Positions 1 to 64,000 of a stretch of 64,000 bases of DNA are shown here, piece after piece. A program made the translations under genes and the position numbers. The notes below the pieces were generated by a model. The model did not search any database, was not told the DNA's origin, and saw only the letters and a list, made by a program, of their open reading frames with translations. How positions within the stretch are numbered: the first letter of the stretch is position 1; each line of letters opens with the position of its first letter. The stretch comes from Pseudomonadota bacterium (GTDB lineage: Bacteria > Desulfobacterota > Binatia > Binatales > Binataceae), in the NCBI GenBank assembly GCA_021324855.1, contig JAJPIG010000007.1, positions 1 to 64,000 on the forward strand, given 5' to 3'.

Positions 1-114
1 GCCTTGCCGAGCAACGGCGAGGTCGCGCTGCCGATCGATCGCGGTCCGCTGACCGCCGAAGAGATTCGCACCGAGCGTGTCTATCCGGCCGATGCGAGCC
101 GGCCGCGCTTCTAA
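1..114 (+). CDS. C-terminal end of a CDS truncated by window start (probably an upstream Tad-locus gene)
   Basis: Frame 1 is open from base 1: ALPSNGEVALPIDRGPLTAEEIRTERVYPADASRPRF*; lies just upstream of cpaE; identity not determinable. Confidence 0.5.
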   Translation, partial: ALPSNGEVALPIDRGPLTAEEIRTERVYPADASRPRF

Positions 115-156
115 GCGGAGGGCATCAGCTCGGGGCCGAAGAGAGAGGATTGACGA

Positions 157-1386
157 GTGGCAGTAATAGGAAACAAACCTGAGGGGCGTCACGCAGCGCT
201 TAATGTAAGGCTGATAGGCGAAACCGAGGAGCGGCGCAGCGAGGTCAAGAACGTGATCTCGGCGATCGACGATCCGCCGCTCGAGATCAGCGAAGGCGTA
301 CCCGAGGTCGAGTCCCAGGCCAACGGCGATGGCGCGTCGGAACCGCCCGACGTAGTGATGGTGATCTTCAATGGCAATGAAGAAGCCTCGTTGACTTTCC
401 TTCAGGCCCAGGCGGATAGCACTCCGCGCCCCGCCGTATTTGCGATTCTCGGGGAACGGTCGCCGGGCCTGATGCGCCGCGTGTTGCGGGCCGGCGCGGA
501 TGAGTTGCTGTTCATGCCGCTGGTCCAGGAAGACGTAATTCGCGCGCTACTCAAGATCAGCGAAGCGCGCCGGCGCGCCGAGCGGCATCAGGGCGGCATT
601 ATTTTCTCGGTCACCAGCCTGGTGGGCGGGGTGGGCGCAACTAGTCTGGCCGCGAATCTCGGCCTCGCGCTGCACAAGAACATGGACAAGCGCGTGGCGC
701 TCGTCGACCTGGCCCTGCAATCCGGCGGACTCTCGGTGTTCCTCAGCCTGGAACCCGACCGCACGATACTGCCGCTCGCGCGGTTGGAGAAGAAGCTCGA
801 CTCGATTCAGCTCGAATCGGCGCTGACCAAGCACGACTCTGGTGTCTATCTGCTGGCCGCACCCAAGCGGATCGAAGATGCGGAAATCGTGTCCGATGTC
901 CTCATCGGCTCGATCCTCGATCTGATGCGGCATCTGTTCGATTTTGTGATCGTCGATTGTGGGACCCATGTCGACGAGAACTCAGTGGCGGCGTGGGAAC
1001 GCTCCGCCGACGTGCTGTACGTGCTGGATCAGTCAATCGGGGCGACGCGCTGCGCGTGGCGCTTTATCGATCTATTCGGAAAGCTGGGGATCCGGGACGC
1101 CGAGCTGCGTTTCATCCTGAACCGTTTTGATACGCATCATCCAATCACCGAAAAGCAGATCGCGCACACTCTCGCCCGCCCGATCTACGCGCGTATCCCG
1201 CGCGAGGACAAGACGCTGGAGCGCGTGCTGCTGAGCGGAGAAGGCCTCTGGAAGGTGGCTCCCAATGGTCCTTTGGCACGCGCGGTTGACGAACTGGCGC
1301 GGCGCCTGTCAGGGCCCGAAGCGCCGGTCCAGCAGGAGGCGGGGTTGATTGCGCGGCTGTTTTCGGCGGTTGCAACCCGAGGATAA
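157..1386 (+). CDS. cpaE: CpaE/TadZ-like pilus assembly ATPase
   Basis: Receiver-like N-terminus followed by MinD/ParA-type fold with atypical P-loop (SLVGGVGATSLAANLG); followed by cpaF/tadB/tadC. Confidence 0.85.
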   Translation: MAVIGNKPEGRHAALNVRLIGETEERRSEVKNVISAIDDPPLEISEGVPEVESQANGDGASEPPDVVMVIFNGNEEASLTFLQAQADSTPRPAVFAILGERSPGLMRRVLRAGADELLFMPLVQEDVIRALLKISEARRRAERHQGGIIFSVTSLVGGVGATSLAANLGLALHKNMDKRVALVDLALQSGGLSVFLSLEPDRTILPLARLEKKLDSIQLESALTKHDSGVYLLAAPKRIEDAEIVSDVLIGSILDLMRHLFDFVIVDCGTHVDENSVAAWERSADVLYVLDQSIGATRCAWRFIDLFGKLGIRDAELRFILNRFDTHHPITEKQIAHTLARPIYARIPREDKTLERVLLSGEGLWKVAPNGPLARAVDELARRLSGPEAPVQQEAGLIARLFSAVATRG

Positions 1387-1398
1387 GGGGAAAAGGCC

Positions 1399-2766
1399 AT
1401 GAGATTAGCGGAACGCATTTCGCAAAACGCGCCGGGACGCGACCGCGCCGCTTCACTGATTGGCGGCACGCCCTGGCGGACACGCGAAGAGGCGAGCGAT
1501 TCTTCACACGAGTTGAAGATCCAGGTGCACAACCGCCTGTTCGAATCGCTCGACGTCGAGAAGCTCGAAAGCCTCGAGCCCGCGATGGTTGAGAGCAAGG
1601 TCACCACCGCGATCAATGAGACGCTCGACGCGGAGGGCCGGCTGCTTACCGATTCTGATCGCGAGCGCCTGGTCGAGGAGATCAAGAACGAACTCCTTGG
1701 CCTGGGACCACTCGAACCGCTCCTGCATGACGATGAGATCACGGACATTCTGGTCAATGGTCCGAACCAAGTTTACGTCGAGAAGCGCGGTAAGCTGCAC
1801 AGCACCGACATCACGTTTCATGACAATCAGCATCTGATGTTGATTATCGACCGGATCGTGTCGCGCGTCGGTCGGCGCGTCGATGAGGCTTCGCCGATGG
1901 TCGATGCGCGTCTGCCCGACGGCTCGCGCGTCAACGCCATCATCCCGCCGCTGGCGCTCGATGGGCCGTCGCTCTCGATCCGTCGTTTCGGCCGCCGCCG
2001 CTACGATATCGAGGGCCTGCTCGAACGCGAGAGTCTGACCCCCGAGATGGTCAGCTTCCTGCGCGCGATGGTTCGCGCCCGTTTGAACATCATCGTCTCC
2101 GGCGGCACCGGCTCGGGCAAAACCACTCTGCTCAACTGCCTCTCGGCGTTCGTGCCCGAAGACGAACGTATCGTCACGATCGAAGACTCGGCCGAAATCT
2201 CGCTCCAGCAGCCGCATGTAGTGCGGCTCGAAAGCCGGCCTGCGAACCTGGAGGGCAAGGGCGAAGTCACCCAACGCGACCTGGTGCGTAACTCGCTGCG
2301 TATGCGGCCCGACCGTATCATCGTCGGCGAGGTCCGCGGCGCGGAAGTCTTCGACATGCTGCAGGCGATGTCGACGGGTCACGACGGCTCGCTCTCGACG
2401 ATTCACGCAAACAGCGCACGTGAAGCGGTCGGACGCCTCGAGATGATGATGCTGCTGTCGGGATTTTCGATTCCGCAGCGCGCGATGCGTCAGCAGATTG
2501 CCGCCGCCGTCAACGTTTTCGTCCACGTCGCCCGTCTGTCCGACGGCTCGCGCAAAGTGATGAAGATTTCCGAGGTCGCCGGAATGGAAGGCGACACCAT
2601 CATGCTGCAGGACCTGTTCGAGTTCCAACGCAGCGGTGTGAGCCCGAGCGGCAAGGTGCTGGGCCAGTTCCGTGCGACTGGTATCCGCTCGGCCTACACC
2701 GAACGGATCGAGCTGGGCGGCTTCAAGTTCGTCGATTCGCGCCCGCTACGCTCTGTTCAGAGGTAA
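1399..2766 (+). CDS. cpaF: CpaF/TadA family secretion ATPase (Tad pilus)
   Basis: Walker [41 protein letters not shown] motifs of type II/IV secretion ATPases. Confidence 0.95.
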
Positions 2767-2771
2767 GTACG

Positions 2772-3722
2772 ATGGATCTGGCAATTTGTCTACTGGTGTT
2801 TTCGGTCGTGTTCGGCACCGGCCTGATGCTCGTGCGTCAGCGCGAAGCGGTTCCCGAACGCGCCTATCGCAATCTCCAGCGGTTGACCCATGGCTCGGTC
2901 GATGCGGACGGCGATTCGATCATGAACCGTCGCCGCGCGAAGCAACGCGAGGCGCTGTCCTGGCTCTACCGCATGAACCTGCTTCGGCTCCTCGAGAACA
3001 GCCTCTGGCAGGCCGGTATCTACATGCGGCTTTCGGACCTGCTGCTGATCATCGTGTTGATGTTCGGCGCGGGAATCGCGCTCGGGCAGCTCGTTGTCGC
3101 TGATCCGCTGATTTGGTTTGGGATTGGCTGCGGGATGGCCTCGCTGCCGATCATCTATATTCACATCCGCCGCAAGCGGCGTCTTAAGGCGTTCGCCTTG
3201 CAGTTACCCTATGCGCTCGATCTGCTAAAATCTTCGCTCGAGGCGGGACATTCGCTGATGCGCGGGATGCAGGTTGTGGTGCAGGAGTTCGGCGATCCGC
3301 TCGGCGGTGAATTCCGCACCGTGCTCGAGCAGACGCGGATTGGGCTTCCGCTGCCGCGTGCGCTCGAAGACATGCTGACCCGCGTGCCCGAAGATGATTT
3401 CCGCTTGCTCGTGGTCGCGGTCAAGGTGCAGGCCGAGGTCGGCAGCTCGCTCGCCCATATCATCGAGCGGCTGGCCGAGATCGTGCGTACGCGCCAGCGG
3501 CTCCAGGCGCAGATCCTCGCGCTCACGGCACAGTCGCGTCTGAGCGGCATGATCGTCGGCCTGTTGCCGGTCGTGATGCTCGTGGTGTTCAGCGTTCTGC
3601 AACCCTCGTACACCTACACGCTGTTTCACGATCCCACCGGCATCAAGTTGGTTAAGCTCGCCCTCGGGCTCGACGTGCTCGCCTTCCTTATAATCCGGCA
3701 TCTGCTGCGGCCTACCTATTAA
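2772..3722 (+). CDS. tadB: TadB-like type II secretion system F family membrane protein
   Basis: T2SSF-type pattern (LPYALDLLKSSLEAGHSL..., multiple TM segments); order cpaF-tadB-tadC. Confidence 0.85.
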   Translation: MDLAICLLVFSVVFGTGLMLVRQREAVPERAYRNLQRLTHGSVDADGDSIMNRRRAKQREALSWLYRMNLLRLLENSLWQAGIYMRLSDLLLIIVLMFGAGIALGQLVVADPLIWFGIGCGMASLPIIYIHIRRKRRLKAFALQLPYALDLLKSSLEAGHSLMRGMQVVVQEFGDPLGGEFRTVLEQTRIGLPLPRALEDMLTRVPEDDFRLLVVAVKVQAEVGSSLAHIIERLAEIVRTRQRLQAQILALTAQSRLSGMIVGLLPVVMLVVFSVLQPSYTYTLFHDPTGIKLVKLALGLDVLAFLIIRHLLRPTY

Positions 3723-3734
3723 AGGGGAGAGCCA

Positions 3735-4673
3735 ATGTTGGACCCGATACTCATTACCGTCATTTTCCTTTGCCTGTTGGGCGTGGCAGCGGTAGGCATT
3801 TACGCCGCCATGTACGGCAGCCATCGCGTGCTGGAAGACCGTTTTGATGACCTCGCGATGCGCCTGCGAATCGAACACGGCGGCCTCGGCAACGACGATG
3901 CCGAATCCGAGGGCTTGGCGCGCTCGGCATTCGATTGGATTATCCGCCGGATGCCGGCGCCGGACCCCGGCAGCCCCAAAAGCGAGAGATTATCACAGAC
4001 ACTGGTTCAGGCAGGCTTCACCCGCTCCGGCGCTTTACAAGCCTTTCACGCGGTTCGGGTAGTATGCGCGCTGGGAGCCGGACTTGTCGTCCTGCTGCTG
4101 ACGCTCGCGATGGGTTTGCCGAACGTGAGCGCAATTTTTTATGCGATCTGCGCCGGTCTGCTCGGCGCGACCATACCGAGTGTCATCCTGGGTCGGCGCG
4201 CCGCCAAGCGTCAGCGGGAAATCGGCCGCCAGGTGAGCGACGTGCTCGACCTGCTGGTGGTGTGCGTCGAAGCTGGTCTCGGCATCTTCGAGGCGATCAA
4301 GGTCGTCGGGAATGAAACCGAGCGCCAGGAACAGGCCATCGGCAAGGAGCTCGCGCTGGTGTCCAACGAGATCACAGCCGGCCTTTCGCTCGGGCAGGCA
4401 CTCCGCAACATGGCCGAACGCACCGCGGTCGAAGACATCAAGCCGCTCGCGGCAACGCTCATCCAGAGCGAACAACTTGGCGCTCAGATGGCGCCGGCGT
4501 TGCGCGCAATCTCCGACACCTTGCGCAGCCGGCGGCGGCTGCGCGCCGAAGAGGCGGCCCAGAAAACCACCATCAAGATTCTCTTCCCGCTCATCCTGCT
4601 GGTGTTGCCCGCGATGATTATGATGATTGTGGGGCCGGCGATGATTCAGATCGCACGCAGCCTGAGCCCCTGA
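3735..4673 (+). CDS. tadC: TadC-like type II secretion system F family membrane protein
   Basis: T2SSF-type pattern (VSDVLDLLVVCVEAGLGIFEAIKVV), C-terminal TM segments; adjacent to tadB. Confidence 0.85.
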   Translation: MLDPILITVIFLCLLGVAAVGIYAAMYGSHRVLEDRFDDLAMRLRIEHGGLGNDDAESEGLARSAFDWIIRRMPAPDPGSPKSERLSQTLVQAGFTRSGALQAFHAVRVVCALGAGLVVLLLTLAMGLPNVSAIFYAICAGLLGATIPSVILGRRAAKRQREIGRQVSDVLDLLVVCVEAGLGIFEAIKVVGNETERQEQAIGKELALVSNEITAGLSLGQALRNMAERTAVEDIKPLAATLIQSEQLGAQMAPALRAISDTLRSRRRLRAEEAAQKTTIKILFPLILLVLPAMIMMIVGPAMIQIARSLSP

Positions 4674-4707
4674 TTCCACAACGTCAGCTCGTTCCTTCTC
4701 CTCCTGG

Positions 4708-4737
4708 GCGAGGCGCGAAACTTCCACCGCGCCTCGC
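4708..4737 (+). terminator. Perfect 10-bp GC-rich stem-loop downstream of tadC
   Basis: GCGAGGCGCG-aaacttccac-CGCGCCTCGC, 35 bp after the tadC stop; no strong U-tract follows. Confidence 0.5.
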
Positions 4738-4780
4738 TTGCGCTTGACGGCCGCGATGCTTCGCAATATCGGATGATCTT

Positions 4781-5266
4781 ATGGACGACGCGCTCGCGAA
4801 GCGGCAGGCGATCGCACTCTGGAAAGAGGGGATCGGTTTTCAGGCTGCTGGCGATTACCAGCGCGCCATCGAGTTCTACAGCCGTTCAATCGAGCTTCAT
4901 CCAACTGCGGAGGCTTTCACGTTTCGCGGCTGGGCCTATCACTTCCTTGGCCGTATCGATGACGCGATTGCCGAATGCAAGCGCGCGATTGAAGTGGATC
5001 CGGATTTTGGCAATCCCTACAACGACATCGGCGCCTACCTGCTCGCAAAGGGCGACTTCGAAGAGGCGATCGGATGGCTTGAGAAAGCCAAGCTCGCACC
5101 GCGTTACGAACCACGCCACTTCCCGTACATGAACCTCGGGCGTGTTTATGCCGCGAAAGGGATGGTGATGCGCGCGATCGCCGAGTTCGAACAGGCGCTC
5201 AAAATCGCGCCCGGCGAGCCGACCTGCCTTGAAGCGCTCGCCCGTCTGTGCGCCGTCCTCAATTAA
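4781..5266 (+). CDS. Tetratricopeptide repeat protein
   Basis: Repeated TPR helices (DYQRAIEFYSRSIELHP, GRIDDAIAECKRAIEVDPDFG, AIAEFEQALKIAPGEP). Confidence 0.85.
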   Translation: MDDALAKRQAIALWKEGIGFQAAGDYQRAIEFYSRSIELHPTAEAFTFRGWAYHFLGRIDDAIAECKRAIEVDPDFGNPYNDIGAYLLAKGDFEEAIGWLEKAKLAPRYEPRHFPYMNLGRVYAAKGMVMRAIAEFEQALKIAPGEPTCLEALARLCAVLN

Positions 5267-5326
5267 TCGCCTTAAGGTCTGGGCTGCCTTTTTACCGCGA
5301 AGCGGCTTTTGATAGACTCCATTTTT

Positions 5327-6568
5327 ATGGCAGGACCTGAGCAGATCTGGCCGGAAGCGGTCCGCACACTCGAAGCCGGCAAACCCTTCGCACTCGCCAC
5401 AGTGGTCAATGTGCGGGGTTCGACGCCGCGCGAAGTCGGCGCGAAGATGATCGTCAGAACCGACGGTCAGTTCGGCACGATCGGCGGCGGGTGCGGCGAG
5501 GCAGAAGTCTTCCGCAAGGCGCGTCTGCTGCTCGATGAGGGCGAAGGCGCGCGGCTCACTGAAGTCGACCTGACTGGCGACTTCGAGCAGCAGGAGATCG
5601 GTACCTGCGGCGGCATCATGGATGTCTTCATCGAGCTGTGGTCGCCGGAGCGCGATCTCCCGATGGCCCGCAAGCTTGCCGAATCGTCGCGTCGCAATCT
5701 GCCTGGCGCGCTCCTGAGTATCGTCAATCCAGGAACATCCGGGCGCGCCGCACTCGGCGCGCGCGCCGTGATCGATCTCTCTGAAACGCCCGCTTCCGCA
5801 TCTATACTTGGACTCGACCGCGCCGCGCTCCAGCAGCTTCGCGAGCAGGTCGCCGACGCGATACCGGGCCTGCTCGAGGTCGGCTCTGACGGCGTGCTGC
5901 GGCCTGCCGCGCGGATCGATGCGAACGGTGCCGCGCGGCTGTTCGTCGATCCGATCTCGGGTGCTCAGCGTCTGATCATCGCCGGCGCAGGCCATATCGC
6001 ACAGCCGCTCGCGGCGCTCGGCTCGATGCTCGGCTTCCATGTCACGGTTATCGACGATCGAGCGCAGTTCGCCAATCGCGAACGCTTCCCAAGCGCCGAC
6101 GAAATCATAGTGCGCCCGTTCAAGGCCGCGATCGATTCGATCTGGCTCGATCGCCATTGCTACGTGATCTCGGTGACGCGCGGCCACGCCTTCGATGACG
6201 AGGTGGTGCGTGCGGCGCTTCGACAGGCGGCGCGCGACCCACGAATTTTCATTGGGATGATCGGGTCACGCCGGCGCGTCAAGACCACGCTCGAACGAAT
6301 TAGCGCAGACGGTGTGAGCCCCGCCCTGCTCTCCCAGGTGCACGCTCCGCTCGGCGTCGATATCGGCGCTGAGACGCCCGAGGAAATCGCCATTTCCATC
6401 ATCGGCGAGGTGATTCGCGAACGACGCACCCGCGCCCGCGATGATTTCAACCTGGGCGTCAAGCTCGGCCAACTCGAGCGCTCAGAGGGCATCCGCGGCG
6501 GAACCCGGCCGCGTCCGACCGCCGCGGCCGCCGGGCTGCACGAGACCGGCGAGACCGCCGCGAAGTAG
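5327..6568 (+). CDS. XdhC/CoxI family molybdo-enzyme maturation protein
   Basis: XdhC N-terminal motifs (VNVRGSTPREVGAKMIV, GGCGEAEV) and Rossmann LIIAGAGHIAQPLA...VIDDR; ATG at 5327 preferred over the 5309 ORF start. Confidence 0.88.
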   Translation: MAGPEQIWPEAVRTLEAGKPFALATVVNVRGSTPREVGAKMIVRTDGQFGTIGGGCGEAEVFRKARLLLDEGEGARLTEVDLTGDFEQQEIGTCGGIMDVFIELWSPERDLPMARKLAESSRRNLPGALLSIVNPGTSGRAALGARAVIDLSETPASASILGLDRAALQQLREQVADAIPGLLEVGSDGVLRPAARIDANGAARLFVDPISGAQRLIIAGAGHIAQPLAALGSMLGFHVTVIDDRAQFANRERFPSADEIIVRPFKAAIDSIWLDRHCYVISVTRGHAFDDEVVRAALRQAARDPRIFIGMIGSRRRVKTTLERISADGVSPALLSQVHAPLGVDIGAETPEEIAISIIGEVIRERRTRARDDFNLGVKLGQLERSEGIRGGTRPRPTAAAAGLHETGETAAK

Positions 6569-6594
6569 TCAGTCTGGAGCTCGGCGGGGTACCG

Positions 6595-7206
6595 ATGCGT
6601 CTCGAAGGTATCCTGCTTGCGGCCGGCGAATCGCGCCGGATGGGCTACCCCAAGCCGCTGCTCCGAATCGATGACCGCACCTTCCTTGAACAGACAAGCC
6701 TCGCGATGCTCGAGGTTGTGCCGCGGCTGATCGTCGTGATCGGCGCGTGGGCCGATCGGATCCGTCCGCGCGTCCCGGCCGATCCGCGAATCTCGACCGT
6801 CGAAAACCGAGGCTGGTCGCGTGGCCAGCTCTCATCGCTCAAACTCGGCATCCGGGCTGTCAGCGGCATGGCCGATGCCGCGCTGGTCCATCTCGCCGAC
6901 CATCCGCTGGTTCGCGATGAAACGTTTCGGGGTATCGTGCGGTACTACTGCGGCGAAGCCAATCGACCGCCTATTCTTATCGCCCGTTCAGCAGGCCGCC
7001 GCGGCCATCCCGTGATTTTTGCCAAAACGCTTTTTGACGAACTATTGATGGCTTCCGATAGCGTAGGCGCTAAACAGGTCGTAAATCGCGATCCTGGACG
7101 CGTCGCCTACTTCGACGTCGATGATCCCGGAGTCGCCCTTGACCTCGATACCCCCGAGGATCTCACCCGCGCCGGTTTGCCGCCGCCGCCATCGGCTCAG
7201 GATTGA
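6595..7206 (+). CDS. Nucleotidyltransferase family protein (MocA/MobA-like Mo-cofactor cytidylyl/guanylyltransferase)
   Basis: LLAAGESRRMGYPKPLLRID...FLEQ NTP-transferase motif; directly downstream of xdhC-like gene. Confidence 0.85.
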   Translation: MRLEGILLAAGESRRMGYPKPLLRIDDRTFLEQTSLAMLEVVPRLIVVIGAWADRIRPRVPADPRISTVENRGWSRGQLSSLKLGIRAVSGMADAALVHLADHPLVRDETFRGIVRYYCGEANRPPILIARSAGRRGHPVIFAKTLFDELLMASDSVGAKQVVNRDPGRVAYFDVDDPGVALDLDTPEDLTRAGLPPPPSAQD

Positions 7207-7230
7207 CTCGCGATGCTCCCTCTGGTCCCT

Positions 7231-7256
7231 TGTAACCGAGGTCGGGATATAACGTA
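7231..7256 (+). promoter_or_regulatory. Candidate ECF-sigma promoter (TGTAAC-N16-CGTA)
   Basis: TGTAAC at 7231-7236 and CGTA at 7253-7256, 16 bp spacing, 28 bp upstream of the sigma-factor ATG (7285). Confidence 0.5.
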
Positions 7257-7284
7257 GTACGATTTGGAGCTATGGGGGGTGGAG

Positions 7285-7923
7285 ATGGGACTGGCTTCGA
7301 CTGCAAGATTGGAGAGCGCGGAACGGGTCCGGCCCGATGAGGAGCTGGTCGCCGAGGTCCGCGCCGGTGAGAATGCTGCGTTTGCCGAGCTGGCGAGCCG
7401 CCATCGTCGCCGCATCGAGCATCTCTGCCGCCGTTTCTTCATCGATCAGGAGCTGGTCCGCGATCTGACCCAAGAATGTTTTCTGCGCGCGTTCGCCGGA
7501 CTTGCGAGCTATCGGGCCGAGATGCCCTTCACCGCCTGGATTCGCACGATCGCGGTCAACGCCTGTTACGACGAATTGCGCAGACGGCGCCGCAAGCCCG
7601 AGGAATTGGTCGCCGATTTCACCGTCGGCGAACTCGAGTGGATGGAACTGGTTAGTGACGCGTCTCCCGAGGAGTTGGCCGGCGCCGCCGAGGAGCGGCG
7701 TGAAGCCTACACGCTCGCTCATCGCTTGCTCGCTAGCCTCCGGCCCGAGGATCGGATGGTGCTGGTGCTCAAGGACAGCGAAGAGATGGGCGTGCAGGAG
7801 ATCGCCGAGACGCTCGGCTGGAGCGAGGCGAAAGTAAAAATCCGCGCCTTCAGGGCGCGCCAGGCATTGCGCAAGCAGGCGAGCCGGATGCTCGGCTCGC
7901 GCCGCTTCAGGATTTTCAAGTGA
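7285..7923 (+). CDS. ECF-type RNA polymerase sigma factor
   Basis: Sigma70 region 2 (LVRDLTQECFLRAFAGLASYR...FTAWIRTIAVNACYDELRRRRR) and region 4 (LRPEDRMVLVLKDSEEMGVQEIAETLGWSEAKVKIRAFRARQALRK); ATG 7285 has a GGGGGTGGAG RBS. Confidence 0.92.
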   Translation: MGLASTARLESAERVRPDEELVAEVRAGENAAFAELASRHRRRIEHLCRRFFIDQELVRDLTQECFLRAFAGLASYRAEMPFTAWIRTIAVNACYDELRRRRRKPEELVADFTVGELEWMELVSDASPEELAGAAEERREAYTLAHRLLASLRPEDRMVLVLKDSEEMGVQEIAETLGWSEAKVKIRAFRARQALRKQASRMLGSRRFRIFK

Positions 7924-8351
7924 ACTGCTTTCAGGCTCGAAGGGAATTCCCGAATTTCTGGCGCGAGCGGCTCGCTGAGCCCGTCGCCAACCAACTCGCC
8001 GGCCATCTCGAATGCTGCGGGCTGTGCGAGCAGGCGTACCGGCTCTTCGCGCTGACCGCGCCCGTGATGCATTCGGATGCCGAGGCGGTCGATGCGATGC
8101 TGGGCGGCGAAGATGCAGTCCGGCGGCCGCGGCGAATGCCAAGCGTCCAAGCCGGCGATGCGGCCGAACAGCGTGGGATGATCTGGACGGCGCTCTCGAT
8201 GCTGGTTGCGGCCAGCGTAATCGCCTATATCGCCGCGGCCACGCCCAGGGAGAGCCTGATCGACGCGCTTACCAACAGCCGCCCGGCGAGCGCGATTTCG
8301 GCGGTCCAGGAACCGCCCGCTTACTCTTTCCTCGACGACTTTGCCGGCTAG
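7920..8351 (+). CDS. Putative membrane anti-sigma factor with zinc-binding ZAS/zf-HC2 motif
   Basis: HLECCGLC (Hx3Cx2C), central TM (MIWTALSMLVAASVIAYIAAA); 4-nt overlap with sigma gene; GTG start. Confidence 0.72.
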   Translation: MNCFQARREFPNFWRERLAEPVANQLAGHLECCGLCEQAYRLFALTAPVMHSDAEAVDAMLGGEDAVRRPRRMPSVQAGDAAEQRGMIWTALSMLVAASVIAYIAAATPRESLIDALTNSRPASAISAVQEPPAYSFLDDFAG

Positions 8352-8715
8352 TCGAAACTGGTGGACGGTGGCGAGCGCCGTCGCGTCCGGAATTCTGGTC
8401 GGCTTCGCGGCGAGCACCATCGCCTATCGATTGCAGCTTCTGCGCGTGCCCGCCAACGGCGTCGTGCAGCGGATGGACCGCGATCTTCATTTGACACCCG
8501 CCCAGAAGACCCGCATCGCCGAGGTGCTGGATAATACTCGCGCCCACATCGGCGAGCTTCGCGATCGCTTCGAGAGCCAGCGTCAACAGGCGCTCAGCGA
8601 TGCTTTCAATCAGATTCGCGCTTCGCTGACCCCCGCTCAGCAGCGCGATTTCGACCGGCTTTACAACCCGAGCGGTATCTCTCTGTCCAAACCGGCGCAA
8701 CAGGCCCGGCAGTAG
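8341..8715 (+). CDS. Membrane-anchored periplasmic sensor-like protein (Spy/CpxP/CnrX-type helical protein)
   Basis: N-terminal TM then paired LTPAQ motifs (LHLTPAQKTRIAEVLDNTR..., RASLTPAQQRDFDRLY); overlaps anti-sigma gene; TTG start. Confidence 0.6.
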   Translation: MPASRNWWTVASAVASGILVGFAASTIAYRLQLLRVPANGVVQRMDRDLHLTPAQKTRIAEVLDNTRAHIGELRDRFESQRQQALSDAFNQIRASLTPAQQRDFDRLYNPSGISLSKPAQQARQ

Positions 8716-8716
8716 C

Positions 8717-9283
8717 TCACGACGGGCCCATCTCCGCGATCAGCTTGTTGGCTTCCGCCGCCGCGTTCGGATTATGCGCGGCGTCCGCGGCCGCCTGCCG
8801 CAGGTACTTGAGCGCCTCGGTGCGACTTCCCTGCTGGGCGAGAATCTGGCCGATTCTGAGCGCCGCGAAAGACGAACTCGGATCGAGAGCGTAAGCCTTG
8901 CGATAGTAGTTCAGCGCGTCCTCGAGCTTGGGCGGCACGAATGACATGTAGGCTTCGCCGATATTGAGGTAGACCGTGGGCTGCTTGGGCTCATACTTCG
9001 CAAGCTTCTGATAGACTTCGACCACCTTCGGGAAATCCGATCGCGAGTTATAATACAACCCGAGATAGACGTAAGCCTCCTCGAACCCCGGATCGATATC
9101 GGTCGCTTGCCAGAGCAGCTTCAATGCCTGAGCGCTGTCGGTCATGTTAATCGCCGCATTGACCAGCGACTGCGCCTTCTCGGCATTGGCATCTTGGGCG
9201 CGGACCGGCATCACGCTCATCGCAGCGCTTGCGAGGACCGCGAGCAGTATCGAAAAGGCGAGCCTTCGGATAGCCGAGCGCAT
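8717..9283 (-). CDS. Secreted tetratricopeptide repeat protein
   Basis: Signal peptide (LAFSILLAVLASAAMSVMPVRA) and TPR pattern (AYVYLGLYYNSRSDFPKVVEVYQKLAKYEPKQP). Confidence 0.75.
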   Translation of the reverse strand: MRSAIRRLAFSILLAVLASAAMSVMPVRAQDANAEKAQSLVNAAINMTDSAQALKLLWQATDIDPGFEEAYVYLGLYYNSRSDFPKVVEVYQKLAKYEPKQPTVYLNIGEAYMSFVPPKLEDALNYYRKAYALDPSSSFAALRIGQILAQQGSRTEALKYLRQAAADAAHNPNAAAEANKLIAEMGPS

Positions 9284-9355
9284 CGATTCTGTTCAAAATG
9301 GTGGCATGAAAGCCGGGGATTGCAAAGCACCCGTCGCGGCGCCGGCCGCCTGCCA

Positions 9356-10198
9356 ATGAGTTCCCCGCACAGCCGCTTCTGCGGCGACAATCCACGCATT
9401 CATTACCTCGAATGGAACCAGGACCGGCGCGACACGCTGGTCCTGATCCACGGCAATACCGCCAGCGCATGGTGGTGGGAACCGGTTGCGATGGCTCTGG
9501 GGGCCGAGTTCCGCCTGTTGGCCATCGATCTGCGCGGCCATGGCGACAGCGATTGGGTCCGTCCGCCGGCTTACCATCCGGCGGATTACGCCCGCGACGT
9601 GGCCGCGATGCTCGACGCGTCCGGCGCGCCGGCGCCGGTGGTCGTTGGGCACAGCATGGGCGGGCTTTGCGCCCTCGCCTTCGCCGATCTCTTTCCCGAG
9701 CGGGCTCGCGGCCTGGTGATCGTCGATTCCGCGCTGACTTCCAGCGGCGCGCGCGATCGTTTTCTGCGGCGGCTTCGCGGCCTCCCAGTCATCACCTACC
9801 CTGACCTCGCCACCGCGCGAGCCCGCTTTCGCCTGATGCCGAACGAGGGCGAGATCGCGCCTTCGCTGCTCGACGCTATCGCCGAGAAGAGCCTCGCATC
9901 GACTGAGGATCGACGCTGGACGCTCAAATTCGATCGCGAGAGCTTTTTCGGCGGCGATGGACTCGATCCGATGGCCTCAGTCGCGCGGCTCAAGATTCCC
10001 GCCCTGCTCGTCCGCGGCGCGCACAGCCGGATCATGACGGCGGAAGCGACCGTGCATGCGGTCGAGTCGAACCCGATGGCCGAGGCGCGGACGATCGCGG
10101 ACGCGCATCATCACGTACTGCTTGAGCGGCCAACGGAACTTGCCGACGCGATCGCATCCTTCGCCCGCCGCATCCAAGCGCGCGCCGCGCAGCGCTAA
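9356..10198 (+). CDS. Alpha/beta hydrolase
   Basis: LVLIHGNTASAWWW, nucleophile elbow VGHSMGG, C-terminal DAHHHVLLE; ATG at 9356 preferred over ORF start 9107. Confidence 0.88.
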   Translation: MSSPHSRFCGDNPRIHYLEWNQDRRDTLVLIHGNTASAWWWEPVAMALGAEFRLLAIDLRGHGDSDWVRPPAYHPADYARDVAAMLDASGAPAPVVVGHSMGGLCALAFADLFPERARGLVIVDSALTSSGARDRFLRRLRGLPVITYPDLATARARFRLMPNEGEIAPSLLDAIAEKSLASTEDRRWTLKFDRESFFGGDGLDPMASVARLKIPALLVRGAHSRIMTAEATVHAVESNPMAEARTIADAHHHVLLERPTELADAIASFARRIQARAAQR

Positions 10199-10220
10199 CC
10201 GAATATTGTCAAACCACCCA

Positions 10221-10655
10221 CTACAGTTCGCGTTCCATCCGGCGGTGTGGGATGGCGGCCTCGTCGAACTCCGGGCCGAACGGCTTGAAACCCGCCTTCA
10301 GGTAGAAACCTTCGGCGTGCAACTGCGCGTGCAGGACGGCGCGGCGGTAGCCGAGGGTGCGCGCCTCGCGGAGGATGAAATCGAGCAGGCGCCGTCCGAC
10401 GCCGTGCTTGCGCCATTCGCGCTCGACCGCCATCCGGCCGATTTTTGCGTAATCGCGATGCGGCACTATCCGGGCGCATCCAACGGCCCGAGCGCCGGCC
10501 AACGCAATGACGTGGATCGCGCGCCCATCGTCGTCAAGCTCGATCGATTCGGGCACGCCCTGCTCCTCGATAAAGACGCGGCGGCGAATTTGGTAAGCCA
10601 TCTGTTTCAGGCGATCGTCGTCGGCCACGACGACGCGGATTTCATCGGCATTCAC
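10221..10655 (-). CDS. GNAT family N-acetyltransferase (ElaA-like)
   Basis: RRRVFIEEQGVPESIELDDDG, KIGRMAVEREWRKHGVGRRLLDFIL acetyl-CoA binding motif. Confidence 0.88.
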   Translation of the reverse strand: MNADEIRVVVADDDRLKQMAYQIRRRVFIEEQGVPESIELDDDGRAIHVIALAGARAVGCARIVPHRDYAKIGRMAVEREWRKHGVGRRLLDFILREARTLGYRRAVLHAQLHAEGFYLKAGFKPFGPEFDEAAIPHRRMEREL

Positions 10656-10778
10656 TCGACGTGAGTTAGCCCGCGCCGCACCCGCCGGTCAAATCATTGA
10701 GCGGCGTGCCGAAGCGGTGAACTTTCGCAAAATCACCAGAGACGGTAAGAGATGAGAACCGACCGGAGGAATCGAACG

Positions 10779-11576
10779 ATGAGCGAACGCGACGGAGCGG
10801 CGAGCAAGCTTGAGATCGAGGAAGCGGCCGACCTGATTCTCGAAGCCGACTATGCGATCGCGCTGACCGGCGCCGGGATGTCGGTTGAGAGCGGAATCCC
10901 GCCGTTTCGCGGGCCGGGCGGCCTCTGGACCAAATACGGCGAGCCGCCGATGAACGGCTTCCAGATCTTCATGGCCGACCCGAAGCGCGCGTGGGAGGAG
11001 CGGCTCGCCAAACAGAACGACGAACTTTACCGGCCGCTGCGCGTCGCCGAACCGAATGCCGGCCATCTGGCGATGGCTGAGCTGGAGGCCATCGGCGTGC
11101 TGCGCTTCGTGATCACGCAGAACATCGACGACCTCCATCGCCGGGCCGGACAGAAACAAGTCGCAGAGATTCATGGCAACTGGACGCTGATTCGATGCCT
11201 CGAGTGCGTGCGGCGGGTGCCGTGGGGCGAAGTCAACCTGGAGCGGCTGCCGCCGCGATGCACCCGGTGCGGCGGTCTGATGAAGAGCGACACGGTAGCC
11301 TTCGGCGAGCCGATTCCCGCTGACGCGCTTAAGCTCTGCGCCGAGCATTCGGCGCTTGCCGACCTGGTTATCGTCGCCGGCACTTCGGCCACGGTCTATC
11401 CGGCGGCGGGCTTCGCGCTACAGGTGAAGGAGCGCGGCGGGCGGCTGATCGAAGTAAACCTGTATGAGTCGGATATCACGCCGCTGTGCGACGCGAGTCT
11501 GCGCGGCGGGGCGGCCACCGTGCTGCCGCAGCTTACGCGCGTGATCGCGGCCAAGCGGCGCGCCGCGCTTTCCTAG
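10779..11576 (+). CDS. Sir2 family NAD-dependent protein deacylase
   Basis: ALTGAGMSVESGIPPFRG, TQNIDDLHRRAG, IHGNW, two CxxC zinc pairs (CLEC, CTRC), GTSATVYPAAG. Confidence 0.93.
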   Translation: MSERDGAASKLEIEEAADLILEADYAIALTGAGMSVESGIPPFRGPGGLWTKYGEPPMNGFQIFMADPKRAWEERLAKQNDELYRPLRVAEPNAGHLAMAELEAIGVLRFVITQNIDDLHRRAGQKQVAEIHGNWTLIRCLECVRRVPWGEVNLERLPPRCTRCGGLMKSDTVAFGEPIPADALKLCAEHSALADLVIVAGTSATVYPAAGFALQVKERGGRLIEVNLYESDITPLCDASLRGGAATVLPQLTRVIAAKRRAALS

Positions 11577-13297
11577 TGTGTCGAAGGATGCTTGACGAGC
11601 TGCAGCAGCAGCATCGTGCCGCCGCCGTCGAGTTCCGTTGGCTGGCTCTCGCTCGCGATTGAGTACTTATGTTGCGCAGCGGGCGGGAGCGCATCGTAAA
11701 TGTTCCGCCAGCAGAAGAGAAACTCGGGTGTCCAACGAGCGCCCAAGGTGAGCACCGGAATCGTGCGGTCACTGTAGAACGCTATCTCGTAATCGATTCC
11801 GCCAAAGTAAGCCACCCGATGATCGTCGACGATGCGCATCGCAGCGCGCGTGAAATCGCGCAACGAAGTGATCTTGGCCGTCGTGGGAATCACGATGAGA
11901 TTTGTGATCAGGACGAAGCAGGCGATGCCGACGGCACTCGCGAGCACCATCCGATTTCCAGGTCCGCGGACGAGCAGCCAAAGCCCCAGCGCCGCGGCAG
12001 CCAGCAGAAGCAGGACGGCGACGACCAGATAATTTGCAGCCGCTTGAATCAGAGCTGGCATCAGCGCCGCATTGGTCCATCCAATGCGAACCATAAGCGC
12101 GGCAATCGGGTGAGGATTCCGCGTGAGCAGGAGCATCGCGACGGCTCCCGCCGCCGCGCTCACGAGGAGCACAAAACCGGCCGTGCGTGTGACTGGAGTC
12201 ATCCAGCTTCGGCCGGATTCGACGGCATCGGCAATCGCGATTCCCAGGAGTGCGGCCAACGCCGGATACATCGCGAGCAGATAGACACCGCGCTTGCTCT
12301 GCGCGAAGTCATAGACCGCGAACACGACAATACAACATACGACGAGATAGCGGATGCGCCCGGCCGTGGCGCCCTTGCGGCGCACATAGCCGAGCCACGC
12401 CGCGGGCGCGAGCAGCGTCCACGGCATAAAGCCCGCGAGCAGCGCGAAGATGAGGTAATAGAACGGATGAGCGTGGCCCTCATGCACGGCGCCGCTGTGA
12501 ATGATGCGAAAGAGATTCTCGGCCAGCAACTGCTTGTGAACGAAGGCGGCGCCGCGCACTATCGCCGCGCCGACGTACCATCCGCCGGCGATTACGATCA
12601 CGATCGGAATTCCGTACAGAGGGCGAAGCTGGCGGATTGCCTCCCAGCGTCGCTCGTAAAGGATCCATATCGATGCGGTCAGCCCGGGCAGAACCGCGCC
12701 GACCGGACCCTTGCTCAGCACGGCGAGCGCCAGCGCGCCATACAGCAGCGGCCATCGCCCGCTCAACCCTTCGGCGATCGCTAAAATCTCGAAAAACGCC
12801 AGTTCCATGAAGAAGGTCAGCGTCATGTCGACCCGCGCGCCGGTACCGGCCTGGAGATACTGGAAAGTGGTGGCGAGAATCAGCGCGGCGAGGAGCGCAC
12901 GTTCATCGTCGAAGAGCAGGCGCAGATATAGATAGCAGGCAATGATGCCGCCGATCGCGAGCAGCGCCGACGGGAGGCGAACGGTCGCCTCGGTAACGCC
13001 GCCGGCCGCAACCGACGCGAGCGCGGCCAGCCAGTGCATCAGCGGCGGCTTTGACGGAATCTCGATGCCTGCGCGGAGCGGCAGGATGAGGCCGCCGCCC
13101 TGGACCATCGCAAGCACTGTGACGCCCTCGCGCGGCTCGCCCTTGGTGTAGAACGGATAGGCGCCTAGATTGACGGCAAACAGAACCAGGCCGAGTCCGA
13201 GCAGGAGCGGGATCGCGATGCGCGGCGCGGCCGGAGAATTCAGGCCTCCGGGCACGGATGCGTCGGCGCATTTAACCGCGCCGGAAGACTCAGCCAA
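11573..13297 (-). CDS. Glycosyltransferase family 39 / ArnT-like integral membrane protein
   Basis: EPREGVT...EIPSKPPLMHWLAAL motif, many TM helices. Confidence 0.82.
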   Translation of the reverse strand: MAESSGAVKCADASVPGGLNSPAAPRIAIPLLLGLGLVLFAVNLGAYPFYTKGEPREGVTVLAMVQGGGLILPLRAGIEIPSKPPLMHWLAALASVAAGGVTEATVRLPSALLAIGGIIACYLYLRLLFDDERALLAALILATTFQYLQAGTGARVDMTLTFFMELAFFEILAIAEGLSGRWPLLYGALALAVLSKGPVGAVLPGLTASIWILYERRWEAIRQLRPLYGIPIVIVIAGGWYVGAAIVRGAAFVHKQLLAENLFRIIHSGAVHEGHAHPFYYLIFALLAGFMPWTLLAPAAWLGYVRRKGATAGRIRYLVVCCIVVFAVYDFAQSKRGVYLLAMYPALAALLGIAIADAVESGRSWMTPVTRTAGFVLLVSAAAGAVAMLLLTRNPHPIAALMVRIGWTNAALMPALIQAAANYLVVAVLLLLAAAALGLWLLVRGPGNRMVLASAVGIACFVLITNLIVIPTTAKITSLRDFTRAAMRIVDDHRVAYFGGIDYEIAFYSDRTIPVLTLGARWTPEFLFCWRNIYDALPPAAQHKYSIASESQPTELDGGGTMLLLQLVKHPSTH

Positions 13298-13305
13298 GCC
13301 GGAAC

Positions 13306-13506
13306 TCAGTACGCGTTGGAAACCCGTACCCTGCCGTTCTCGTCGTAAACGTAGACCTCGTCTCCCTCGTCATGAGTCTTCTTGTGGGTGCCATCGCAGA
13401 ACGGCTTTTTGGCCGAAAGGCCGCATCCGCAGATATACGCTGGAAGCGTGGTCCCCTCGGGGATTTCGTAGGGAGCGTTCTTTTCATGCATCACGAGTCG
13501 CGCCAT
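13306..13506 (-). CDS. CDGSH iron-sulfur domain protein
   Basis: CGCGLSAKKPFCDGTH matches CxCx2Sx3PxCDGxH; 66-aa ORF, start trimmed from the longer 13306..14046 ORF. Confidence 0.9.
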   Translation of the reverse strand: MARLVMHEKNAPYEIPEGTTLPAYICGCGLSAKKPFCDGTHKKTHDEGDEVYVYDENGRVRVSNAY

Positions 13507-13628
13507 CGAGTTACCCTCTCTCCGTTTTTGCGCTCGCACGCGCCAGTTTGTCAGCGACACTAAAGACCACACGGGAGGACTAGTCAAACCAACTCCGCAC
13601 GTATTCCAAAGATGTGGCGAAATACGAT

Positions 13629-14315
13629 TCATTCGCGGCGGGCGAGCACTGCCCAGTTGATCACGTTGGCCGTCGACAGGCTGCTCCATCGCCGTTCGAG
13701 CCTGAGAAAGAGCCGGTTGATCCACACAATCCCGTGACTGCGCCAGAAATGCCGGACGCTGCTGTGCCGGGCATGAAAGCCAAGATGAAACGCAGCGTGG
13801 CTCAGGATCAATCCGATCGAGGCAAAGAAATGACCGCACGGCTTTAACTGCTCGATTCGGAAACCCGCATTCGTGAGCAACAGCGTGAGCCCGTGGCCGG
13901 TGTAGCGGAAATAATCGTCGGGCTCCATGTGCAGAGGCCAGGCCTGGGGCGCTGACAGAACCAGCCGGCCGGTTTTGCGCAGGACGCGATGCATCTCGAC
14001 CAGCGCCGCCTGCGGCGTGGTCAGATGCTCGATCACCTGCGTACATAGAATCGTATCGACTGAGTTCGCTTCGAACGGCATCGAATAGACGGAGCCGACG
14101 ACCTGCGGCATCGCGCGCGGATCGAGATCGAGCTTGATCCAGCGCGACGGAGCGCTCGCGAACGGTTCATGGCCCCGGTAGTGTGTGCGCGCTCCGATCT
14201 CGAGCACAATTCCAGGAGCGAACGCGCAGATGGTTCGCAGTTCCTGCAACAGGAGCTCGCGGCTGATTTTTCCGGGCGAACGCCACGCGGCGGCGGTATC
14301 GGCGGGCTCGAGCAA
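13629..14315 (-). CDS. Class I SAM-dependent methyltransferase
   Basis: VLEIGARTHYRG...SVDTILCTQVIEHLTTPQAALVEMHRVLRKTGRLVLSAP. Confidence 0.88.
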   Translation of the reverse strand: MLEPADTAAAWRSPGKISRELLLQELRTICAFAPGIVLEIGARTHYRGHEPFASAPSRWIKLDLDPRAMPQVVGSVYSMPFEANSVDTILCTQVIEHLTTPQAALVEMHRVLRKTGRLVLSAPQAWPLHMEPDDYFRYTGHGLTLLLTNAGFRIEQLKPCGHFFASIGLILSHAAFHLGFHARHSSVRHFWRSHGIVWINRLFLRLERRWSSLSTANVINWAVLARRE

Positions 14316-14398
14316 TGGTTTACCTTTCGCCCACTGACCGTCCGCGATTCGAAGCGGAAATCATCGAGGCTGGATATACGTGCCGGTTCAAGCCGGCG

Positions 14399-16216
14399 TC
14401 AATACGACTTGTCGATTTGCAGCGCGAAGCCGAACTCGCGCGCCAAACGCCGGGCCCATCCGCGCAGTCCGCGTTCGCGGCGGCCGTTGGTCGGCATCCA
14501 TTGATGGAGCGGGACACTGAAGCCGCTCTTCGCGCGCTTGACCAGCGCAGGCGGAAGCGGACGGTTTGGAACGGTTGCGAGTTCGCGCTTGCGCTTGTGC
14601 AGGAGTTTGTGCGCCGCGAGCGGCGCGATCGCGCGAATCACGTCGAGATCGGCGAGCGGCGTCCGAATCTCGACCGAGTGCGCCATCCCGGCCCAATCGG
14701 CGTCGCGCAGCAACTGATCCCGCATGTAGCGAGTCATCTCGAGCGCAGCGACCTTGAGAAACGGAGCATCGATCCCTTCGATCGCGCCGCTAAGCGAATT
14801 TTCGGTGTCGAGCGCCGCAAGTCCGTCGCGAACGGTTTCCGGATCGAGAATCTCCGCGATTTCCCACGGCATGAACAGGGCGCGCCGCAAAAGGTAAGCA
14901 CCCGCGTAGCTGCCTGCATATTCGAGCATCGCGGCGTATTTAGGCGAGGTCACCCGCCCGATAATCGGTGCGAGCCACTTGCGGAGCGCGCGGCCGGCTG
15001 GGCGCGGAAGGATTCGGCCCCATCGAGCGGCGATCGCAGGGACCTGGCGGAAGCTGCCGTAACCACCGAACAGCTCGTCGCCGCCAATCCCCGAAAGCGC
15101 CGCCTTAAGTCCGAGCTTGTGGGCCGCATTGGCGACGAAATAGGTATTGACACCATCGGTAGACGGCTGGTCCATCGCGGCAACGATGCGCTCGAGATGC
15201 AACTCGAATTCATTGCGCCCGAGCCATCGCGTGTGATGCTTAGTCGCGTAGCGATCTGCGACTACTGCGGCGAGCGGTGTCTCGTCCTGGCTCGTACCGC
15301 GGTATTCGTCGAATCCCAGCGTGATGGTGCTGAGCTGCGCGTCGCGGGTCTCCGTGGCGAGCGCCGTTACTGCCGACGAATCTAGCCCGGCTGACTGAAA
15401 GATCGCGACCGGGACATCCGCGATCAAGTGATAGTTCACGCTCTCCGCAAGTGCCGCTCGGATTCGATCGCGGACCGCGTTCGCCGGCGGCGGTGAAAGA
15501 TCGCGCGATGCGGCTGCGGCGAGCTCGGCGCGAAGATCGCAAAAAGTCCGGAGCGTGGGCGCGCGCCCTTGCTCCGCGACCATCATGCAGCCGGCCGGAA
15601 GCGCGCGAATTCCGCGATGAATTGTGAATGGATCCGGCACGTAGCCCCAAAGCAGGAAGCCCACCTCGCCCGCCGGATCGCGTCGGCTCTCGATGCCTCC
15701 GCCGCGCAACAGCGCCTTCACCTGCGACGCCATCCGCAGTATCCGGCCGTCATCAGCGTAATAGAGCGGCTTGATACCGAGCGGATCGCGCGCCGCGAGC
15801 AGACGGCGACGCCTCTCATCCCAGATTGCGAAGGCGTACATGCCACGGACGTCGCCGAACATCTCGAGCTCCCGATCGGCATAAAGATGGAGCAGGACTT
15901 CAGTGTCGCTCCGGGAAACGAAAATGCGACCGCGCGCTTCGAGCCGCGCGCGCAGCTCGCGATAGTTGTAAATCTCGCCGTTGAAGACGATCCGCACAAG
16001 CCCGTCCTGCGACGCCATAGGCTGCGCGCCCGCCTCACTCAGGTCGACCAGCGCAAGCCGCCGATGAGCCATGCCCACGCGCCCATCGTCCGAGAGCCAA
16101 AGCCCCGAACCGTCAGGGCCCCGGCTGGTCATCGCATCGCGGATAAGTTCCAGCTCGACGCGATCGATCGGCACAGCGGCGTCACGGTAGCCGAATATCG
16201 AAACGAGACCGCACAT
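14399..16216 (-). CDS. asnB: Asparagine synthase (glutamine-hydrolysing) family protein
   Basis: N-terminal MCGLVSIFGY (Cys nucleophile), VFNGEIYNYRELR, SAGLDSSAVTALA, SGIGGDELFGGYG. Confidence 0.93.
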   Translation of the reverse strand: MCGLVSIFGYRDAAVPIDRVELELIRDAMTSRGPDGSGLWLSDDGRVGMAHRRLALVDLSEAGAQPMASQDGLVRIVFNGEIYNYRELRARLEARGRIFVSRSDTEVLLHLYADRELEMFGDVRGMYAFAIWDERRRRLLAARDPLGIKPLYYADDGRILRMASQVKALLRGGGIESRRDPAGEVGFLLWGYVPDPFTIHRGIRALPAGCMMVAEQGRAPTLRTFCDLRAELAAAASRDLSPPPANAVRDRIRAALAESVNYHLIADVPVAIFQSAGLDSSAVTALATETRDAQLSTITLGFDEYRGTSQDETPLAAVVADRYATKHHTRWLGRNEFELHLERIVAAMDQPSTDGVNTYFVANAAHKLGLKAALSGIGGDELFGGYGSFRQVPAIAARWGRILPRPAGRALRKWLAPIIGRVTSPKYAAMLEYAGSYAGAYLLRRALFMPWEIAEILDPETVRDGLAALDTENSLSGAIEGIDAPFLKVAALEMTRYMRDQLLRDADWAGMAHSVEIRTPLADLDVIRAIAPLAAHKLLHKRKRELATVPNRPLPPALVKRAKSGFSVPLHQWMPTNGRRERGLRGWARRLAREFGFALQIDKSY

Positions 16217-16280
16217 GTACTTACGCAATGATTGCCCGGCGCCGATCGATTTCCGCGTGGCGGCCGAGCATCAGCGAAAC

Positions 16281-17126
16281 CTAGCAGAGAGCGCCGACGC
16301 GCGACGCATACAAAAACATTGCGCTGGAGAATGGACACTCGCGGCCAAACTTATCGGTCGGGAGATAGCGCAGGCCGTGGCTTTCGAGCGCTCTCGGTAT
16401 CGACGCGAGATCGCCGGCGAGATGATGGTGCAGCTCCATGGAGAGATTATCGATATGCGCGAGCCACTCGGGCTCATCGAAAAGACCGCTCTCGCCCCCC
16501 TCAACGTCCATCTTGACGAGCCCGAAACGCGCGACGCCCTGCTCATCTCGGATGCGTCCGATCGAAATGAAGCGTTCGGGCTCGCGACTCTCCGCCGCAG
16601 AACTTCCGATCGATCTGCGGTAACGAATGACGCGGCGCGCGTCACAGCCGTTGGCTTCCAGCAGCAGACGCATCACCGGATCGTACTGGGGCAGGGGCTC
16701 CACACCTATGACCCTGTCCGCATCGAGCGCGAGTAGCGCGATTAGCGAAAAAAGACCGCGATTCGCGCCCAGATCGAGTACCGGGCCAATCGGCGATGCG
16801 AAGCGGAACCTGCGGAGATAACAGTCCTTCGCGTACATCTCGCGCAAATTGCCGAAGGTCGGATTGTCGCGATGCGCCGCAAGCAGCGCATCGATGTCAG
16901 CGATCGGCAGATTGATGCGCCGCCCGCGATAGCGAATCGCAAGATTGCGGCTCATCGCGGCGTCAACACAGATGAGCTTGCCGCTGCGCATGACCTCAGG
17001 AGCACGGACTGCGCAGGCGCCGACGAACGCCATGAGGTCAGCGGTGGAAAGCATTCCACTCAACGAGCGGCATTCGTGAAACAAGCGCCATACCGAACCG
17101 GTTGTCATCTCGTTTAGCCGATTCAA
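16281..17126 (-). CDS. FkbM family methyltransferase
   Basis: VLDLGANRGLFSLIAL...VIGVEPLPQ...LVKMDVEGGESGLF. Confidence 0.85.
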   Translation of the reverse strand: MNRLNEMTTGSVWRLFHECRSLSGMLSTADLMAFVGACAVRAPEVMRSGKLICVDAAMSRNLAIRYRGRRINLPIADIDALLAAHRDNPTFGNLREMYAKDCYLRRFRFASPIGPVLDLGANRGLFSLIALLALDADRVIGVEPLPQYDPVMRLLLEANGCDARRVIRYRRSIGSSAAESREPERFISIGRIRDEQGVARFGLVKMDVEGGESGLFDEPEWLAHIDNLSMELHHHLAGDLASIPRALESHGLRYLPTDKFGRECPFSSAMFLYASRVGALC

Positions 17127-17908
17127 AGTTTATGGAAATAAACCGCTAGGACGAACGCTGCAGCGATAATCCGATACCACGCGAACGGCACGTAGGTCCG
17201 AGTACGCACGAAATGCAGCAACACAAAGATTGCCATGATCCCGAAGACGGCTGAGGCGATGAAGCCCAGCCCGACATCGGCAGTCAAGTCGTTATGGATC
17301 AGCTTCCGGCTTTCCAACAGGCCCGCGCCGGCGATGATGGGTGTGGCCATCAGGAACGAGAAATTAGCCGCATCTTCGCGCTCTAGGCTGAGGACCCGGC
17401 CCATCGTGATCGTCGACCCCGAGCGTGACACGCCGGGAATAACTGCGAATGCCTGGCTTAGTCCGATTAGCAGCGCATCAAACGCCGTCATTTCGCTCAT
17501 TTTTCGTCTCATCGGCATGGCGCGATCGAGAACCCACAGCGCGAGGCCCAGCGCAGCCAGCATCGGCGCGATCAGGGCCGGCGAGCGAAAAATCGTCTCG
17601 GCCTGCTTCTCGAAGAGAAACCCAATGAGTGCTCCGGGGACCGTTGCGATGATGACCAGCGTCAGCAGTCGTCGATTCTCGCGATCGCCATTAACGAGCG
17701 ACGCCGCCATCCCGACCCACGCGCGCCGGTAGTAGATCAGCAGCGCAGCGAGCGTTCCCAGATGCAGTGCGACATCGAAGGCCAATCCTGGATCGTCCCA
17801 TCCGAACAGCCATGGGATCAACACCAGATGGGCCGAACTCGAGACTGGCAGAAATTCAGTAAGGCCTTGAACTATCCCAAGTATGACAGCCTGTAAATGC
17901 GATAGCAT
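17123..17908 (-). CDS. uppP: Undecaprenyl-diphosphatase (BacA/UppP family)
   Basis: ILGIVQGLTEFLPVSSSAHLVL and IPGVSRSGSTITMGRVLSLEREDAANFSFLMATPII. Confidence 0.96.
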   Translation of the reverse strand: MLSHLQAVILGIVQGLTEFLPVSSSAHLVLIPWLFGWDDPGLAFDVALHLGTLAALLIYYRRAWVGMAASLVNGDRENRRLLTLVIIATVPGALIGFLFEKQAETIFRSPALIAPMLAALGLALWVLDRAMPMRRKMSEMTAFDALLIGLSQAFAVIPGVSRSGSTITMGRVLSLEREDAANFSFLMATPIIAGAGLLESRKLIHNDLTADVGLGFIASAVFGIMAIFVLLHFVRTRTYVPFAWYRIIAAAFVLAVYFHKL

Positions 17909-18082
17909 AACACTCTTTTACTCGTTTAATCATTCATAAAAGTTGTTTGTGGATTATTCGCCAAATTTAGCAATCTTGTCCCTATCACAGATAGTCGCTA
18001 CGCTTGACCGCGCTGGTCCGGAATCTAAAAATGTTCCCAGCGTCGTGGAGGGCGACGGTCAGCGTACTTGGAGGCGCTGCAT

Positions 18083-18409
18083 ATGGCCCGAAGCATCAAA
18101 GGCAAGGTCGTTCCCTTGCGGGGAGACGACATGGTCGATGAAGATCTTCGCCAAGCCCATGCGCAGGAACTTTCAGAGGCGTTCATCGGCGGCCGGCCTC
18201 ACCCGTTTCCGATGGTCTCGACGCTGCCTCGTCTGCCCGCGATGATTCCGGACGAGATTCTGGATTATTACGGCTGGGTTTTCTGCCAAGGGGGCTTTTC
18301 GAACCTCCAGATGACATTCGAGCAATTTCTGACCGTCGTAGCCGCAGTCAGCCCGTCGGGCCTGTGCCCGGAATATGACGGAGCGGATGGCGCCACAGCC
18401 AGAGACTGA
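18083..18409 (+). CDS. Hypothetical protein
   Basis: 108-aa ORF (MARSIKGKVVPLRGDDMVDEDLRQAHAQELSEAF...), opposite no recognisable gene; no family recognised. Confidence 0.5.
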   Translation: MARSIKGKVVPLRGDDMVDEDLRQAHAQELSEAFIGGRPHPFPMVSTLPRLPAMIPDEILDYYGWVFCQGGFSNLQMTFEQFLTVVAAVSPSGLCPEYDGADGATARD

Positions 18410-18459
18410 CGTCTGTCCGTTTTTCTTCTGATTCCCCGCTTCCTGAATGCTGAATTGGC

Positions 18460-19173
18460 CTAGGGCTGATTTCGGCCTGAAGGGGCGCCGGTGTTCGTCC
18501 CTGACCCCTGTTTCACCAGCGAGTTGCGCACCCAGATGGTCTGGAACGGCGCCACGTCGGTCGGCGATCGAAGCCCGTTATCCCGCGCGATAATCTGCCA
18601 GTTGTCGGCATTGCCCGTCGCCCGCTGCGCCAGCCCCTTCAAGTCCTCATTCGGTAGCAATGCGAAGTTTACTCCCCCGGCCGTTGGCGTTTCGGGCTCC
18701 GGAGGATACGACTGCGCGAGCTGATCGATCTGATTAAAGAGATTCAGCTTGCGGCTCGCCTTATACTCCTCGAGTTCGGCCTCGGTGACGTTCTCACCGC
18801 GCACGTTCACGATAATCTTGCTGCGGCTGCTGCCATTGGGCACCACCTGCACTTCATAGCGATAGCGCGGCAGGTTGCCGACCAGGCTCGATATGAGCCC
18901 GACCGGTTTGTTGGTGATATCGGTCCAGAGCGTCGTGAGTCCGTTGCCGCTGGGCGCGGTTTCAAACAGCACGCCGTCACCGCGCAGGGCATCCTCGGTG
19001 AGCAGAAACGCTTGATGGTCGTTGTAATTGACCTCGTGTTCTTCGCCGAGGGTCACTTCCGATGCGGCCGCATGAAGAGCGGTTGTGCCGATGACCGCTG
19101 CGGCTATGATTGCGACCGCGAGCCAGCCGGCCACGATCGTCAAACTCGTGGGAAGCCTGCGCGCAAGACCCAT
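18460..19173 (-). CDS. Hypothetical membrane/secreted protein with LysM-like C-terminus
   Basis: N-terminal TM (SLTIVAGWLAVAIIAAAVIGTTALHAA); C-terminal GLAQRATGNADNWQIIARDNGLRSPTDVAPFQTIWV resembles LysM. Confidence 0.6.
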   Translation of the reverse strand: MGLARRLPTSLTIVAGWLAVAIIAAAVIGTTALHAAASEVTLGEEHEVNYNDHQAFLLTEDALRGDGVLFETAPSGNGLTTLWTDITNKPVGLISSLVGNLPRYRYEVQVVPNGSSRSKIIVNVRGENVTEAELEEYKASRKLNLFNQIDQLAQSYPPEPETPTAGGVNFALLPNEDLKGLAQRATGNADNWQIIARDNGLRSPTDVAPFQTIWVRNSLVKQGSGTNTGAPSGRNQP

Positions 19174-19337
19174 AGCAAAATCAGGAAACCATGCGTTTCC
19201 CAAATGCGCAAGCTTTGCGAAGTAGCGCGCGGGCCGTGTGATTTTCGATATACTGACGCGAACCAGGAACCATCGGCGGGCCGGTTCCGGATGCGCGGAA
19301 TCCAGCGCCGCCAAATCTCAGACTGGGCAGGATCTTT

Positions 19338-20702
19338 TTGATGAGCCAGGTGCAAACCTCCACTCCACGCCACGCAGTCGCCGTGATCGGCGCGGCTACG
19401 GCAGGCTCGGAAATCGCCGCGATTCTCGCCGCGCGCGGCTCGCTCGTGATCGTGATAGAGCAGAACGCGCGTCCGTTCGGAAAAATTGAGGATGGCCTGC
19501 CGCGATGGCACGTCAAGCAACGCCAGGACGAATACGAGAAGATCAACGCCAAGCTCGAGCATCCGAACATCGAGTACCTGCCTCTGACCCGGATAGGCCG
19601 CGATCTCGCCTTCGACGAGCTGCGCGAAGCCTGGGGGCTCAGCGCGATCGTGCTCTGTAACGGCGCATGGCGCGACCGGCCGTTCCCGGTCGAAGGCGCC
19701 GATGCCTACGTCGATCGCGGCCTGGTCTACCAGAATCCGTTCATCTACTGGTTCAACCACTACCAGGAGGCGGCCTATAACGGCCCGCGCTACGAGATCC
19801 TGCCGGGCGTCGCGGTGTTCGGCGGCGGGCTCGCCTCGATCGACGTCGTCAAGGTGCTGCAGATCGAGACTACGCTGCGCGCGCTTGCCGCGCGCGGAAT
19901 CAAAGAAGATATGCTGCGGCTGGAGCGCGAGGGAATCGATCCGGTGCTCGGCAGCCACGGCCTCAAATGGGCCGATCTCGGTGTCGCGCCGTGCAAGCTC
20001 TACTATCGCCGCCGCGTGCTGGACATGCCGCTGTCCGACATCCCACCCGACGCGAATCCGAAGCGGGCCGAGGTGATGCGTCAGGCGCGCGCGAAAATTC
20101 TCGAGAAGGCGCAGCGTAAATATCTGTTCGAATTTCAGGAGCGCAGCGTGCCGACCGGGCTCATCGTCGAGGACGGCCGGATGGTCGGCGTGAAGCTAAG
20201 CCGCACCGAGATCGTCGACGGACGCGCAAACGTCATATCCGGCAGCGAAGCGGATCTGCGCGCGCCCTACGTCGTGAGTTCGATCGGCAGCATCCCGGAG
20301 CCCATTCCCGGGATCCCGCAGCGCGGCGAGATTTATCAATACGTCAAGCAGGAGGTCGGTCTCCTGATGGAAAATCGCACGGCGGTATTTGCGGCCGGCA
20401 ACGTGCTGACCGGCAAGGGCAACATCAAGGATTCGCTCGAAAGCGGCACCGGGATCGGGATTCACGTCGCCGAGAGCTATCTCGGCCTGACCGATGACAA
20501 GGTCTCGCTGGCCGATGCCGCACGCGAAGCCGCGGCGCACGAGGGTGAGATCGTCGCCGAGGCGGTCGATCGGCGCGCTGCGCTGAGCGCCGAGACGATC
20601 GCGCAGATTCGCGCGCGGGCCAGGGAGCGCCAGCGCGCCGTCGGGTACGAGGGAAACTATCGGGAATGGATCAGGCGCGTGACGCCCGCAGATTTGCAGT
20701 AG
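19338..20702 (+). CDS. FAD/NAD(P)-dependent oxidoreductase
   Basis: AVIGAATAGSEIAAILAARGSLVIVIEQN dinucleotide fold, second GGGLASIDVVKV, FAAGNVLTGKGNIKDSLESG. Confidence 0.8.
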   Translation: MMSQVQTSTPRHAVAVIGAATAGSEIAAILAARGSLVIVIEQNARPFGKIEDGLPRWHVKQRQDEYEKINAKLEHPNIEYLPLTRIGRDLAFDELREAWGLSAIVLCNGAWRDRPFPVEGADAYVDRGLVYQNPFIYWFNHYQEAAYNGPRYEILPGVAVFGGGLASIDVVKVLQIETTLRALAARGIKEDMLRLEREGIDPVLGSHGLKWADLGVAPCKLYYRRRVLDMPLSDIPPDANPKRAEVMRQARAKILEKAQRKYLFEFQERSVPTGLIVEDGRMVGVKLSRTEIVDGRANVISGSEADLRAPYVVSSIGSIPEPIPGIPQRGEIYQYVKQEVGLLMENRTAVFAAGNVLTGKGNIKDSLESGTGIGIHVAESYLGLTDDKVSLADAAREAAAHEGEIVAEAVDRRAALSAETIAQIRARARERQRAVGYEGNYREWIRRVTPADLQ

Positions 20703-20721
20703 CCGGTGATGGTAGCTGCAA

Positions 20722-21528
20722 GTGCGTAAGCTCGGGCTAATCGCAGGGAACGGCGTCTTCCCGCTTGAGGTCGCGACCGCCGCGCGCCAGCGCGGTGTCA
20801 AAGTGATCGCCGTTGCCCACCAGGGCGAAACCAAACCGGAACTCGAACCGCTGGTCGATGAGATCACGTGGATCAAGGTCGGCGAGGTCCAGCGACTTAT
20901 CGATGTGCTCAAATCCGCGCGCGTCGACGAAGCCGCAATGGCCGGCGGAATCGCTCGCGCCCGACTCGGTGATTCCTTCGCGCCCGACTCGCGAGCGCTT
21001 CAGATGCTGACGCGCATCGCGCGCTTCAGCGACGATGCTGTTTTGCGCGCGCTCGCCGGCGAAATTGAGACGGAAGGTATCCCGATGGTCGATCCCGTAC
21101 CGATGATCCCAGGCGCGCTGGCCGGCTCGGGACGTCTTGCTGGTCCCGAACCCACCGACGGGCAGCTCAAGGACCTGGCGCTCGCGTTTGCAGTGATGCG
21201 CGCGCTGGGCGCCTTCGATGTCGGCCAGGCGGTCGCGATCCAAAACGGCGTAGTGGCTGCGGTCGAGGCCGTCGAAGGCACCGATGCGGCGCTCCGACGC
21301 GCCGCGCAGCTCTCGGGCGCGGGACTGGTCGTCGCCAAGGCCGCGAAGCAGGGTCAGGACCTGCGCTTCGATCGCCCGGCGATCGGCCCCGCGACCATCG
21401 AGCTGCTGATCGAAATTCGCGCAGCGGCGCTCGGCGTCGAGGCAGGCCGGGCGCTTATCCTGGAGCGCGAGCGGACCTTCGCGATGGCCGAAAACAGCGG
21501 CGTCACGATCTACGGCTATGGCGGCTGA
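20722..21528 (+). CDS. lpxI: UDP-2,3-diacylglucosamine hydrolase, LpxI type
   Basis: LGLIAGNGVFPLEVATAARQRG..., AMAGGIARARL, VAIQNGVVAAVEAVEGTDAALRRAAQL typical of LpxI/DUF1009. Confidence 0.92.
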   Translation: MRKLGLIAGNGVFPLEVATAARQRGVKVIAVAHQGETKPELEPLVDEITWIKVGEVQRLIDVLKSARVDEAAMAGGIARARLGDSFAPDSRALQMLTRIARFSDDAVLRALAGEIETEGIPMVDPVPMIPGALAGSGRLAGPEPTDGQLKDLALAFAVMRALGAFDVGQAVAIQNGVVAAVEAVEGTDAALRRAAQLSGAGLVVAKAAKQGQDLRFDRPAIGPATIELLIEIRAAALGVEAGRALILERERTFAMAENSGVTIYGYGG

Positions 21529-22471
21529 ACTGCGCGCGGCGGTCGTCGGCGTCGGGAAGCTCGGCGCGCTCCACGCCCAAAAGTATGCGGCGCTGGACGG
21601 CGTCCGTCTGAGTGCGGTGGTTGATGTGGACGCGCACCGCGCTCGCGAGATCGCGAAGCAATCCGGCGCGGCGGCGCTCGCCGACTATCGGGCACTGGCC
21701 GGAACCGTCGATCTGGTGAGCGTCGCCACTCCCAGCCTGACGCACCATGAGATCGCCTCCTGGATGCTCCGCGCGGGTATCGATGTGCTGCTCGAGAAGC
21801 CGATGGCCGCATCGCTTGAGCAGGCACGCGAGTTGGCCGCGGCCGCGGCGGCAAATCGTAGAATTCTCCAGATTGGCCATCTCGAGCGTTTCAACCCGGC
21901 GATCCTGCATCTGCGCTCGATCCTGCACGCGCCCCGCTTTATCGAATGCCATCGGCTCGCGCCGTTCACCGAGCGCGGCTCCGACGTGGACGTGATTCTT
22001 GATCTGATGACTCACGATCTCGACGTCATCCTGAGCTGCACCGACGCGGAGGTGGTGGCCGCCGAGGCGATCGGCGTCGCGGTGCTGACCGACCGCATCG
22101 ACGTCGCCAACGCGCGGCTCCGGTTCTCGGACGGGATGATCGCGAACCTGAACACCAGCCGGGTGGCGCCGCGACGCGAGCGCAAGATTCGCTTTTTCCA
22201 GCACGACGCTTATCTTTCCGTTGACTACGAGGCGCGGCGAATCCAAGTCTATCGCAAGAGTCCGCCGCCGGCCGGCTCCGTCTACCCGGTTATCTCGGCC
22301 GAGCAGATCGATCTCGACAAGGGCGACCCGCTCGCCGATGAGATTGCGGCGTTCGTTCAGAGCGTGCGCACGCGCACGGCCCCGGCCGTCAGCGCGATCG
22401 ATGGGCTCCGCGTCATGGAGCTGACGGAACGGATAAAATCATCGATCGCGAGCGCGGACTCGCTCGCCTGA
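21518..22471 (+). CDS. Gfo/Idh/MocA family oxidoreductase
   Basis: AAVVGVGKLGALHAQKYAAL...DVLLEKPMA Rossmann and EKP motif; overlaps lpxI by 11 nt. Confidence 0.9.
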   Translation: MAAELRAAVVGVGKLGALHAQKYAALDGVRLSAVVDVDAHRAREIAKQSGAAALADYRALAGTVDLVSVATPSLTHHEIASWMLRAGIDVLLEKPMAASLEQARELAAAAAANRRILQIGHLERFNPAILHLRSILHAPRFIECHRLAPFTERGSDVDVILDLMTHDLDVILSCTDAEVVAAEAIGVAVLTDRIDVANARLRFSDGMIANLNTSRVAPRRERKIRFFQHDAYLSVDYEARRIQVYRKSPPPAGSVYPVISAEQIDLDKGDPLADEIAAFVQSVRTRTAPAVSAIDGLRVMELTERIKSSIASADSLA

Positions 22472-22493
22472 AATGTTTCGGATTTTGACTGAG

Positions 22494-23102
22494 ATGAACC
22501 TTCGAAGTTGGATTGGAATTAGATGCCTCGCGCTCGTGCTCGCGCTCGGCGCCGCCGGATGCGCGCATCGACCGCCCGCCGATGAAGTAGGATCGTATCC
22601 GGCGGCGAACCCGAACGATTGTCTGCCCCCGCTCGCGCTCATCGATCAACACGGCAATCGCGTGGTGTTGAGCTCGCTCAAAGGCAAACCCGTGTTGATC
22701 GATTTCATCTATACGTCGTGCCGTCTCGAATGCCCAACGCTGACATCGAAGTTCCGGCTCGTCGCGCGAGCGCTCGGACCGCTGCTCGGACCGCGCGTAA
22801 CGATAGTCTCGATCAGTCTCGATCCCGAGCACGATCTCGCTCCGGTGATGCTCAAGTACGCAAGCGACATGGGCGCGCCGCCGAGCGGATGGCTTTTCCT
22901 GACCGGGCCGCCGGCTGCGATCGATCAGGAACTCGCGCTGTTCAAAATCGTTCGCACGCGCGAGCACGACGGATCGATCGGGCACGTCGCCGCCGCATTT
23001 CTGCTCGGCCCGAACGGTCATCAGGTGCGACAGTACGAGATGCTCGCGGTGAGCCCCGGGACGGTCGTCGAAGACGTCCGCAATGCGCTTGCGGCCGGAT
23101 AA
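22494..23102 (+). CDS. SCO1/SenC family protein
   Basis: LKGKPVLIDFIYTSCRLECPTLTSKF with CxxxC, downstream conserved-type His (GHVAAAFLLGPNG); lipoprotein-like signal (LGAAGC). Confidence 0.85.
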   Translation: MNLRSWIGIRCLALVLALGAAGCAHRPPADEVGSYPAANPNDCLPPLALIDQHGNRVVLSSLKGKPVLIDFIYTSCRLECPTLTSKFRLVARALGPLLGPRVTIVSISLDPEHDLAPVMLKYASDMGAPPSGWLFLTGPPAAIDQELALFKIVRTREHDGSIGHVAAAFLLGPNGHQVRQYEMLAVSPGTVVEDVRNALAAG

Positions 23103-24237
23103 GGACCGCCCGCCCCGAATCCTGATCGTCGCCGGCGAAGCGTCCGGCGATCTTCACGGTGCTGCGCTCGCCCGCGAGATTCGCGCGCGCGCATCGGATT
23201 GCGAGCTCTTCGGGATTGCTGGCGAGCAGATGCGCGCGGCGGGCGTGCGCGCGCTGGTGAACGTCGAAGAGATCGCCGGGCTCGGCGTGGTCGAGCTCGC
23301 GTCGACCATCGGGCGGACGCTCAGTGCGATGCGGATGCTAATCCGGCTCGTGAAGCGCGACCCGCCCGACCTTGTCATCCTGATCGACTACGCTGACTTC
23401 AATCTCTTCTTTGCCCGCTTCGTCCGGCGCGCCGGCGTCCCGATTCTCTACTACATCGTGCCGCAGGTCTGGGCATGGCGTCGCGGCCGGATCGCGAAGC
23501 TCGTGCGCCGATCGGATCGGCTGGCGGTGGTCTTTCCATTCGAGAAGCAGGTCTATGCCGCCGGCGGCGATCGCGTGATGTTCGTAGGGCATCCGCTGCT
23601 CGATATCACGCAGCCGGCGGCGGATCGGACGACCACCCTGGCACGCCATGGTTTTCCTCCCGCTGCCCACTTGCTCGCGATTCTTCCGGGGAGCCGGCGC
23701 GGCGAAGTGCTCCATTTGCTGCCCCCGATGGCCGCTGCGGCACGCCTTCTCGCCGACCGGCGGGGCCTTCTCCCTGTAATCCTGCTGGCGCCGACGCTGA
23801 CCGAGGCCGATCTCCGGGCGGCGGCAGGCGACGCCATCGCGGGAATACGGATCATTGCCGGCGATTCGTATAGTATTATCGCGGCCAGCGAGCTCGCCCT
23901 GGTGACCTCCGGAACCGCAACTTTGGAAACGGCGCTGCTCGGCTGTCCGATGGTGATTGCTTACAAGATGTCGCCGCTCAGCTATGCCGTTGCGCGCACT
24001 CTGGTCAGAGGCGTCGGGTCCATTGGGATGCCAAACATCCTGGCCGGCCGACGCATCGTGCCCGAATTGATCCAGCGCGACGTCACCGCCGAGAAACTCG
24101 CGCACGCCGGCGAGCTGATGCTCGACGAGCCGGCACGCTCTGCGACCATCGCGGCGCTCGGCACGATTCGCTCGATGCTCGGCACGCCGGGCGCGGCCGG
24201 GCGCGTGGCGGAGATCGCACTCGGGATGATCGCATGA
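23083..24237 (+). CDS. lpxB: Lipid-A-disaccharide synthase
   Basis: ILIVAGEASGDLHGAAL...IPILYYIVPQVWAWRRGRI...SGTATLETALLGCPMVIAYKMSPLSY. Confidence 0.96.
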   Translation: MRLRPDKDRPPRILIVAGEASGDLHGAALAREIRARASDCELFGIAGEQMRAAGVRALVNVEEIAGLGVVELASTIGRTLSAMRMLIRLVKRDPPDLVILIDYADFNLFFARFVRRAGVPILYYIVPQVWAWRRGRIAKLVRRSDRLAVVFPFEKQVYAAGGDRVMFVGHPLLDITQPAADRTTTLARHGFPPAAHLLAILPGSRRGEVLHLLPPMAAAARLLADRRGLLPVILLAPTLTEADLRAAAGDAIAGIRIIAGDSYSIIAASELALVTSGTATLETALLGCPMVIAYKMSPLSYAVARTLVRGVGSIGMPNILAGRRIVPELIQRDVTAEKLAHAGELMLDEPARSATIAALGTIRSMLGTPGAAGRVAEIALGMIA

Positions 24238-26003
24238 CTCTGGTCACCCCGATGCAACGGCGCCTGCTCGGTTATCTGAGGCCCTATCTTTTCCCGCCGC
24301 TGACGGTGCTGATCGCGGCGACCCTGCTCCTGAGCGCGACCAACGGCGCAATTCCGCTGCTGGTGCGCCCGTTTATCAATCAGCTTTCGAAGTTCCGCGA
24401 CATCAGGGCGCTTCATACCTTGTCGCTTGAAATCCTGGCGATCTTCATGCTGCGCGCGATCGGGAATTTCGTCAGCACCTATCTCAACGCCTATATCGGC
24501 TCACGAGTCACGCTCGATCTTCGCTCGCAGCTCAACGATCGCCTGCAGCGGCTCTCGCTCGGCTTCTTCAATCGCACGCCGTCAGGCGTGATGGTCTCGC
24601 GGATCATCAACGACGTCGCGCAGATCGCCGGCACCACCACTGACGGCATGTTCTCGATTTTCGGCGACGGATGCTCGCTGATCGCGGTGCTCGCCGCCGC
24701 CTTTTATATCGATTGGAAACTCGCGCTGATCGCGTTCGTCGTCTTTCCGGCCGCGGTGATGCCGGTGATGAGTTTCTCGAAGCGGATGCGCAAGATGACC
24801 AAGCGCGCGCAGAAACAGATCAGCGGCCTGATGGTCGTGCTGCAGGAGACCTTCCAGGGCAATCGCGTCGTCAAAGCCTTCGGGATGGAGGATTACGAGC
24901 GGCGCCGGTTCGACAGCGAACTCGCGCGCCTGCTCAAGATCCAGATGCGGATCGTCGTCATTCGCGCGCTCACCAGCCCGCTGATCGAAGTGATGGGCGC
25001 CTTCGCGATCGTCGCGGTGATGTGGTACGGCACCGAGTCGGTGCTTGCCGGCACGCGCACCGCCGGCACCTTCGGCGCGTTCTTCACTTCGATGCTGATC
25101 ATCTATCAGCCGTTCAAGCGTCTCTCCCGCACCAACAACTCGATCCAACAGGGGCTGGCGGCGGCCGAGCGCGTATTCGAGATGATGGACGAGCCGATCG
25201 AGGTGGTGGAGGCGCCGGATGCTATCGAACTGCCGCGCACAATGCATTCGATCGAGCTTCAGGACGTAAGTTTCCGCTATCGCAAGGATTGGGTGCTCAA
25301 GGACGTGAATCTACGCATCGGCGCGGGAGAGGTGGTCGCCCTGGTCGGGATGAGCGGCGGCGGCAAGTCGACCATCGCCGACCTGATTCCACGTTTTTAC
25401 GATCCGCAGCAGGGCCGGATTCTTATCGACGGCATCGATCTGCGCCGCTTCACGCTCCGCTCGCTGCGCTCGAACATCGGCCTCGTCACCCAGCATACGT
25501 TCCTTTTCAACGATACGATTCGGGCGAATATCGCCTACGGCAGTCAGGACCGCAGCATGGAAGAGATTGTCGCCGCGGCGCGTATCGCGAACGCCCACAA
25601 CTTCATCATGCGCCTGCCGAAAGGCTACGACACGATGGTCGGCGAGATGGGCGTCCGGCTTTCCGGCGGCGAACGCCAGCGAATCGCGATCGCGCGTGCG
25701 ATGCTCAAAGACGCGCCAATCCTGGTGCTGGACGAGGCAACCTCGGCACTCGATTCCGAGGCCGAGCGGCTCGTGCAGGACGCTATCGAGCTGCTGATCG
25801 CGAATCGGACTGTGCTCGTGATCGCGCATCGCTTGTCGACCATCCGGCGCGCGGATCGCATCGCGGTGCTGGTCCACGGACGCATCGTCGAGCATGGAAC
25901 GCATGAGGAATTGCTCGCGCTTGGCCGCGAATATCGCAAGCTTTACGACCTCCAATTCTCGGAGGCCGCGGCGGTAGCCGGCAACGGCGAGCTCGCGGGC
26001 TGA
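24234..26003 (+). CDS. msbA: Lipid A export ABC transporter permease/ATPase
   Basis: ABC exporter: Walker A VGMSGGGKSTIADLIPRFYDP, LSGGERQRIAIARAML, VLDEATSALDSE; in lpx operon. Confidence 0.92.
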   Translation: MTLVTPMQRRLLGYLRPYLFPPLTVLIAATLLLSATNGAIPLLVRPFINQLSKFRDIRALHTLSLEILAIFMLRAIGNFVSTYLNAYIGSRVTLDLRSQLNDRLQRLSLGFFNRTPSGVMVSRIINDVAQIAGTTTDGMFSIFGDGCSLIAVLAAAFYIDWKLALIAFVVFPAAVMPVMSFSKRMRKMTKRAQKQISGLMVVLQETFQGNRVVKAFGMEDYERRRFDSELARLLKIQMRIVVIRALTSPLIEVMGAFAIVAVMWYGTESVLAGTRTAGTFGAFFTSMLIIYQPFKRLSRTNNSIQQGLAAAERVFEMMDEPIEVVEAPDAIELPRTMHSIELQDVSFRYRKDWVLKDVNLRIGAGEVVALVGMSGGGKSTIADLIPRFYDPQQGRILIDGIDLRRFTLRSLRSNIGLVTQHTFLFNDTIRANIAYGSQDRSMEEIVAAARIANAHNFIMRLPKGYDTMVGEMGVRLSGGERQRIAIARAMLKDAPILVLDEATSALDSEAERLVQDAIELLIANRTVLVIAHRLSTIRRADRIAVLVHGRIVEHGTHEELLALGREYRKLYDLQFSEAAAVAGNGELAG

Positions 26004-26012
26004 TCGACTACG

Positions 26013-27281
26013 GTGTCCGCCGCGCTTTACAGGCTCTACAACGCGCTCTGGTATCCGGCGCTCCCGTTTGCGTTGATCGCCGGCGGCGGCGATCGTCGCG
26101 AACGGCTGGGGCAGATCGATGCGCGCGCGGCGGAGCTCACCGGTACGCCGCGCCTGTGGTTTCATGCCGCTTCGGTCGGCGAGGTCGAGGCGCTCGCTCC
26201 GGTGGCGCGCGGCCTGATTGGCGAGCTGCCTGCCGCGGCGGCGGTCGTCACCACGATGACCGAGGCCGGGCGCGATGCGGCGCGCAGACGAATACCTGAG
26301 GCGGACGTTCATCGGCTGGCGCCGTTTGATCATCCCACGGCGGTCCGCAGCTTCATCGCGGCGACCCGTCCGGAGCTGGTGGCGATCGCGGAGACGGAGC
26401 TGTGGCCGGGTTATTTCGTCGAGGCGCGGCGGGCCAGCGCGCGGATCGCAATCGTTAATGGCCGGGTCTCCGAACGCGCCTTCGAGCGTTATCTGTGGCT
26501 GCGCCCGTTAATCGCCGAGGCGCTCGGCGAGACCGACCTCGTGCTCGCTCAGACGGCCGCGGATGCCCGGCGCTATCGCGCGCTCGGCGCGCCACGCAGG
26601 CGCGTGATCGTAACCGGCAACACCAAATTCGATCTCTCACGCCTCGCTCCACCGCCGCCGTTGCGGCACGAGCTCGCGCGTTTCGCGGACGCGGGCCGGA
26701 TGCTGGTCGCGGGCTCGACGGCGCCCGGTGAGGAAGCGATCGTGCTCGCCGCGTGGCAAAGGCTGGCGCCGCAATTTTCGGACCTGCGCCTCGCGCTCGC
26801 GCCGCGCCATCTGGATCGCGTCGCCGCGGTCGAGCAATTGATTCGCGATAAAGCCGGCGCCGCGTATCTGAAGGCAAGCACGATTACTGATTCGCCCAAC
26901 GACTCCGCGCGCATTATGCTCCTCGATACGATGGGCGAGTTGAGCGCTCTCTATCGCCGCGCGACGATCGCTTTCGTGGGCGGCAGCCTGGCGCCGGGGC
27001 GCGGCGGCCAGAGCCTGGCGGAACCCGCGGCAGCGGCGGTGCCCGTGCTTTTCGGTCCGTTCCATGAGAATCAACGCCAGATGGCCGAAGCATTGCTTCG
27101 CGGCGACGGCGGCCAAATCGTGAAAGATGATCGCGAGCTTTACGAAGCATGTGCCGCACTGCTGGAAGACGAAAGCCGGCGGAAAACGGCGGGCTTGGGG
27201 GCACGGCGCGCGCTCGAACTGATGGGCGGAGCCGTCGCCGCGACCATCCCGCTACTCAAGGCGCTACTCGCGAGCCGCTGA
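26013..27281 (+). CDS. waaA: 3-deoxy-D-manno-octulosonic acid transferase
   Basis: LWFHAASVGEVEALAPVARGL...IAETELWPGYF...FVGGSLAPGRGGQSLAEPAAAAVPVLFGPFHENQ. Confidence 0.95.
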   Translation: MSAALYRLYNALWYPALPFALIAGGGDRRERLGQIDARAAELTGTPRLWFHAASVGEVEALAPVARGLIGELPAAAAVVTTMTEAGRDAARRRIPEADVHRLAPFDHPTAVRSFIAATRPELVAIAETELWPGYFVEARRASARIAIVNGRVSERAFERYLWLRPLIAEALGETDLVLAQTAADARRYRALGAPRRRVIVTGNTKFDLSRLAPPPPLRHELARFADAGRMLVAGSTAPGEEAIVLAAWQRLAPQFSDLRLALAPRHLDRVAAVEQLIRDKAGAAYLKASTITDSPNDSARIMLLDTMGELSALYRRATIAFVGGSLAPGRGGQSLAEPAAAAVPVLFGPFHENQRQMAEALLRGDGGQIVKDDRELYEACAALLEDESRRKTAGLGARRALELMGGAVAATIPLLKALLASR

Positions 27282-28381
27282 TGCGCGGTTCGTTCGCTGT
27301 TTTGATCGAAAGTCTCTGGGGCAAGCGCCTCGACTGGTATCAATGGCCGCTCTGGGCGCCGCTTGCCGCCGCCTCCGCAATCTACGGCGCGGCGATCCAA
27401 TGCCGCGCCGCCTGGTGGAGCATCGCAGCCCGCCACGCCAGTGTCCGGACCGTCGCAATCGGTAATCTCACCGTTGGCGGGAACGGCAAGACGCCGTTCA
27501 CGCTGTTTCTCGCTTCGCGGCTGGCCGATCGCGGCCTGCGCGTCGCGATCGTGAGCCGCGGTTACGGTGCGAAGCATCGCAAAGATGGCGCGCGGCTGGC
27601 CGCCGATGGCGGTGAGCTGATGCTCGGACCCGACGAGGCGGGCGACGAGCCGGCGATGATGGCGAAGTCGTTCAGGGGCCCGATCGCGATCGCGCGCCGG
27701 CGGATCGACGCGATCGAGATGCTCGCGAAGCGGGGGCCGCTCGACCTGGTCGTGCTCGACGACGCGTTTCAGCATCTGCGGCTTCGGCGCGACGTCGACC
27801 TGCTGTTGGTCAACGCCGAGCGCGGATTAGGCAATGGCTGGATGCTGCCGGCGGGTCCGATGCGCGAGCGAGTCGGCGCAGCGTCGCGCGCTGACGCCGT
27901 GCTCCTGATGATCACCGAGGACGGGCCGGCCGGTCCGGGCGTCGCTCAGATCGCCGAGCTCGGCCGCGAACATCTAATTCCCGCCATGCTCCGTCCGTCG
28001 GCGCTGGTAAAGCCTGACGCGGCAGGATGGCGGCACTCGGATCTCGCTCTCGCGGGTCGGCGCGTGATCGCGGTCGCCGGGCTTGCCAATCCGTGCTCGT
28101 TCTTTCGGATGCTGCGGCGGCTCGGCGCGGAGGTTGTGACCGAACTCGTCTATCGCGATCATCATCGATATACGGAGGCCGACGCGCACGCGATCGGCGA
28201 AACGGCCCGCGCCGCGTCCGCTTTAATCGTCACAACCGAGAAAGATCTCGTGAAGCTTGAACGATTTCCGTTCGCGCCGGATTCTCTGTACGCTCTGCGG
28301 CTGGAAGTCGTGATGGACGAGGCCGACGAGGCGCGGGTGCTCGCGATGGCGGCTGGCGCTGAGATGGCCATTCGCACGTAG
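27281..28381 (+). CDS. lpxK: Tetraacyldisaccharide 4'-kinase
   Basis: TVAIGNLTVGGNGKTPFTLFLASRL, VSRGYGAK, DEAGDEPAMMAK, VVLDDAFQHLRLRRDVDLLLV; start at 27281 (1-nt overlap with waaA stop). Confidence 0.95.
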   Translation: MRGSFAVLIESLWGKRLDWYQWPLWAPLAAASAIYGAAIQCRAAWWSIAARHASVRTVAIGNLTVGGNGKTPFTLFLASRLADRGLRVAIVSRGYGAKHRKDGARLAADGGELMLGPDEAGDEPAMMAKSFRGPIAIARRRIDAIEMLAKRGPLDLVVLDDAFQHLRLRRDVDLLLVNAERGLGNGWMLPAGPMRERVGAASRADAVLLMITEDGPAGPGVAQIAELGREHLIPAMLRPSALVKPDAAGWRHSDLALAGRRVIAVAGLANPCSFFRMLRRLGAEVVTELVYRDHHRYTEADAHAIGETARAASALIVTTEKDLVKLERFPFAPDSLYALRLEVVMDEADEARVLAMAAGAEMAIRT

Positions 28382-28401
28382 CGAATCAGGAGGAATTGCC
28401 G

Positions 28402-28572
28402 ATGGCGGTGAGCCAGGAGCTGCTCGACATACTTGCCTGCCCCAAGTGCAAGGGCGAAGTGAAGCTCAACCCGAGCCAGGATGGCTTGGTGTGCGAAGCG
28501 TGCCGGCTGGTCTATCCAATTCGCGATGACATCCCGATTATGCTCATCGACCAGGCCCAGCCTCTCAAGTAA
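28402..28572 (+). CDS. Trm112 family zinc-ribbon protein
   Basis: 56-aa ORF absent from the supplied track: MAVSQELLDILACPKCKGEVKLNPSQDGLVCEACRLVYPIRDDIPIMLIDQAQPLK*; RBS AGGAGGAA upstream. Confidence 0.9.
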   Translation: MAVSQELLDILACPKCKGEVKLNPSQDGLVCEACRLVYPIRDDIPIMLIDQAQPLK

Positions 28573-28588
28573 CTCCGCAACGAATCCG

Positions 28589-29341
28589 ATGCGGCATCCC
28601 GGGACAGCAGTACGGCGACGCGACGCGACGCCGGGTTTCGGCGCCATCGCTTTTGGCCGCACCGTGCTCAATCTGAAATACGAACTGATGGCGCAGGCGC
28701 CGGCGATCGCCAACCGACTGCTTGAATGGCGCGCGAGCGGTGCGGTTGGAGCGGGCAATCGCGGGAGCGGCTTTCGCATCGCGATTCCCGGACTGCCCGA
28801 ATTGTTTGTCCGCATCGCGCGGCGCGGCGGTTGGATGCGCTATTTTTCGCGCGAAACCTTTCTTGGTCTGCGGCCGCGGCCGCTGCATGAGCTCAGGGTC
28901 GCCGACGCCGCCTATCGGCGCGGCGTGCCGATCGCGGAGCCGATGGGTGCGATGGTCGAATGGATCGTGCCGGGTGTCTACCGCGGATTTTTCATCTCAC
29001 GTGCAATCGACGGGATGTCCCTGTGGGAATTCGTGCGTGTCGATGACGATCCGCTGGTGCGTCGGCATGTGCTGGAACGCACGCGCGCCGCGATTGAGAC
29101 GATGCATCAACTCGGCGTCGCGCATGCCGACCTCAACCTGCATAACCTGTTCGTGACCCACCACCGCGACGAGTTCGCAGTGCTGATTCTCGATCTGGAC
29201 AAGGCGCGATTGTTCGGCCGCTCGACGCCGGCGTCTATCCGCCGCGCAACTCACGCGCGGTTGCTCCGTTCGATCCGGAAGCTCGATCCCGACGGCCGAT
29301 GGTTCGATAGCGAAGCGCTGGAGCTTCTGCGCACGCCCTAG
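28589..29341 (+). CDS. Kdo kinase-like / lipopolysaccharide kinase (KdkA/WaaP family)
   Basis: Catalytic loop VAHADLNLHNLF...LILDLDKARL; position after lpxK/Trm112. Confidence 0.8.
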   Translation: MRHPGTAVRRRDATPGFGAIAFGRTVLNLKYELMAQAPAIANRLLEWRASGAVGAGNRGSGFRIAIPGLPELFVRIARRGGWMRYFSRETFLGLRPRPLHELRVADAAYRRGVPIAEPMGAMVEWIVPGVYRGFFISRAIDGMSLWEFVRVDDDPLVRRHVLERTRAAIETMHQLGVAHADLNLHNLFVTHHRDEFAVLILDLDKARLFGRSTPASIRRATHARLLRSIRKLDPDGRWFDSEALELLRTP

Positions 29342-29359
29342 CGCCGCATCGCACGACAC

Positions 29360-29842
29360 TTAAGGATTTGGCGACAATTCGGCTTCAAGCCCGAGCGCAT
29401 CCTGCCTAACTTCGACTCGCTGGGCATCGGTTAGGTTCGACCTGTTGATCGCCCTATGCACCTTGAAACACGCAAGCGGGCTCCGGTCCCATTTGCATCC
29501 GGCAAGAGCGTATGCGAGCGCACGCATCGCGAAAAAATGCTTCGCTTTAGGATCACGCGCGGCATCCGCTTCGTCGGCCAGCCGCTTTGAGAGCTTCATC
29601 CACTCGGCGCCCTGCGAGCTTTGAACCGTCCTGTTGTCGGCGCCAGTGCTCCCGGAATCGAGCGGCCTAATGTAGAAGTTCAGCCCGGCTACAACCATGA
29701 CGACAACTACCAGCAGCGCGACATTCGAGAGCGTTTTCCAAGCAGCTTCGCTTCCATCATGGCCCTGCGCCAGATGCCAGAACCACAGACACACCAGCAG
29801 CGCGAGCAGCGCAGCCGGAATAGCTGCGAGTTCGCTCATCAC
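29360..29842 (-). CDS. Hypothetical membrane protein
   Basis: Two TM segments (ALLALLVCLWFWHLA, VALLVVVVMVVAGLNFYI); immediately downstream of relA/spoT. Confidence 0.6.
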   Translation of the reverse strand: MMSELAAIPAALLALLVCLWFWHLAQGHDGSEAAWKTLSNVALLVVVVMVVAGLNFYIRPLDSGSTGADNRTVQSSQGAEWMKLSKRLADEADAARDPKAKHFFAMRALAYALAGCKWDRSPLACFKVHRAINRSNLTDAQRVEVRQDALGLEAELSPNP

Positions 29843-29849
29843 GCGGACG

Positions 29850-32090
29850 TCACGAGCGATGTCCGTTAACGTGGCCGAGGCGCGACACGCGCATCACGCC
29901 ATCGATAGTGGCAAGTGAGTGCATCACGCCGCTGAGCTGGCTCGCATTCTTCACCGACAGCTCGAAGATTGACAGCGCGCGCCGATCGGCGCCGGTGGTC
30001 TTGACCTCGGCGGTCGAGATGTTCACGCCGGCCGACGCGATCGCCTTGGTCATCGCGGCCAGCAGTCCCGGCTGATCGACGCATAGCACCTCGAGCCGTA
30101 TCGGGCGCGGCGCTTCGTCGCCGTCCTTCCATACCACGGGCACGCGCCGCTGGGGATCGGCAATCAGCGCCTGCGGGCATCCGACCAGATGGACGGTGAC
30201 GCCGCGTCCGCGCGTGATGAAGCCGGTAATCGCCTCGCCAGGCAGCGGATTACAGCAGCGTGCGAACCGCACCATCACATCGCCCAAGCCCGAGACCACG
30301 ACCGCGTTTTCAGCCGCGCGGCGCGCTTCACGCGCTGAACGTTCCTTGCTGGCCTGGCTCGGCGACGCGACGGGAGGCTGTTTAGCGGCGCGGTAGAGTT
30401 TGAGTTCCTCGGCGTTGAGCAGCTTCGCGAGCACCTGGGCCGGCGTGGTGAGACCGTAGCCGACTGCGGCGAGCAGCCCGTCGACATCGCGATGCGAGAA
30501 ATCCTTCAAAATGGCGTCGAAACGATGCTGCGTGCGCATCTCGGCGACGCTCAGCCCGAGCGGCTCGAGTTCGTTGTTGAGCAGCGAAATTCCGAGTTCG
30601 CGCGAGCGCTCCGCCTGCTGCGATCTCAGCCATTGGCGGATACGGCTTTTGGCGCGCGCCGTTGCGACGTGATTCAGCCAATCCTTACCCGGCGTCTGGC
30701 GCTCGGAGGTGATGACCTCGACCGTGTCGCCCGAGGTCAGGCGATAACGCAGCGGCACCATCCGGCCGTTCACGCGCGCGCCGACCAGGTGATGACCAAC
30801 CTGCGAGTGAATCCGGTAGGCGAAGTCGATCACCGTCGAACCTTCGGGGAAATCGAGCACGTCGCCCTTCGGCGTAAAGACGAAAACCTCTTCAGGGAAG
30901 AGGTCGGCCTTGACGGTGGAGAGGAATTCCTGGGGATCCTTAAGATTCTGCTGCCATTCGATCAGCCGCCGGAGCCAGGCGAAGCGCTCTGTTTCTCCCT
31001 CGTGATGATCGTCGGCGCCTTCCTTGTAGGTCCAATGCGCCGCGATGCCTTCTTCCGCCACGCGATGCATCTCGCGCGTGCGAATCTGCACCTCCATCCG
31101 CTGCCCGCGCGGCCCGATGACCGTGGTGTGCAGCGACTGGTACATGTTGATCTTCGGCAGCGCGATGTAATCCTTGAAGCGGCCCGGCACCGGTTTCCAA
31201 TTGGCGTGCACGACGCCCAACGCCTCATAACATTCACGCACGGTCGCCACGATGATACGGAAGGCGATCAGGTCGTAGATCTGATCGAAGCCGATCTCCT
31301 CCTCCTCCATCTTGCGATTGATGGAGTAGAAATGCTTCGGGCGTCCGGTCACTTCGGCCTTGACGCCGGCCTCGGCGAGACGCCGGGCCAGGATCTCGAT
31401 TACCGCCTTGATGTACTGTTCGCGCTCGTTGCGGGTCTTCGCGACATAGCTCTTGAGCGTCGAATAAGCGACCGGATTGACGTAGCGGAACGCGTTGTCC
31501 TCGAGTTCGGATTTGAGCCAGTAGATGCCGAGCCGGTGCGCGATCGGCGCGTAGATTTCGAGCGTCTCGCGCGAGATCTCCTCCTGCCGATCCGGCGGCA
31601 TCGAGTCGAGCGTCCGCATGTTGTGCAGCCGGTCGGCAAGCTTGATAAGCACCACGCGAATATCGCGGCCCATCGCGATGATCATCTTGCGGAAGTTTTC
31701 GGCCTGCTTCTCCTCGCGGCTTGAAAAACTGATCTTTGAAACTTTGGTGACGCCGTCGACCAGGTGGGCGATTTCGGGACCGAACAGCTGCTCGATTTCG
31801 ACCAGCGACGCCTCGGTGTCTTCCACCACGTCGTGCAGCAGGCTGGTGACGATTGATGGAACGTCGAGCTTGAGCTGGGCGGCAATCAGCGCGACGTTCA
31901 ACGGATGGGTCACGTAGGGCTCGCCCGACTTGCGCTTCTGCTGGGCGTGCATCCGGGCTGAGTACTCATAGGCGCGCCGGATAAGCGCTTCGTCGACCTG
32001 CGGATTATACTCCCGCACGCGCGTGATCAGTTCGTTCAACTGATCGATGTCGCTCGGCGCGACGGCCGTGTCGGAGACTAGCTCTTCCAC
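29850..32090 (-). CDS. Bifunctional (p)ppGpp synthetase/hydrolase RelA/SpoT family
   Basis: HD motif LLHDVVEDT, synthetase GRFKDYIALPKINMYQSLHTTVIGP, TGS and ACT domains. Confidence 0.96.
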   Translation of the reverse strand: MEELVSDTAVAPSDIDQLNELITRVREYNPQVDEALIRRAYEYSARMHAQQKRKSGEPYVTHPLNVALIAAQLKLDVPSIVTSLLHDVVEDTEASLVEIEQLFGPEIAHLVDGVTKVSKISFSSREEKQAENFRKMIIAMGRDIRVVLIKLADRLHNMRTLDSMPPDRQEEISRETLEIYAPIAHRLGIYWLKSELEDNAFRYVNPVAYSTLKSYVAKTRNEREQYIKAVIEILARRLAEAGVKAEVTGRPKHFYSINRKMEEEEIGFDQIYDLIAFRIIVATVRECYEALGVVHANWKPVPGRFKDYIALPKINMYQSLHTTVIGPRGQRMEVQIRTREMHRVAEEGIAAHWTYKEGADDHHEGETERFAWLRRLIEWQQNLKDPQEFLSTVKADLFPEEVFVFTPKGDVLDFPEGSTVIDFAYRIHSQVGHHLVGARVNGRMVPLRYRLTSGDTVEVITSERQTPGKDWLNHVATARAKSRIRQWLRSQQAERSRELGISLLNNELEPLGLSVAEMRTQHRFDAILKDFSHRDVDGLLAAVGYGLTTPAQVLAKLLNAEELKLYRAAKQPPVASPSQASKERSAREARRAAENAVVVSGLGDVMVRFARCCNPLPGEAITGFITRGRGVTVHLVGCPQALIADPQRRVPVVWKDGDEAPRPIRLEVLCVDQPGLLAAMTKAIASAGVNISTAEVKTTGADRRALSIFELSVKNASQLSGVMHSLATIDGVMRVSRLGHVNGHRS

Positions 32091-32698
32091 GGCACAAATC
32101 CTTCGCGCATCCGCGCTACGCGCAGCCGTTCGCCCTCCACGATTGCAGCGAGGCCACGGATCGATTCGTCGCGATCATCGTTGATGATCAGGTAATCATA
32201 CTCGGGGAAGGCGCGCGCCTCTTCACGGGCGCGCTTGAGCCGGCGTTCGATTGCGGCTTCGCTTTCAGTGCCGCGCCGCCGCAAACGATCTTCGAGCTCG
32301 GCGAAGCTGGGCGGCAAGACGAAAATCGTCGCGGTGTCGGACGGGTAGCAGGCGCGGAGTTGGCGCGCGCCCTGGATGTCGATGTCGAGCAGCATATCGC
32401 GGCCATCGGCAATCGCCCGATCGAGCGGTGCGCGCGGCGTGCCGTAGCTGGAATCGAACACGCGGGCCCATTCGGCCAGCTCCCCAGCCTGTTGCCTGCG
32501 TCTGAATTCCTCGTCGCTCACGAAATGGTAATCGAGGCCGTCGACCTCGCCCTCCCGCGGCGCGCGGGTGGTCAGCGAAACCGAAGCCTCCAACCCCGCG
32601 ATCGACTTGAGCGCCGCGCGTGAGATGGTCGTTTTGCCCGCCCCCGATGGCGCGGAGACGATAAAGATTATACCCCGCCGGCTTCGTCTCGCCGCCAT
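32078..32698 (-). CDS. gmk: Guanylate kinase
   Basis: IFIVSAPSGAGKTTISRAAL, VSLTTRAPREGEVDGLDYHFVS, DIDIQGARQL. Confidence 0.97.
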   Translation of the reverse strand: MAARRSRRGIIFIVSAPSGAGKTTISRAALKSIAGLEASVSLTTRAPREGEVDGLDYHFVSDEEFRRRQQAGELAEWARVFDSSYGTPRAPLDRAIADGRDMLLDIDIQGARQLRACYPSDTATIFVLPPSFAELEDRLRRRGTESEAAIERRLKRAREEARAFPEYDYLIINDDRDESIRGLAAIVEGERLRVARMREGFVPWKS

Positions 32699-32750
32699 AC
32701 TAGAAGGTATCCGACCCGGCACCGGCTTGCAAATTGCGTTTTAGCCGCAC

Positions 32751-33626
32751 TTATTCGATATTCTGCACCTGCTCGCGCATCTTTTCGATCTCTCCCTTCA
32801 GATCGACCGTCAGCCGCGAGAGCGCCGCGCTCTGTGATTTCGCGCCAATCGTGTTGACTTCCCGATTCAACTCTTGGAGCAGGAACTCGATCGGTTTGCC
32901 GACCGGCCCCTTGCGAACGAGCAACCCGCGGAGCCCCTGTAGATGGGCACGGAGCCGCGTCAGTTCCTCTGTGATGTCACAATGCTGCGCCGCGCCCGCG
33001 GCTTCATCGTAGATACGGCGCTCGTTGTGCGGCAGTCCTTCGAGTAGTTCGCCCAATCGCTTCTGAAAATTTTCCAGGATCGATTTGCGCGAATGCTCGG
33101 CGAGCCGCTGTAACTCGGGAATCGCCGCCTCGATACGCGAGGCGCGAGCCGCGAAATCGCGGCTGAGCGCCCGTCCCTCACGACTACGCTCGCGCTCGAG
33201 CGCTCGCAAAGCCTTGCTCAAGGCCGTCATCGCCGGGTTCACTGCCTTTCGCGAATCGGTCTCGGCCTCGCTCACCTGGAAAATCTCCGGGCGCTGCAGC
33301 AAGACGTCGATCTCCGGATGGCCCTCGAGCCGAAGTTTGCGACCGAGCCGGCGCAGCTCGGCGACATACCGCGCCGCGAGTTGATCGTTGACCTGGAGCC
33401 GCGCCGGTGGCGGTCCGAGGCTGACATAGCGGATGTAGACCTCGACGCGTCCGCGCGCGACGACGCTCTGCACCAGGCGGCGAACCTCGGCCTCCTGCTC
33501 GCCCCATCCGCGCGGAATGTTGAGCTTGAGTTCGAAAAACCGCTGATTCACCGCCCGCACTTCAGCGGTCGCGTGAATTCCGCTCCGTTCGACCTCGGCG
33601 CGGCCGAAGCCGGTCATGCTGCGCAT
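32751..33626 (-). CDS. YicC/YloC family endoribonuclease-like protein
   Basis: MRSMTGFGRAE...VRAVNQRFFELKLNIPR ... LLQELNREVNTIGAKSQS. Confidence 0.95.
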   Translation of the reverse strand: MRSMTGFGRAEVERSGIHATAEVRAVNQRFFELKLNIPRGWGEQEAEVRRLVQSVVARGRVEVYIRYVSLGPPPARLQVNDQLAARYVAELRRLGRKLRLEGHPEIDVLLQRPEIFQVSEAETDSRKAVNPAMTALSKALRALERERSREGRALSRDFAARASRIEAAIPELQRLAEHSRKSILENFQKRLGELLEGLPHNERRIYDEAAGAAQHCDITEELTRLRAHLQGLRGLLVRKGPVGKPIEFLLQELNREVNTIGAKSQSAALSRLTVDLKGEIEKMREQVQNIE

Positions 33627-33627
33627 T

Positions 33628-34803
33628 TCATATCCCCCACCCCGCGTTCTGAAGAGACTTGAAGTAGAACTTTAAGGTGGCTTCGGCGCTCGCTCCAAGC
33701 GTGTATCGCTCAATCACTCGCGCCCGCGCCGCCGTCCCCAGTTCGCGGCGCGCGTCGTCCGATGCAATCATCCGCGCGATGGCGTCCGCCAGCGCGCCTG
33801 TATCACCCGGCCGGACCGCGATGCCGCAGCCATCGGCCACTGCCGCGCCCGCGCCGCCGACATTGCTCGCAATGCATGCAAGCCCGCAGCCCATCGCTTC
33901 GAGCAGCGCCACTCCGAGTCCCTCCTTCAGCGAGGGCATCACAAACAGATCGAGCGCCCAGAGAAGTTCGCGCGTATCCTCGACCCGCCCGATGAAACGA
34001 ACCCGCCCTTCGACGCCGAGGCCGCGCGTTTCATTAATGAGCATCTCGCGGATCGACCCGTCACCGGCCACGAGGCAACGGAACGGCCGTTCAGATGCAC
34101 GATTTTCAGCGCCGCCCGATAACTTCGCGAGCGCCGCAAGCATCACGCGATGACCTTTTCGTGGTTCGAGCGCGCCGACCGCGCCGATTGCGAAATCGCC
34201 GGTGGCGAGGGCCCATCGCGCTCGCGCCGCATCGCGTTCGGCCGGCGACGGAGGCCGAAACCGGGTCTCATCGATGCCGCTCGGAATGATCGCGATTCGC
34301 GAGCGGTCCACCCCCGCTTCAGTCAGCGCGGCAGTAACCCCCTCGGAAATCGCGGCAACGCCTTCCACCGAATGATTATAGAGCCATGGCGCGAACAGGC
34401 GATTTGGCCGGTAATCCATTCGGCGCGTCACAACGCGCGCACCAACGAGACCTCGCGCGTACGGCGCCAGTGCATGGGCGCGCGCGGTATGGAAGTGGAC
34501 TATGTCGTAGTCGTCCGCAGCGAGCATCCCACGCAGACGGAGACCAGCGCGGATGTCGATCGAGTTACGGATCGACAACGGATAGCAATTCACGCCGACT
34601 CCGCGCGCCCGCTCCATGAGCTGTCCGCGCGGATCGCAGAAGATCTCGGCGCGATGCCCGCGGCGGAGCAGTTCAAGCGTAAGGCCGAGCACCTGGACCT
34701 CCCCGCCGCCAAAGCCAAGCTCAGGATCGATTCCTGCAACGCGTAGCGGCCGCCGGGCGGGCGCCGCGGCATCGGGATCTTCATGCGCCTGCGCCGCCAG
34801 CAT
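33628..34803 (-). CDS. Glycosyltransferase family 4
   Basis: GT-B pattern: IIPSGIDETRFRPP, LFVMPSLKEGLGVALLEAMGCGLACIAS. Confidence 0.9.
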   Translation of the reverse strand: MLAAQAHEDPDAAAPARRPLRVAGIDPELGFGGGEVQVLGLTLELLRRGHRAEIFCDPRGQLMERARGVGVNCYPLSIRNSIDIRAGLRLRGMLAADDYDIVHFHTARAHALAPYARGLVGARVVTRRMDYRPNRLFAPWLYNHSVEGVAAISEGVTAALTEAGVDRSRIAIIPSGIDETRFRPPSPAERDAARARWALATGDFAIGAVGALEPRKGHRVMLAALAKLSGGAENRASERPFRCLVAGDGSIREMLINETRGLGVEGRVRFIGRVEDTRELLWALDLFVMPSLKEGLGVALLEAMGCGLACIASNVGGAGAAVADGCGIAVRPGDTGALADAIARMIASDDARRELGTAARARVIERYTLGASAEATLKFYFKSLQNAGWGI

Positions 34804-34806
34804 CGT

Positions 34807-35502
34807 TCAATCAGCGAACCGGTAGTAGACAATCGCAGCGAAGGCGGCTAACGCATCGCGCCATCCGATCTTTTTGCCTTCCTCGTAGGTGCGGCCGGAG
34901 TAGGAAATCGGGACCTCGTAGATTCGCCATCGCGCGCGGGCCGCCTTCGCAGTGATTTCAGGCTCGAAGGTGAAGCGATTCGCCGAAAGCTTTAATGCGG
35001 TCAACTTGTCGCGCCGGAACGCCTTCATTCCGGTTTCCATGTCGGTCAGGTTGAGATCGGTCACCATGTTCGAAAGCAGCGTGACCAGCCGATTCGCGAG
35101 GTAATGCCAGAAGAACAGTACGCGATGCGGCCCGGCGAGGAAGCGCGAGCCGTAGACCATGTCAGCGCGCCCGTCGATGAGGGGCGCGAGTACGACGCCG
35201 TAATCGCGCGGATCGTATTCGAGGTCGGCGTCCTGCACGATCACGAACGGATTGCGCACGGCGGCGAAGCCCAGCCTGAGCGCCGAGCCTTTGCCGCGAT
35301 TCACCGCATGATAGAAGCGCTGCACGCGGGGCTCCTCGAGCTTCTGTAAGAACTCGCGCGTGCCGTCCGTGGACGCGTCATCGACGACAATCACCTCGCA
35401 TTCGTATCCGCAATTGAGCACGCGACGGATGACTTCGCCGATGGTCGCAACTTCGTTGTAGACGGGAATCACGACTGAGATACTGACCTCTGCGTTGGCC
35501 AT
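34807..35502 (-). CDS. Glycosyltransferase family 2 (dolichol-phosphate mannosyltransferase-like)
   Basis: ISVVIPVYNEVATIGEVI, VDDASTDGTREFL, QDADLEYDPRDY; start trimmed to 35502. Confidence 0.92.
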   Translation of the reverse strand: MANAEVSISVVIPVYNEVATIGEVIRRVLNCGYECEVIVVDDASTDGTREFLQKLEEPRVQRFYHAVNRGKGSALRLGFAAVRNPFVIVQDADLEYDPRDYGVVLAPLIDGRADMVYGSRFLAGPHRVLFFWHYLANRLVTLLSNMVTDLNLTDMETGMKAFRRDKLTALKLSANRFTFEPEITAKAARARWRIYEVPISYSGRTYEEGKKIGWRDALAAFAAIVYYRFAD

Positions 35503-35524
35503 CCGCCCTCTTTCCCCGCCATCT

Positions 35525-36355
35525 TCAGACGGCGCCCGTATGCGATGATCGTTTGACGGCCGCCGCGCCGAAGCGCTGGAGATCGCGCGCAACTCGCCGG
35601 TTCAGCATCCGCCATGCCCGCCTGCGCACCGCGCGCCCGTTACCGAGGCCGCGCGCCGCCGCCCACTCGCGGAACACGCGCATCTGATCGGCCCGGCTGA
35701 TCCAGGCGAACGGAAAATGGCCGAGCTGGACGAGATTGCGAAGCTCAGCGCGTCGACGATTGATGATCGGCGCACGCCGCGTGCGTTCGTGATCGAGAAA
35801 GATCAGCCGCACCGGCTCGTCGCGAAGTGCAAAGATGTTGAACGGCGTAAGGTCGCCGTGGATGAGGTTCGCGCGATGCATCCGTCCGACTTCGCGGCCC
35901 AGCGCAGCCAGCGTCGCGCGCCGGGTCTTTACATCAGCGCCCTCGAGAAAGCGCGGCAGCACATCGCCGTTGATGGCGGCAGTGATCAGCAGCGCCCGCC
36001 CGCCCCATCCCTGCTCACCGATCATCAAAACTTCGGGCGCCTCGAAACCGGCAGCGCGCACCCGCGTCGATCCGACCAGCGCGCGCCGCGCGCGCGAGCC
36101 GCGTACGATTCGCCGTGCAAGTCCTAGCGGCCGCGGCGGATCATAGAGCTTGATGAACACGACGCGTAAACCCGCGGCGCCGATGCGCAACCGGTAAGTC
36201 GTCGCATGACGGGACCGGCGCACCGGCTTCACGACCCCGCCATGAATCGCGGTCCGCGCGGCCTCTACCAATCGATTGCAACGCTCGGGGTCGTCGCCGG
36301 CGAATGATTCGAATCGCCAGCCCTCCCGCTCGAGACCATCTTGGGCGGCCATCAT
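35525..36355 (-). CDS. Lipopolysaccharide kinase (Kdo/WaaP-type) family protein
   Basis: LIHGDLTPFNIFALRDEPVRLIFLDHERTRR catalytic loop; between GT2 and GT9 genes. Confidence 0.8.
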   Translation of the reverse strand: MMAAQDGLEREGWRFESFAGDDPERCNRLVEAARTAIHGGVVKPVRRSRHATTYRLRIGAAGLRVVFIKLYDPPRPLGLARRIVRGSRARRALVGSTRVRAAGFEAPEVLMIGEQGWGGRALLITAAINGDVLPRFLEGADVKTRRATLAALGREVGRMHRANLIHGDLTPFNIFALRDEPVRLIFLDHERTRRAPIINRRRAELRNLVQLGHFPFAWISRADQMRVFREWAAARGLGNGRAVRRRAWRMLNRRVARDLQRFGAAAVKRSSHTGAV

Positions 36356-37458
36356 GCGAGCCCCACGCACGCGCTCGGTCTATCGAACTGCGGCGCAACG
36401 CGCGCGCCGGCCGCGAGAGCCTTGCGGACCATCGCGACGACCGCGTCCGCTTCGATTCTTCGCATGCACTCGCGGCCGATCGGACAGTCGCGCAGATAGC
36501 ATGGATGACACGGAATTTCGCCACGAATGGCGAACTCGGCGAATCCCCACGGCGCGGACCGTTCGGGCGCGGTCGAACCCCACAGCGACACGATCGGACA
36601 CCCGACCGCCGCTGCGATATGCATCGGACCGCAGTCCGGCCCGAATGCGCCGGCACACTCGGTGAAGATTGCCGCTAGATCACGGAGCCTTGTACGGCCG
36701 CACAGATCAAGGTACCGCATGTCCGCCAGCCGGTCGCTGAGCTCGCGCGCCAACGCCACCTCCTCTTTCGCGCCGATCAGCACAGGAAACAGCGCCGGCG
36801 CGCCGTCGGCGGGCGCGGCAAGCTTTCGAATGACTTCGGCGGTCGATTCCGGAAAGTAAAGCCGGCTCGGCCATGACGATCCGAGGATCACTGCGAGCAA
36901 GGGCCTTGGCGCATCGGCGAGCATTTCTGCGGCACGGCGGCGTTCGTTTTCCTCCGGCTCGAGCCCGAACTCGATCGGCGCGGCCGGTAATCCGAGCGCA
37001 TCGCCGAACGCCTGGTATTGCATCAGCTTGAGCCGCATCGGCGGCTGCGCCGCGATCTCATGCGTATTAAAGCGATGGTTGAATTCTTTCGCGTTCGCGC
37101 GATTGAAGCCAAGCCGCTTGGGCGCTCCCGATGCGAACGAAACGACTCCGCTCTTGAGATGCCGCTGCAGGTCGAGCACAAGGTCGAACCGACCCGCGCG
37201 GATGCGGCGCAACATGAACGGAAACGACCACGGCGCGGAACGGTCATAGACAATTACCTCATCGAGCCATCGATGGCCTTCGACGATGGGCAGCGACTTG
37301 GGCTCGATCACCCACGCGATATGCGCGGCCGGATGGCCGCGCCGGATGCGTCCGAGCAGCGGCAGCGCGCGCACTACGTCGCCGATCGAACCCATCAGAA
37401 CGATCAGGATTCGGCTCACTGGCAGCTTTGGGCGCTCCGGTTTCGAGGTCATCGGCAT
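36352..37458 (-). CDS. Glycosyltransferase family 9 (ADP-heptose:LPS heptosyltransferase-like)
   Basis: RILIVLMGSIGDVVRALPLLGRIR, GPDCGPMHIAAAVGCPIVSLWGSTAPER. Confidence 0.93.
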   Translation of the reverse strand: MPMTSKPERPKLPVSRILIVLMGSIGDVVRALPLLGRIRRGHPAAHIAWVIEPKSLPIVEGHRWLDEVIVYDRSAPWSFPFMLRRIRAGRFDLVLDLQRHLKSGVVSFASGAPKRLGFNRANAKEFNHRFNTHEIAAQPPMRLKLMQYQAFGDALGLPAAPIEFGLEPEENERRRAAEMLADAPRPLLAVILGSSWPSRLYFPESTAEVIRKLAAPADGAPALFPVLIGAKEEVALARELSDRLADMRYLDLCGRTRLRDLAAIFTECAGAFGPDCGPMHIAAAVGCPIVSLWGSTAPERSAPWGFAEFAIRGEIPCHPCYLRDCPIGRECMRRIEADAVVAMVRKALAAGARVAPQFDRPSACVGLA

Positions 37459-37527
37459 CGGGCCGGCTCAGCCGATGATAACGGCGCGGCCAGCCCGCGA
37501 AAAGCGGCCTTCAACAGTCGACCGGAG

Positions 37528-37881
37528 CTAATCCCAGTCGAGGGCGCCGCGCTGCCAGGCGTAGACCAGCCCAACTACGAGCACCGCGATGAAAATTAAC
37601 GCCTCGCCTAGGCCGAAGCCGGCCAGCCGGCGAATTTCGGCCGCCCACGGGATCAGGAGGATCACTTCGACATCGAAAACCAGGAAGAGAATGGCGACCA
37701 AATAGAAATGCACTGAGAAGCGGCCCCAAGCGCTGCCACTCGGCGGGTTGCCGCACTCGAAGGGAAGATCCTTGACGGGCGAGCGATGGCGCGGCGCAAC
37801 GAGACGGTTGATCGTGACCATAATCGCGACGACAAGCGCCGCAAAGCCAATCGTCACCCCAATCGGAACCCAGGTCAGCAT
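37528..37881 (-). CDS. nuoA: NADH-quinone oxidoreductase subunit A
   Basis: PFECGNPPSGSAWGRFSVHFYLVAILFLVFDVEVILLIPWA; ATG at 37881 (117 aa) rather than ORF start 38157. Confidence 0.93.
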   Translation of the reverse strand: MLTWVPIGVTIGFAALVVAIMVTINRLVAPRHRSPVKDLPFECGNPPSGSAWGRFSVHFYLVAILFLVFDVEVILLIPWAAEIRRLAGFGLGEALIFIAVLVVGLVYAWQRGALDWD

Positions 37882-37962
37882 TGGTTGAGAAAATAGCCGA
37901 TGCCGTAATGCTTGCCAATCAGGCGCGTGGCGCGGACCCACCTGACTGGCTAAGCTTTCCGC

Positions 37963-39027
37963 GTGCAGGATCGCAGCCTGGAATCGATCGAGCGATGGAT
38001 CGCGGCGGCGGTGGCGTCGCGATGGCCCGGCGCGCGGGCTGGCGCGACTACCGCAATCAAGGGCGATGCGTCTGGGCGGCGCTTCTGGCGCGTCGCGATT
38101 GAGAGCGCACCGCGCGACGTCCCTGAATCCGCGGTCGCGGCCGATCTCGGCCCCCATGATCTCCCACTCTATGCGCGCGCGCTCGGCCTGCTTCGCGAGC
38201 CGCTCGATGAACCGCCGTTATTGAATGTCCATCGTTTCCTCAAATCCATCGGCGCGGCGGTTCCGGAGCTTTATGCCGAATCGCGCGACGAGCGGATGAT
38301 TCTGATGGAAGACCTCGGCAGCACGCCATTGTTCGATGCGGCGCTCAACGCGCCGGGCGAAGCGGCCGCAGCGCTCTACCGCGCAGCGATCGATCAATTG
38401 CTGCTGATCCATTGCGAGGGCTCGCGATGCGCCGACAGCCGATGCATCGCGTTTCGAGTCGCTTACGACGAACGGCTGTTTCGATGGGAGCTCGAACAGT
38501 TCATCGAGTTCGGGATGACGGCGATCGCCCCGGTATCCGATGCGGCGCGGCTTCGCGGCGAGCTTGACGATTTGGCGGCTCGGCTCGGCGCGGTCCCACG
38601 GGTTTTCTCGCATCGCGACTACCACGGCCACAACTTGTTCGTGCATCGGGGCAAAATCCACGTGATCGATTTTCAGGATGCACTGATGGCGCCGGCGGCG
38701 CAGGATTTAGCGGTGCTGATGACCACGCGCGACACGAGCCGCATCGTCACACCGGCGCTCGAAGAGCGGCTGCTCAACTATTACCTGGCCGGACGCGCCC
38801 GCCGCGGCTATCCCGAGGCGTCGTCGGCGGCATTCTTCGAAACTTATCGGCTCTGCGTGCTGCAGCATTCACTCAAGGTGATCGGTCGCTTCGTTTATCT
38901 CGAACGCGGCGGGATGCGCGGCTACGCCGTCTACCTGCCGTTCGCCATTGAGCAGGCAAGGCGGGCGCTCGATGCACTCGAAGGCTTTCCGGCGCTTCGC
39001 GCCGCGCTCCGCGAGGCCGCGCGATGA
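37963..39027 (+). CDS. amgK: Aminoglycoside phosphotransferase-fold sugar kinase, AmgK-like (MurNAc/GlcNAc anomeric kinase)
   Basis: VFSHRDYHGHNLFVHRGKIHVIDFQDALMAP kinase loop; 4-nt overlap with MurU-like gene. Confidence 0.85.
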   Translation: MQDRSLESIERWIAAAVASRWPGARAGATTAIKGDASGRRFWRVAIESAPRDVPESAVAADLGPHDLPLYARALGLLREPLDEPPLLNVHRFLKSIGAAVPELYAESRDERMILMEDLGSTPLFDAALNAPGEAAAALYRAAIDQLLLIHCEGSRCADSRCIAFRVAYDERLFRWELEQFIEFGMTAIAPVSDAARLRGELDDLAARLGAVPRVFSHRDYHGHNLFVHRGKIHVIDFQDALMAPAAQDLAVLMTTRDTSRIVTPALEERLLNYYLAGRARRGYPEASSAAFFETYRLCVLQHSLKVIGRFVYLERGGMRGYAVYLPFAIEQARRALDALEGFPALRAALREAAR

Positions 39028-39806
39028 GGGCGTTGGTACTCGCGGCGGGTCGCGGCGAGCGTCTCCGGCCGCTGAGCGATTCGACGCCGAAGCCGATGCT
39101 CGAACTCGGCGGGCGTCCGCTGATTCATTACGTGCTGCTGATGCTACGACGGGCGGGGGTCGTCGAGCTCGCAATCAATCTGCATCACCTCGGCGACCGG
39201 ATCTCATCCGCGCTGGGTGATGGTTCCGCGCTTGGGCTCAAAATCGTTTACGCGCCGGAGCCGAAGCTGCTCGGCACGGCGGGGCCGCTCCAAGGCCTCG
39301 CCGCCTTTTTCGGCAGCGAGCCGTTCGTGGTGCTCAACAGCGACACGATCATGGACCTCGATCTGAGGGCGATGTTCGAGTTGCATCGCCAGCGCGGCGC
39401 ACTTGCGACATTTGCGCTGCGCGGAATCGGCAAGCCCGGAGCATACAGCGAGATCGAGCTTGCGCCCGACGGCCGAATCGTCGCGATGCGCTTGCTGGTC
39501 GATCGTCCGCACGGACGCTTTGATGTTTACGCAGCGCCGAACGCATCGACGGCAGCGGCATCGCCAATGATGTTCTGCGGCGTCACGGTTTGCTCAGCCG
39601 AGGTACTGAAGCTGCCGGTGAAACCACCGCCCTCGAGTTTGATGGGCGATCTGTTCGCGCCTGCGTTGCGCGCCGGCGCTCCGCTGTTCGGATTCGATTA
39701 CGAGGGCTATTTCCGCACGGTCGATGATCTCGCGGCGTGGGATGCGCTCAAACACGAGTTCGCGTCGACACCTCCGCGACTCAGCTATCTGCGTCAGCGG
39801 AGCTGA
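39024..39806 (+). CDS. murU: Nucleotidyltransferase, MurU-like (MurNAc-1-P uridylyltransferase)
   Basis: MRALVLAAGRGERLRPLSDSTPKPMLELGGRPLIHYVL; coupled to amgK. Confidence 0.85.
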   Translation: MRALVLAAGRGERLRPLSDSTPKPMLELGGRPLIHYVLLMLRRAGVVELAINLHHLGDRISSALGDGSALGLKIVYAPEPKLLGTAGPLQGLAAFFGSEPFVVLNSDTIMDLDLRAMFELHRQRGALATFALRGIGKPGAYSEIELAPDGRIVAMRLLVDRPHGRFDVYAAPNASTAAASPMMFCGVTVCSAEVLKLPVKPPPSSLMGDLFAPALRAGAPLFGFDYEGYFRTVDDLAAWDALKHEFASTPPRLSYLRQRS

Positions 39807-39851
39807 ATTCCATCGAGCTGGTTTCCTCGCCGCACTGATTGAAATGCTTAT

Positions 39852-39887
39852 GCGTCGACTTCGTCGTGTGACGCGCGGAGCTTTTTT
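39852..39887 (+). terminator. Candidate intrinsic terminator after murU
   Basis: GCGTC...GACGC (39852-39856/39870-39874) followed by T6 at 39882-39887; short stem. Confidence 0.4.
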
Positions 39888-39905
39888 CCTGGCGGGCGGG
39901 ACCGA

Positions 39906-41129
39906 TCAGGCTGACCTGCCGGGCGCGGCACGGGTGAAGCCCATGATCTTGATGTAGTACTCCCACTTCCTCAGATTGCCGGCTTCGTCATTCTGTTGGA
40001 ACGCGTAGGCGGGCGGTTCATCGTAACTCAAGACGCCCTTTTGATACGAAACCGTGCCCGGAGCGGCGTCGCCGCGATGGAGCCGGTTAAAGACCGCGCC
40101 GTCCTCCAGCGAAATAAGTCCGCTCGGGCCGAGCAGGTTCGATGACTGGCGGAGGCGATGCCGCAGCATCGCTTCATCGTCGTCCTGATGCGAGAAGTAG
40201 GCGTAATGGATTTCGACTTCGGCGGGGGAGCGCGGGAAGCCGAAGCGCACGTTGATTACGTCGCAGTGCTTCACGATAACCGTCATCGGGAACAGCGCCG
40301 TGATCGTGGAGCGCGGCTCGACGCGCCGATCTTTGAACTCGACAATCGAAGGATCGTTCAGGAATTCGGAATTGGCGCTGTCGCGCAACTCCGCTTCCAT
40401 CGCCATATGGCCCCTCTCGGTTACGAAGAACGTGCCCGTACCGCCCTGCCATCGGAGCAGCCGGAACGCACGATGGAGCAACGGCGCGTGATATCCCTCA
40501 TTGTCGTTGTACTCCTTCCAGTTCGTGGCGAAGGACGTCTTCTGATAGCCGAGCAGCTTCAGCCGGCCGTCGCCGCCCAGGATGGTGGCGAGATACGGCT
40601 TGGCTCCCCCAAGGTAGCTGTCGAGATCGAGCGCATCGCGGCCCATCGTGGCGAAAATCAGCCCTTTGAACTGATCGCTGCGCAGTTCGCGCAGACCGTA
40701 ATCCTGTTTGTTGAATTCAGCGGGGAAGCGCTCGCGCCCCGGACAGGCCATCAGCTCGCCCCGGTTATTGAAGAGCCATCGATGGTAGGGGCATTCGAAC
40801 TCGACCGCGTGGCCCCGCGAGCGCGTTTCGATCTGGGTCCCGCGATGGGTGCATGAATTGACGAAGACCCGCACGCGATCGTCGTCGCCGCGGAGGATCA
40901 GGATCGGCGTTTCAGCGATTTGGAAGGTCTTGAAGTCGCCCGGGTTCGGCAGCTCGGCGGCATGCGCCACCGGATGCCACTCCGGACCATAAAAGATCCG
41001 CTCGAGTTCAAGTCGGTAGATATCGGACCGATGGAAAACTTCTTTCGGCAGATCGCTGTAGCGCGCCGGCCACGTGAAATGCACCGGCTGTGACGCCGCG
41101 TCGGCCGAGTGATTCATCGCACTTGCCAT
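39906..41129 (-). CDS. Rieske aromatic ring-hydroxylating oxygenase alpha subunit
   Basis: Rieske CTHRGTQIETRSRGHAVEFECPYHRW (CxH...Cx2H). Confidence 0.93.
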   Translation of the reverse strand: MASAMNHSADAASQPVHFTWPARYSDLPKEVFHRSDIYRLELERIFYGPEWHPVAHAAELPNPGDFKTFQIAETPILILRGDDDRVRVFVNSCTHRGTQIETRSRGHAVEFECPYHRWLFNNRGELMACPGRERFPAEFNKQDYGLRELRSDQFKGLIFATMGRDALDLDSYLGGAKPYLATILGGDGRLKLLGYQKTSFATNWKEYNDNEGYHAPLLHRAFRLLRWQGGTGTFFVTERGHMAMEAELRDSANSEFLNDPSIVEFKDRRVEPRSTITALFPMTVIVKHCDVINVRFGFPRSPAEVEIHYAYFSHQDDDEAMLRHRLRQSSNLLGPSGLISLEDGAVFNRLHRGDAAPGTVSYQKGVLSYDEPPAYAFQQNDEAGNLRKWEYYIKIMGFTRAAPGRSA

Positions 41130-41147
41130 ACCAAGTCCTCCGGTTCG

Positions 41148-42281
41148 TTACTCCAGACCATAGCAGTTCGCGAGATTATCGTGCAGCACCGCGTTTTTAT
41201 CGTCCTCGCTCAGGCAGGCCGTGTGCTTCTCGATCACTTCGCGCGAGTGCGGCCAGGTCGAGTCGAAATGCGGGAAATCGTTGGCCCACATCAGGCGCCG
41301 CACGTTCATCAGATGCGCGGTCTGAAACGCGATCAAATCGTCCTGGAACGTGACATAGACGTTTTCCAGGAAATATTCGCTCGGCAACTTCGAGAGCGGC
41401 TCGGTCCTCATATGATGGCGATGATGCTTGTAGGCGTAATCCATCCGGCTGATGAAATGCGGCACCCAGCCGGCGTCGGCCTCCGCACAGACCAGCTTGA
41501 GCTTTGGATGGCGCTCGAAGACACCGCCGAAGACGAACATCGCCAGCAGGTCCTGGTTGCCACGGATCAGGTTCATCCAGCCGTTTAGCTGCGAGTTCAC
41601 GCCGCGCATCGCCATCCCATAGAAACTGTCGAGTTTGAGATTGGGATCGCGGGCTCCGGCCAGATGGTGGAAGCTGACCGGCAGCTCCAACTCGACGCAC
41701 GTCGCCCAAAAGGGATCGTAGATGCGGCTGTCGTAGTCTTCTTCGTTCGGCCATCCGGGAAGCATTACGCCGCGCATCCCAAGCTGCTTGATATGACGCA
41801 CTTCCGCGATCGCGTCGGTCACCGAGCGCATCGAGGTCATCCCGAGTCCAATCAGGCGATCGGGATGACTCGCGCAGAACTCGGCAAGCCACAGATTGTA
41901 CGCATCGAGGCAGGCCTTCCGGTAATCGAAATCGAGATGCTTGCAGATGAGCATGCCGGCGCTCGGATAGATCACCTCAGCAGCGATGCCGTCGCGATCC
42001 TGGTCGCGCATTCTGACCTCCGGATCCCATCCGCCGCGCTGGAGATCCTCGAAACGGGCCTGATGGCGGATTTTGTCGGGCGGCACGCCGGCTCCCGACA
42101 ACACAGCCATCGGGACCTTCCGCGTGATTCCATCGATGACAAAGCCGTCACCCATCTCGTCATCGTAGAGCATCCGCGGCGCCCGATCCCGGAACCGGCG
42201 ATCGATGCGATCGACATAGGTGTTGGGCGGTTCGAGGACGTGCGAGTCGGCGGAAAAAATCGGCTTAAGCATTGGCATCAC
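41148..42281 (-). CDS. Amidohydrolase family protein (amidohydrolase_2 type)
   Basis: ADSHVLEPPNTYVDRID, LDAYNLWLAEFCASHPDRLIGLGMTSM, MWANDFPHFDSTWPHSREVI. Confidence 0.9.
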   Translation of the reverse strand: MMPMLKPIFSADSHVLEPPNTYVDRIDRRFRDRAPRMLYDDEMGDGFVIDGITRKVPMAVLSGAGVPPDKIRHQARFEDLQRGGWDPEVRMRDQDRDGIAAEVIYPSAGMLICKHLDFDYRKACLDAYNLWLAEFCASHPDRLIGLGMTSMRSVTDAIAEVRHIKQLGMRGVMLPGWPNEEDYDSRIYDPFWATCVELELPVSFHHLAGARDPNLKLDSFYGMAMRGVNSQLNGWMNLIRGNQDLLAMFVFGGVFERHPKLKLVCAEADAGWVPHFISRMDYAYKHHRHHMRTEPLSKLPSEYFLENVYVTFQDDLIAFQTAHLMNVRRLMWANDFPHFDSTWPHSREVIEKHTACLSEDDKNAVLHDNLANCYGLE

Positions 42282-42525
42282 TGGCCTCCTGCGCTCTGCC
42301 GCCGGATGACGGGAATCATAGAAGGTTGGAAATCTAAAACAAGGGGAATTCTCCTGACGGTTCGGTTCAGGTTGCTGCGTGAAGGAAGCCTGCCCTGCTC
42401 AGACTGCCAATATTTACTTCGCTTTACCTTTTTATAATTTTGGGCTACGCCGGCGACGCGAGAAGAGGATTGACCGAGACGGATCATGAGCCCGACCTCG
42501 TCAGCACCGGCGACTTCCTCGGCAG

Positions 42526-42557
42526 GACCACGAAATTAACGTCAGACTTTCGTGGTC
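42526..42557 (-). terminator. Perfect 10-bp inverted repeat downstream of the universal stress protein gene
   Basis: GACCACGAAA-ttaacgtcagac-TTTCGTGGTC, 33 bp beyond the usp stop; no U-tract. Confidence 0.45.
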
Positions 42558-42589
42558 AAGCTTCTCGTTCTGAATCCTGTCGGCAGGCG

Positions 42590-43051
42590 TCAGAGCACTA
42601 CCGACGTGAGGCTCTTGCGCCGCTGGTGTACCGGCACGGTCAGCACCGGCACGGGAGAATCGCGCACGATGCGGGCGGCGACGCTGCCCAAAAAGAAGTA
42701 GCTGAGCCCGGTGCGCCCGTGCGTCGCCATCACGACCAGGTCTGCGTGGCGCTCTTCGATCTCGCGGATGATTTCGCGTACCGGGTCTCCGATCACCACC
42801 GCAATCTCGGACGGAACTTTCAAGTTAAGCCCGCGGACAAGGTGCTCGATGCGGGCGCGGGCCTCGTCCTGCGCGTACGACAGCGGCTCGACGAGCAGCG
42901 GCTGGCCGACGGCCTCCATCGGCAACGGCACGACGTGCATCACGACCAGCTTCGCCCCGTTCTCTTCGGCGAGTTTGCGCGCCGTCTCGAGCGTGATGTC
43001 GGTGTTGGGGCCAAGATCGATCGGGCACAGTATGGTCTTGAAGCCTGCCAT
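42590..43051 (-). CDS. Universal stress protein
   Basis: KTILCPIDLGPNTDITLETARKLAEENGAKL...DLVVMATHGRTGLSYFFLGSVAARIVRDSPVPVLTV. Confidence 0.95.
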   Translation of the reverse strand: MAGFKTILCPIDLGPNTDITLETARKLAEENGAKLVVMHVVPLPMEAVGQPLLVEPLSYAQDEARARIEHLVRGLNLKVPSEIAVVIGDPVREIIREIEERHADLVVMATHGRTGLSYFFLGSVAARIVRDSPVPVLTVPVHQRRKSLTSVVL

Positions 43052-43190
43052 TGATGCTGTCCTCCGCCAAAAAAGAATGCCCTACCCGTCTTCCTGTATG
43101 CACCATCGCAGCCCGCAGGACCATCCCGATGTCCCCGAAGGGGCAGCAAATCGACGGCAAAGATGGGATATTCAGAGCCCGCAGTTTACG

Positions 43191-43196
43191 TATAAT
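43191..43196 (+). promoter_or_regulatory. Candidate -10 element upstream of nadE
   Basis: TATAAT 18 bp upstream of GTG start with RBS TAAGGAGCGG; no clear -35. Confidence 0.35.
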
Positions 43197-43213
43197 CGCC
43201 TAAGGAGCGGCTC

Positions 43214-45280
43214 GTGAAGGCGGGCGACGATTTCTTCAACTTCTATACCCACGATTTGATCCGGGTCGCGGTCGGAATTCCGGAGCTGCGCGTTGCCGAT
43301 CCGGCGTTTAATGGCGCCAAGACGATCGAGCTGATGCGCCAGGCGGCAGAGCGCAAGGCGATCATCGCGCTCTTCCCGGAACTCGGGCTCTCGGCCTATT
43401 CCTGCGATGACCTGTTCCACCAGCGCGCGCTGCTCGACGGATGCCATGCCGCGCTGGGCGAAGTTCTCGAAGCTTCCCGCACGATGTCGCTGGTGACGGT
43501 TGTCGGCATGCCCTTGCAGATCGAGAACCTGCTCTACAATTGCGCGGTCGTCGTATGCCGCGGGCGCGTGCTCGGCGTCGTCCCGAAGACTTACCTGCCC
43601 AACTATCGGGAATTTTATGAAGGCCGGCAGTTCACCCCCGGGAGCGCGGCCACGGCGACAACGATCGAACTCGCCGGCCAAAGAGACATTCCATTCGGCA
43701 GCGCGCTGCTCTTTCAGAGCCGTCAACAGCCGCTGCTCAAGCTGCACGTCGAGATCTGCGAGGACGTCTGGGTGCCGATTCCGCCCTCATCGTATGCGGC
43801 GCTCGCGGGCGCGACGGTGATACTTAACCTCTCGGCCTCCAACGTGATTGTCGCCAAGGCCGATTATCGCCGACAGCTCGTGTCGAGCCAGTCAGCGCGA
43901 TGCCTCGCAGCCTATCTCTATTCGGCCGCCGGACCCGGCGAATCGACCACCGACCTCGCATGGGATGGCCATGCGCTGATCTGTGAGAACGGCACGATGC
44001 TCGCCGAGTCGCAACGATTCGCCTACCATGCGCAGCTCGTCTGCTCCGAAATCGATCTCGAACGGCTCGCGCAAGAGCGGATGCGGCAGAACAGCTTCAG
44101 TCAGAACGCCCGCGCGGAACGCGATCGCACGCGCGATTTCCGCACCATCGAGTTTTCTTTCGATTTGCCGAAGGAGAAGAAGCTGTTGCCATCGCGCTCC
44201 TACGAGCGCTTTCCCTATGTACCCGCCGATCCCGGCAAGCGCGACGAGCGCTGCTCCGAGGTCTATGAAATCCAGGTCGAGGGTCTCGTCACGCGGCTCA
44301 AGGCGACGGGCATCAAGCGCGTCGTCCTCGGCATCTCCGGCGGAATCGATTCGACGCAGGCACTGCTGGTCTGCGCGCAGGCGATGGATCGCCTCGGTTA
44401 CCCGCGCACCGACATCTTCGCCTACACGATGCCGGGATTTGCGACCAGCGCGCGAACGTTGGAGCAGGCGCACCGCCTGATGGACGCGATCGGATGCCGC
44501 GCGGAAGAGATCGACATCCGGCCAGCCTGCATCCGGATGCTCAAAGACATCGGCCATCGGCATAGCGAAACCAACCCGGTCTACGACGTGACTTTCGAAA
44601 ACATCCAGGCGGGAGAGCGCACCAGCCATCTGTTCCGTCTCGCGAATCTGCACAATGGGCTGGTGATCGGCACCGGCGATCTGAGCGAGCTTGCGCTCGG
44701 ATGGTGCACGTATGGCGTCGGCGATCAGATGTCGCACTACGCGATCAACGCGAGCGTGCCGAAAACGCTGATCCAGCATGTCGTGCGATGGGTCGCGCAG
44801 CGCAAACACCTCGGCGAGGAAACCAGCCGCGTCCTGTTCGACATCCTTGCGACGCCGATTAGCCCCGAGCTGGTCCCTACGACGCCTGACGGCAAGGCCG
44901 CGCCGGCGACCGAAGAGACGATCGGTCCGTACGAGCTGCAGGATTTCAATCTTTTTTACACGTTGCGGTTTGGCTATCTGCCGTCGAAGATCGCCTTCCT
45001 GGCGTGGTGCGCATGGCACGATCGCGAGGCCGGCTCATGGCCTGAAATTGCGCCCGGCGATCGCCGCGAGTACCGAATCGCCGAGATCAAGCATAACCTG
45101 CACATCTTCCTGCATCGCTTTTTCAAGCTCAGCCAGTTCAAGCGCAGTTGCATCCCAAATGCGCCGAAAGTCGGATCGGGCGGATCGCTCTCACCGCGCG
45201 GCGATTATCGCGCGCCCAGCGACAGTGAGTCGGCGGTTTGGCTGGCGCAGCTCGAGAGCGTCCCCGCCAGCGAGCCATAG
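43214..45280 (+). CDS. nadE: Glutamine-dependent NAD+ synthetase
   Basis: Nitrilase N-domain ([26 protein letters not shown]) and synthetase [50 protein letters not shown]. Confidence 0.96.
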
Positions 45281-45380
45281 CTCTCGACGTTCGGGGCTGC
45301 GGGGCCGTTCCTTGAACGCGTTCCGAAATCGCACTATAGCCAACTTTGAGCCTCGCTTGTGGAAGGACAATAGAAAGAGG

Positions 45381-47090
45381 ATGGCGCGACCAATCACAGT
45401 TTGGACTCGGATGAGCATCGCGGGGATTGCGGCGCTCGGATTGCTCCTGATGCTGGCGGGCAGCGCACGCCCCGACGATTCAGGCGGCGCGCAGTGGTCG
45501 GCATATGGGCGCGACGAGTCCAACCGCCATTTCAGTCCGCTTGCGCAGATCAAACCCGACAACCTCAAGCATCTGCACGTCGTCTGGGCCTTCTCGCTCG
45601 GCGCGCTGCGTTCCAATGAATCGACGCCGCTGGTGATCGGCGACACTATGTACGTCTCGAGTTCCTGGGGACCGCGCTTTGTCTACGCACTCGATGCGGC
45701 GACCGGCGCATTGAAATGGCGCTACCAGTCGCACATCCCAGAAAGCGTCATCCAGTACGCCTGCTGCGATGTCGGCAATCGCGGCGTCGCGTACGCCGAC
45801 GGCAAGGTCATCGTCGGCCAGCTCGATGGCAGGCTGGTCGCCCTCGATGCGAAGACCGGCAAGCCGGTCTGGAAGGCGACGGTGATCGATTACAAGCTCG
45901 GCGCCGTAATCACATCGCCGCCGGTGATCGCGGGCAACAAGGTAATCACGGGTTTCGGCGGAGCGGAGTACGGCGTCCGCGGCTACCTGTCGGCCTACGA
46001 TCTCGCGACCGGCAAACCGCTCTGGCGCACCTATACCGTACCGGGACCAGGCGAGCCGGGGCATGACACCTGGAAAGGCGATAGCTGGAAGCATGGTGGG
46101 GCGGTTTCGTGGGTGGTCGGCTCGTACGACCCGAGGCTCAACATCGTCTACTTCGGCACCAGCAACCCCGGACCTTGGGAGGCCGGTGAACGCTCCAACA
46201 ACAGGCCCGACGACCAGTACACGAATCTTTATAGTTCCAGCGTCGTGGCGCTCGATCCCGATACGGGCAAGATGCTGTGGTACATCCAGTACACGCCCGA
46301 TGATGCGTGGGACTACGACGGCGTCAACGAATCGGTGCTTGCTGATCTGACTATCAACGGCAAGACCGAGCCGGTGCTGATGCACGCGGACCGGAACGGT
46401 TTCTTCTTCGTTGCCAATCGCAAGACCGGCCGCGTGATTTCGGCGCGTCCGTTCGTCCATGTCGATTGGGCAAAAGGATGGAATCTCGAGACCGGACGGC
46501 CGATCGAAAATCCCGACAAACGCCCGACGCTGACCAAGCAGGTCGATGTCTGCCCGAGCATGCTGGGCGGCAAGAACTGGCAGCCGATGTCCTTCGACCC
46601 GCAAACGCAGTTGGTCTACATCCCGACCAATAATCTCTGCGTTCATGCTGGGGAGGAGAAGACCGAATATCACAAGGGCGGGATGTTTCTTGGGCTTAAT
46701 CCGGCGCTTCTCTATCCGGATAAGGGCGGTTACGAAGGCGCGATGATCGCCTGGAATCCGCTCACGCAGTCTGAAGTCTGGAAGGTGAAGGAGCCGCTAT
46801 GGTTCGTCGGCGGCGCGCTCTCGACGGCCGGCGGTCTGGTCTTTTACGGTTCGATGGATGGATGGTTCAAGGCGGTCGATGCGCGCAGCGGCGACGTCCT
46901 GTGGAAGTTCCGCACCGGCAGCGGCGTGATGGCGGCGCCGATCACTTATGAGATCGCCGGCCGGCAATACGTCGCCGTGGTCTCCGGGCGTAGCGTCATG
47001 ATGCCCAACTGGCTCGGAAAGTTCGGCGAAGAGGCTTCGCGTGCGACCCCGGAATCCGGAATGCTGTTCGTATTCGCCCTCGACGAATGA
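45381..47090 (+). CDS. PQQ-dependent alcohol dehydrogenase, lanthanide-type signature
   Basis: Quinoprotein W-motif repeats, vicinal Cys (YACCDVGNRG), DDAWDYDGVNE active-site motif; start trimmed to 45381, signal peptide present. Confidence 0.92.
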   Translation: MARPITVWTRMSIAGIAALGLLLMLAGSARPDDSGGAQWSAYGRDESNRHFSPLAQIKPDNLKHLHVVWAFSLGALRSNESTPLVIGDTMYVSSSWGPRFVYALDAATGALKWRYQSHIPESVIQYACCDVGNRGVAYADGKVIVGQLDGRLVALDAKTGKPVWKATVIDYKLGAVITSPPVIAGNKVITGFGGAEYGVRGYLSAYDLATGKPLWRTYTVPGPGEPGHDTWKGDSWKHGGAVSWVVGSYDPRLNIVYFGTSNPGPWEAGERSNNRPDDQYTNLYSSSVVALDPDTGKMLWYIQYTPDDAWDYDGVNESVLADLTINGKTEPVLMHADRNGFFFVANRKTGRVISARPFVHVDWAKGWNLETGRPIENPDKRPTLTKQVDVCPSMLGGKNWQPMSFDPQTQLVYIPTNNLCVHAGEEKTEYHKGGMFLGLNPALLYPDKGGYEGAMIAWNPLTQSEVWKVKEPLWFVGGALSTAGGLVFYGSMDGWFKAVDARSGDVLWKFRTGSGVMAAPITYEIAGRQYVAVVSGRSVMMPNWLGKFGEEASRATPESGMLFVFALDE

Positions 47091-47491
47091 TTCGATCGCG
47101 TAGCCGGAGCGTATTTTTGCGGCTGGTTTTAGCACTGCTCGCGGCCGGTGCATGCCCATTTGCATGGTCCGGAACGGCTTTCGCTCAGAGCGCCTCCCAG
47201 CCGTCGCAGCCGGGCGCAATCGAGCGGGGTCATCATCTCTTCAATTCGCAGTGCGCACATTGTCACGGTGAAGACGCCAGCGCGGAGGATGATTATTACA
47301 ATCTGCCGCAATTACTGATCGACAAGAACGATGCGTTCTTCTTCGCGACGGTCAACAAGGGATTGCCGGAGAAGGGGATGCCGCCCTGGAAGGACGTGCT
47401 CAAGCCGCGTCAGATTGCCGATCTGCTCGCCTACATCCGATCGCTGGAGCGCGAACAGGGCTTGATCGATAATCAGGCGCCGGCACACTGA
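47087..47491 (+). CDS. c-type cytochrome
   Basis: CAHCH haem motif, KGMPPWKD axial Met region, signal peptide; 4-nt overlap with PQQ dehydrogenase. Confidence 0.92.
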   Translation: MIRSRSRSVFLRLVLALLAAGACPFAWSGTAFAQSASQPSQPGAIERGHHLFNSQCAHCHGEDASAEDDYYNLPQLLIDKNDAFFFATVNKGLPEKGMPPWKDVLKPRQIADLLAYIRSLEREQGLIDNQAPAH

Positions 47492-47518
47492 CCGGGCATC
47501 GAAGCCACGGAGCCCAAC

Positions 47519-47911
47519 ATGGCCGTCAAACGCGAGCATTTGAAGCCATCCTGGGAAGCCCAATTCACATACTCTCCCGCGGTGATCACGGAGGGCGGAC
47601 GCGTGGTCTGGCTCGCCGGCCAGGTCGGAATAGTCGATGACAACGGCAAGCCGATTACCGACTTCGATTCGCAGGTGCGTCAGGCATTTCGCAATGTCGA
47701 AAAGGTGCTCGCGCGTGCCGGCGGCAAGCTCAGCGACCTCGTTACGATGACGGCATTCATCAATGACGCGAGCAAGTCACAGCGCTTCACGACCATCCGG
47801 GGTGAATTCTTTCCCGGCGATTTCCCGGCGAGCGCGCTGCTCACGGTAGCCGGTTTCGCCGTGCCCGAGATCATGGTCGAGATTCAGAGCGTCGCGGTGC
47901 TCGACAAGTAA
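47519..47911 (+). CDS. RidA/YjgF family protein
   Basis: VVWLAGQVGIVDDNGKPITDFDSQVRQAFRNVEKVLARAGGKLSDLVTMTAFI. Confidence 0.93.
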   Translation: MAVKREHLKPSWEAQFTYSPAVITEGGRVVWLAGQVGIVDDNGKPITDFDSQVRQAFRNVEKVLARAGGKLSDLVTMTAFINDASKSQRFTTIRGEFFPGDFPASALLTVAGFAVPEIMVEIQSVAVLDK

Positions 47912-47919
47912 TCCACGGG

Positions 47920-49089
47920 TCAGGCCGCAGAGCTGCCCCAGACCTCCCGCGCCACATCGACACAGAGCCGAAGCTTCGCCCATTGCTCCGCTTCGGTGAT
48001 GTTGTTGCCCTCCTCAGTGCTGGCGAAGCCGCACTGCGGGCTCAGCGCAAGCTGATCGATCGACGCGTACTTCGCCGCAGCGTCGATCTGCCGACGAAGG
48101 TCGTCCTTGCGCTCCATCGTGCCGGTCTTGCTCGTGACGAGGCCGAGCACTGCAGTCTTGCCTTTGGGCAGGAATCGCAACGGCTCAAAACCGCCGGCGC
48201 GCTCGCTGTCGTATTCGAGGAAATAAGCATCAAGATCGATCTCATTGAACAGCACCTCGGCCACGGGTTCGTAGCCGCCGGCGGCGACCCAGGTCGAGCG
48301 GAAATTACCGCGACACAAATGCATCGCGGCGATCATCCCCGCGGGCCTGGTGCTGAGGGCCCGATTCACAATGTATGCGTAGTCGCGCGCGAGACGCTCG
48401 CGGTAAACTCCGCGCTCCTTCGCCTGCTCGATCTGCGCCGGATCGCAGAGCATCGCAAGCGTGGTTTCGTCGAGTTGCAAATAGCGACATCCAGCAGCGC
48501 CGAATGCCCGGACCGCTTCGGTGTAGGTATCGCCGATGTCTGCGAGAAAAGTGTCCATGTCGCGGTAGCCCGCGCTCGCAACCGCCTGGGGCGCAAATCG
48601 GAAATGCAAAAACGCGGGCGCCGGGATGGTCTGCTTGGCAAGCGCCGAGCCGGCATGCGCGGCGACAAAGCGGAAGTGATCGAGAAACGGATGCTGCGGA
48701 TTCCATCCGACTTTGCCGGTGACCTGTAATCGATGGCGGTGGACAAATCCCGAGCTGCGCGCGGCAGTGCCGGGAATCATCGCCTGCTCGCGAACCAGAG
48801 AAAGTCCGTTGAGCGCGCCAAGAAAATCGAGATGCCAATAAAGGCGGCGAAACTCGCCGTCGGTCACGGTGCGCAACCCCACTTCCACCTGCGATCCGAT
48901 CGCGCGCTCGATGAGTCGATCTTCGATCGCACGGAGTTCATCGCCCGAAAGCGCGCCCGCCTCGGCGCGCTCGCGCGCCTGCTTCAGCTCCGCAGGGCGC
49001 AGGAGGCTACCAACATGGTCCGCATGCGACGGCAGCTTCGGTCGTTGCCCTATATCGTTTCGAGAGTCATCAGCCATCTTTTCGATCAC
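47920..49089 (-). CDS. Cobalamin-independent methionine synthase-like (MetE C-terminal, type II) protein
   Basis: HADHVGSLLRP, TDGEFRRLYWHLDF, zinc-ligand-like MHLCRGN and SPQCGFAS. Confidence 0.88.
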   Translation of the reverse strand: MIEKMADDSRNDIGQRPKLPSHADHVGSLLRPAELKQARERAEAGALSGDELRAIEDRLIERAIGSQVEVGLRTVTDGEFRRLYWHLDFLGALNGLSLVREQAMIPGTAARSSGFVHRHRLQVTGKVGWNPQHPFLDHFRFVAAHAGSALAKQTIPAPAFLHFRFAPQAVASAGYRDMDTFLADIGDTYTEAVRAFGAAGCRYLQLDETTLAMLCDPAQIEQAKERGVYRERLARDYAYIVNRALSTRPAGMIAAMHLCRGNFRSTWVAAGGYEPVAEVLFNEIDLDAYFLEYDSERAGGFEPLRFLPKGKTAVLGLVTSKTGTMERKDDLRRQIDAAAKYASIDQLALSPQCGFASTEEGNNITEAEQWAKLRLCVDVAREVWGSSAA

Positions 49090-49204
49090 GCTCCTATTCG
49101 CCCGACGTTCATGAGCTTACGATTCCACATCCCGATTTGACAGCAGAGTGGCAGCCCGCGTCCATGTTTCGTATAACGGCGGCATCGGCCCGGAGGTGAG
49201 TCGG

Positions 49205-50068
49205 ATGAACCAATGGCAGATCGGCGATGTCAAAATCACGCGCGTGGTCGAGATGGAGATGCCGTTTCCCGGCACCTTTCTGTTCCCCGACGTAACGCCC
49301 GACCAGATTAAACGCGAAGCCGAGTGGCTTCAGCCGTGGGCGACTACGTCCACCGGTCAAATCATGGTGAGCATGTACTCGCTCATCCTGGAATCGCAGG
49401 GCAAGAAGATCATCGTCGACACCTGTATCGGCAACGGCAAGGACCGCTCTCACACCAATCCGGCATGGACCAATCTCAAGCTGCCGTTTCTTGCCGATCT
49501 GAAGAAGGCCGGCTACACGCCCGACCAGTTCGATTACGTGCTGCAGACGCATCTGCACGTCGATCACGTGGGATGGAATACGATCATGAAGAACGGCCGC
49601 TGGATGCCGACGTTCGAAAACGCAACCTATCTGATCGGCGGCGCCGAGTGGGACTTTTACTCGACGTTCGAGGATCGGGCGCTGCGCGATCCGGTCGAGG
49701 ATTCGGTGCGGCCGATCGTCGAGCAGGGGCGCGCCAAGCTTGTCGAGTCGAACTATCGCATCACGGACGAGGTCTGGCTGGAGCCGAGCGTCGGCCATAC
49801 ACCCGGCCATCATCATGTGCAGATTTCATCGCGCGGCCAGCGTGCGGTCATCACCGGCGACTTGATGCACCATCCGATTCAATGCGCATACCCGGAATGG
49901 GATGTCGGCTTCGACAATGATCGCGCGCTGGCGAAAAAAGTCCGCCGCGCGTTCTGCGAGCAATATGCAGACAATGATGTGCTGATCTTCGGGACTCATT
50001 TTGCGACGCCATCGTGCGGCAAGATCGTTCGTCGCGGCGATGCGTTTCGCTACATCGCGCAGGAATAG
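49205..50068 (+). CDS. MBL-fold metallo-hydrolase
   Basis: THLHVDHVGWN (HxHxDH), SVGHTPGHHHVQISS; ATG at 49205. Confidence 0.92.
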   Translation: MNQWQIGDVKITRVVEMEMPFPGTFLFPDVTPDQIKREAEWLQPWATTSTGQIMVSMYSLILESQGKKIIVDTCIGNGKDRSHTNPAWTNLKLPFLADLKKAGYTPDQFDYVLQTHLHVDHVGWNTIMKNGRWMPTFENATYLIGGAEWDFYSTFEDRALRDPVEDSVRPIVEQGRAKLVESNYRITDEVWLEPSVGHTPGHHHVQISSRGQRAVITGDLMHHPIQCAYPEWDVGFDNDRALAKKVRRAFCEQYADNDVLIFGTHFATPSCGKIVRRGDAFRYIAQE

Positions 50069-50104
50069 CGGACCGGCCGGCAGCCGTCGGCCCATGATTC
50101 GGGA

Positions 50105-50641
50105 TCAGAACCGACGCCAGATCTCGAAGTGGCCCTGCTCCATCAAGCCGCCGCCTTGGTAGCAGAAGTACGCGCCCTTGATTGTCGCGGGACTGACAGC
50201 CTTGCCTTGGAAGATGCAGCTTGAAAGATCGGGCAGCGCGATTCGCATCTGGAGCCGACGGCCGTGCATCGAGGCGTTGGCAACCTTGCCGGTATCGTTC
50301 TGCGCGCGGCACTCCTGGTTGCCGATTGTACATCGATAGATTCCGCGCACGCCGCCCTTTTCCTGAGCGAGGCTGAGGCTGATCAGGTTGATGCTGTTGC
50401 ATCGAGTGTCGATCTCGATCGGATTCAGGTTGCAGTAGGCGGTGGTGGCGCCCGTCCAGAAACCAGGCAACGCGATCGCATCGCTGTCCGTCGTCGGCGT
50501 CGCCTTCGCGGTGACCGTGGTAGTCCCAACAGGCGATTCGCCGCCCGCGTCATCGCGCGATGTCGGCGCATTCTGTGCGGCGACGCATCCGACCATTGAG
50601 AACGAAAGCAGAAAAAAACTCATCCGCAATGTCGCGCGCAT
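50105..50641 (-). CDS. Hypothetical lipoprotein
   Basis: Lipobox-like N-terminus (FFLLSFSMVGCVAA); no family recognised. Confidence 0.6.
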   Translation of the reverse strand: MRATLRMSFFLLSFSMVGCVAAQNAPTSRDDAGGESPVGTTTVTAKATPTTDSDAIALPGFWTGATTAYCNLNPIEIDTRCNSINLISLSLAQEKGGVRGIYRCTIGNQECRAQNDTGKVANASMHGRRLQMRIALPDLSSCIFQGKAVSPATIKGAYFCYQGGGLMEQGHFEIWRRF

Positions 50642-50863
50642 CGCGGTATCCTCAAGCCTGACATTGGGCAGCGATGGCGGATGGATTCGCGTCTACCGCC
50701 GCCGTTCCGACGCCCAACTCTGTCTGACCGCTATCTCACGATCACCCCAATGACATGTTAGCGCAACACATCGGGTCGGTATAACCGACAGCGGCTCGAT
50801 CGCTTCGTGTTGCGGGCTGAGCAGGCAATTAATCGCGTATCGCGTAGCGAGCGAGGCGCCGCG

Positions 50864-51727
50864 CTACTTGTAATAATTCTGATAATACCAGTCGGCGATT
50901 TCGCTCCCCGTCGCAAACCAGACATGTTCATGCTGCTTGATGTAATCGAGCGCCATCGCGAGTGATTTCTGCCGATGCGGCACGCCCGTAAGAAACGGGT
51001 GCAGCGCGATCGCCATCACCTTTGCTGTCCGCTTGCCTTCGTCGTACAGCACGTCGAAACAATCCTGGATCGCCTCGCGGAATTGATCAGGCGTCGCGCC
51101 CTTGCCGACGAAAAACGGAATGTCGTTGATTTCGTTGGCGTAGGGTATCGAAATTAGGCGGCCGGTCCTGACGCGAAATGGATAAGGTTGGTCGTCGTTG
51201 CACCAATCGCAAAGATAGCTGATGCCGCTTTCGGCGAGCAGGTCGGGTGTCCGAATCGTCTCGGCCAGCGCGGGCCCCAGCCACCCGCGCGGCGGCTTGC
51301 CCACTGCCTTCGCGATGGTCTCGACCGTGGTCTGAATAACCTTCCGCTCTTCTTCCTCCGGCAGATTCGCGAGCATCTGAGAGTTCGTCAGCCCGTGACC
51401 CATGAACTCCCAATTGCGCTTGATGCCCTCCTCGATGATCCGCGGATAGAACTCGCAAACCTTGGCATTGAGCGCGACGGTCGCCCGCAGCTCGTAGCGG
51501 TCGAACAATTCCATCAGGCGCCACACGCCGATGCGCGTGCCATAATCGCGCCATGCGTAGTTAAGCACATCGGGAAACCCGGGCGGCGGCGCCATCCCGA
51601 TTCCCGGACCGTCGAATTCGAAGTATTCGATATTAGGGATGATCCAGACTGCGAGCCGTGCATTGTGGGGCAGGCGCAGCGGAGGACGATCGATTATCGC
51701 CGAGTAGTCGAAACGATCGTGATGCAT
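50864..51727 (-). CDS. Polysaccharide deacetylase (NodB-fold) family protein
   Basis: NIEYFEFDGPG, YELRATVALNAKVCEFYPRIIEEGIKRNWEFMGHGLTNSQ, ALHPFLTGVPHR; start trimmed to 51727. Confidence 0.88.
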   Translation of the reverse strand: MHHDRFDYSAIIDRPPLRLPHNARLAVWIIPNIEYFEFDGPGIGMAPPPGFPDVLNYAWRDYGTRIGVWRLMELFDRYELRATVALNAKVCEFYPRIIEEGIKRNWEFMGHGLTNSQMLANLPEEEERKVIQTTVETIAKAVGKPPRGWLGPALAETIRTPDLLAESGISYLCDWCNDDQPYPFRVRTGRLISIPYANEINDIPFFVGKGATPDQFREAIQDCFDVLYDEGKRTAKVMAIALHPFLTGVPHRQKSLAMALDYIKQHEHVWFATGSEIADWYYQNYYK

Positions 51728-51750
51728 AGGCGCCCCCGTCGAGTGTGCGC

Positions 51751-52248
51751 TCAGAATGGAACTACCAGGCCTTCGAGCACGCTGTCGGAGTTGATCAGGT
51801 CGACGCGCTTCCACGCGATCCTGAAGCTGTCGTCGGCGCGGACTAAGCGATGCGTGCAGGTCCCGGCGAAGATCCGCTGATTGTCGAGTCGGAACTCGAC
51901 CATCATCAGCTTCGATCGCACGGTCAGCGCCCGGCCGTCGGCGGCGGTCTCCTCGAGAGTCGCATTAGCGACGATCCGGCTGGTGCGCGACGGCGGCTGC
52001 TGTGCGTGAGGCTGCGTGCTCATCAGGCGACGCACGCGGGTTTCGAGCAGGCGGCGATCGTCGTACATCAACGAGATCGTGTCGTACGGGCTGCGCTGAC
52101 CCGGCTCCGATGGCACCCAGTACCAGGCATCCGCGGTGAACAGCGCGAGCCATTCATCGTAGCGGGCCTCATCGAGAAGCCGCGCCTCATGGATCAGGAA
52201 GAGCTCGACCTGCTCCGTTGCGCGATCGCCGCGCAAAACCGCGCTCAT
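51751..52248 (-). CDS. Aromatic ring-hydroxylating oxygenase beta subunit
   Basis: EARLLDEARYDEWLALFTADAWYWVPSE...; 4-nt overlap with alpha subunit. Confidence 0.92.
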   Translation of the reverse strand: MSAVLRGDRATEQVELFLIHEARLLDEARYDEWLALFTADAWYWVPSEPGQRSPYDTISLMYDDRRLLETRVRRLMSTQPHAQQPPSRTSRIVANATLEETAADGRALTVRSKLMMVEFRLDNQRIFAGTCTHRLVRADDSFRIAWKRVDLINSDSVLEGLVVPF

Positions 52249-53621
52249 TTGGACACGGCCCGCTGCTCGGGCCACTCGATGCGCCGCACAGGTTGAGCCT
52301 GCTCGTCGGTCATGAAGCCGAGCCAGGCGTCAAACATGTTGCGGATGTAGATTTCGCTGGTCGAGTTTTTGCCGCGGCGTCCGCCGGTCTCGTCAGCGAG
52401 GTCGCTGGTGTAGCCGCGTCCGATCTCCAACCATTCGGCGCCGCCGCTTGCGAGACCGATCCCGATACGATTGTAGGTCTCGAGATCATCGGTCAGCACC
52501 AGCGAGCCCGTGCCGTTGACGATGTTCGCGAAGCTGATCGTCCGCTCGAACATCTTCTCGGGTGCGCCCTTCAGCCGGAAATTGTAAGTGTAGACCACCG
52601 TTCGATTGAGCCCGATTGGATGAACCACGCGGAGCTGCTGGAATTGGCTCATGAACGACAGGTTCGGATAGACGTTGCTGTTCCATCGCCGCACGGAAAG
52701 GATGCGCGCGGTTTCATCAGTACCCTTTCTGGTTTCCAGCGCCGTGATGTACTGACGAAATGCGGGATCATTGAGCGCCGCAACCAGCTTCGCGTCGTCA
52801 TGATAATCGCCGAGGAAGCTGTGCCCGTTCGGATACGTCCAGATGCCGACCTGCGATTCCCAGAAGCTGTACGGCGCTCCGTTTTGCCGCATCTGACGAA
52901 TCGCGATCTCGCCCGATCCGTCGGAATAGACGCTGTCCGACTGCTGCTCAGCGGCAGCGATCGACGACTGATGGACGAAAATCGGATGCGCCGCGTCGCA
53001 CAAATTTTCGAGATACACCTTCCAGTTCGCGTTATAAGCGTGCTTGAAAACTCCACCCGCGGCTTCCAGCTCGCCGTCGGGCGCGCGATCGACCATGTCA
53101 TCGAACGACGTGGTCATATAGCCAAGGAACTCTTCGAGGCTTGGTCCATGATCGGCGAGACTGGCGAAGACGAATCCGCGATAGTTGGCGACGCGCCGCA
53201 CCTGCACCATCGCGATGCCCGGATCTTTGGGGTCGAAGTGCGCCGGATAACCGTGCGGCAGAGAGACCGCCTTCAGCCGTCCGTCAGTATGGTACGTCCA
53301 GCCGTGATAGCAGCATCTAAATTCGCTGGCGTTGCCGCGCTCGCCGGCGACCACCATCGTGCCCCGATGGGCGCATTGGTTATGCAATACGTAAATTTTG
53401 CCGTCCTGGTGCCGCACCATGACCAGCGGCTTGCGCCCGATCCGAGTCGTGCGATAATCGCCGGGCGCCTTAACTTCGCTCTCATGACCGACATAGATCC
53501 ATGCACGCTCGAAGATCCGCTCCATCTCGAGCTCGAAGATGCGCGGATCAGTGTAGAGGCTTCGATGGACACGTCCGGGCTGAACGAGCTCGCGCAGATG
53601 AGCGGCGGAATAATCTGTCAT
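52245..53621 (-). CDS. Rieske aromatic ring-hydroxylating oxygenase alpha subunit
   Basis: CAHRGTMVVAGERGNASEFRCCYHGWTYHTDGRL; ENLCDAAHPIFVHQSS. Confidence 0.95.
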   Translation of the reverse strand: MTDYSAAHLRELVQPGRVHRSLYTDPRIFELEMERIFERAWIYVGHESEVKAPGDYRTTRIGRKPLVMVRHQDGKIYVLHNQCAHRGTMVVAGERGNASEFRCCYHGWTYHTDGRLKAVSLPHGYPAHFDPKDPGIAMVQVRRVANYRGFVFASLADHGPSLEEFLGYMTTSFDDMVDRAPDGELEAAGGVFKHAYNANWKVYLENLCDAAHPIFVHQSSIAAAEQQSDSVYSDGSGEIAIRQMRQNGAPYSFWESQVGIWTYPNGHSFLGDYHDDAKLVAALNDPAFRQYITALETRKGTDETARILSVRRWNSNVYPNLSFMSQFQQLRVVHPIGLNRTVVYTYNFRLKGAPEKMFERTISFANIVNGTGSLVLTDDLETYNRIGIGLASGGAEWLEIGRGYTSDLADETGGRRGKNSTSEIYIRNMFDAWLGFMTDEQAQPVRRIEWPEQRAVSK

Positions 53622-53751
53622 CTCTCACCTCTGCCCCTTGCTGACTGTAGAAATCACGGCCTACTTCATTTTTTACTTTTACCCTCTCGCCCGGTTGCGG
53701 AAAAGGATAAAAGAGGGAGGAGCGGGAGAGATTCGATTTATCAACCGCCTG

Positions 53752-54813
53752 CTACTGAATCTGGCTTATTGCTTGCTCTTCCTTGGCGACCACCGATTGC
53801 GGCAGCGGCGCATAGGAAAGCGCGTTCGTCATCGTCTGACCATCAGTCAGCATCCAGTGCAGAAAATCCACGATCGCCTGCTTTTTGGCCGGGTCCGAAA
53901 TTTTCCCCGGAATCAGAAGCCAGGTGAAGCTTGAGATCGGGTAAGCATCGGACGCCGGCGAGTTGGTGATCGAAACGCGAAAGTCCGGCGGCATCGTTAC
54001 GCCCGCGGCGGCTGCGCTGACACTCTTCAAATCGGCCTTTATGAAAGTGCCCGCCGCGTTCTGCACCGACCCGTACGGGATGTGGTTCTGAAGGGCATAA
54101 ATCAGTTCGATGTACCCGATGCATCCGGGGGTCTGCTGGATAAGCCCCGAAACTCCCTCGTTGCCTTTGGCGCCGAGCCCGGTCGGCCACTTTACCGCCG
54201 TCCCCTTGCCCACTGTCCTCTTCCAATCGGGGCTGACCTTCGACAAATAATCCGTCCAGACGTAGGTCGTTCCGCTGCCGTCGGCGCGATGAGCCACCAC
54301 GATGGTGGTGGCAGGCAACTTCACGTGAGGGTTCGGCCCGGCGATAGCCGGATCGTTCCATTTCGTGATCGTGCCGAGAAAAATTCCGGCCAGCGCCTTT
54401 GGCGTGAAGCGCAGCGTCGCATTGACGCCCGGGATGTTGTAAGCGGGCACGTCCGCACCTAGAACGGTCGGAAAGTGCAGGATGTCCATCCCACGCTTCT
54501 GCTTGAACGCGGTGATCTCCTCATCGTTCATCGGTCCATCGCTGGCGCCGAAATCGACCGTCCCCGCCGTCACTTGCCTGATGCCACCCCCGGAGCCGAT
54601 GGATTGATAATTGATCTCGATCTCCGGATGAAGCTTATGGTAGGAATCGAACCACTTCGAATAAATCGGATAAGGAAAGGTCGCACCGGCCGCCGTCAGC
54701 GACAACGTCGAAAGTGCAGCGGTGGCGCCGGCCACGATGGTCCCGACCAGGATTATGATTGCAAATCTGAAGCGCGGAACATTGAGACCGGTCTTGCCAT
54801 TTCTTCGGAACAT
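53752..54813 (-). CDS. pstS: Phosphate ABC transporter substrate-binding protein PstS
   Basis: LTAAGATFPYPIYSKWFDSYHKLHPEIEINYQSIGSGGGIRQVTAGTVDFGASDGPM, VAHRADGSGTTYVWTDYL. Confidence 0.96.
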   Translation of the reverse strand: MFRRNGKTGLNVPRFRFAIIILVGTIVAGATAALSTLSLTAAGATFPYPIYSKWFDSYHKLHPEIEINYQSIGSGGGIRQVTAGTVDFGASDGPMNDEEITAFKQKRGMDILHFPTVLGADVPAYNIPGVNATLRFTPKALAGIFLGTITKWNDPAIAGPNPHVKLPATTIVVAHRADGSGTTYVWTDYLSKVSPDWKRTVGKGTAVKWPTGLGAKGNEGVSGLIQQTPGCIGYIELIYALQNHIPYGSVQNAAGTFIKADLKSVSAAAAGVTMPPDFRVSITNSPASDAYPISSFTWLLIPGKISDPAKKQAIVDFLHWMLTDGQTMTNALSYAPLPQSVVAKEEQAISQIQ

Positions 54814-54995
54814 CTAAATCTTTTCCTCCTCCTCATTAATGGCGTACGAAGCGCCTGATGGAGCCTCTGGTCTTAGCCTTTTTAGTTAAATGAAAGTTTA
54901 AGCGAGTTTTACTTTTGCATTACGAGCGCCGGCCCAAGCCGCCGACGCACGTCGGAGACTTGAGCCGATTCAGGAATTGCCCTACCGAACGAGCA

Positions 54996-56057
54996 TCACG
55001 CGCGGCCGTTGTAATTCTTGAAGTGCGGCATCACCTCGCGCGCGAACAGCTCCATCGATTTCCGCGCGATCTTCGGGTCCATTCCGGGCAGCCCGAGCGA
55101 TGGCGACATCTCGTCCATCGGATGCGTCCGGAAAAGCTCTTCGAGCTGCTTGATGATGAGTTCGGGCGAGCCGATGAATGACGGGCCGTATGGACCGCGG
55201 CCGGTTTTGCGAAGTTCTCCGATCGGCGGAACCCTGAGGTCGGGCTTCCCAGACGCGTCGAGTGGGGCCGAGGTGCTCCTCAATAGCCGATCCTCCTCGA
55301 TCATGGCGTAGTGCTTTTCCATGTAGTAATGGATGTGCGGCTCGGCCTCATCCCACGCCTTTTCGGTGGTTTCGGCAACGTGCACGATCTGATGCATCGA
55401 ACGTTTGAACTTTTTGGGATCGTGGCCCGCCTTGCGTAGCGCATCATCGTAATACTTTTGCATCGCAGCGGGCGGCGTGGCGGCCAGATGATAGCCCCCT
55501 GCGCCGGCCTCGGTCAGCGCCTTCGGACCGAACGCAGCGACCCACAATGGAAACGGCTTCTGCACCGGCCGCGTCGTCATCCGCACGTTTTTGAAGTGGT
55601 AATACTTCCCGTCGTGATCGACTTTCTCCTCCTCGAAGCACCGCCGGATAAGCGCCAACCCCTCGTGCATCCGGGCGCGCCGGTCGGCGTACGGAATCCC
55701 GAACACCCGATTCTCGTTCGGACTGCCGCCGGGACCGACGGCGAAATCGAGGCGTCCATTGGAGAGGATATCGACGGTCGCGGCGTCCTCCGCGGCCTGG
55801 ATCGGATTGTGAAGCGCCAACAGGTAGATGAGCGTGCCGATGCGAATATGGTCGGTGCGCGCCGCGATAGAGGCGAGAATCGGAAACTGCGACGGCGACC
55901 ATCCGCATTCCATAAAGTGATGCTCGCTGGTCCAGATATGGCTGAAACCGAGCTTCTCACCGAGGATCGCGTTGTCGATATATCCTTTGTAGACCTCCTG
56001 ATCGCTGCGCCGCCATTTGGGAGGATTGCGAATGATCAATATCAGGCCGAAGTCCAT
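54996..56057 (-). CDS. LLM class (luciferase-like) flavin-dependent oxidoreductase
   Basis: EKLGFSHIWTSEHHF, IRIGTLIYLLALHNPIQAAEDAATVDILSNGRLDFAVGPG; start trimmed to 56057. Confidence 0.93.
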   Translation of the reverse strand: MDFGLILIIRNPPKWRRSDQEVYKGYIDNAILGEKLGFSHIWTSEHHFMECGWSPSQFPILASIAARTDHIRIGTLIYLLALHNPIQAAEDAATVDILSNGRLDFAVGPGGSPNENRVFGIPYADRRARMHEGLALIRRCFEEEKVDHDGKYYHFKNVRMTTRPVQKPFPLWVAAFGPKALTEAGAGGYHLAATPPAAMQKYYDDALRKAGHDPKKFKRSMHQIVHVAETTEKAWDEAEPHIHYYMEKHYAMIEEDRLLRSTSAPLDASGKPDLRVPPIGELRKTGRGPYGPSFIGSPELIIKQLEELFRTHPMDEMSPSLGLPGMDPKIARKSMELFAREVMPHFKNYNGRA

Positions 56058-56229
56058 CGATGGTTCTCCTCTCTCAAGCAGGTTCGTGCGGAGCGTCCGC
56101 ACGTTAAACTTTGCGCTTCGTCTATGCCATAGTCGGCACGCTCGAACGGCTGCGGTGATTTGACGCGGAGTAAAGCATCGATTCCCGGAATTCGCAAATT
56201 GATGCGAGCCGACGGTGAGGTGACAACCA

Positions 56230-57639
56230 ATGGCGTGTGATTTGACGCTGAAAGGCGCTACCGTCGTGACGCCCGGCGGAACGATCAACGGCGGTATTGC
56301 GATTGCCGATGAAAAGATTAGCGCGGTCGGTCCCGATGCTGAGCTTCCCGCCGCCCGCCGCGAGATCAAACTCGAGGGCAAGATTCTCTTTCCCGGCCTG
56401 TTCGATCCTCACGTGCACTTCGGCGTCGGCGGCAAGACGTTCGGCGACGATACGATGCTGGCCGACTTCGAGCAGGACACCAGAGAATGCCTGGTCGGCG
56501 GCGTCACCACCATCGCGACCACCACGCTAATCGGCAATGATCCTCTCACCGATCTTTTCAACCGCGCGTTGCGTTGCGGCTCCGGCCACTCATGGTGTGA
56601 TTTCAAGCTCACTTCGTGCGTGAATAACTTCGAGCAGGCGGCGACGATTCCAGGCGTGGTGAAGAGCGGCGGAGTCTCGTTCAAGTTTTTTACCGGTTTC
56701 ATCGGAGCCCAGGCCGAGGCCTTTGGCATCAATAGGGAAGGCATCAATCCCGACCTGTTTTACACCGCCTGCAAAGCGCTCGCGGCGAACGGTCCAACCG
56801 CTTTTCCAATGATCCATGCCGAGGAGCCGTACCTTCGCGGTTTGCTTGTCGATGAAATGCGCAAGCAAGGCAGAAAGGATCTTCTGACCGCCTGGGCAGA
56901 GACGACGCCCGAGTGGGCCGAGAGCGTGCAGGTTTTCACATACGGACATATAGCCAGTCAATTTCGATTGCCGCTCTACCCGGTGCATATCAGTTCAGGC
57001 CACACGGTGAAGACCATTCGCTATCTGCGCCAGCAGGGCATTCCCGTCGTCGCGGAGACCGTAGCGCTTTTCTTGTGTATTACTGCACCCGAAGCTGATG
57101 CGAAGAGTCTCGGTGCGAAGGCAAAGATTCAGCCGCCGATCCGCTTTGACGAAGATCGCGAGGCTCTGTGGTCCGCAATCAGAGACGGCACGATCAGGGT
57201 AGTCGGCACCGACAGCCTTACGTATTCCGCAAGTTTCAAGGAGGAAGTAGATTTCTGGGATTGCCGCGTCGGTTTGAATCTGCAGGTCGCCGATACTCTG
57301 GCGCTGCTCTTCGACGAGGGCGTGCATCGCCGCGGAGTCGATCTTGTCACGCTTGCCCGGGTGTTATCCGAGAATGCCGCACGTCTGTACGGTATCTATC
57401 CTCAAAAAGGCGCCATAGTACCCGGCGCGGACGCTGACCTTGTAGTCATCGATCCTGAACGCGAAATGACTTTGGGGCGCAGCCGTTACCGCGGACGGAC
57501 TGACTATTCCATTTGGGAAGGCAGACGAGTGAAGGGCGTACCGGTAATGACATTCCTGCGCGGTCATCCGGCCATGCAGGACGGGGAAATCATCGCCGAC
57601 CGAATGCTGGGGAAACACGTGGACCCGGCGCACGCCTGA
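56230..57639 (+). CDS. Dihydropyrimidinase/hydantoinase-like amidohydrolase
   Basis: GKILFPGLFDPHVHFGVGG, GGVSFKFFTGFIG (carboxylated-Lys region), PVHISSGHTVKTIRYLRQQGIPVVAET. Confidence 0.9.
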   Translation: MACDLTLKGATVVTPGGTINGGIAIADEKISAVGPDAELPAARREIKLEGKILFPGLFDPHVHFGVGGKTFGDDTMLADFEQDTRECLVGGVTTIATTTLIGNDPLTDLFNRALRCGSGHSWCDFKLTSCVNNFEQAATIPGVVKSGGVSFKFFTGFIGAQAEAFGINREGINPDLFYTACKALAANGPTAFPMIHAEEPYLRGLLVDEMRKQGRKDLLTAWAETTPEWAESVQVFTYGHIASQFRLPLYPVHISSGHTVKTIRYLRQQGIPVVAETVALFLCITAPEADAKSLGAKAKIQPPIRFDEDREALWSAIRDGTIRVVGTDSLTYSASFKEEVDFWDCRVGLNLQVADTLALLFDEGVHRRGVDLVTLARVLSENAARLYGIYPQKGAIVPGADADLVVIDPEREMTLGRSRYRGRTDYSIWEGRRVKGVPVMTFLRGHPAMQDGEIIADRMLGKHVDPAHA

Positions 57640-57650
57640 CGGCCCCGGTT

Positions 57651-57695
57651 TCAGCGCGCGATGACGTCACGGACTCTGAGGTCATCGCGCGCTGA
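57651..57695. terminator. Perfect 15-bp inverted repeat between convergent genes
   Basis: TCAGCGCGCGATGAC-gtcacggactctgag-GTCATCGCGCGCTGA between hydantoinase (+) and sodB (-). Confidence 0.6.
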
Positions 57696-57716
57696 GCATT
57701 CCACTGCAGTTCGCGT

Positions 57717-58349
57717 TTAGGCAGAGGCGCTGCTTCCAAGGTCACCCACTGTCACGGCGCGGCCCGCCAGCGCTTTTTCATAATTCGCACAAGCAAAATC
57801 CCAATTGACTACATTCCAGAAACTCTCGAGATACTTTGCCCGCGCATTGCGGTAGTCGATATAGTACGCGTGCTCCCAAACGTCGCAGGTCATCACGGCG
57901 AACCGGCCGTGAGCCAGCGGCAGGTCGGCATCATGAGTGGTCTCGATCTGCAGTTTTCCATCGGCCACGACCAGCCACGCCCATCCGCTGCCGAAGTGGC
58001 CCGCTGCCGCTTCATTGAATTGCTCCTTCAGCTTGTCGACGCTCTGGAACGATTTGATGATCGCATCGGCCAGCTTTCCGGCCGGCTTGCCGGCGTCGGG
58101 CGACATGCAGTGCCAATAAAATGAATGGTTCCAATGCTGCGCCGCATTGTTGAAGAGAGCGCCGGGCTTCGCGCTCTTGATGATCTCCTCGAGCGAGCGT
58201 TGGCCATCTTTGCTGTCGCCCAGCAATTCATTCAGCCTCTTCACGTAAGCTGCATGATGCTTCCCATGATGATATTCCAGTGTCTCGGCTGATATATGAG
58301 GCGCGAGTGCGTTTTTCGGATAGGGTAGCGCCGGCAACTCGAATGCCAT
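57717..58349 (-). CDS. sodB: Superoxide dismutase, Fe-type
   Basis: LEYHHGKHHAAYVKRLNELL, NNAAQHWNHSFYW (Fe-type Gln), DVWEHAYYIDYRNARAKYLESFWNVVNWDF. Confidence 0.96.
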   Translation of the reverse strand: MAFELPALPYPKNALAPHISAETLEYHHGKHHAAYVKRLNELLGDSKDGQRSLEEIIKSAKPGALFNNAAQHWNHSFYWHCMSPDAGKPAGKLADAIIKSFQSVDKLKEQFNEAAAGHFGSGWAWLVVADGKLQIETTHDADLPLAHGRFAVMTCDVWEHAYYIDYRNARAKYLESFWNVVNWDFACANYEKALAGRAVTVGDLGSSASA

Positions 58350-58390
58350 GATAGGTTAACTCTCCTTTCAGTTATCGTTGGTAAAAAAAT

Positions 58391-58452
58391 TTCGCAGTTT
58401 TTCTACAGCGGCGCGCGCCGCTGCGACGAGCCGAAAAAAAACCGACTGCGAA
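58391..58452. repeat. Nested inverted repeat around an 18-bp perfect palindrome
   Basis: Outer arms TTCGCAGT (58391-58398)/ACTGCGAA (58445-58452); inner palindrome CAGCGGCGCGCGCCGCTG 58406-58423; T-tract and A-tract flanks. Confidence 0.75.
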
Positions 58453-58614
58453 TGGCTTGTTTCAGGCGAATATGTTCTCTGGCCTTTTCACTTTACGGCC
58501 ATCTGCACCTCGCAAACTATGTTTTGGCTCTTGCAGCCGATCGGAAGGGGACCAGACCCTTCTCGTGACAAAAGCAAGTTACCGAAGAAGTGTGCAAAAG
58601 TCGACCAGCACCTC

Positions 58615-58676
58615 GGCCGGGGCTTCGCCTTCCCCAGAGAACTCCCGGCGCGATAACGGGACCGGCCTTTCTTTCC
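58615..58676 (+). ncRNA. Candidate structured leader RNA / attenuator upstream of S53 peptidase
   Basis: Closing stem GGCCGG/CCGGCC (58615-58620/58662-58667) enclosing GGC-TTC-GCC and CCCG...CGGG hairpins, then TTTCTTTCC. Confidence 0.35.
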
Positions 58677-58803
58677 TGCTTGGACGGGTCGCCTAGCAGG
58701 TCAGACTGGACTTCTATTGCGTAGATCGACGATAATGCCTGACGTTATATGCAACAGCCAGGCATCACGTGTTCCGTTATCAAAACACAGGAAACACGAC
58801 ATT

Positions 58804-60753
58804 ATGTCACTTGATGCAATGCGTTACGGTTTTCGCGCGATGAAATTGGCTGCGATCTTCACTCTGATTTCCATCGTGCTGGGGCTCACTCCCGGCGCGA
58901 CGCGCGCCGGTGATTTTGCCGCGCTGGTTGGCAACCATCCCGACGGCGCATCCGCTCTCGCCGTCGAAGCCGCCGCTCCCGTCTATCGGCCGCTTCAGAT
59001 GGAAATCTATCTGAGTCCGCGCAACCAGGCCGAGCGCGATCAGCTCGCACAGGATCTGCAGGATCCGGCCTCGCCGCAGTATCACAAGTGGCTCACGCCC
59101 GATGACTACGATCAGCGCTTCGGGCCCACCGATTCCGATGTCGCCCAAGTGACCAGTTGGCTCACGAGCCAAGGCTTCACCGTCACGCAGGCAAGCGCAC
59201 ACGAGCGACGCATCGTCTTCACCGGCGATGTCGCCACGGCTCAGAATGCCTTCCTGGTGCATATCGTGCAGAGCCATGACGGCAAGCGCTTCTCCAACCT
59301 CGAAGATCCGCAGGTGCCTGCCGCGCTCGCCCCGAAGATCGGCTATCTTGCCGGCCTCGACAATCTAGGCGGCGTCATTTGGCACACGACCATTCCCGAC
59401 CCCCCCTATGACGTTCAAGCCACAGGTCCACTCTTCGGCCCGACGGACATCCGGACTTTTGCCGACGAAAATCCGTTGCTCAACTCGTCGCCGACGAAGT
59501 TTGACGGGACCGGCGAATGCATCGCGGTCAGCGAAGGTTCCGACGTCGATCAGCCGTCGCTCAGCCAGTTCAACACTGTCTTCGGCCTGCCGGCATTCAC
59601 TTCGGGCAAGAACTACAACGAGGTCGTCGTTGATGGGCCGATCGGCGCGCCAGGCAGCAACGGCGGCGGGTCGCCATACGCCGAAGCGATGCTGGACGTT
59701 GAATATGCGCACGGCCTCGCGCCGGGAGCTGAAATCGTCGTTTATGCCACCAACGCCGGCACTGGCAATCCGTTAGCGGTCCAGGACCTGGTGGATACGG
59801 TGACGACAATCGTCACCGACAACTCCAATAATTGCCATACCGTCGCGATTAGCTGGGCACAATGCGGCGAACCTAACGCCTTCTACATAACGCTGGACGG
59901 CTATTTTCAAGAGGGTGCGATGAGAGGTCAGTCGATCTTCGTCGCGACGGGTGACGTCGGCACGGCCGGCCCCGTCGGGGGCCGCTCCGGATGCGTAATT
60001 CCCCGTACGCCGCACATCGAGGAAAACGCGGCCTCGCCCAATGTCACCGCCGTTGGCGCCTCAGAGTACATGGCCAGCTATGACGACAACGGCAACGACA
60101 CCAGCACCGATGCGAACACCAAACAGAAAGTTTGGAAGTTCGTCCGAAAGTCGAATATTAGCTTCCTCGATGCGCAGGGGGCGAGCACTGGCGGAACGAG
60201 CAAGGTCTTTGCGAAGCCACCCTGGCAAAAGGGGGTTGCCGGCATCTCTGGAAGCCACCGCGTGGTCCCGGACCTGGTATTGGGTGGCGGAAATTTCGGC
60301 GGCAATCTCAACGTCCACTACAATCTCAAAAACCTGAACAAACCACCGAAGGTCACGGGCAAACTCTTTCCTGCCCCTGGCTTCTGGGAGAGCTTCGATT
60401 CGGGTCTGATTGGAGGCAACGGGGTGCCAGGAGGAACGGTTTGGGAGACGACCGGCGGCACCAGTATCGTGCCGCCTCAGTATGCGGCGATTTTCGCGAT
60501 CGTCAATCAGAAGGCCGCTACCGACGGTCAGGGACTGATCAATCCCAAGCTCTATGCGATGGCAAAGGCGAACCTCAAGCATCTAGGCACGGTGGGAATC
60601 CTCGACATCGTTTCGGGGAACAATGCGCTTTACGGGGTGACTGGATATAACGCAGTAAAAGGTTTCGACTATGCCAGCGGGTGGGGCGCTGTCGATATCA
60701 ACACTTTCGTCAACGCGTTCATCAATTTTAATTTCACTTCGGACACACAGTAA
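58804..60753 (+). CDS. S53 family (sedolisin/kumamolisin-like) peptidase with activation pro-domain
   Basis: Pro-domain QDPASPQYHKWLTPDDYDQRFGPTDSDVAQVTSWL; catalytic-type EAMLDVEYAHGLAPGAE, ATGDVG, GGTSIVPPQYA; start choice uncertain (58717, 58738 or 58804). Confidence 0.9.
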   Translation: MSLDAMRYGFRAMKLAAIFTLISIVLGLTPGATRAGDFAALVGNHPDGASALAVEAAAPVYRPLQMEIYLSPRNQAERDQLAQDLQDPASPQYHKWLTPDDYDQRFGPTDSDVAQVTSWLTSQGFTVTQASAHERRIVFTGDVATAQNAFLVHIVQSHDGKRFSNLEDPQVPAALAPKIGYLAGLDNLGGVIWHTTIPDPPYDVQATGPLFGPTDIRTFADENPLLNSSPTKFDGTGECIAVSEGSDVDQPSLSQFNTVFGLPAFTSGKNYNEVVVDGPIGAPGSNGGGSPYAEAMLDVEYAHGLAPGAEIVVYATNAGTGNPLAVQDLVDTVTTIVTDNSNNCHTVAISWAQCGEPNAFYITLDGYFQEGAMRGQSIFVATGDVGTAGPVGGRSGCVIPRTPHIEENAASPNVTAVGASEYMASYDDNGNDTSTDANTKQKVWKFVRKSNISFLDAQGASTGGTSKVFAKPPWQKGVAGISGSHRVVPDLVLGGGNFGGNLNVHYNLKNLNKPPKVTGKLFPAPGFWESFDSGLIGGNGVPGGTVWETTGGTSIVPPQYAAIFAIVNQKAATDGQGLINPKLYAMAKANLKHLGTVGILDIVSGNNALYGVTGYNAVKGFDYASGWGAVDINTFVNAFINFNFTSDTQ

Positions 60754-60921
60754 GAGCGCTTCGCGAGTGATGAACCGCAACCGGCTGCGCCAGCGTCGGC
60801 GTACTGCGCCGCGCCGGCGCGCGTGAAATATTCAAGACCCTTCGACTCGTCCGCGATACTCAATCGTTCAGAATAACAGAAAGGGTGTTTTGCCGTTCAG
60901 CAGACACTCTCATTCCTCCCG

Positions 60922-62130
60922 CTACTTCCACAGCTCCCCCGAGGCGAGTGACGCGCCCGCGGCGAGCGCCTCGATCTTCGCCCACGCGATTAGCGGGTGC
61001 AGCCGGCCGCCGAGTCCGCAATCGGTCCCAGCAATCACGTTCTCGCGCCCGACCAGCTTCGCGAACCGCACGATCCGCTCGGCGACCAGCTCCGGATGTT
61101 CTACGACGTTGGTGGCATGGCTCACCACGCCCGGAATCAGAATTTTGCCCGCGGGCAGTTTCACGTCGGCCCAGACCTTCCATTCATGCTCATGGCGCAC
61201 GTTGCCGGCTTCAACCGAATAGGCCTGCGCGCGAACGCTCAGCACCAGGTCGACGACGCTGCGCAGCGGGATGTCCGTGGTATGCGGTCCATGCCAGCTT
61301 CCCCAACAGATGTGATAGCGGATGCGATCCTCGGGCAGACCGCGCAATGCGTGATTGAGCGCGTCAATTCGGACGCGCGCGTATTGCTTGTAGCGATCCA
61401 AGGGAGGTTCGGGAATCGCCGCATCCCACGTGTCCGGCATCCCCGGATCGTCGATCTGGAGGAGCAGACCGGCATCGACGATCGCCTTGTACTCCTCGTG
61501 CATCGCGTCGGCGATCGCATAGAGGAAATCCTCTTCGCGCTGATAGTACTGATTCTGCGCGCGTTCGATCACGCCCGGCGACGCCGCGCACATGAAGGCT
61601 TCATCGACCCCCGCCGCGGCCATCGCAGTCTTCAGATTTTTGATGTCGGCCTGCACGGCCGCGTGCCCGGCGTAGCTGATGGGCGCGGTGCAGACCGGAA
61701 TTTTGCGGGCGGTGATGCTCCCGCCGAACCCAATTGCATTCGGGTCCTGGTAGAACTCGCGGAAGCGGCTGAAGTCGCGGCGTTCGAGGAAACTGCCGAA
61801 AGTAATGCCGCCGGCCGTAAAGCGCATCGCTTCGGACATCGGCACGCCGCCGGTGAAGCCCTTTAGACGCGGGTAGATGTAGGTAAGCCAGGGGGCGTAG
61901 TCCGTCACCTGACCGGTCGACTTGCCGAACTCGCCGTCGTCCGGGATGTCGATGCCGGCGCGCTTCTGATCCGCGACCACTTCCGCCACCGCCGAGGCGC
62001 ATCTTGCCGCGAGCTGTCCGCGGTCGGCGAGTTCGCCTCGATCTGCGGCCCGATACAGTTCGAGCAGATCCCCGGGGCGCGGCAGGCTGCCTGCATGTGT
62101 AGTCAGGATGCGATCGATGCTGCGTTTCAT
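60922..62130 (-). CDS. Cobalamin-independent methionine synthase-like (MetE C-terminal) protein
   Basis: ILTTHAGSLPRPGDLLELYRA, YHICWGSWHGPHTTDIPL, AGTDCGLGGRLHPLIAWAKIEAL; start trimmed to 62130. Confidence 0.9.
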   Translation of the reverse strand: MKRSIDRILTTHAGSLPRPGDLLELYRAADRGELADRGQLAARCASAVAEVVADQKRAGIDIPDDGEFGKSTGQVTDYAPWLTYIYPRLKGFTGGVPMSEAMRFTAGGITFGSFLERRDFSRFREFYQDPNAIGFGGSITARKIPVCTAPISYAGHAAVQADIKNLKTAMAAAGVDEAFMCAASPGVIERAQNQYYQREEDFLYAIADAMHEEYKAIVDAGLLLQIDDPGMPDTWDAAIPEPPLDRYKQYARVRIDALNHALRGLPEDRIRYHICWGSWHGPHTTDIPLRSVVDLVLSVRAQAYSVEAGNVRHEHEWKVWADVKLPAGKILIPGVVSHATNVVEHPELVAERIVRFAKLVGRENVIAGTDCGLGGRLHPLIAWAKIEALAAGASLASGELWK

Positions 62131-62226
62131 GGCTTCCTCCGGAGTTGCATGGCGTGGCGAACCTGTCCGCATCCCTATCGCCCGGCGGCCGCTCCGATCA
62201 AGCGAAAATTCGAGGCGTCGGATTGG

Positions 62227-62243
62227 GTTTGCGTAATGCAAAC
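62227..62243. promoter_or_regulatory. Dyad upstream of nadA (site 1)
   Basis: GTTTGC-gtaat-GCAAAC, perfect 6-bp arms. Confidence 0.5.
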
Positions 62244-62258
62244 GCAGCGCCTAAACTA

Positions 62259-62275
62259 TGCGTCAAACTGACGCA
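62259..62275. promoter_or_regulatory. Dyad upstream of nadA (site 2), candidate NrtR-type operator
   Basis: TGCGTCA-aac-TGACGCA, perfect 7-bp arms, 19 bp before nadA ATG. Confidence 0.55.
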
Positions 62276-62294
62276 AAGCAGTCTGAGGCGATCG

Positions 62295-63305
62295 ATGGAA
62301 ACAGCGACTATCCAGACCCCAACCGGCGCGGAGCTTCATCGCAAGCTCGCGGCCGTCGATCCGGGTGCTTACGGTCCCGAGGCATGCGACCGGCACGCCG
62401 CGGAAATCCGGCAGATTCTTCAGCTCAAGCGCGAACGCAACGCGATCGTGCTGGCGCACAATTACCAGCGGCCGGAGATTTTCGAGATTGCCGACTTCAT
62501 CGGCGACTCGCTCGAACTCGCCCGCGCGGCGCGCGCCGCCGAAGCAGAGGTGATCGTCTTCTGCGGCGTGCACTTCATGGCCGAGACCGCCAAAATCCTG
62601 AACCCCGAAAGAATGGTCCTGCTGCCTGAGATGCGCGCCGGATGCTCGCTCGCGGAAAGCGTTACCGCCGAGGCGCTGGCCGAACGTAAGGCCGAACTCG
62701 CGAAGCTTTACCCCGACCTCGCGGTGGTTTCGTACGTCAACTGCACTGCGGACGTGAAGGCGCTCTCCGATGCGTGCTGCACGTCGGCCAACGCAGTGCG
62801 GATCGTGGAGGCGATCGATTCGGAGCACGTCCTGTTCGTGCCCGATCGCAATCTCGCGGATTACGTACAGAGCAAGAGCCGCAAGCAAATCATCTCGTGG
62901 GACGGCAATTGTTACGTGCATCATCAGATCACGCCGACGGAGATCGAGCGCGTGCGCAACTCAATTCCCGGCATCCAGGTACTGGCGCATCCCGAATGCC
63001 GGCGCGATGTGCTCGCGCTCGCCGACGCGGTGCTCTCGACCAGCGCGATGATGCGTTACGCGCGCGAGAGCGCGGCCGACAAGTTTTTGATCGTGACCGA
63101 GTGCGGGCTTTCGGATCGTCTCCTGATGGAGGTGCCGAACAAGCGCTTCTTCAAGGCCTGCAAGCTCTGCCATTACATGAAGATGATCACGCTCGGCGGC
63201 ACGCTCGATGCCCTGCGGAACCTGCGCTACGAGATCACACTGCCGGACGAGGTCATCGCGGGCGCGCGCCAGGCGCTCGAAAAGATGCTCGAGTTGGGCG
63301 GCTGA
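62295..63305 (+). CDS. nadA: Quinolinate synthase NadA
   Basis: ILQLKRERNAIVLAHNYQRPEIFEIADFIGDSLELARAA, FCGVHFMAETAKILNPERMVLLPEMRAGCSLA, CKLCHYMKMITLG. Confidence 0.96.
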   Translation: METATIQTPTGAELHRKLAAVDPGAYGPEACDRHAAEIRQILQLKRERNAIVLAHNYQRPEIFEIADFIGDSLELARAARAAEAEVIVFCGVHFMAETAKILNPERMVLLPEMRAGCSLAESVTAEALAERKAELAKLYPDLAVVSYVNCTADVKALSDACCTSANAVRIVEAIDSEHVLFVPDRNLADYVQSKSRKQIISWDGNCYVHHQITPTEIERVRNSIPGIQVLAHPECRRDVLALADAVLSTSAMMRYARESAADKFLIVTECGLSDRLLMEVPNKRFFKACKLCHYMKMITLGGTLDALRNLRYEITLPDEVIAGARQALEKMLELGG

Positions 63306-63432
63306 ACAGATCCGCGCATCGTTTTCGTATAGGTCGGATTCGGCGATCCCTCGACGACGCCCACGCGATGCGCGGGCTGCTCGGGATGAGGGAAGAGAGG
63401 GAACGCTTGGTCGATCAGCGCGGGTGCGTGGT

Positions 63433-64000
63433 ATGGTGCGTCGCGGGAAGTCATCGGTGGGCGCGCAATCCAATTCGCATTTGCGGCCCAAGGTCGCAGT
63501 CGACGCGGTCGTATTGTCATTTGCGCAGCGCGAGTTTCAAACCTACCTGGTCAGGCCGCGCGCCGCGGCGGCGCGCGGCAAGTGGGCATGCCCGGGCGGA
63601 CTGGTCGCGGTCGGCGAGACGCTGGATGACGCGGCGCGCCGTGAGCTTCGCGCGTCGGGCCTTGCAAACGAGCCCTACCTGGAACAGCTCTTCACCTTCG
63701 GCAATCCCTCGCGCGATCCGGCGGCGCACGTAATCTCCGTCGCCTATCTGGCGTTGGTCGCGGCTCCGGTTCGATCGTCGTCGCCGACGAAAAAGTACTT
63801 CGAGGGAAGCTGGTTTCGCGTCTCGGCGCTTCCCGCGCTCGCGTACGATCACGCGCTGATGGTGCGGCGGGGAATCGCGCGCGTGCAGGCAAAGCTCGGC
63901 TACACCAACATCGCGTGCAACCTGTTGCCCGAAAGTTTTTGCTTCTCAGAGCTGGAGGCGCTCTATAGCGGAGTACTGGGCCGCGTGCTGGATCGCCGCA
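63433..64000 (+). CDS. NrtR-like Nudix-domain/winged-helix transcriptional regulator (truncated by window end)
   Basis: Not in supplied ORF track. Own translation: LRPKVAVDAVVLSFAQREFQTYLVRPR...GKWACPGGLVAVGETLDDAARRELRASGL...NLLPESFCFSELEALYSGVLGRVLDRR; adjacent to nadA. Confidence 0.82.
   Translation, partial: MVRRGKSSVGAQSNSHLRPKVAVDAVVLSFAQREFQTYLVRPRAAAARGKWACPGGLVAVGETLDDAARRELRASGLANEPYLEQLFTFGNPSRDPAAHVISVAYLALVAAPVRSSSPTKKYFEGSWFRVSALPALAYDHALMVRRGIARVQAKLGYTNIACNLLPESFCFSELEALYSGVLGRVLDRR

Follow-up and report, generated by a model that had tools for sequence, protein, structure and literature searches.

A putative envelope-stress switch of an ECF sigma factor, a zinc-type anti-sigma factor and a membrane-anchored LTXXQ protein in Binataceae

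A soil bacterium of the Binatota, a poorly known and uncultured phylum, encodes three overlapping genes, for an ECF sigma factor, a zinc-type anti-sigma factor and an LTXXQ (Spy-family) protein with a predicted membrane anchor, which are inherited together across the family Binataceae and lie behind a conserved ECF-type promoter. On balance we favour the view that this locus is a self-contained envelope-stress switch, similar in logic to RseB and CpxP, in which the tethered Spy-like protein gates the anti-sigma factor. The module probably senses envelope damage, and the best reading of the evidence is that it is not a sensor of nickel or cobalt. The window analysed is a stretch of 64,000 nucleotides (contig JAJPIG010000007.1 of assembly GCA_021324855.1) from a 3.7-Mb draft genome, and its relatives in the family are labelled Candidatus Binataceae, Candidatus Binatus or Deltaproteobacteria MAGs.

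Gene organization of the locus

The module consists of three plus-strand open reading frames, the second of which starts with GTG and the third with TTG. The sigma and anti-sigma genes overlap by 4 nt, and the anti-sigma and LTXXQ genes by 11 nt. An earlier note, made from the sequence alone, had reported the same frames, starts and overlaps, all of which are present as described; the first base that it named, 7231, is also where the conserved promoter begins. The features of the locus and its flanks are as follows.

6595-7206, + strand: MobA/MocA-like nucleotidyltransferase, left flank, outside the module (Pfam PF12804); its neighbour is the module in relatives that have it and the TPR gene in those that lack it
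7231-7256, + strand: ECF-type promoter, TGTAACC (7231-7237), N15, CGTA (7253-7256), upstream of the sigma gene in 30/30 family orthologues
7285-7923, + strand: ECF sigma factor, 212 aa, with regions 2 and 4, RpoE/SigW-like (Pfam, NCBIfam, profile against PDB)
7920-8351, + strand: anti-sigma factor, 143 aa, GTG start, with an N-terminal ZAS domain, one TM segment and a periplasmic tail of ~35 aa, as predicted from the family alignment and from zf-HC2 in 18/20 orthologues
8004-8027, + strand: zinc motif HLECCGLC (H29 x3 C33 x2 C36), with partner C3 at codon 3; invariant in 20/20 orthologues
8178-8240, + strand: predicted TM segment of the anti-sigma factor, residues about 87-107, a hydrophobic run after an Arg-rich stretch
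8341-8715, + strand: LTXXQ (Spy-family) protein, 124 aa, TTG start, membrane-anchored by prediction, proposed sensor/regulator (PF07813, family profile, AF2)
8356-8430, + strand: predicted N-terminal anchor helix of the LTXXQ protein, residues 6-30 (AF2 helix, hydrophobic)
8491-8505, + strand: first LTPAQ motif, L51-Q55; in the family alignment L51 is invariant and T52 and Q55 are conserved in at least 90%
8626-8640, + strand: second LTPAQ motif, L96-Q100, 45 residues past the first; L96, P98 and Q100 are invariant
8717-9283, - strand: TPR protein, convergent, right flank, outside the module (Pfam, gene order in relatives)

Of 25 relatives, 20 retain the LTXXQ start at -11 within the anti-sigma gene (19 as TTG, one as GTG), and in L025 and L027, where the TTG has become TTA, an ATG arises 6 nt upstream. 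The retention of the TTG, together with its replacement by an ATG in these two loci, supports a real, weak and coupled start, and the conserved overlap suggests that synthesis of the LTXXQ protein is coupled to that of the anti-sigma factor.

Inheritance as a unit within Binataceae

When 58 relatives were searched with the LTXXQ protein it was recovered from 25, all of the same family, and a profile search over 41 family genomes then found it in 31. In each of the 23 further family loci that had enough contig on both sides the three genes adjoin one another, as they do in one more in which the sigma gene is cut by a contig end, an arrangement far beyond chance. With sigma orthologues defined by E below 1e-70, sigma factor and LTXXQ protein co-occurred in 31 genomes; in a 32nd (G010) the contig ends where the LTXXQ gene should be, in G005 a contig end truncates the sigma gene, and both genes are absent from nine family genomes. 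The earlier note had proposed a module of sigma factor, ZAS anti-sigma factor and Spy-superfamily protein, to be refuted if the third gene proved absent or unlinked in relatives; the module survived this comparison, and its genes are linked wherever the contig allows a check.

In seven of the nine genomes that lack the module the MocA-like and TPR genes are directly adjacent, with gaps of 15-318 nt between aligned ends versus about 1.5 kb; the other two (G012 and G008) have the MocA-like gene near a contig end and were left out of the empty sites. Because this adjacency is seen where all three genes are absent, the module is gained or lost as one block, and the empty sites place its limits at the three genes plus the promoter. 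The seven genomes group together in a tree of the flanking genes, so a single loss could explain them.

The XdhC- and MocA-like molybdenum-cofactor genes (window positions 5309-7206) lie ahead of the module in most of the family genomes examined, and genomes without the module still have them in place. No metal efflux genes were found beside the module in the Binataceae flanks, which consist of the XdhC-like, MocA-like and convergent TPR genes. Upstream of these, on the plus strand at window positions 157-4673, is a Flp/Tad pilus-like cluster in which CpaE-, CpaF-, TadB- and TadC-like ORFs were recognized by eye.

The sigma factor and its promoter

The sigma factor passes the Pfam models Sigma70_r2 (59 bits) and Sigma70_r4_2 (49 bits), and a profile of the family compared with PDB matched RpoE, AlgU and SigW structures at 1e-25 to 1e-28 and CnrH at 1.4e-15; an NCBIfam search with the sigma factor gave no equivalog above its cut-off. 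The promoter upstream of the 30 family orthologues examined can be written as [TC]G[TA]AAC[CG]-N15/16-CGTA, with a spacer of 15 in 22 loci and 16 in eight, and the distance from its end to the sigma start codon is 13 to 28 nt, in most loci 16. Scanned on both strands, the 207,630 bases of the 30 loci contain the exact form TGTAACC...CGTA 25 times, every time at the sigma promoter site. This layout is that of an ECF autoregulatory promoter of the RpoE type, and its presence in all orthologues examined predicts autoregulation, with the sigma factor transcribing its own operon. The distance of about 16 nt from the -10 element to the start codon further predicts a very short 5' leader and a nearly leaderless mRNA.

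The anti-sigma factor and the LTXXQ protein

The window's own anti-sigma factor matches no Pfam family, and 18 of 20 family orthologues match zf-HC2. C3, H29, C33 and C36 are invariant in the alignment of all 20. The zinc motif described in the earlier note as Hx3Cx2C is thus invariant, with two amendments: the cysteine pair is C33/C36, C32 being extra, and a conserved candidate for the fourth ligand, C3, had been missed. By this motif, the upstream ligand and its place beside its sigma gene, the protein can be assigned from sequence to the ZAS, or class-I zf-HC2, type, and it is a putative binder and inhibitor of its cognate sigma factor. The part beyond the predicted TM segment, about 35 residues, is poorly conserved in the family. 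CnrY was not among the PDB matches of the anti-sigma family profile.

The LTXXQ protein, the only one found in its genome, passes Pfam LTXXQ (PF07813) with 34.8 bits against a cut-off of 24.3, in an HMM search that the earlier note had proposed, and carries two LTXXQ motifs, at residues 51 and 96. Against PDB, the family profile matched Spy at E 2.8e-8 and CpxP weakly at 0.13, and CnrX was absent from the matches; of the earlier description as "Spy/CnrX-like", the first half is supported by the profile and the second is not. AF2 modelled an anchor helix followed by a helical hairpin with a long central helix (pLDDT 83 for the whole protein and 90.5 for the domain alone), and Foldseek searches of PDB with the full model and with the domain gave no significant match, including to Spy, CpxP and CnrX. 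No AxA or lipobox site was seen in the N-terminal helix.

Pfam Metal_resist is also matched, weakly, by 19 of 20 LTXXQ orthologues. In their alignment no column has His in more than five of the 20 sequences and none has Cys in five or more, and the sole frequent Met column (17/20) has Ile or Leu in the remainder. The lack of a conserved His bears out a doubt already raised in the earlier note, that the signal might not be nickel or cobalt, and a non-metal signal is likely.

The same gene order in other phyla

A genome collection was searched with the sigma alignment, yielding 79 sigma-related loci. An LTXXQ gene lies 670-960 nt past the sigma gene, with a TM anti-sigma gene between them, in Acidobacteriota (including Pyrinomonadaceae), in two MAGs labelled Nitrospiraceae and in one labelled Verrucomicrobiaceae; in the Chloroflexi loci among the 79 the LTXXQ gene does not follow the sigma gene. 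A cultivable organism with this gene order is Pyrinomonas methylaliphatogenes K22 (locus L111). The zinc motif is present in nine and absent in 11 of 20 non-Binatota triads, and since the LTXXQ protein is kept throughout, it is the constant partner and the zinc is optional. In two acidobacterial loci, L092 (2932-3968) and L129 (1-781), the LTXXQ gene directly follows the sigma gene with no anti-sigma gene between; there the LTXXQ protein may control the sigma factor unaided, or an anti-sigma factor encoded at a distance may do so.

These loci raise the broader idea, which we advance tentatively, of an ECF switch class found across phyla, in which a membrane-tethered Spy-like protein would be the constant input, gating anti-sigma factors with or without zinc, and in which the occupancy of a chaperone by its clients would directly control a sigma factor.

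Several acidobacterial loci have further features. A similar motif, GTAACC-N17-CGTA, is found upstream of the sigma gene in L097, L098 and L102, and in these thermophilic acidobacterial loci (L098 at 4545-6419) an HlyD/MacA-like efflux adaptor gene comes after the three-gene module. L089, L095, L100, L101, L104 and L112 have another LTXXQ gene, which lies upstream of the sigma gene.

Proposed mechanism and alternatives

In the mechanism that we propose, the ZAS domain of the one-TM anti-sigma factor would hold the sigma factor at the inner membrane, and the third protein, a Spy-like helical hairpin tethered to the membrane, would take over sensing, as is suggested by the short and poorly conserved periplasmic tail of the anti-sigma factor. 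In unstressed cells the LTXXQ protein would contact the anti-sigma factor, by its tail or TM segment, and stabilize the inhibited complex. Under stress, unfolded or mislocalized envelope protein would fill the Spy-like surface and titrate the LTXXQ protein away, and the sigma factor would be freed when the anti-sigma factor is proteolysed or changes conformation. The freed sigma factor would transcribe its own operon from TGTAACC-N15/16-CGTA, and coupled translation, by producing inhibitor and sensor along with the sigma factor, would allow the response to shut itself off.

This arrangement resembles RpoE-RseA-RseB (MucA/MucB) in having an RpoE-like sigma factor, a one-TM anti-sigma factor, a third protein on the periplasmic side, the same operon order and autoregulation, but its third protein is a predicted membrane-anchored member of PF07813 instead of the RseB (MucB) fold, and its anti-sigma factor is of the zinc type with a short periplasmic tail. 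With CpxP and Spy it shares the two LTXXQ motifs and, in the AF2 model, a helical hairpin, and CpxP negatively regulates an envelope-stress sensor; those proteins, however, are free in the periplasm and act with the kinases CpxA or BaeS, whereas the protein described here appears to be anchored and is encoded beside a sigma/anti-sigma pair.

The main rival to this mechanism, which we regard as rather unlikely, makes the LTXXQ protein an output, a membrane-tethered Spy-like chaperone produced when the sigma factor is active, with sensing located elsewhere, for example in cleavage of the anti-sigma tail by a protease. Envelope stress induces Spy, itself a chaperone, and the LTXXQ gene sits in a predicted autoregulated operon and encodes the only such protein found in the genome. 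The gene order in L092 and L129 also points this way, since an LTXXQ protein with no anti-sigma gene beside it may have a function different from gating an anti-sigma factor. Bulk chaperones, however, are usually soluble and abundant, whereas this protein is predicted to be tethered to the membrane; the conserved weak TTG within the anti-sigma gene suggests low, stoichiometric synthesis, and its gene is linked with those of regulators, not with further chaperone genes. A sensing role for the anti-sigma factor itself could take another form, cytoplasmic redox sensing at the zinc site in the manner of RsrA or ChrR, with the LTXXQ protein as a modulator. The four residues invariant in Binataceae are the ligand set of zinc anti-sigma factors, as this would need, but the membrane anchor of the anti-sigma factor and the 11 triads without the zinc motif in other phyla, which show that the motif is not essential to the arrangement, make redox sensing improbable.

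CnrX of Cupriavidus metallidurans is a membrane-anchored periplasmic Ni/Co sensor of the CnrYXH module (PMC7689651). The earlier note had likened the locus to this system, and the anatomy is indeed that of CnrYXH and NccYXH, a three-gene ECF module with a membrane-anchored periplasmic protein of the Spy/CpxP/CnrX superfamily and a membrane anti-sigma factor. The likeness did not extend further. Membership was rejected on four features, namely a sigma factor that is RpoE/SigW-like, nearer to RpoE/AlgU/SigW than to CnrH, a class-I zinc (zf-HC2) anti-sigma factor where CnrY has no zinc motif, a sensor without conserved His or Cys whose profile finds Spy and not CnrX, and the lack of an attached RND efflux operon; the gene order also differs, being sigma, anti-sigma, sensor as against Y-X-H. 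Metal sensing of the CnrYXH kind, in which the LTXXQ protein would bind metal and release the sigma factor, is consistent with the shared superfamily and anatomy, with the weak Metal_resist matches and with the HlyD-like adaptor in L097 and L098; set against the absence of conserved His or Cys, the exchange of the one frequent Met for Ile or Leu in some orthologues, the absence of CnrX from the profile's PDB matches, a sigma factor unlike CnrH and Binataceae flanks free of efflux genes, it seems to us the least probable of the readings.

A search of the open literature found no description of a zinc anti-sigma factor with an LTXXQ partner, and the one comparable case was the RpoE8 operon of Azospirillum brasilense, which comprises a sigma factor, a hypothetical protein and a "periplasmic heavy metal sensor" and is noted as upregulated by RpoE6 (PMC12826043). 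As reported there, the operon is like the present one in combining an ECF sigma factor with a small unknown protein and a Spy/CnrX-type protein. The reclassification of ECF sigma factors (10.1093/nar/gkaa1229) may already list the arrangement.

With a predicted promoter and natural empty sites the boundaries of the module are exact, which makes it movable to a laboratory host, and it would give Binatota a first envelope-stress circuit that can be tested and whose promoter sequence is defined. Members of the Spy family have known roles as a free chaperone (Spy), a kinase modulator (CpxP) and a metal sensor (CnrX). If the proposed mechanism is correct, the occurrence of a tethered member without metal ligands in the sigma/anti-sigma operons of several phyla would suggest that the Spy fold serves as a general plug-in sensor of envelope state.

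Candidate targets beyond the operon

Genome-wide, the exact promoter pattern was about as frequent as a reversed-pattern control, the operon's own site apart, and it did not point to any clear regulon of periplasmic chaperone or protease genes. Three candidate targets emerged, none of which holds across the family, and no regulon is therefore claimed. One is a secreted 137-aa protein of unknown family, encoded in 40 of 41 family genomes; several genomes from three genera (L211, L213, L239; genera g15 and g10) have the strict pattern 46-64 nt before its gene, and others have relaxed forms. Another is a glycosyltransferase, with the pattern in one genus. The third, confined to the genus of the window, is an OmpA-family protein; there the motif lies between uvrB and the OmpA-family gene, with about 420 nt separating it from the OmpA-family gene downstream, in L207 (G000:C10:100804-100829) and L209 (G001:C122:951-976). 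Rfam found no RNA in the stretch between this distal motif and the OmpA gene, and the motif itself is kept between the two genomes in otherwise diverged DNA.
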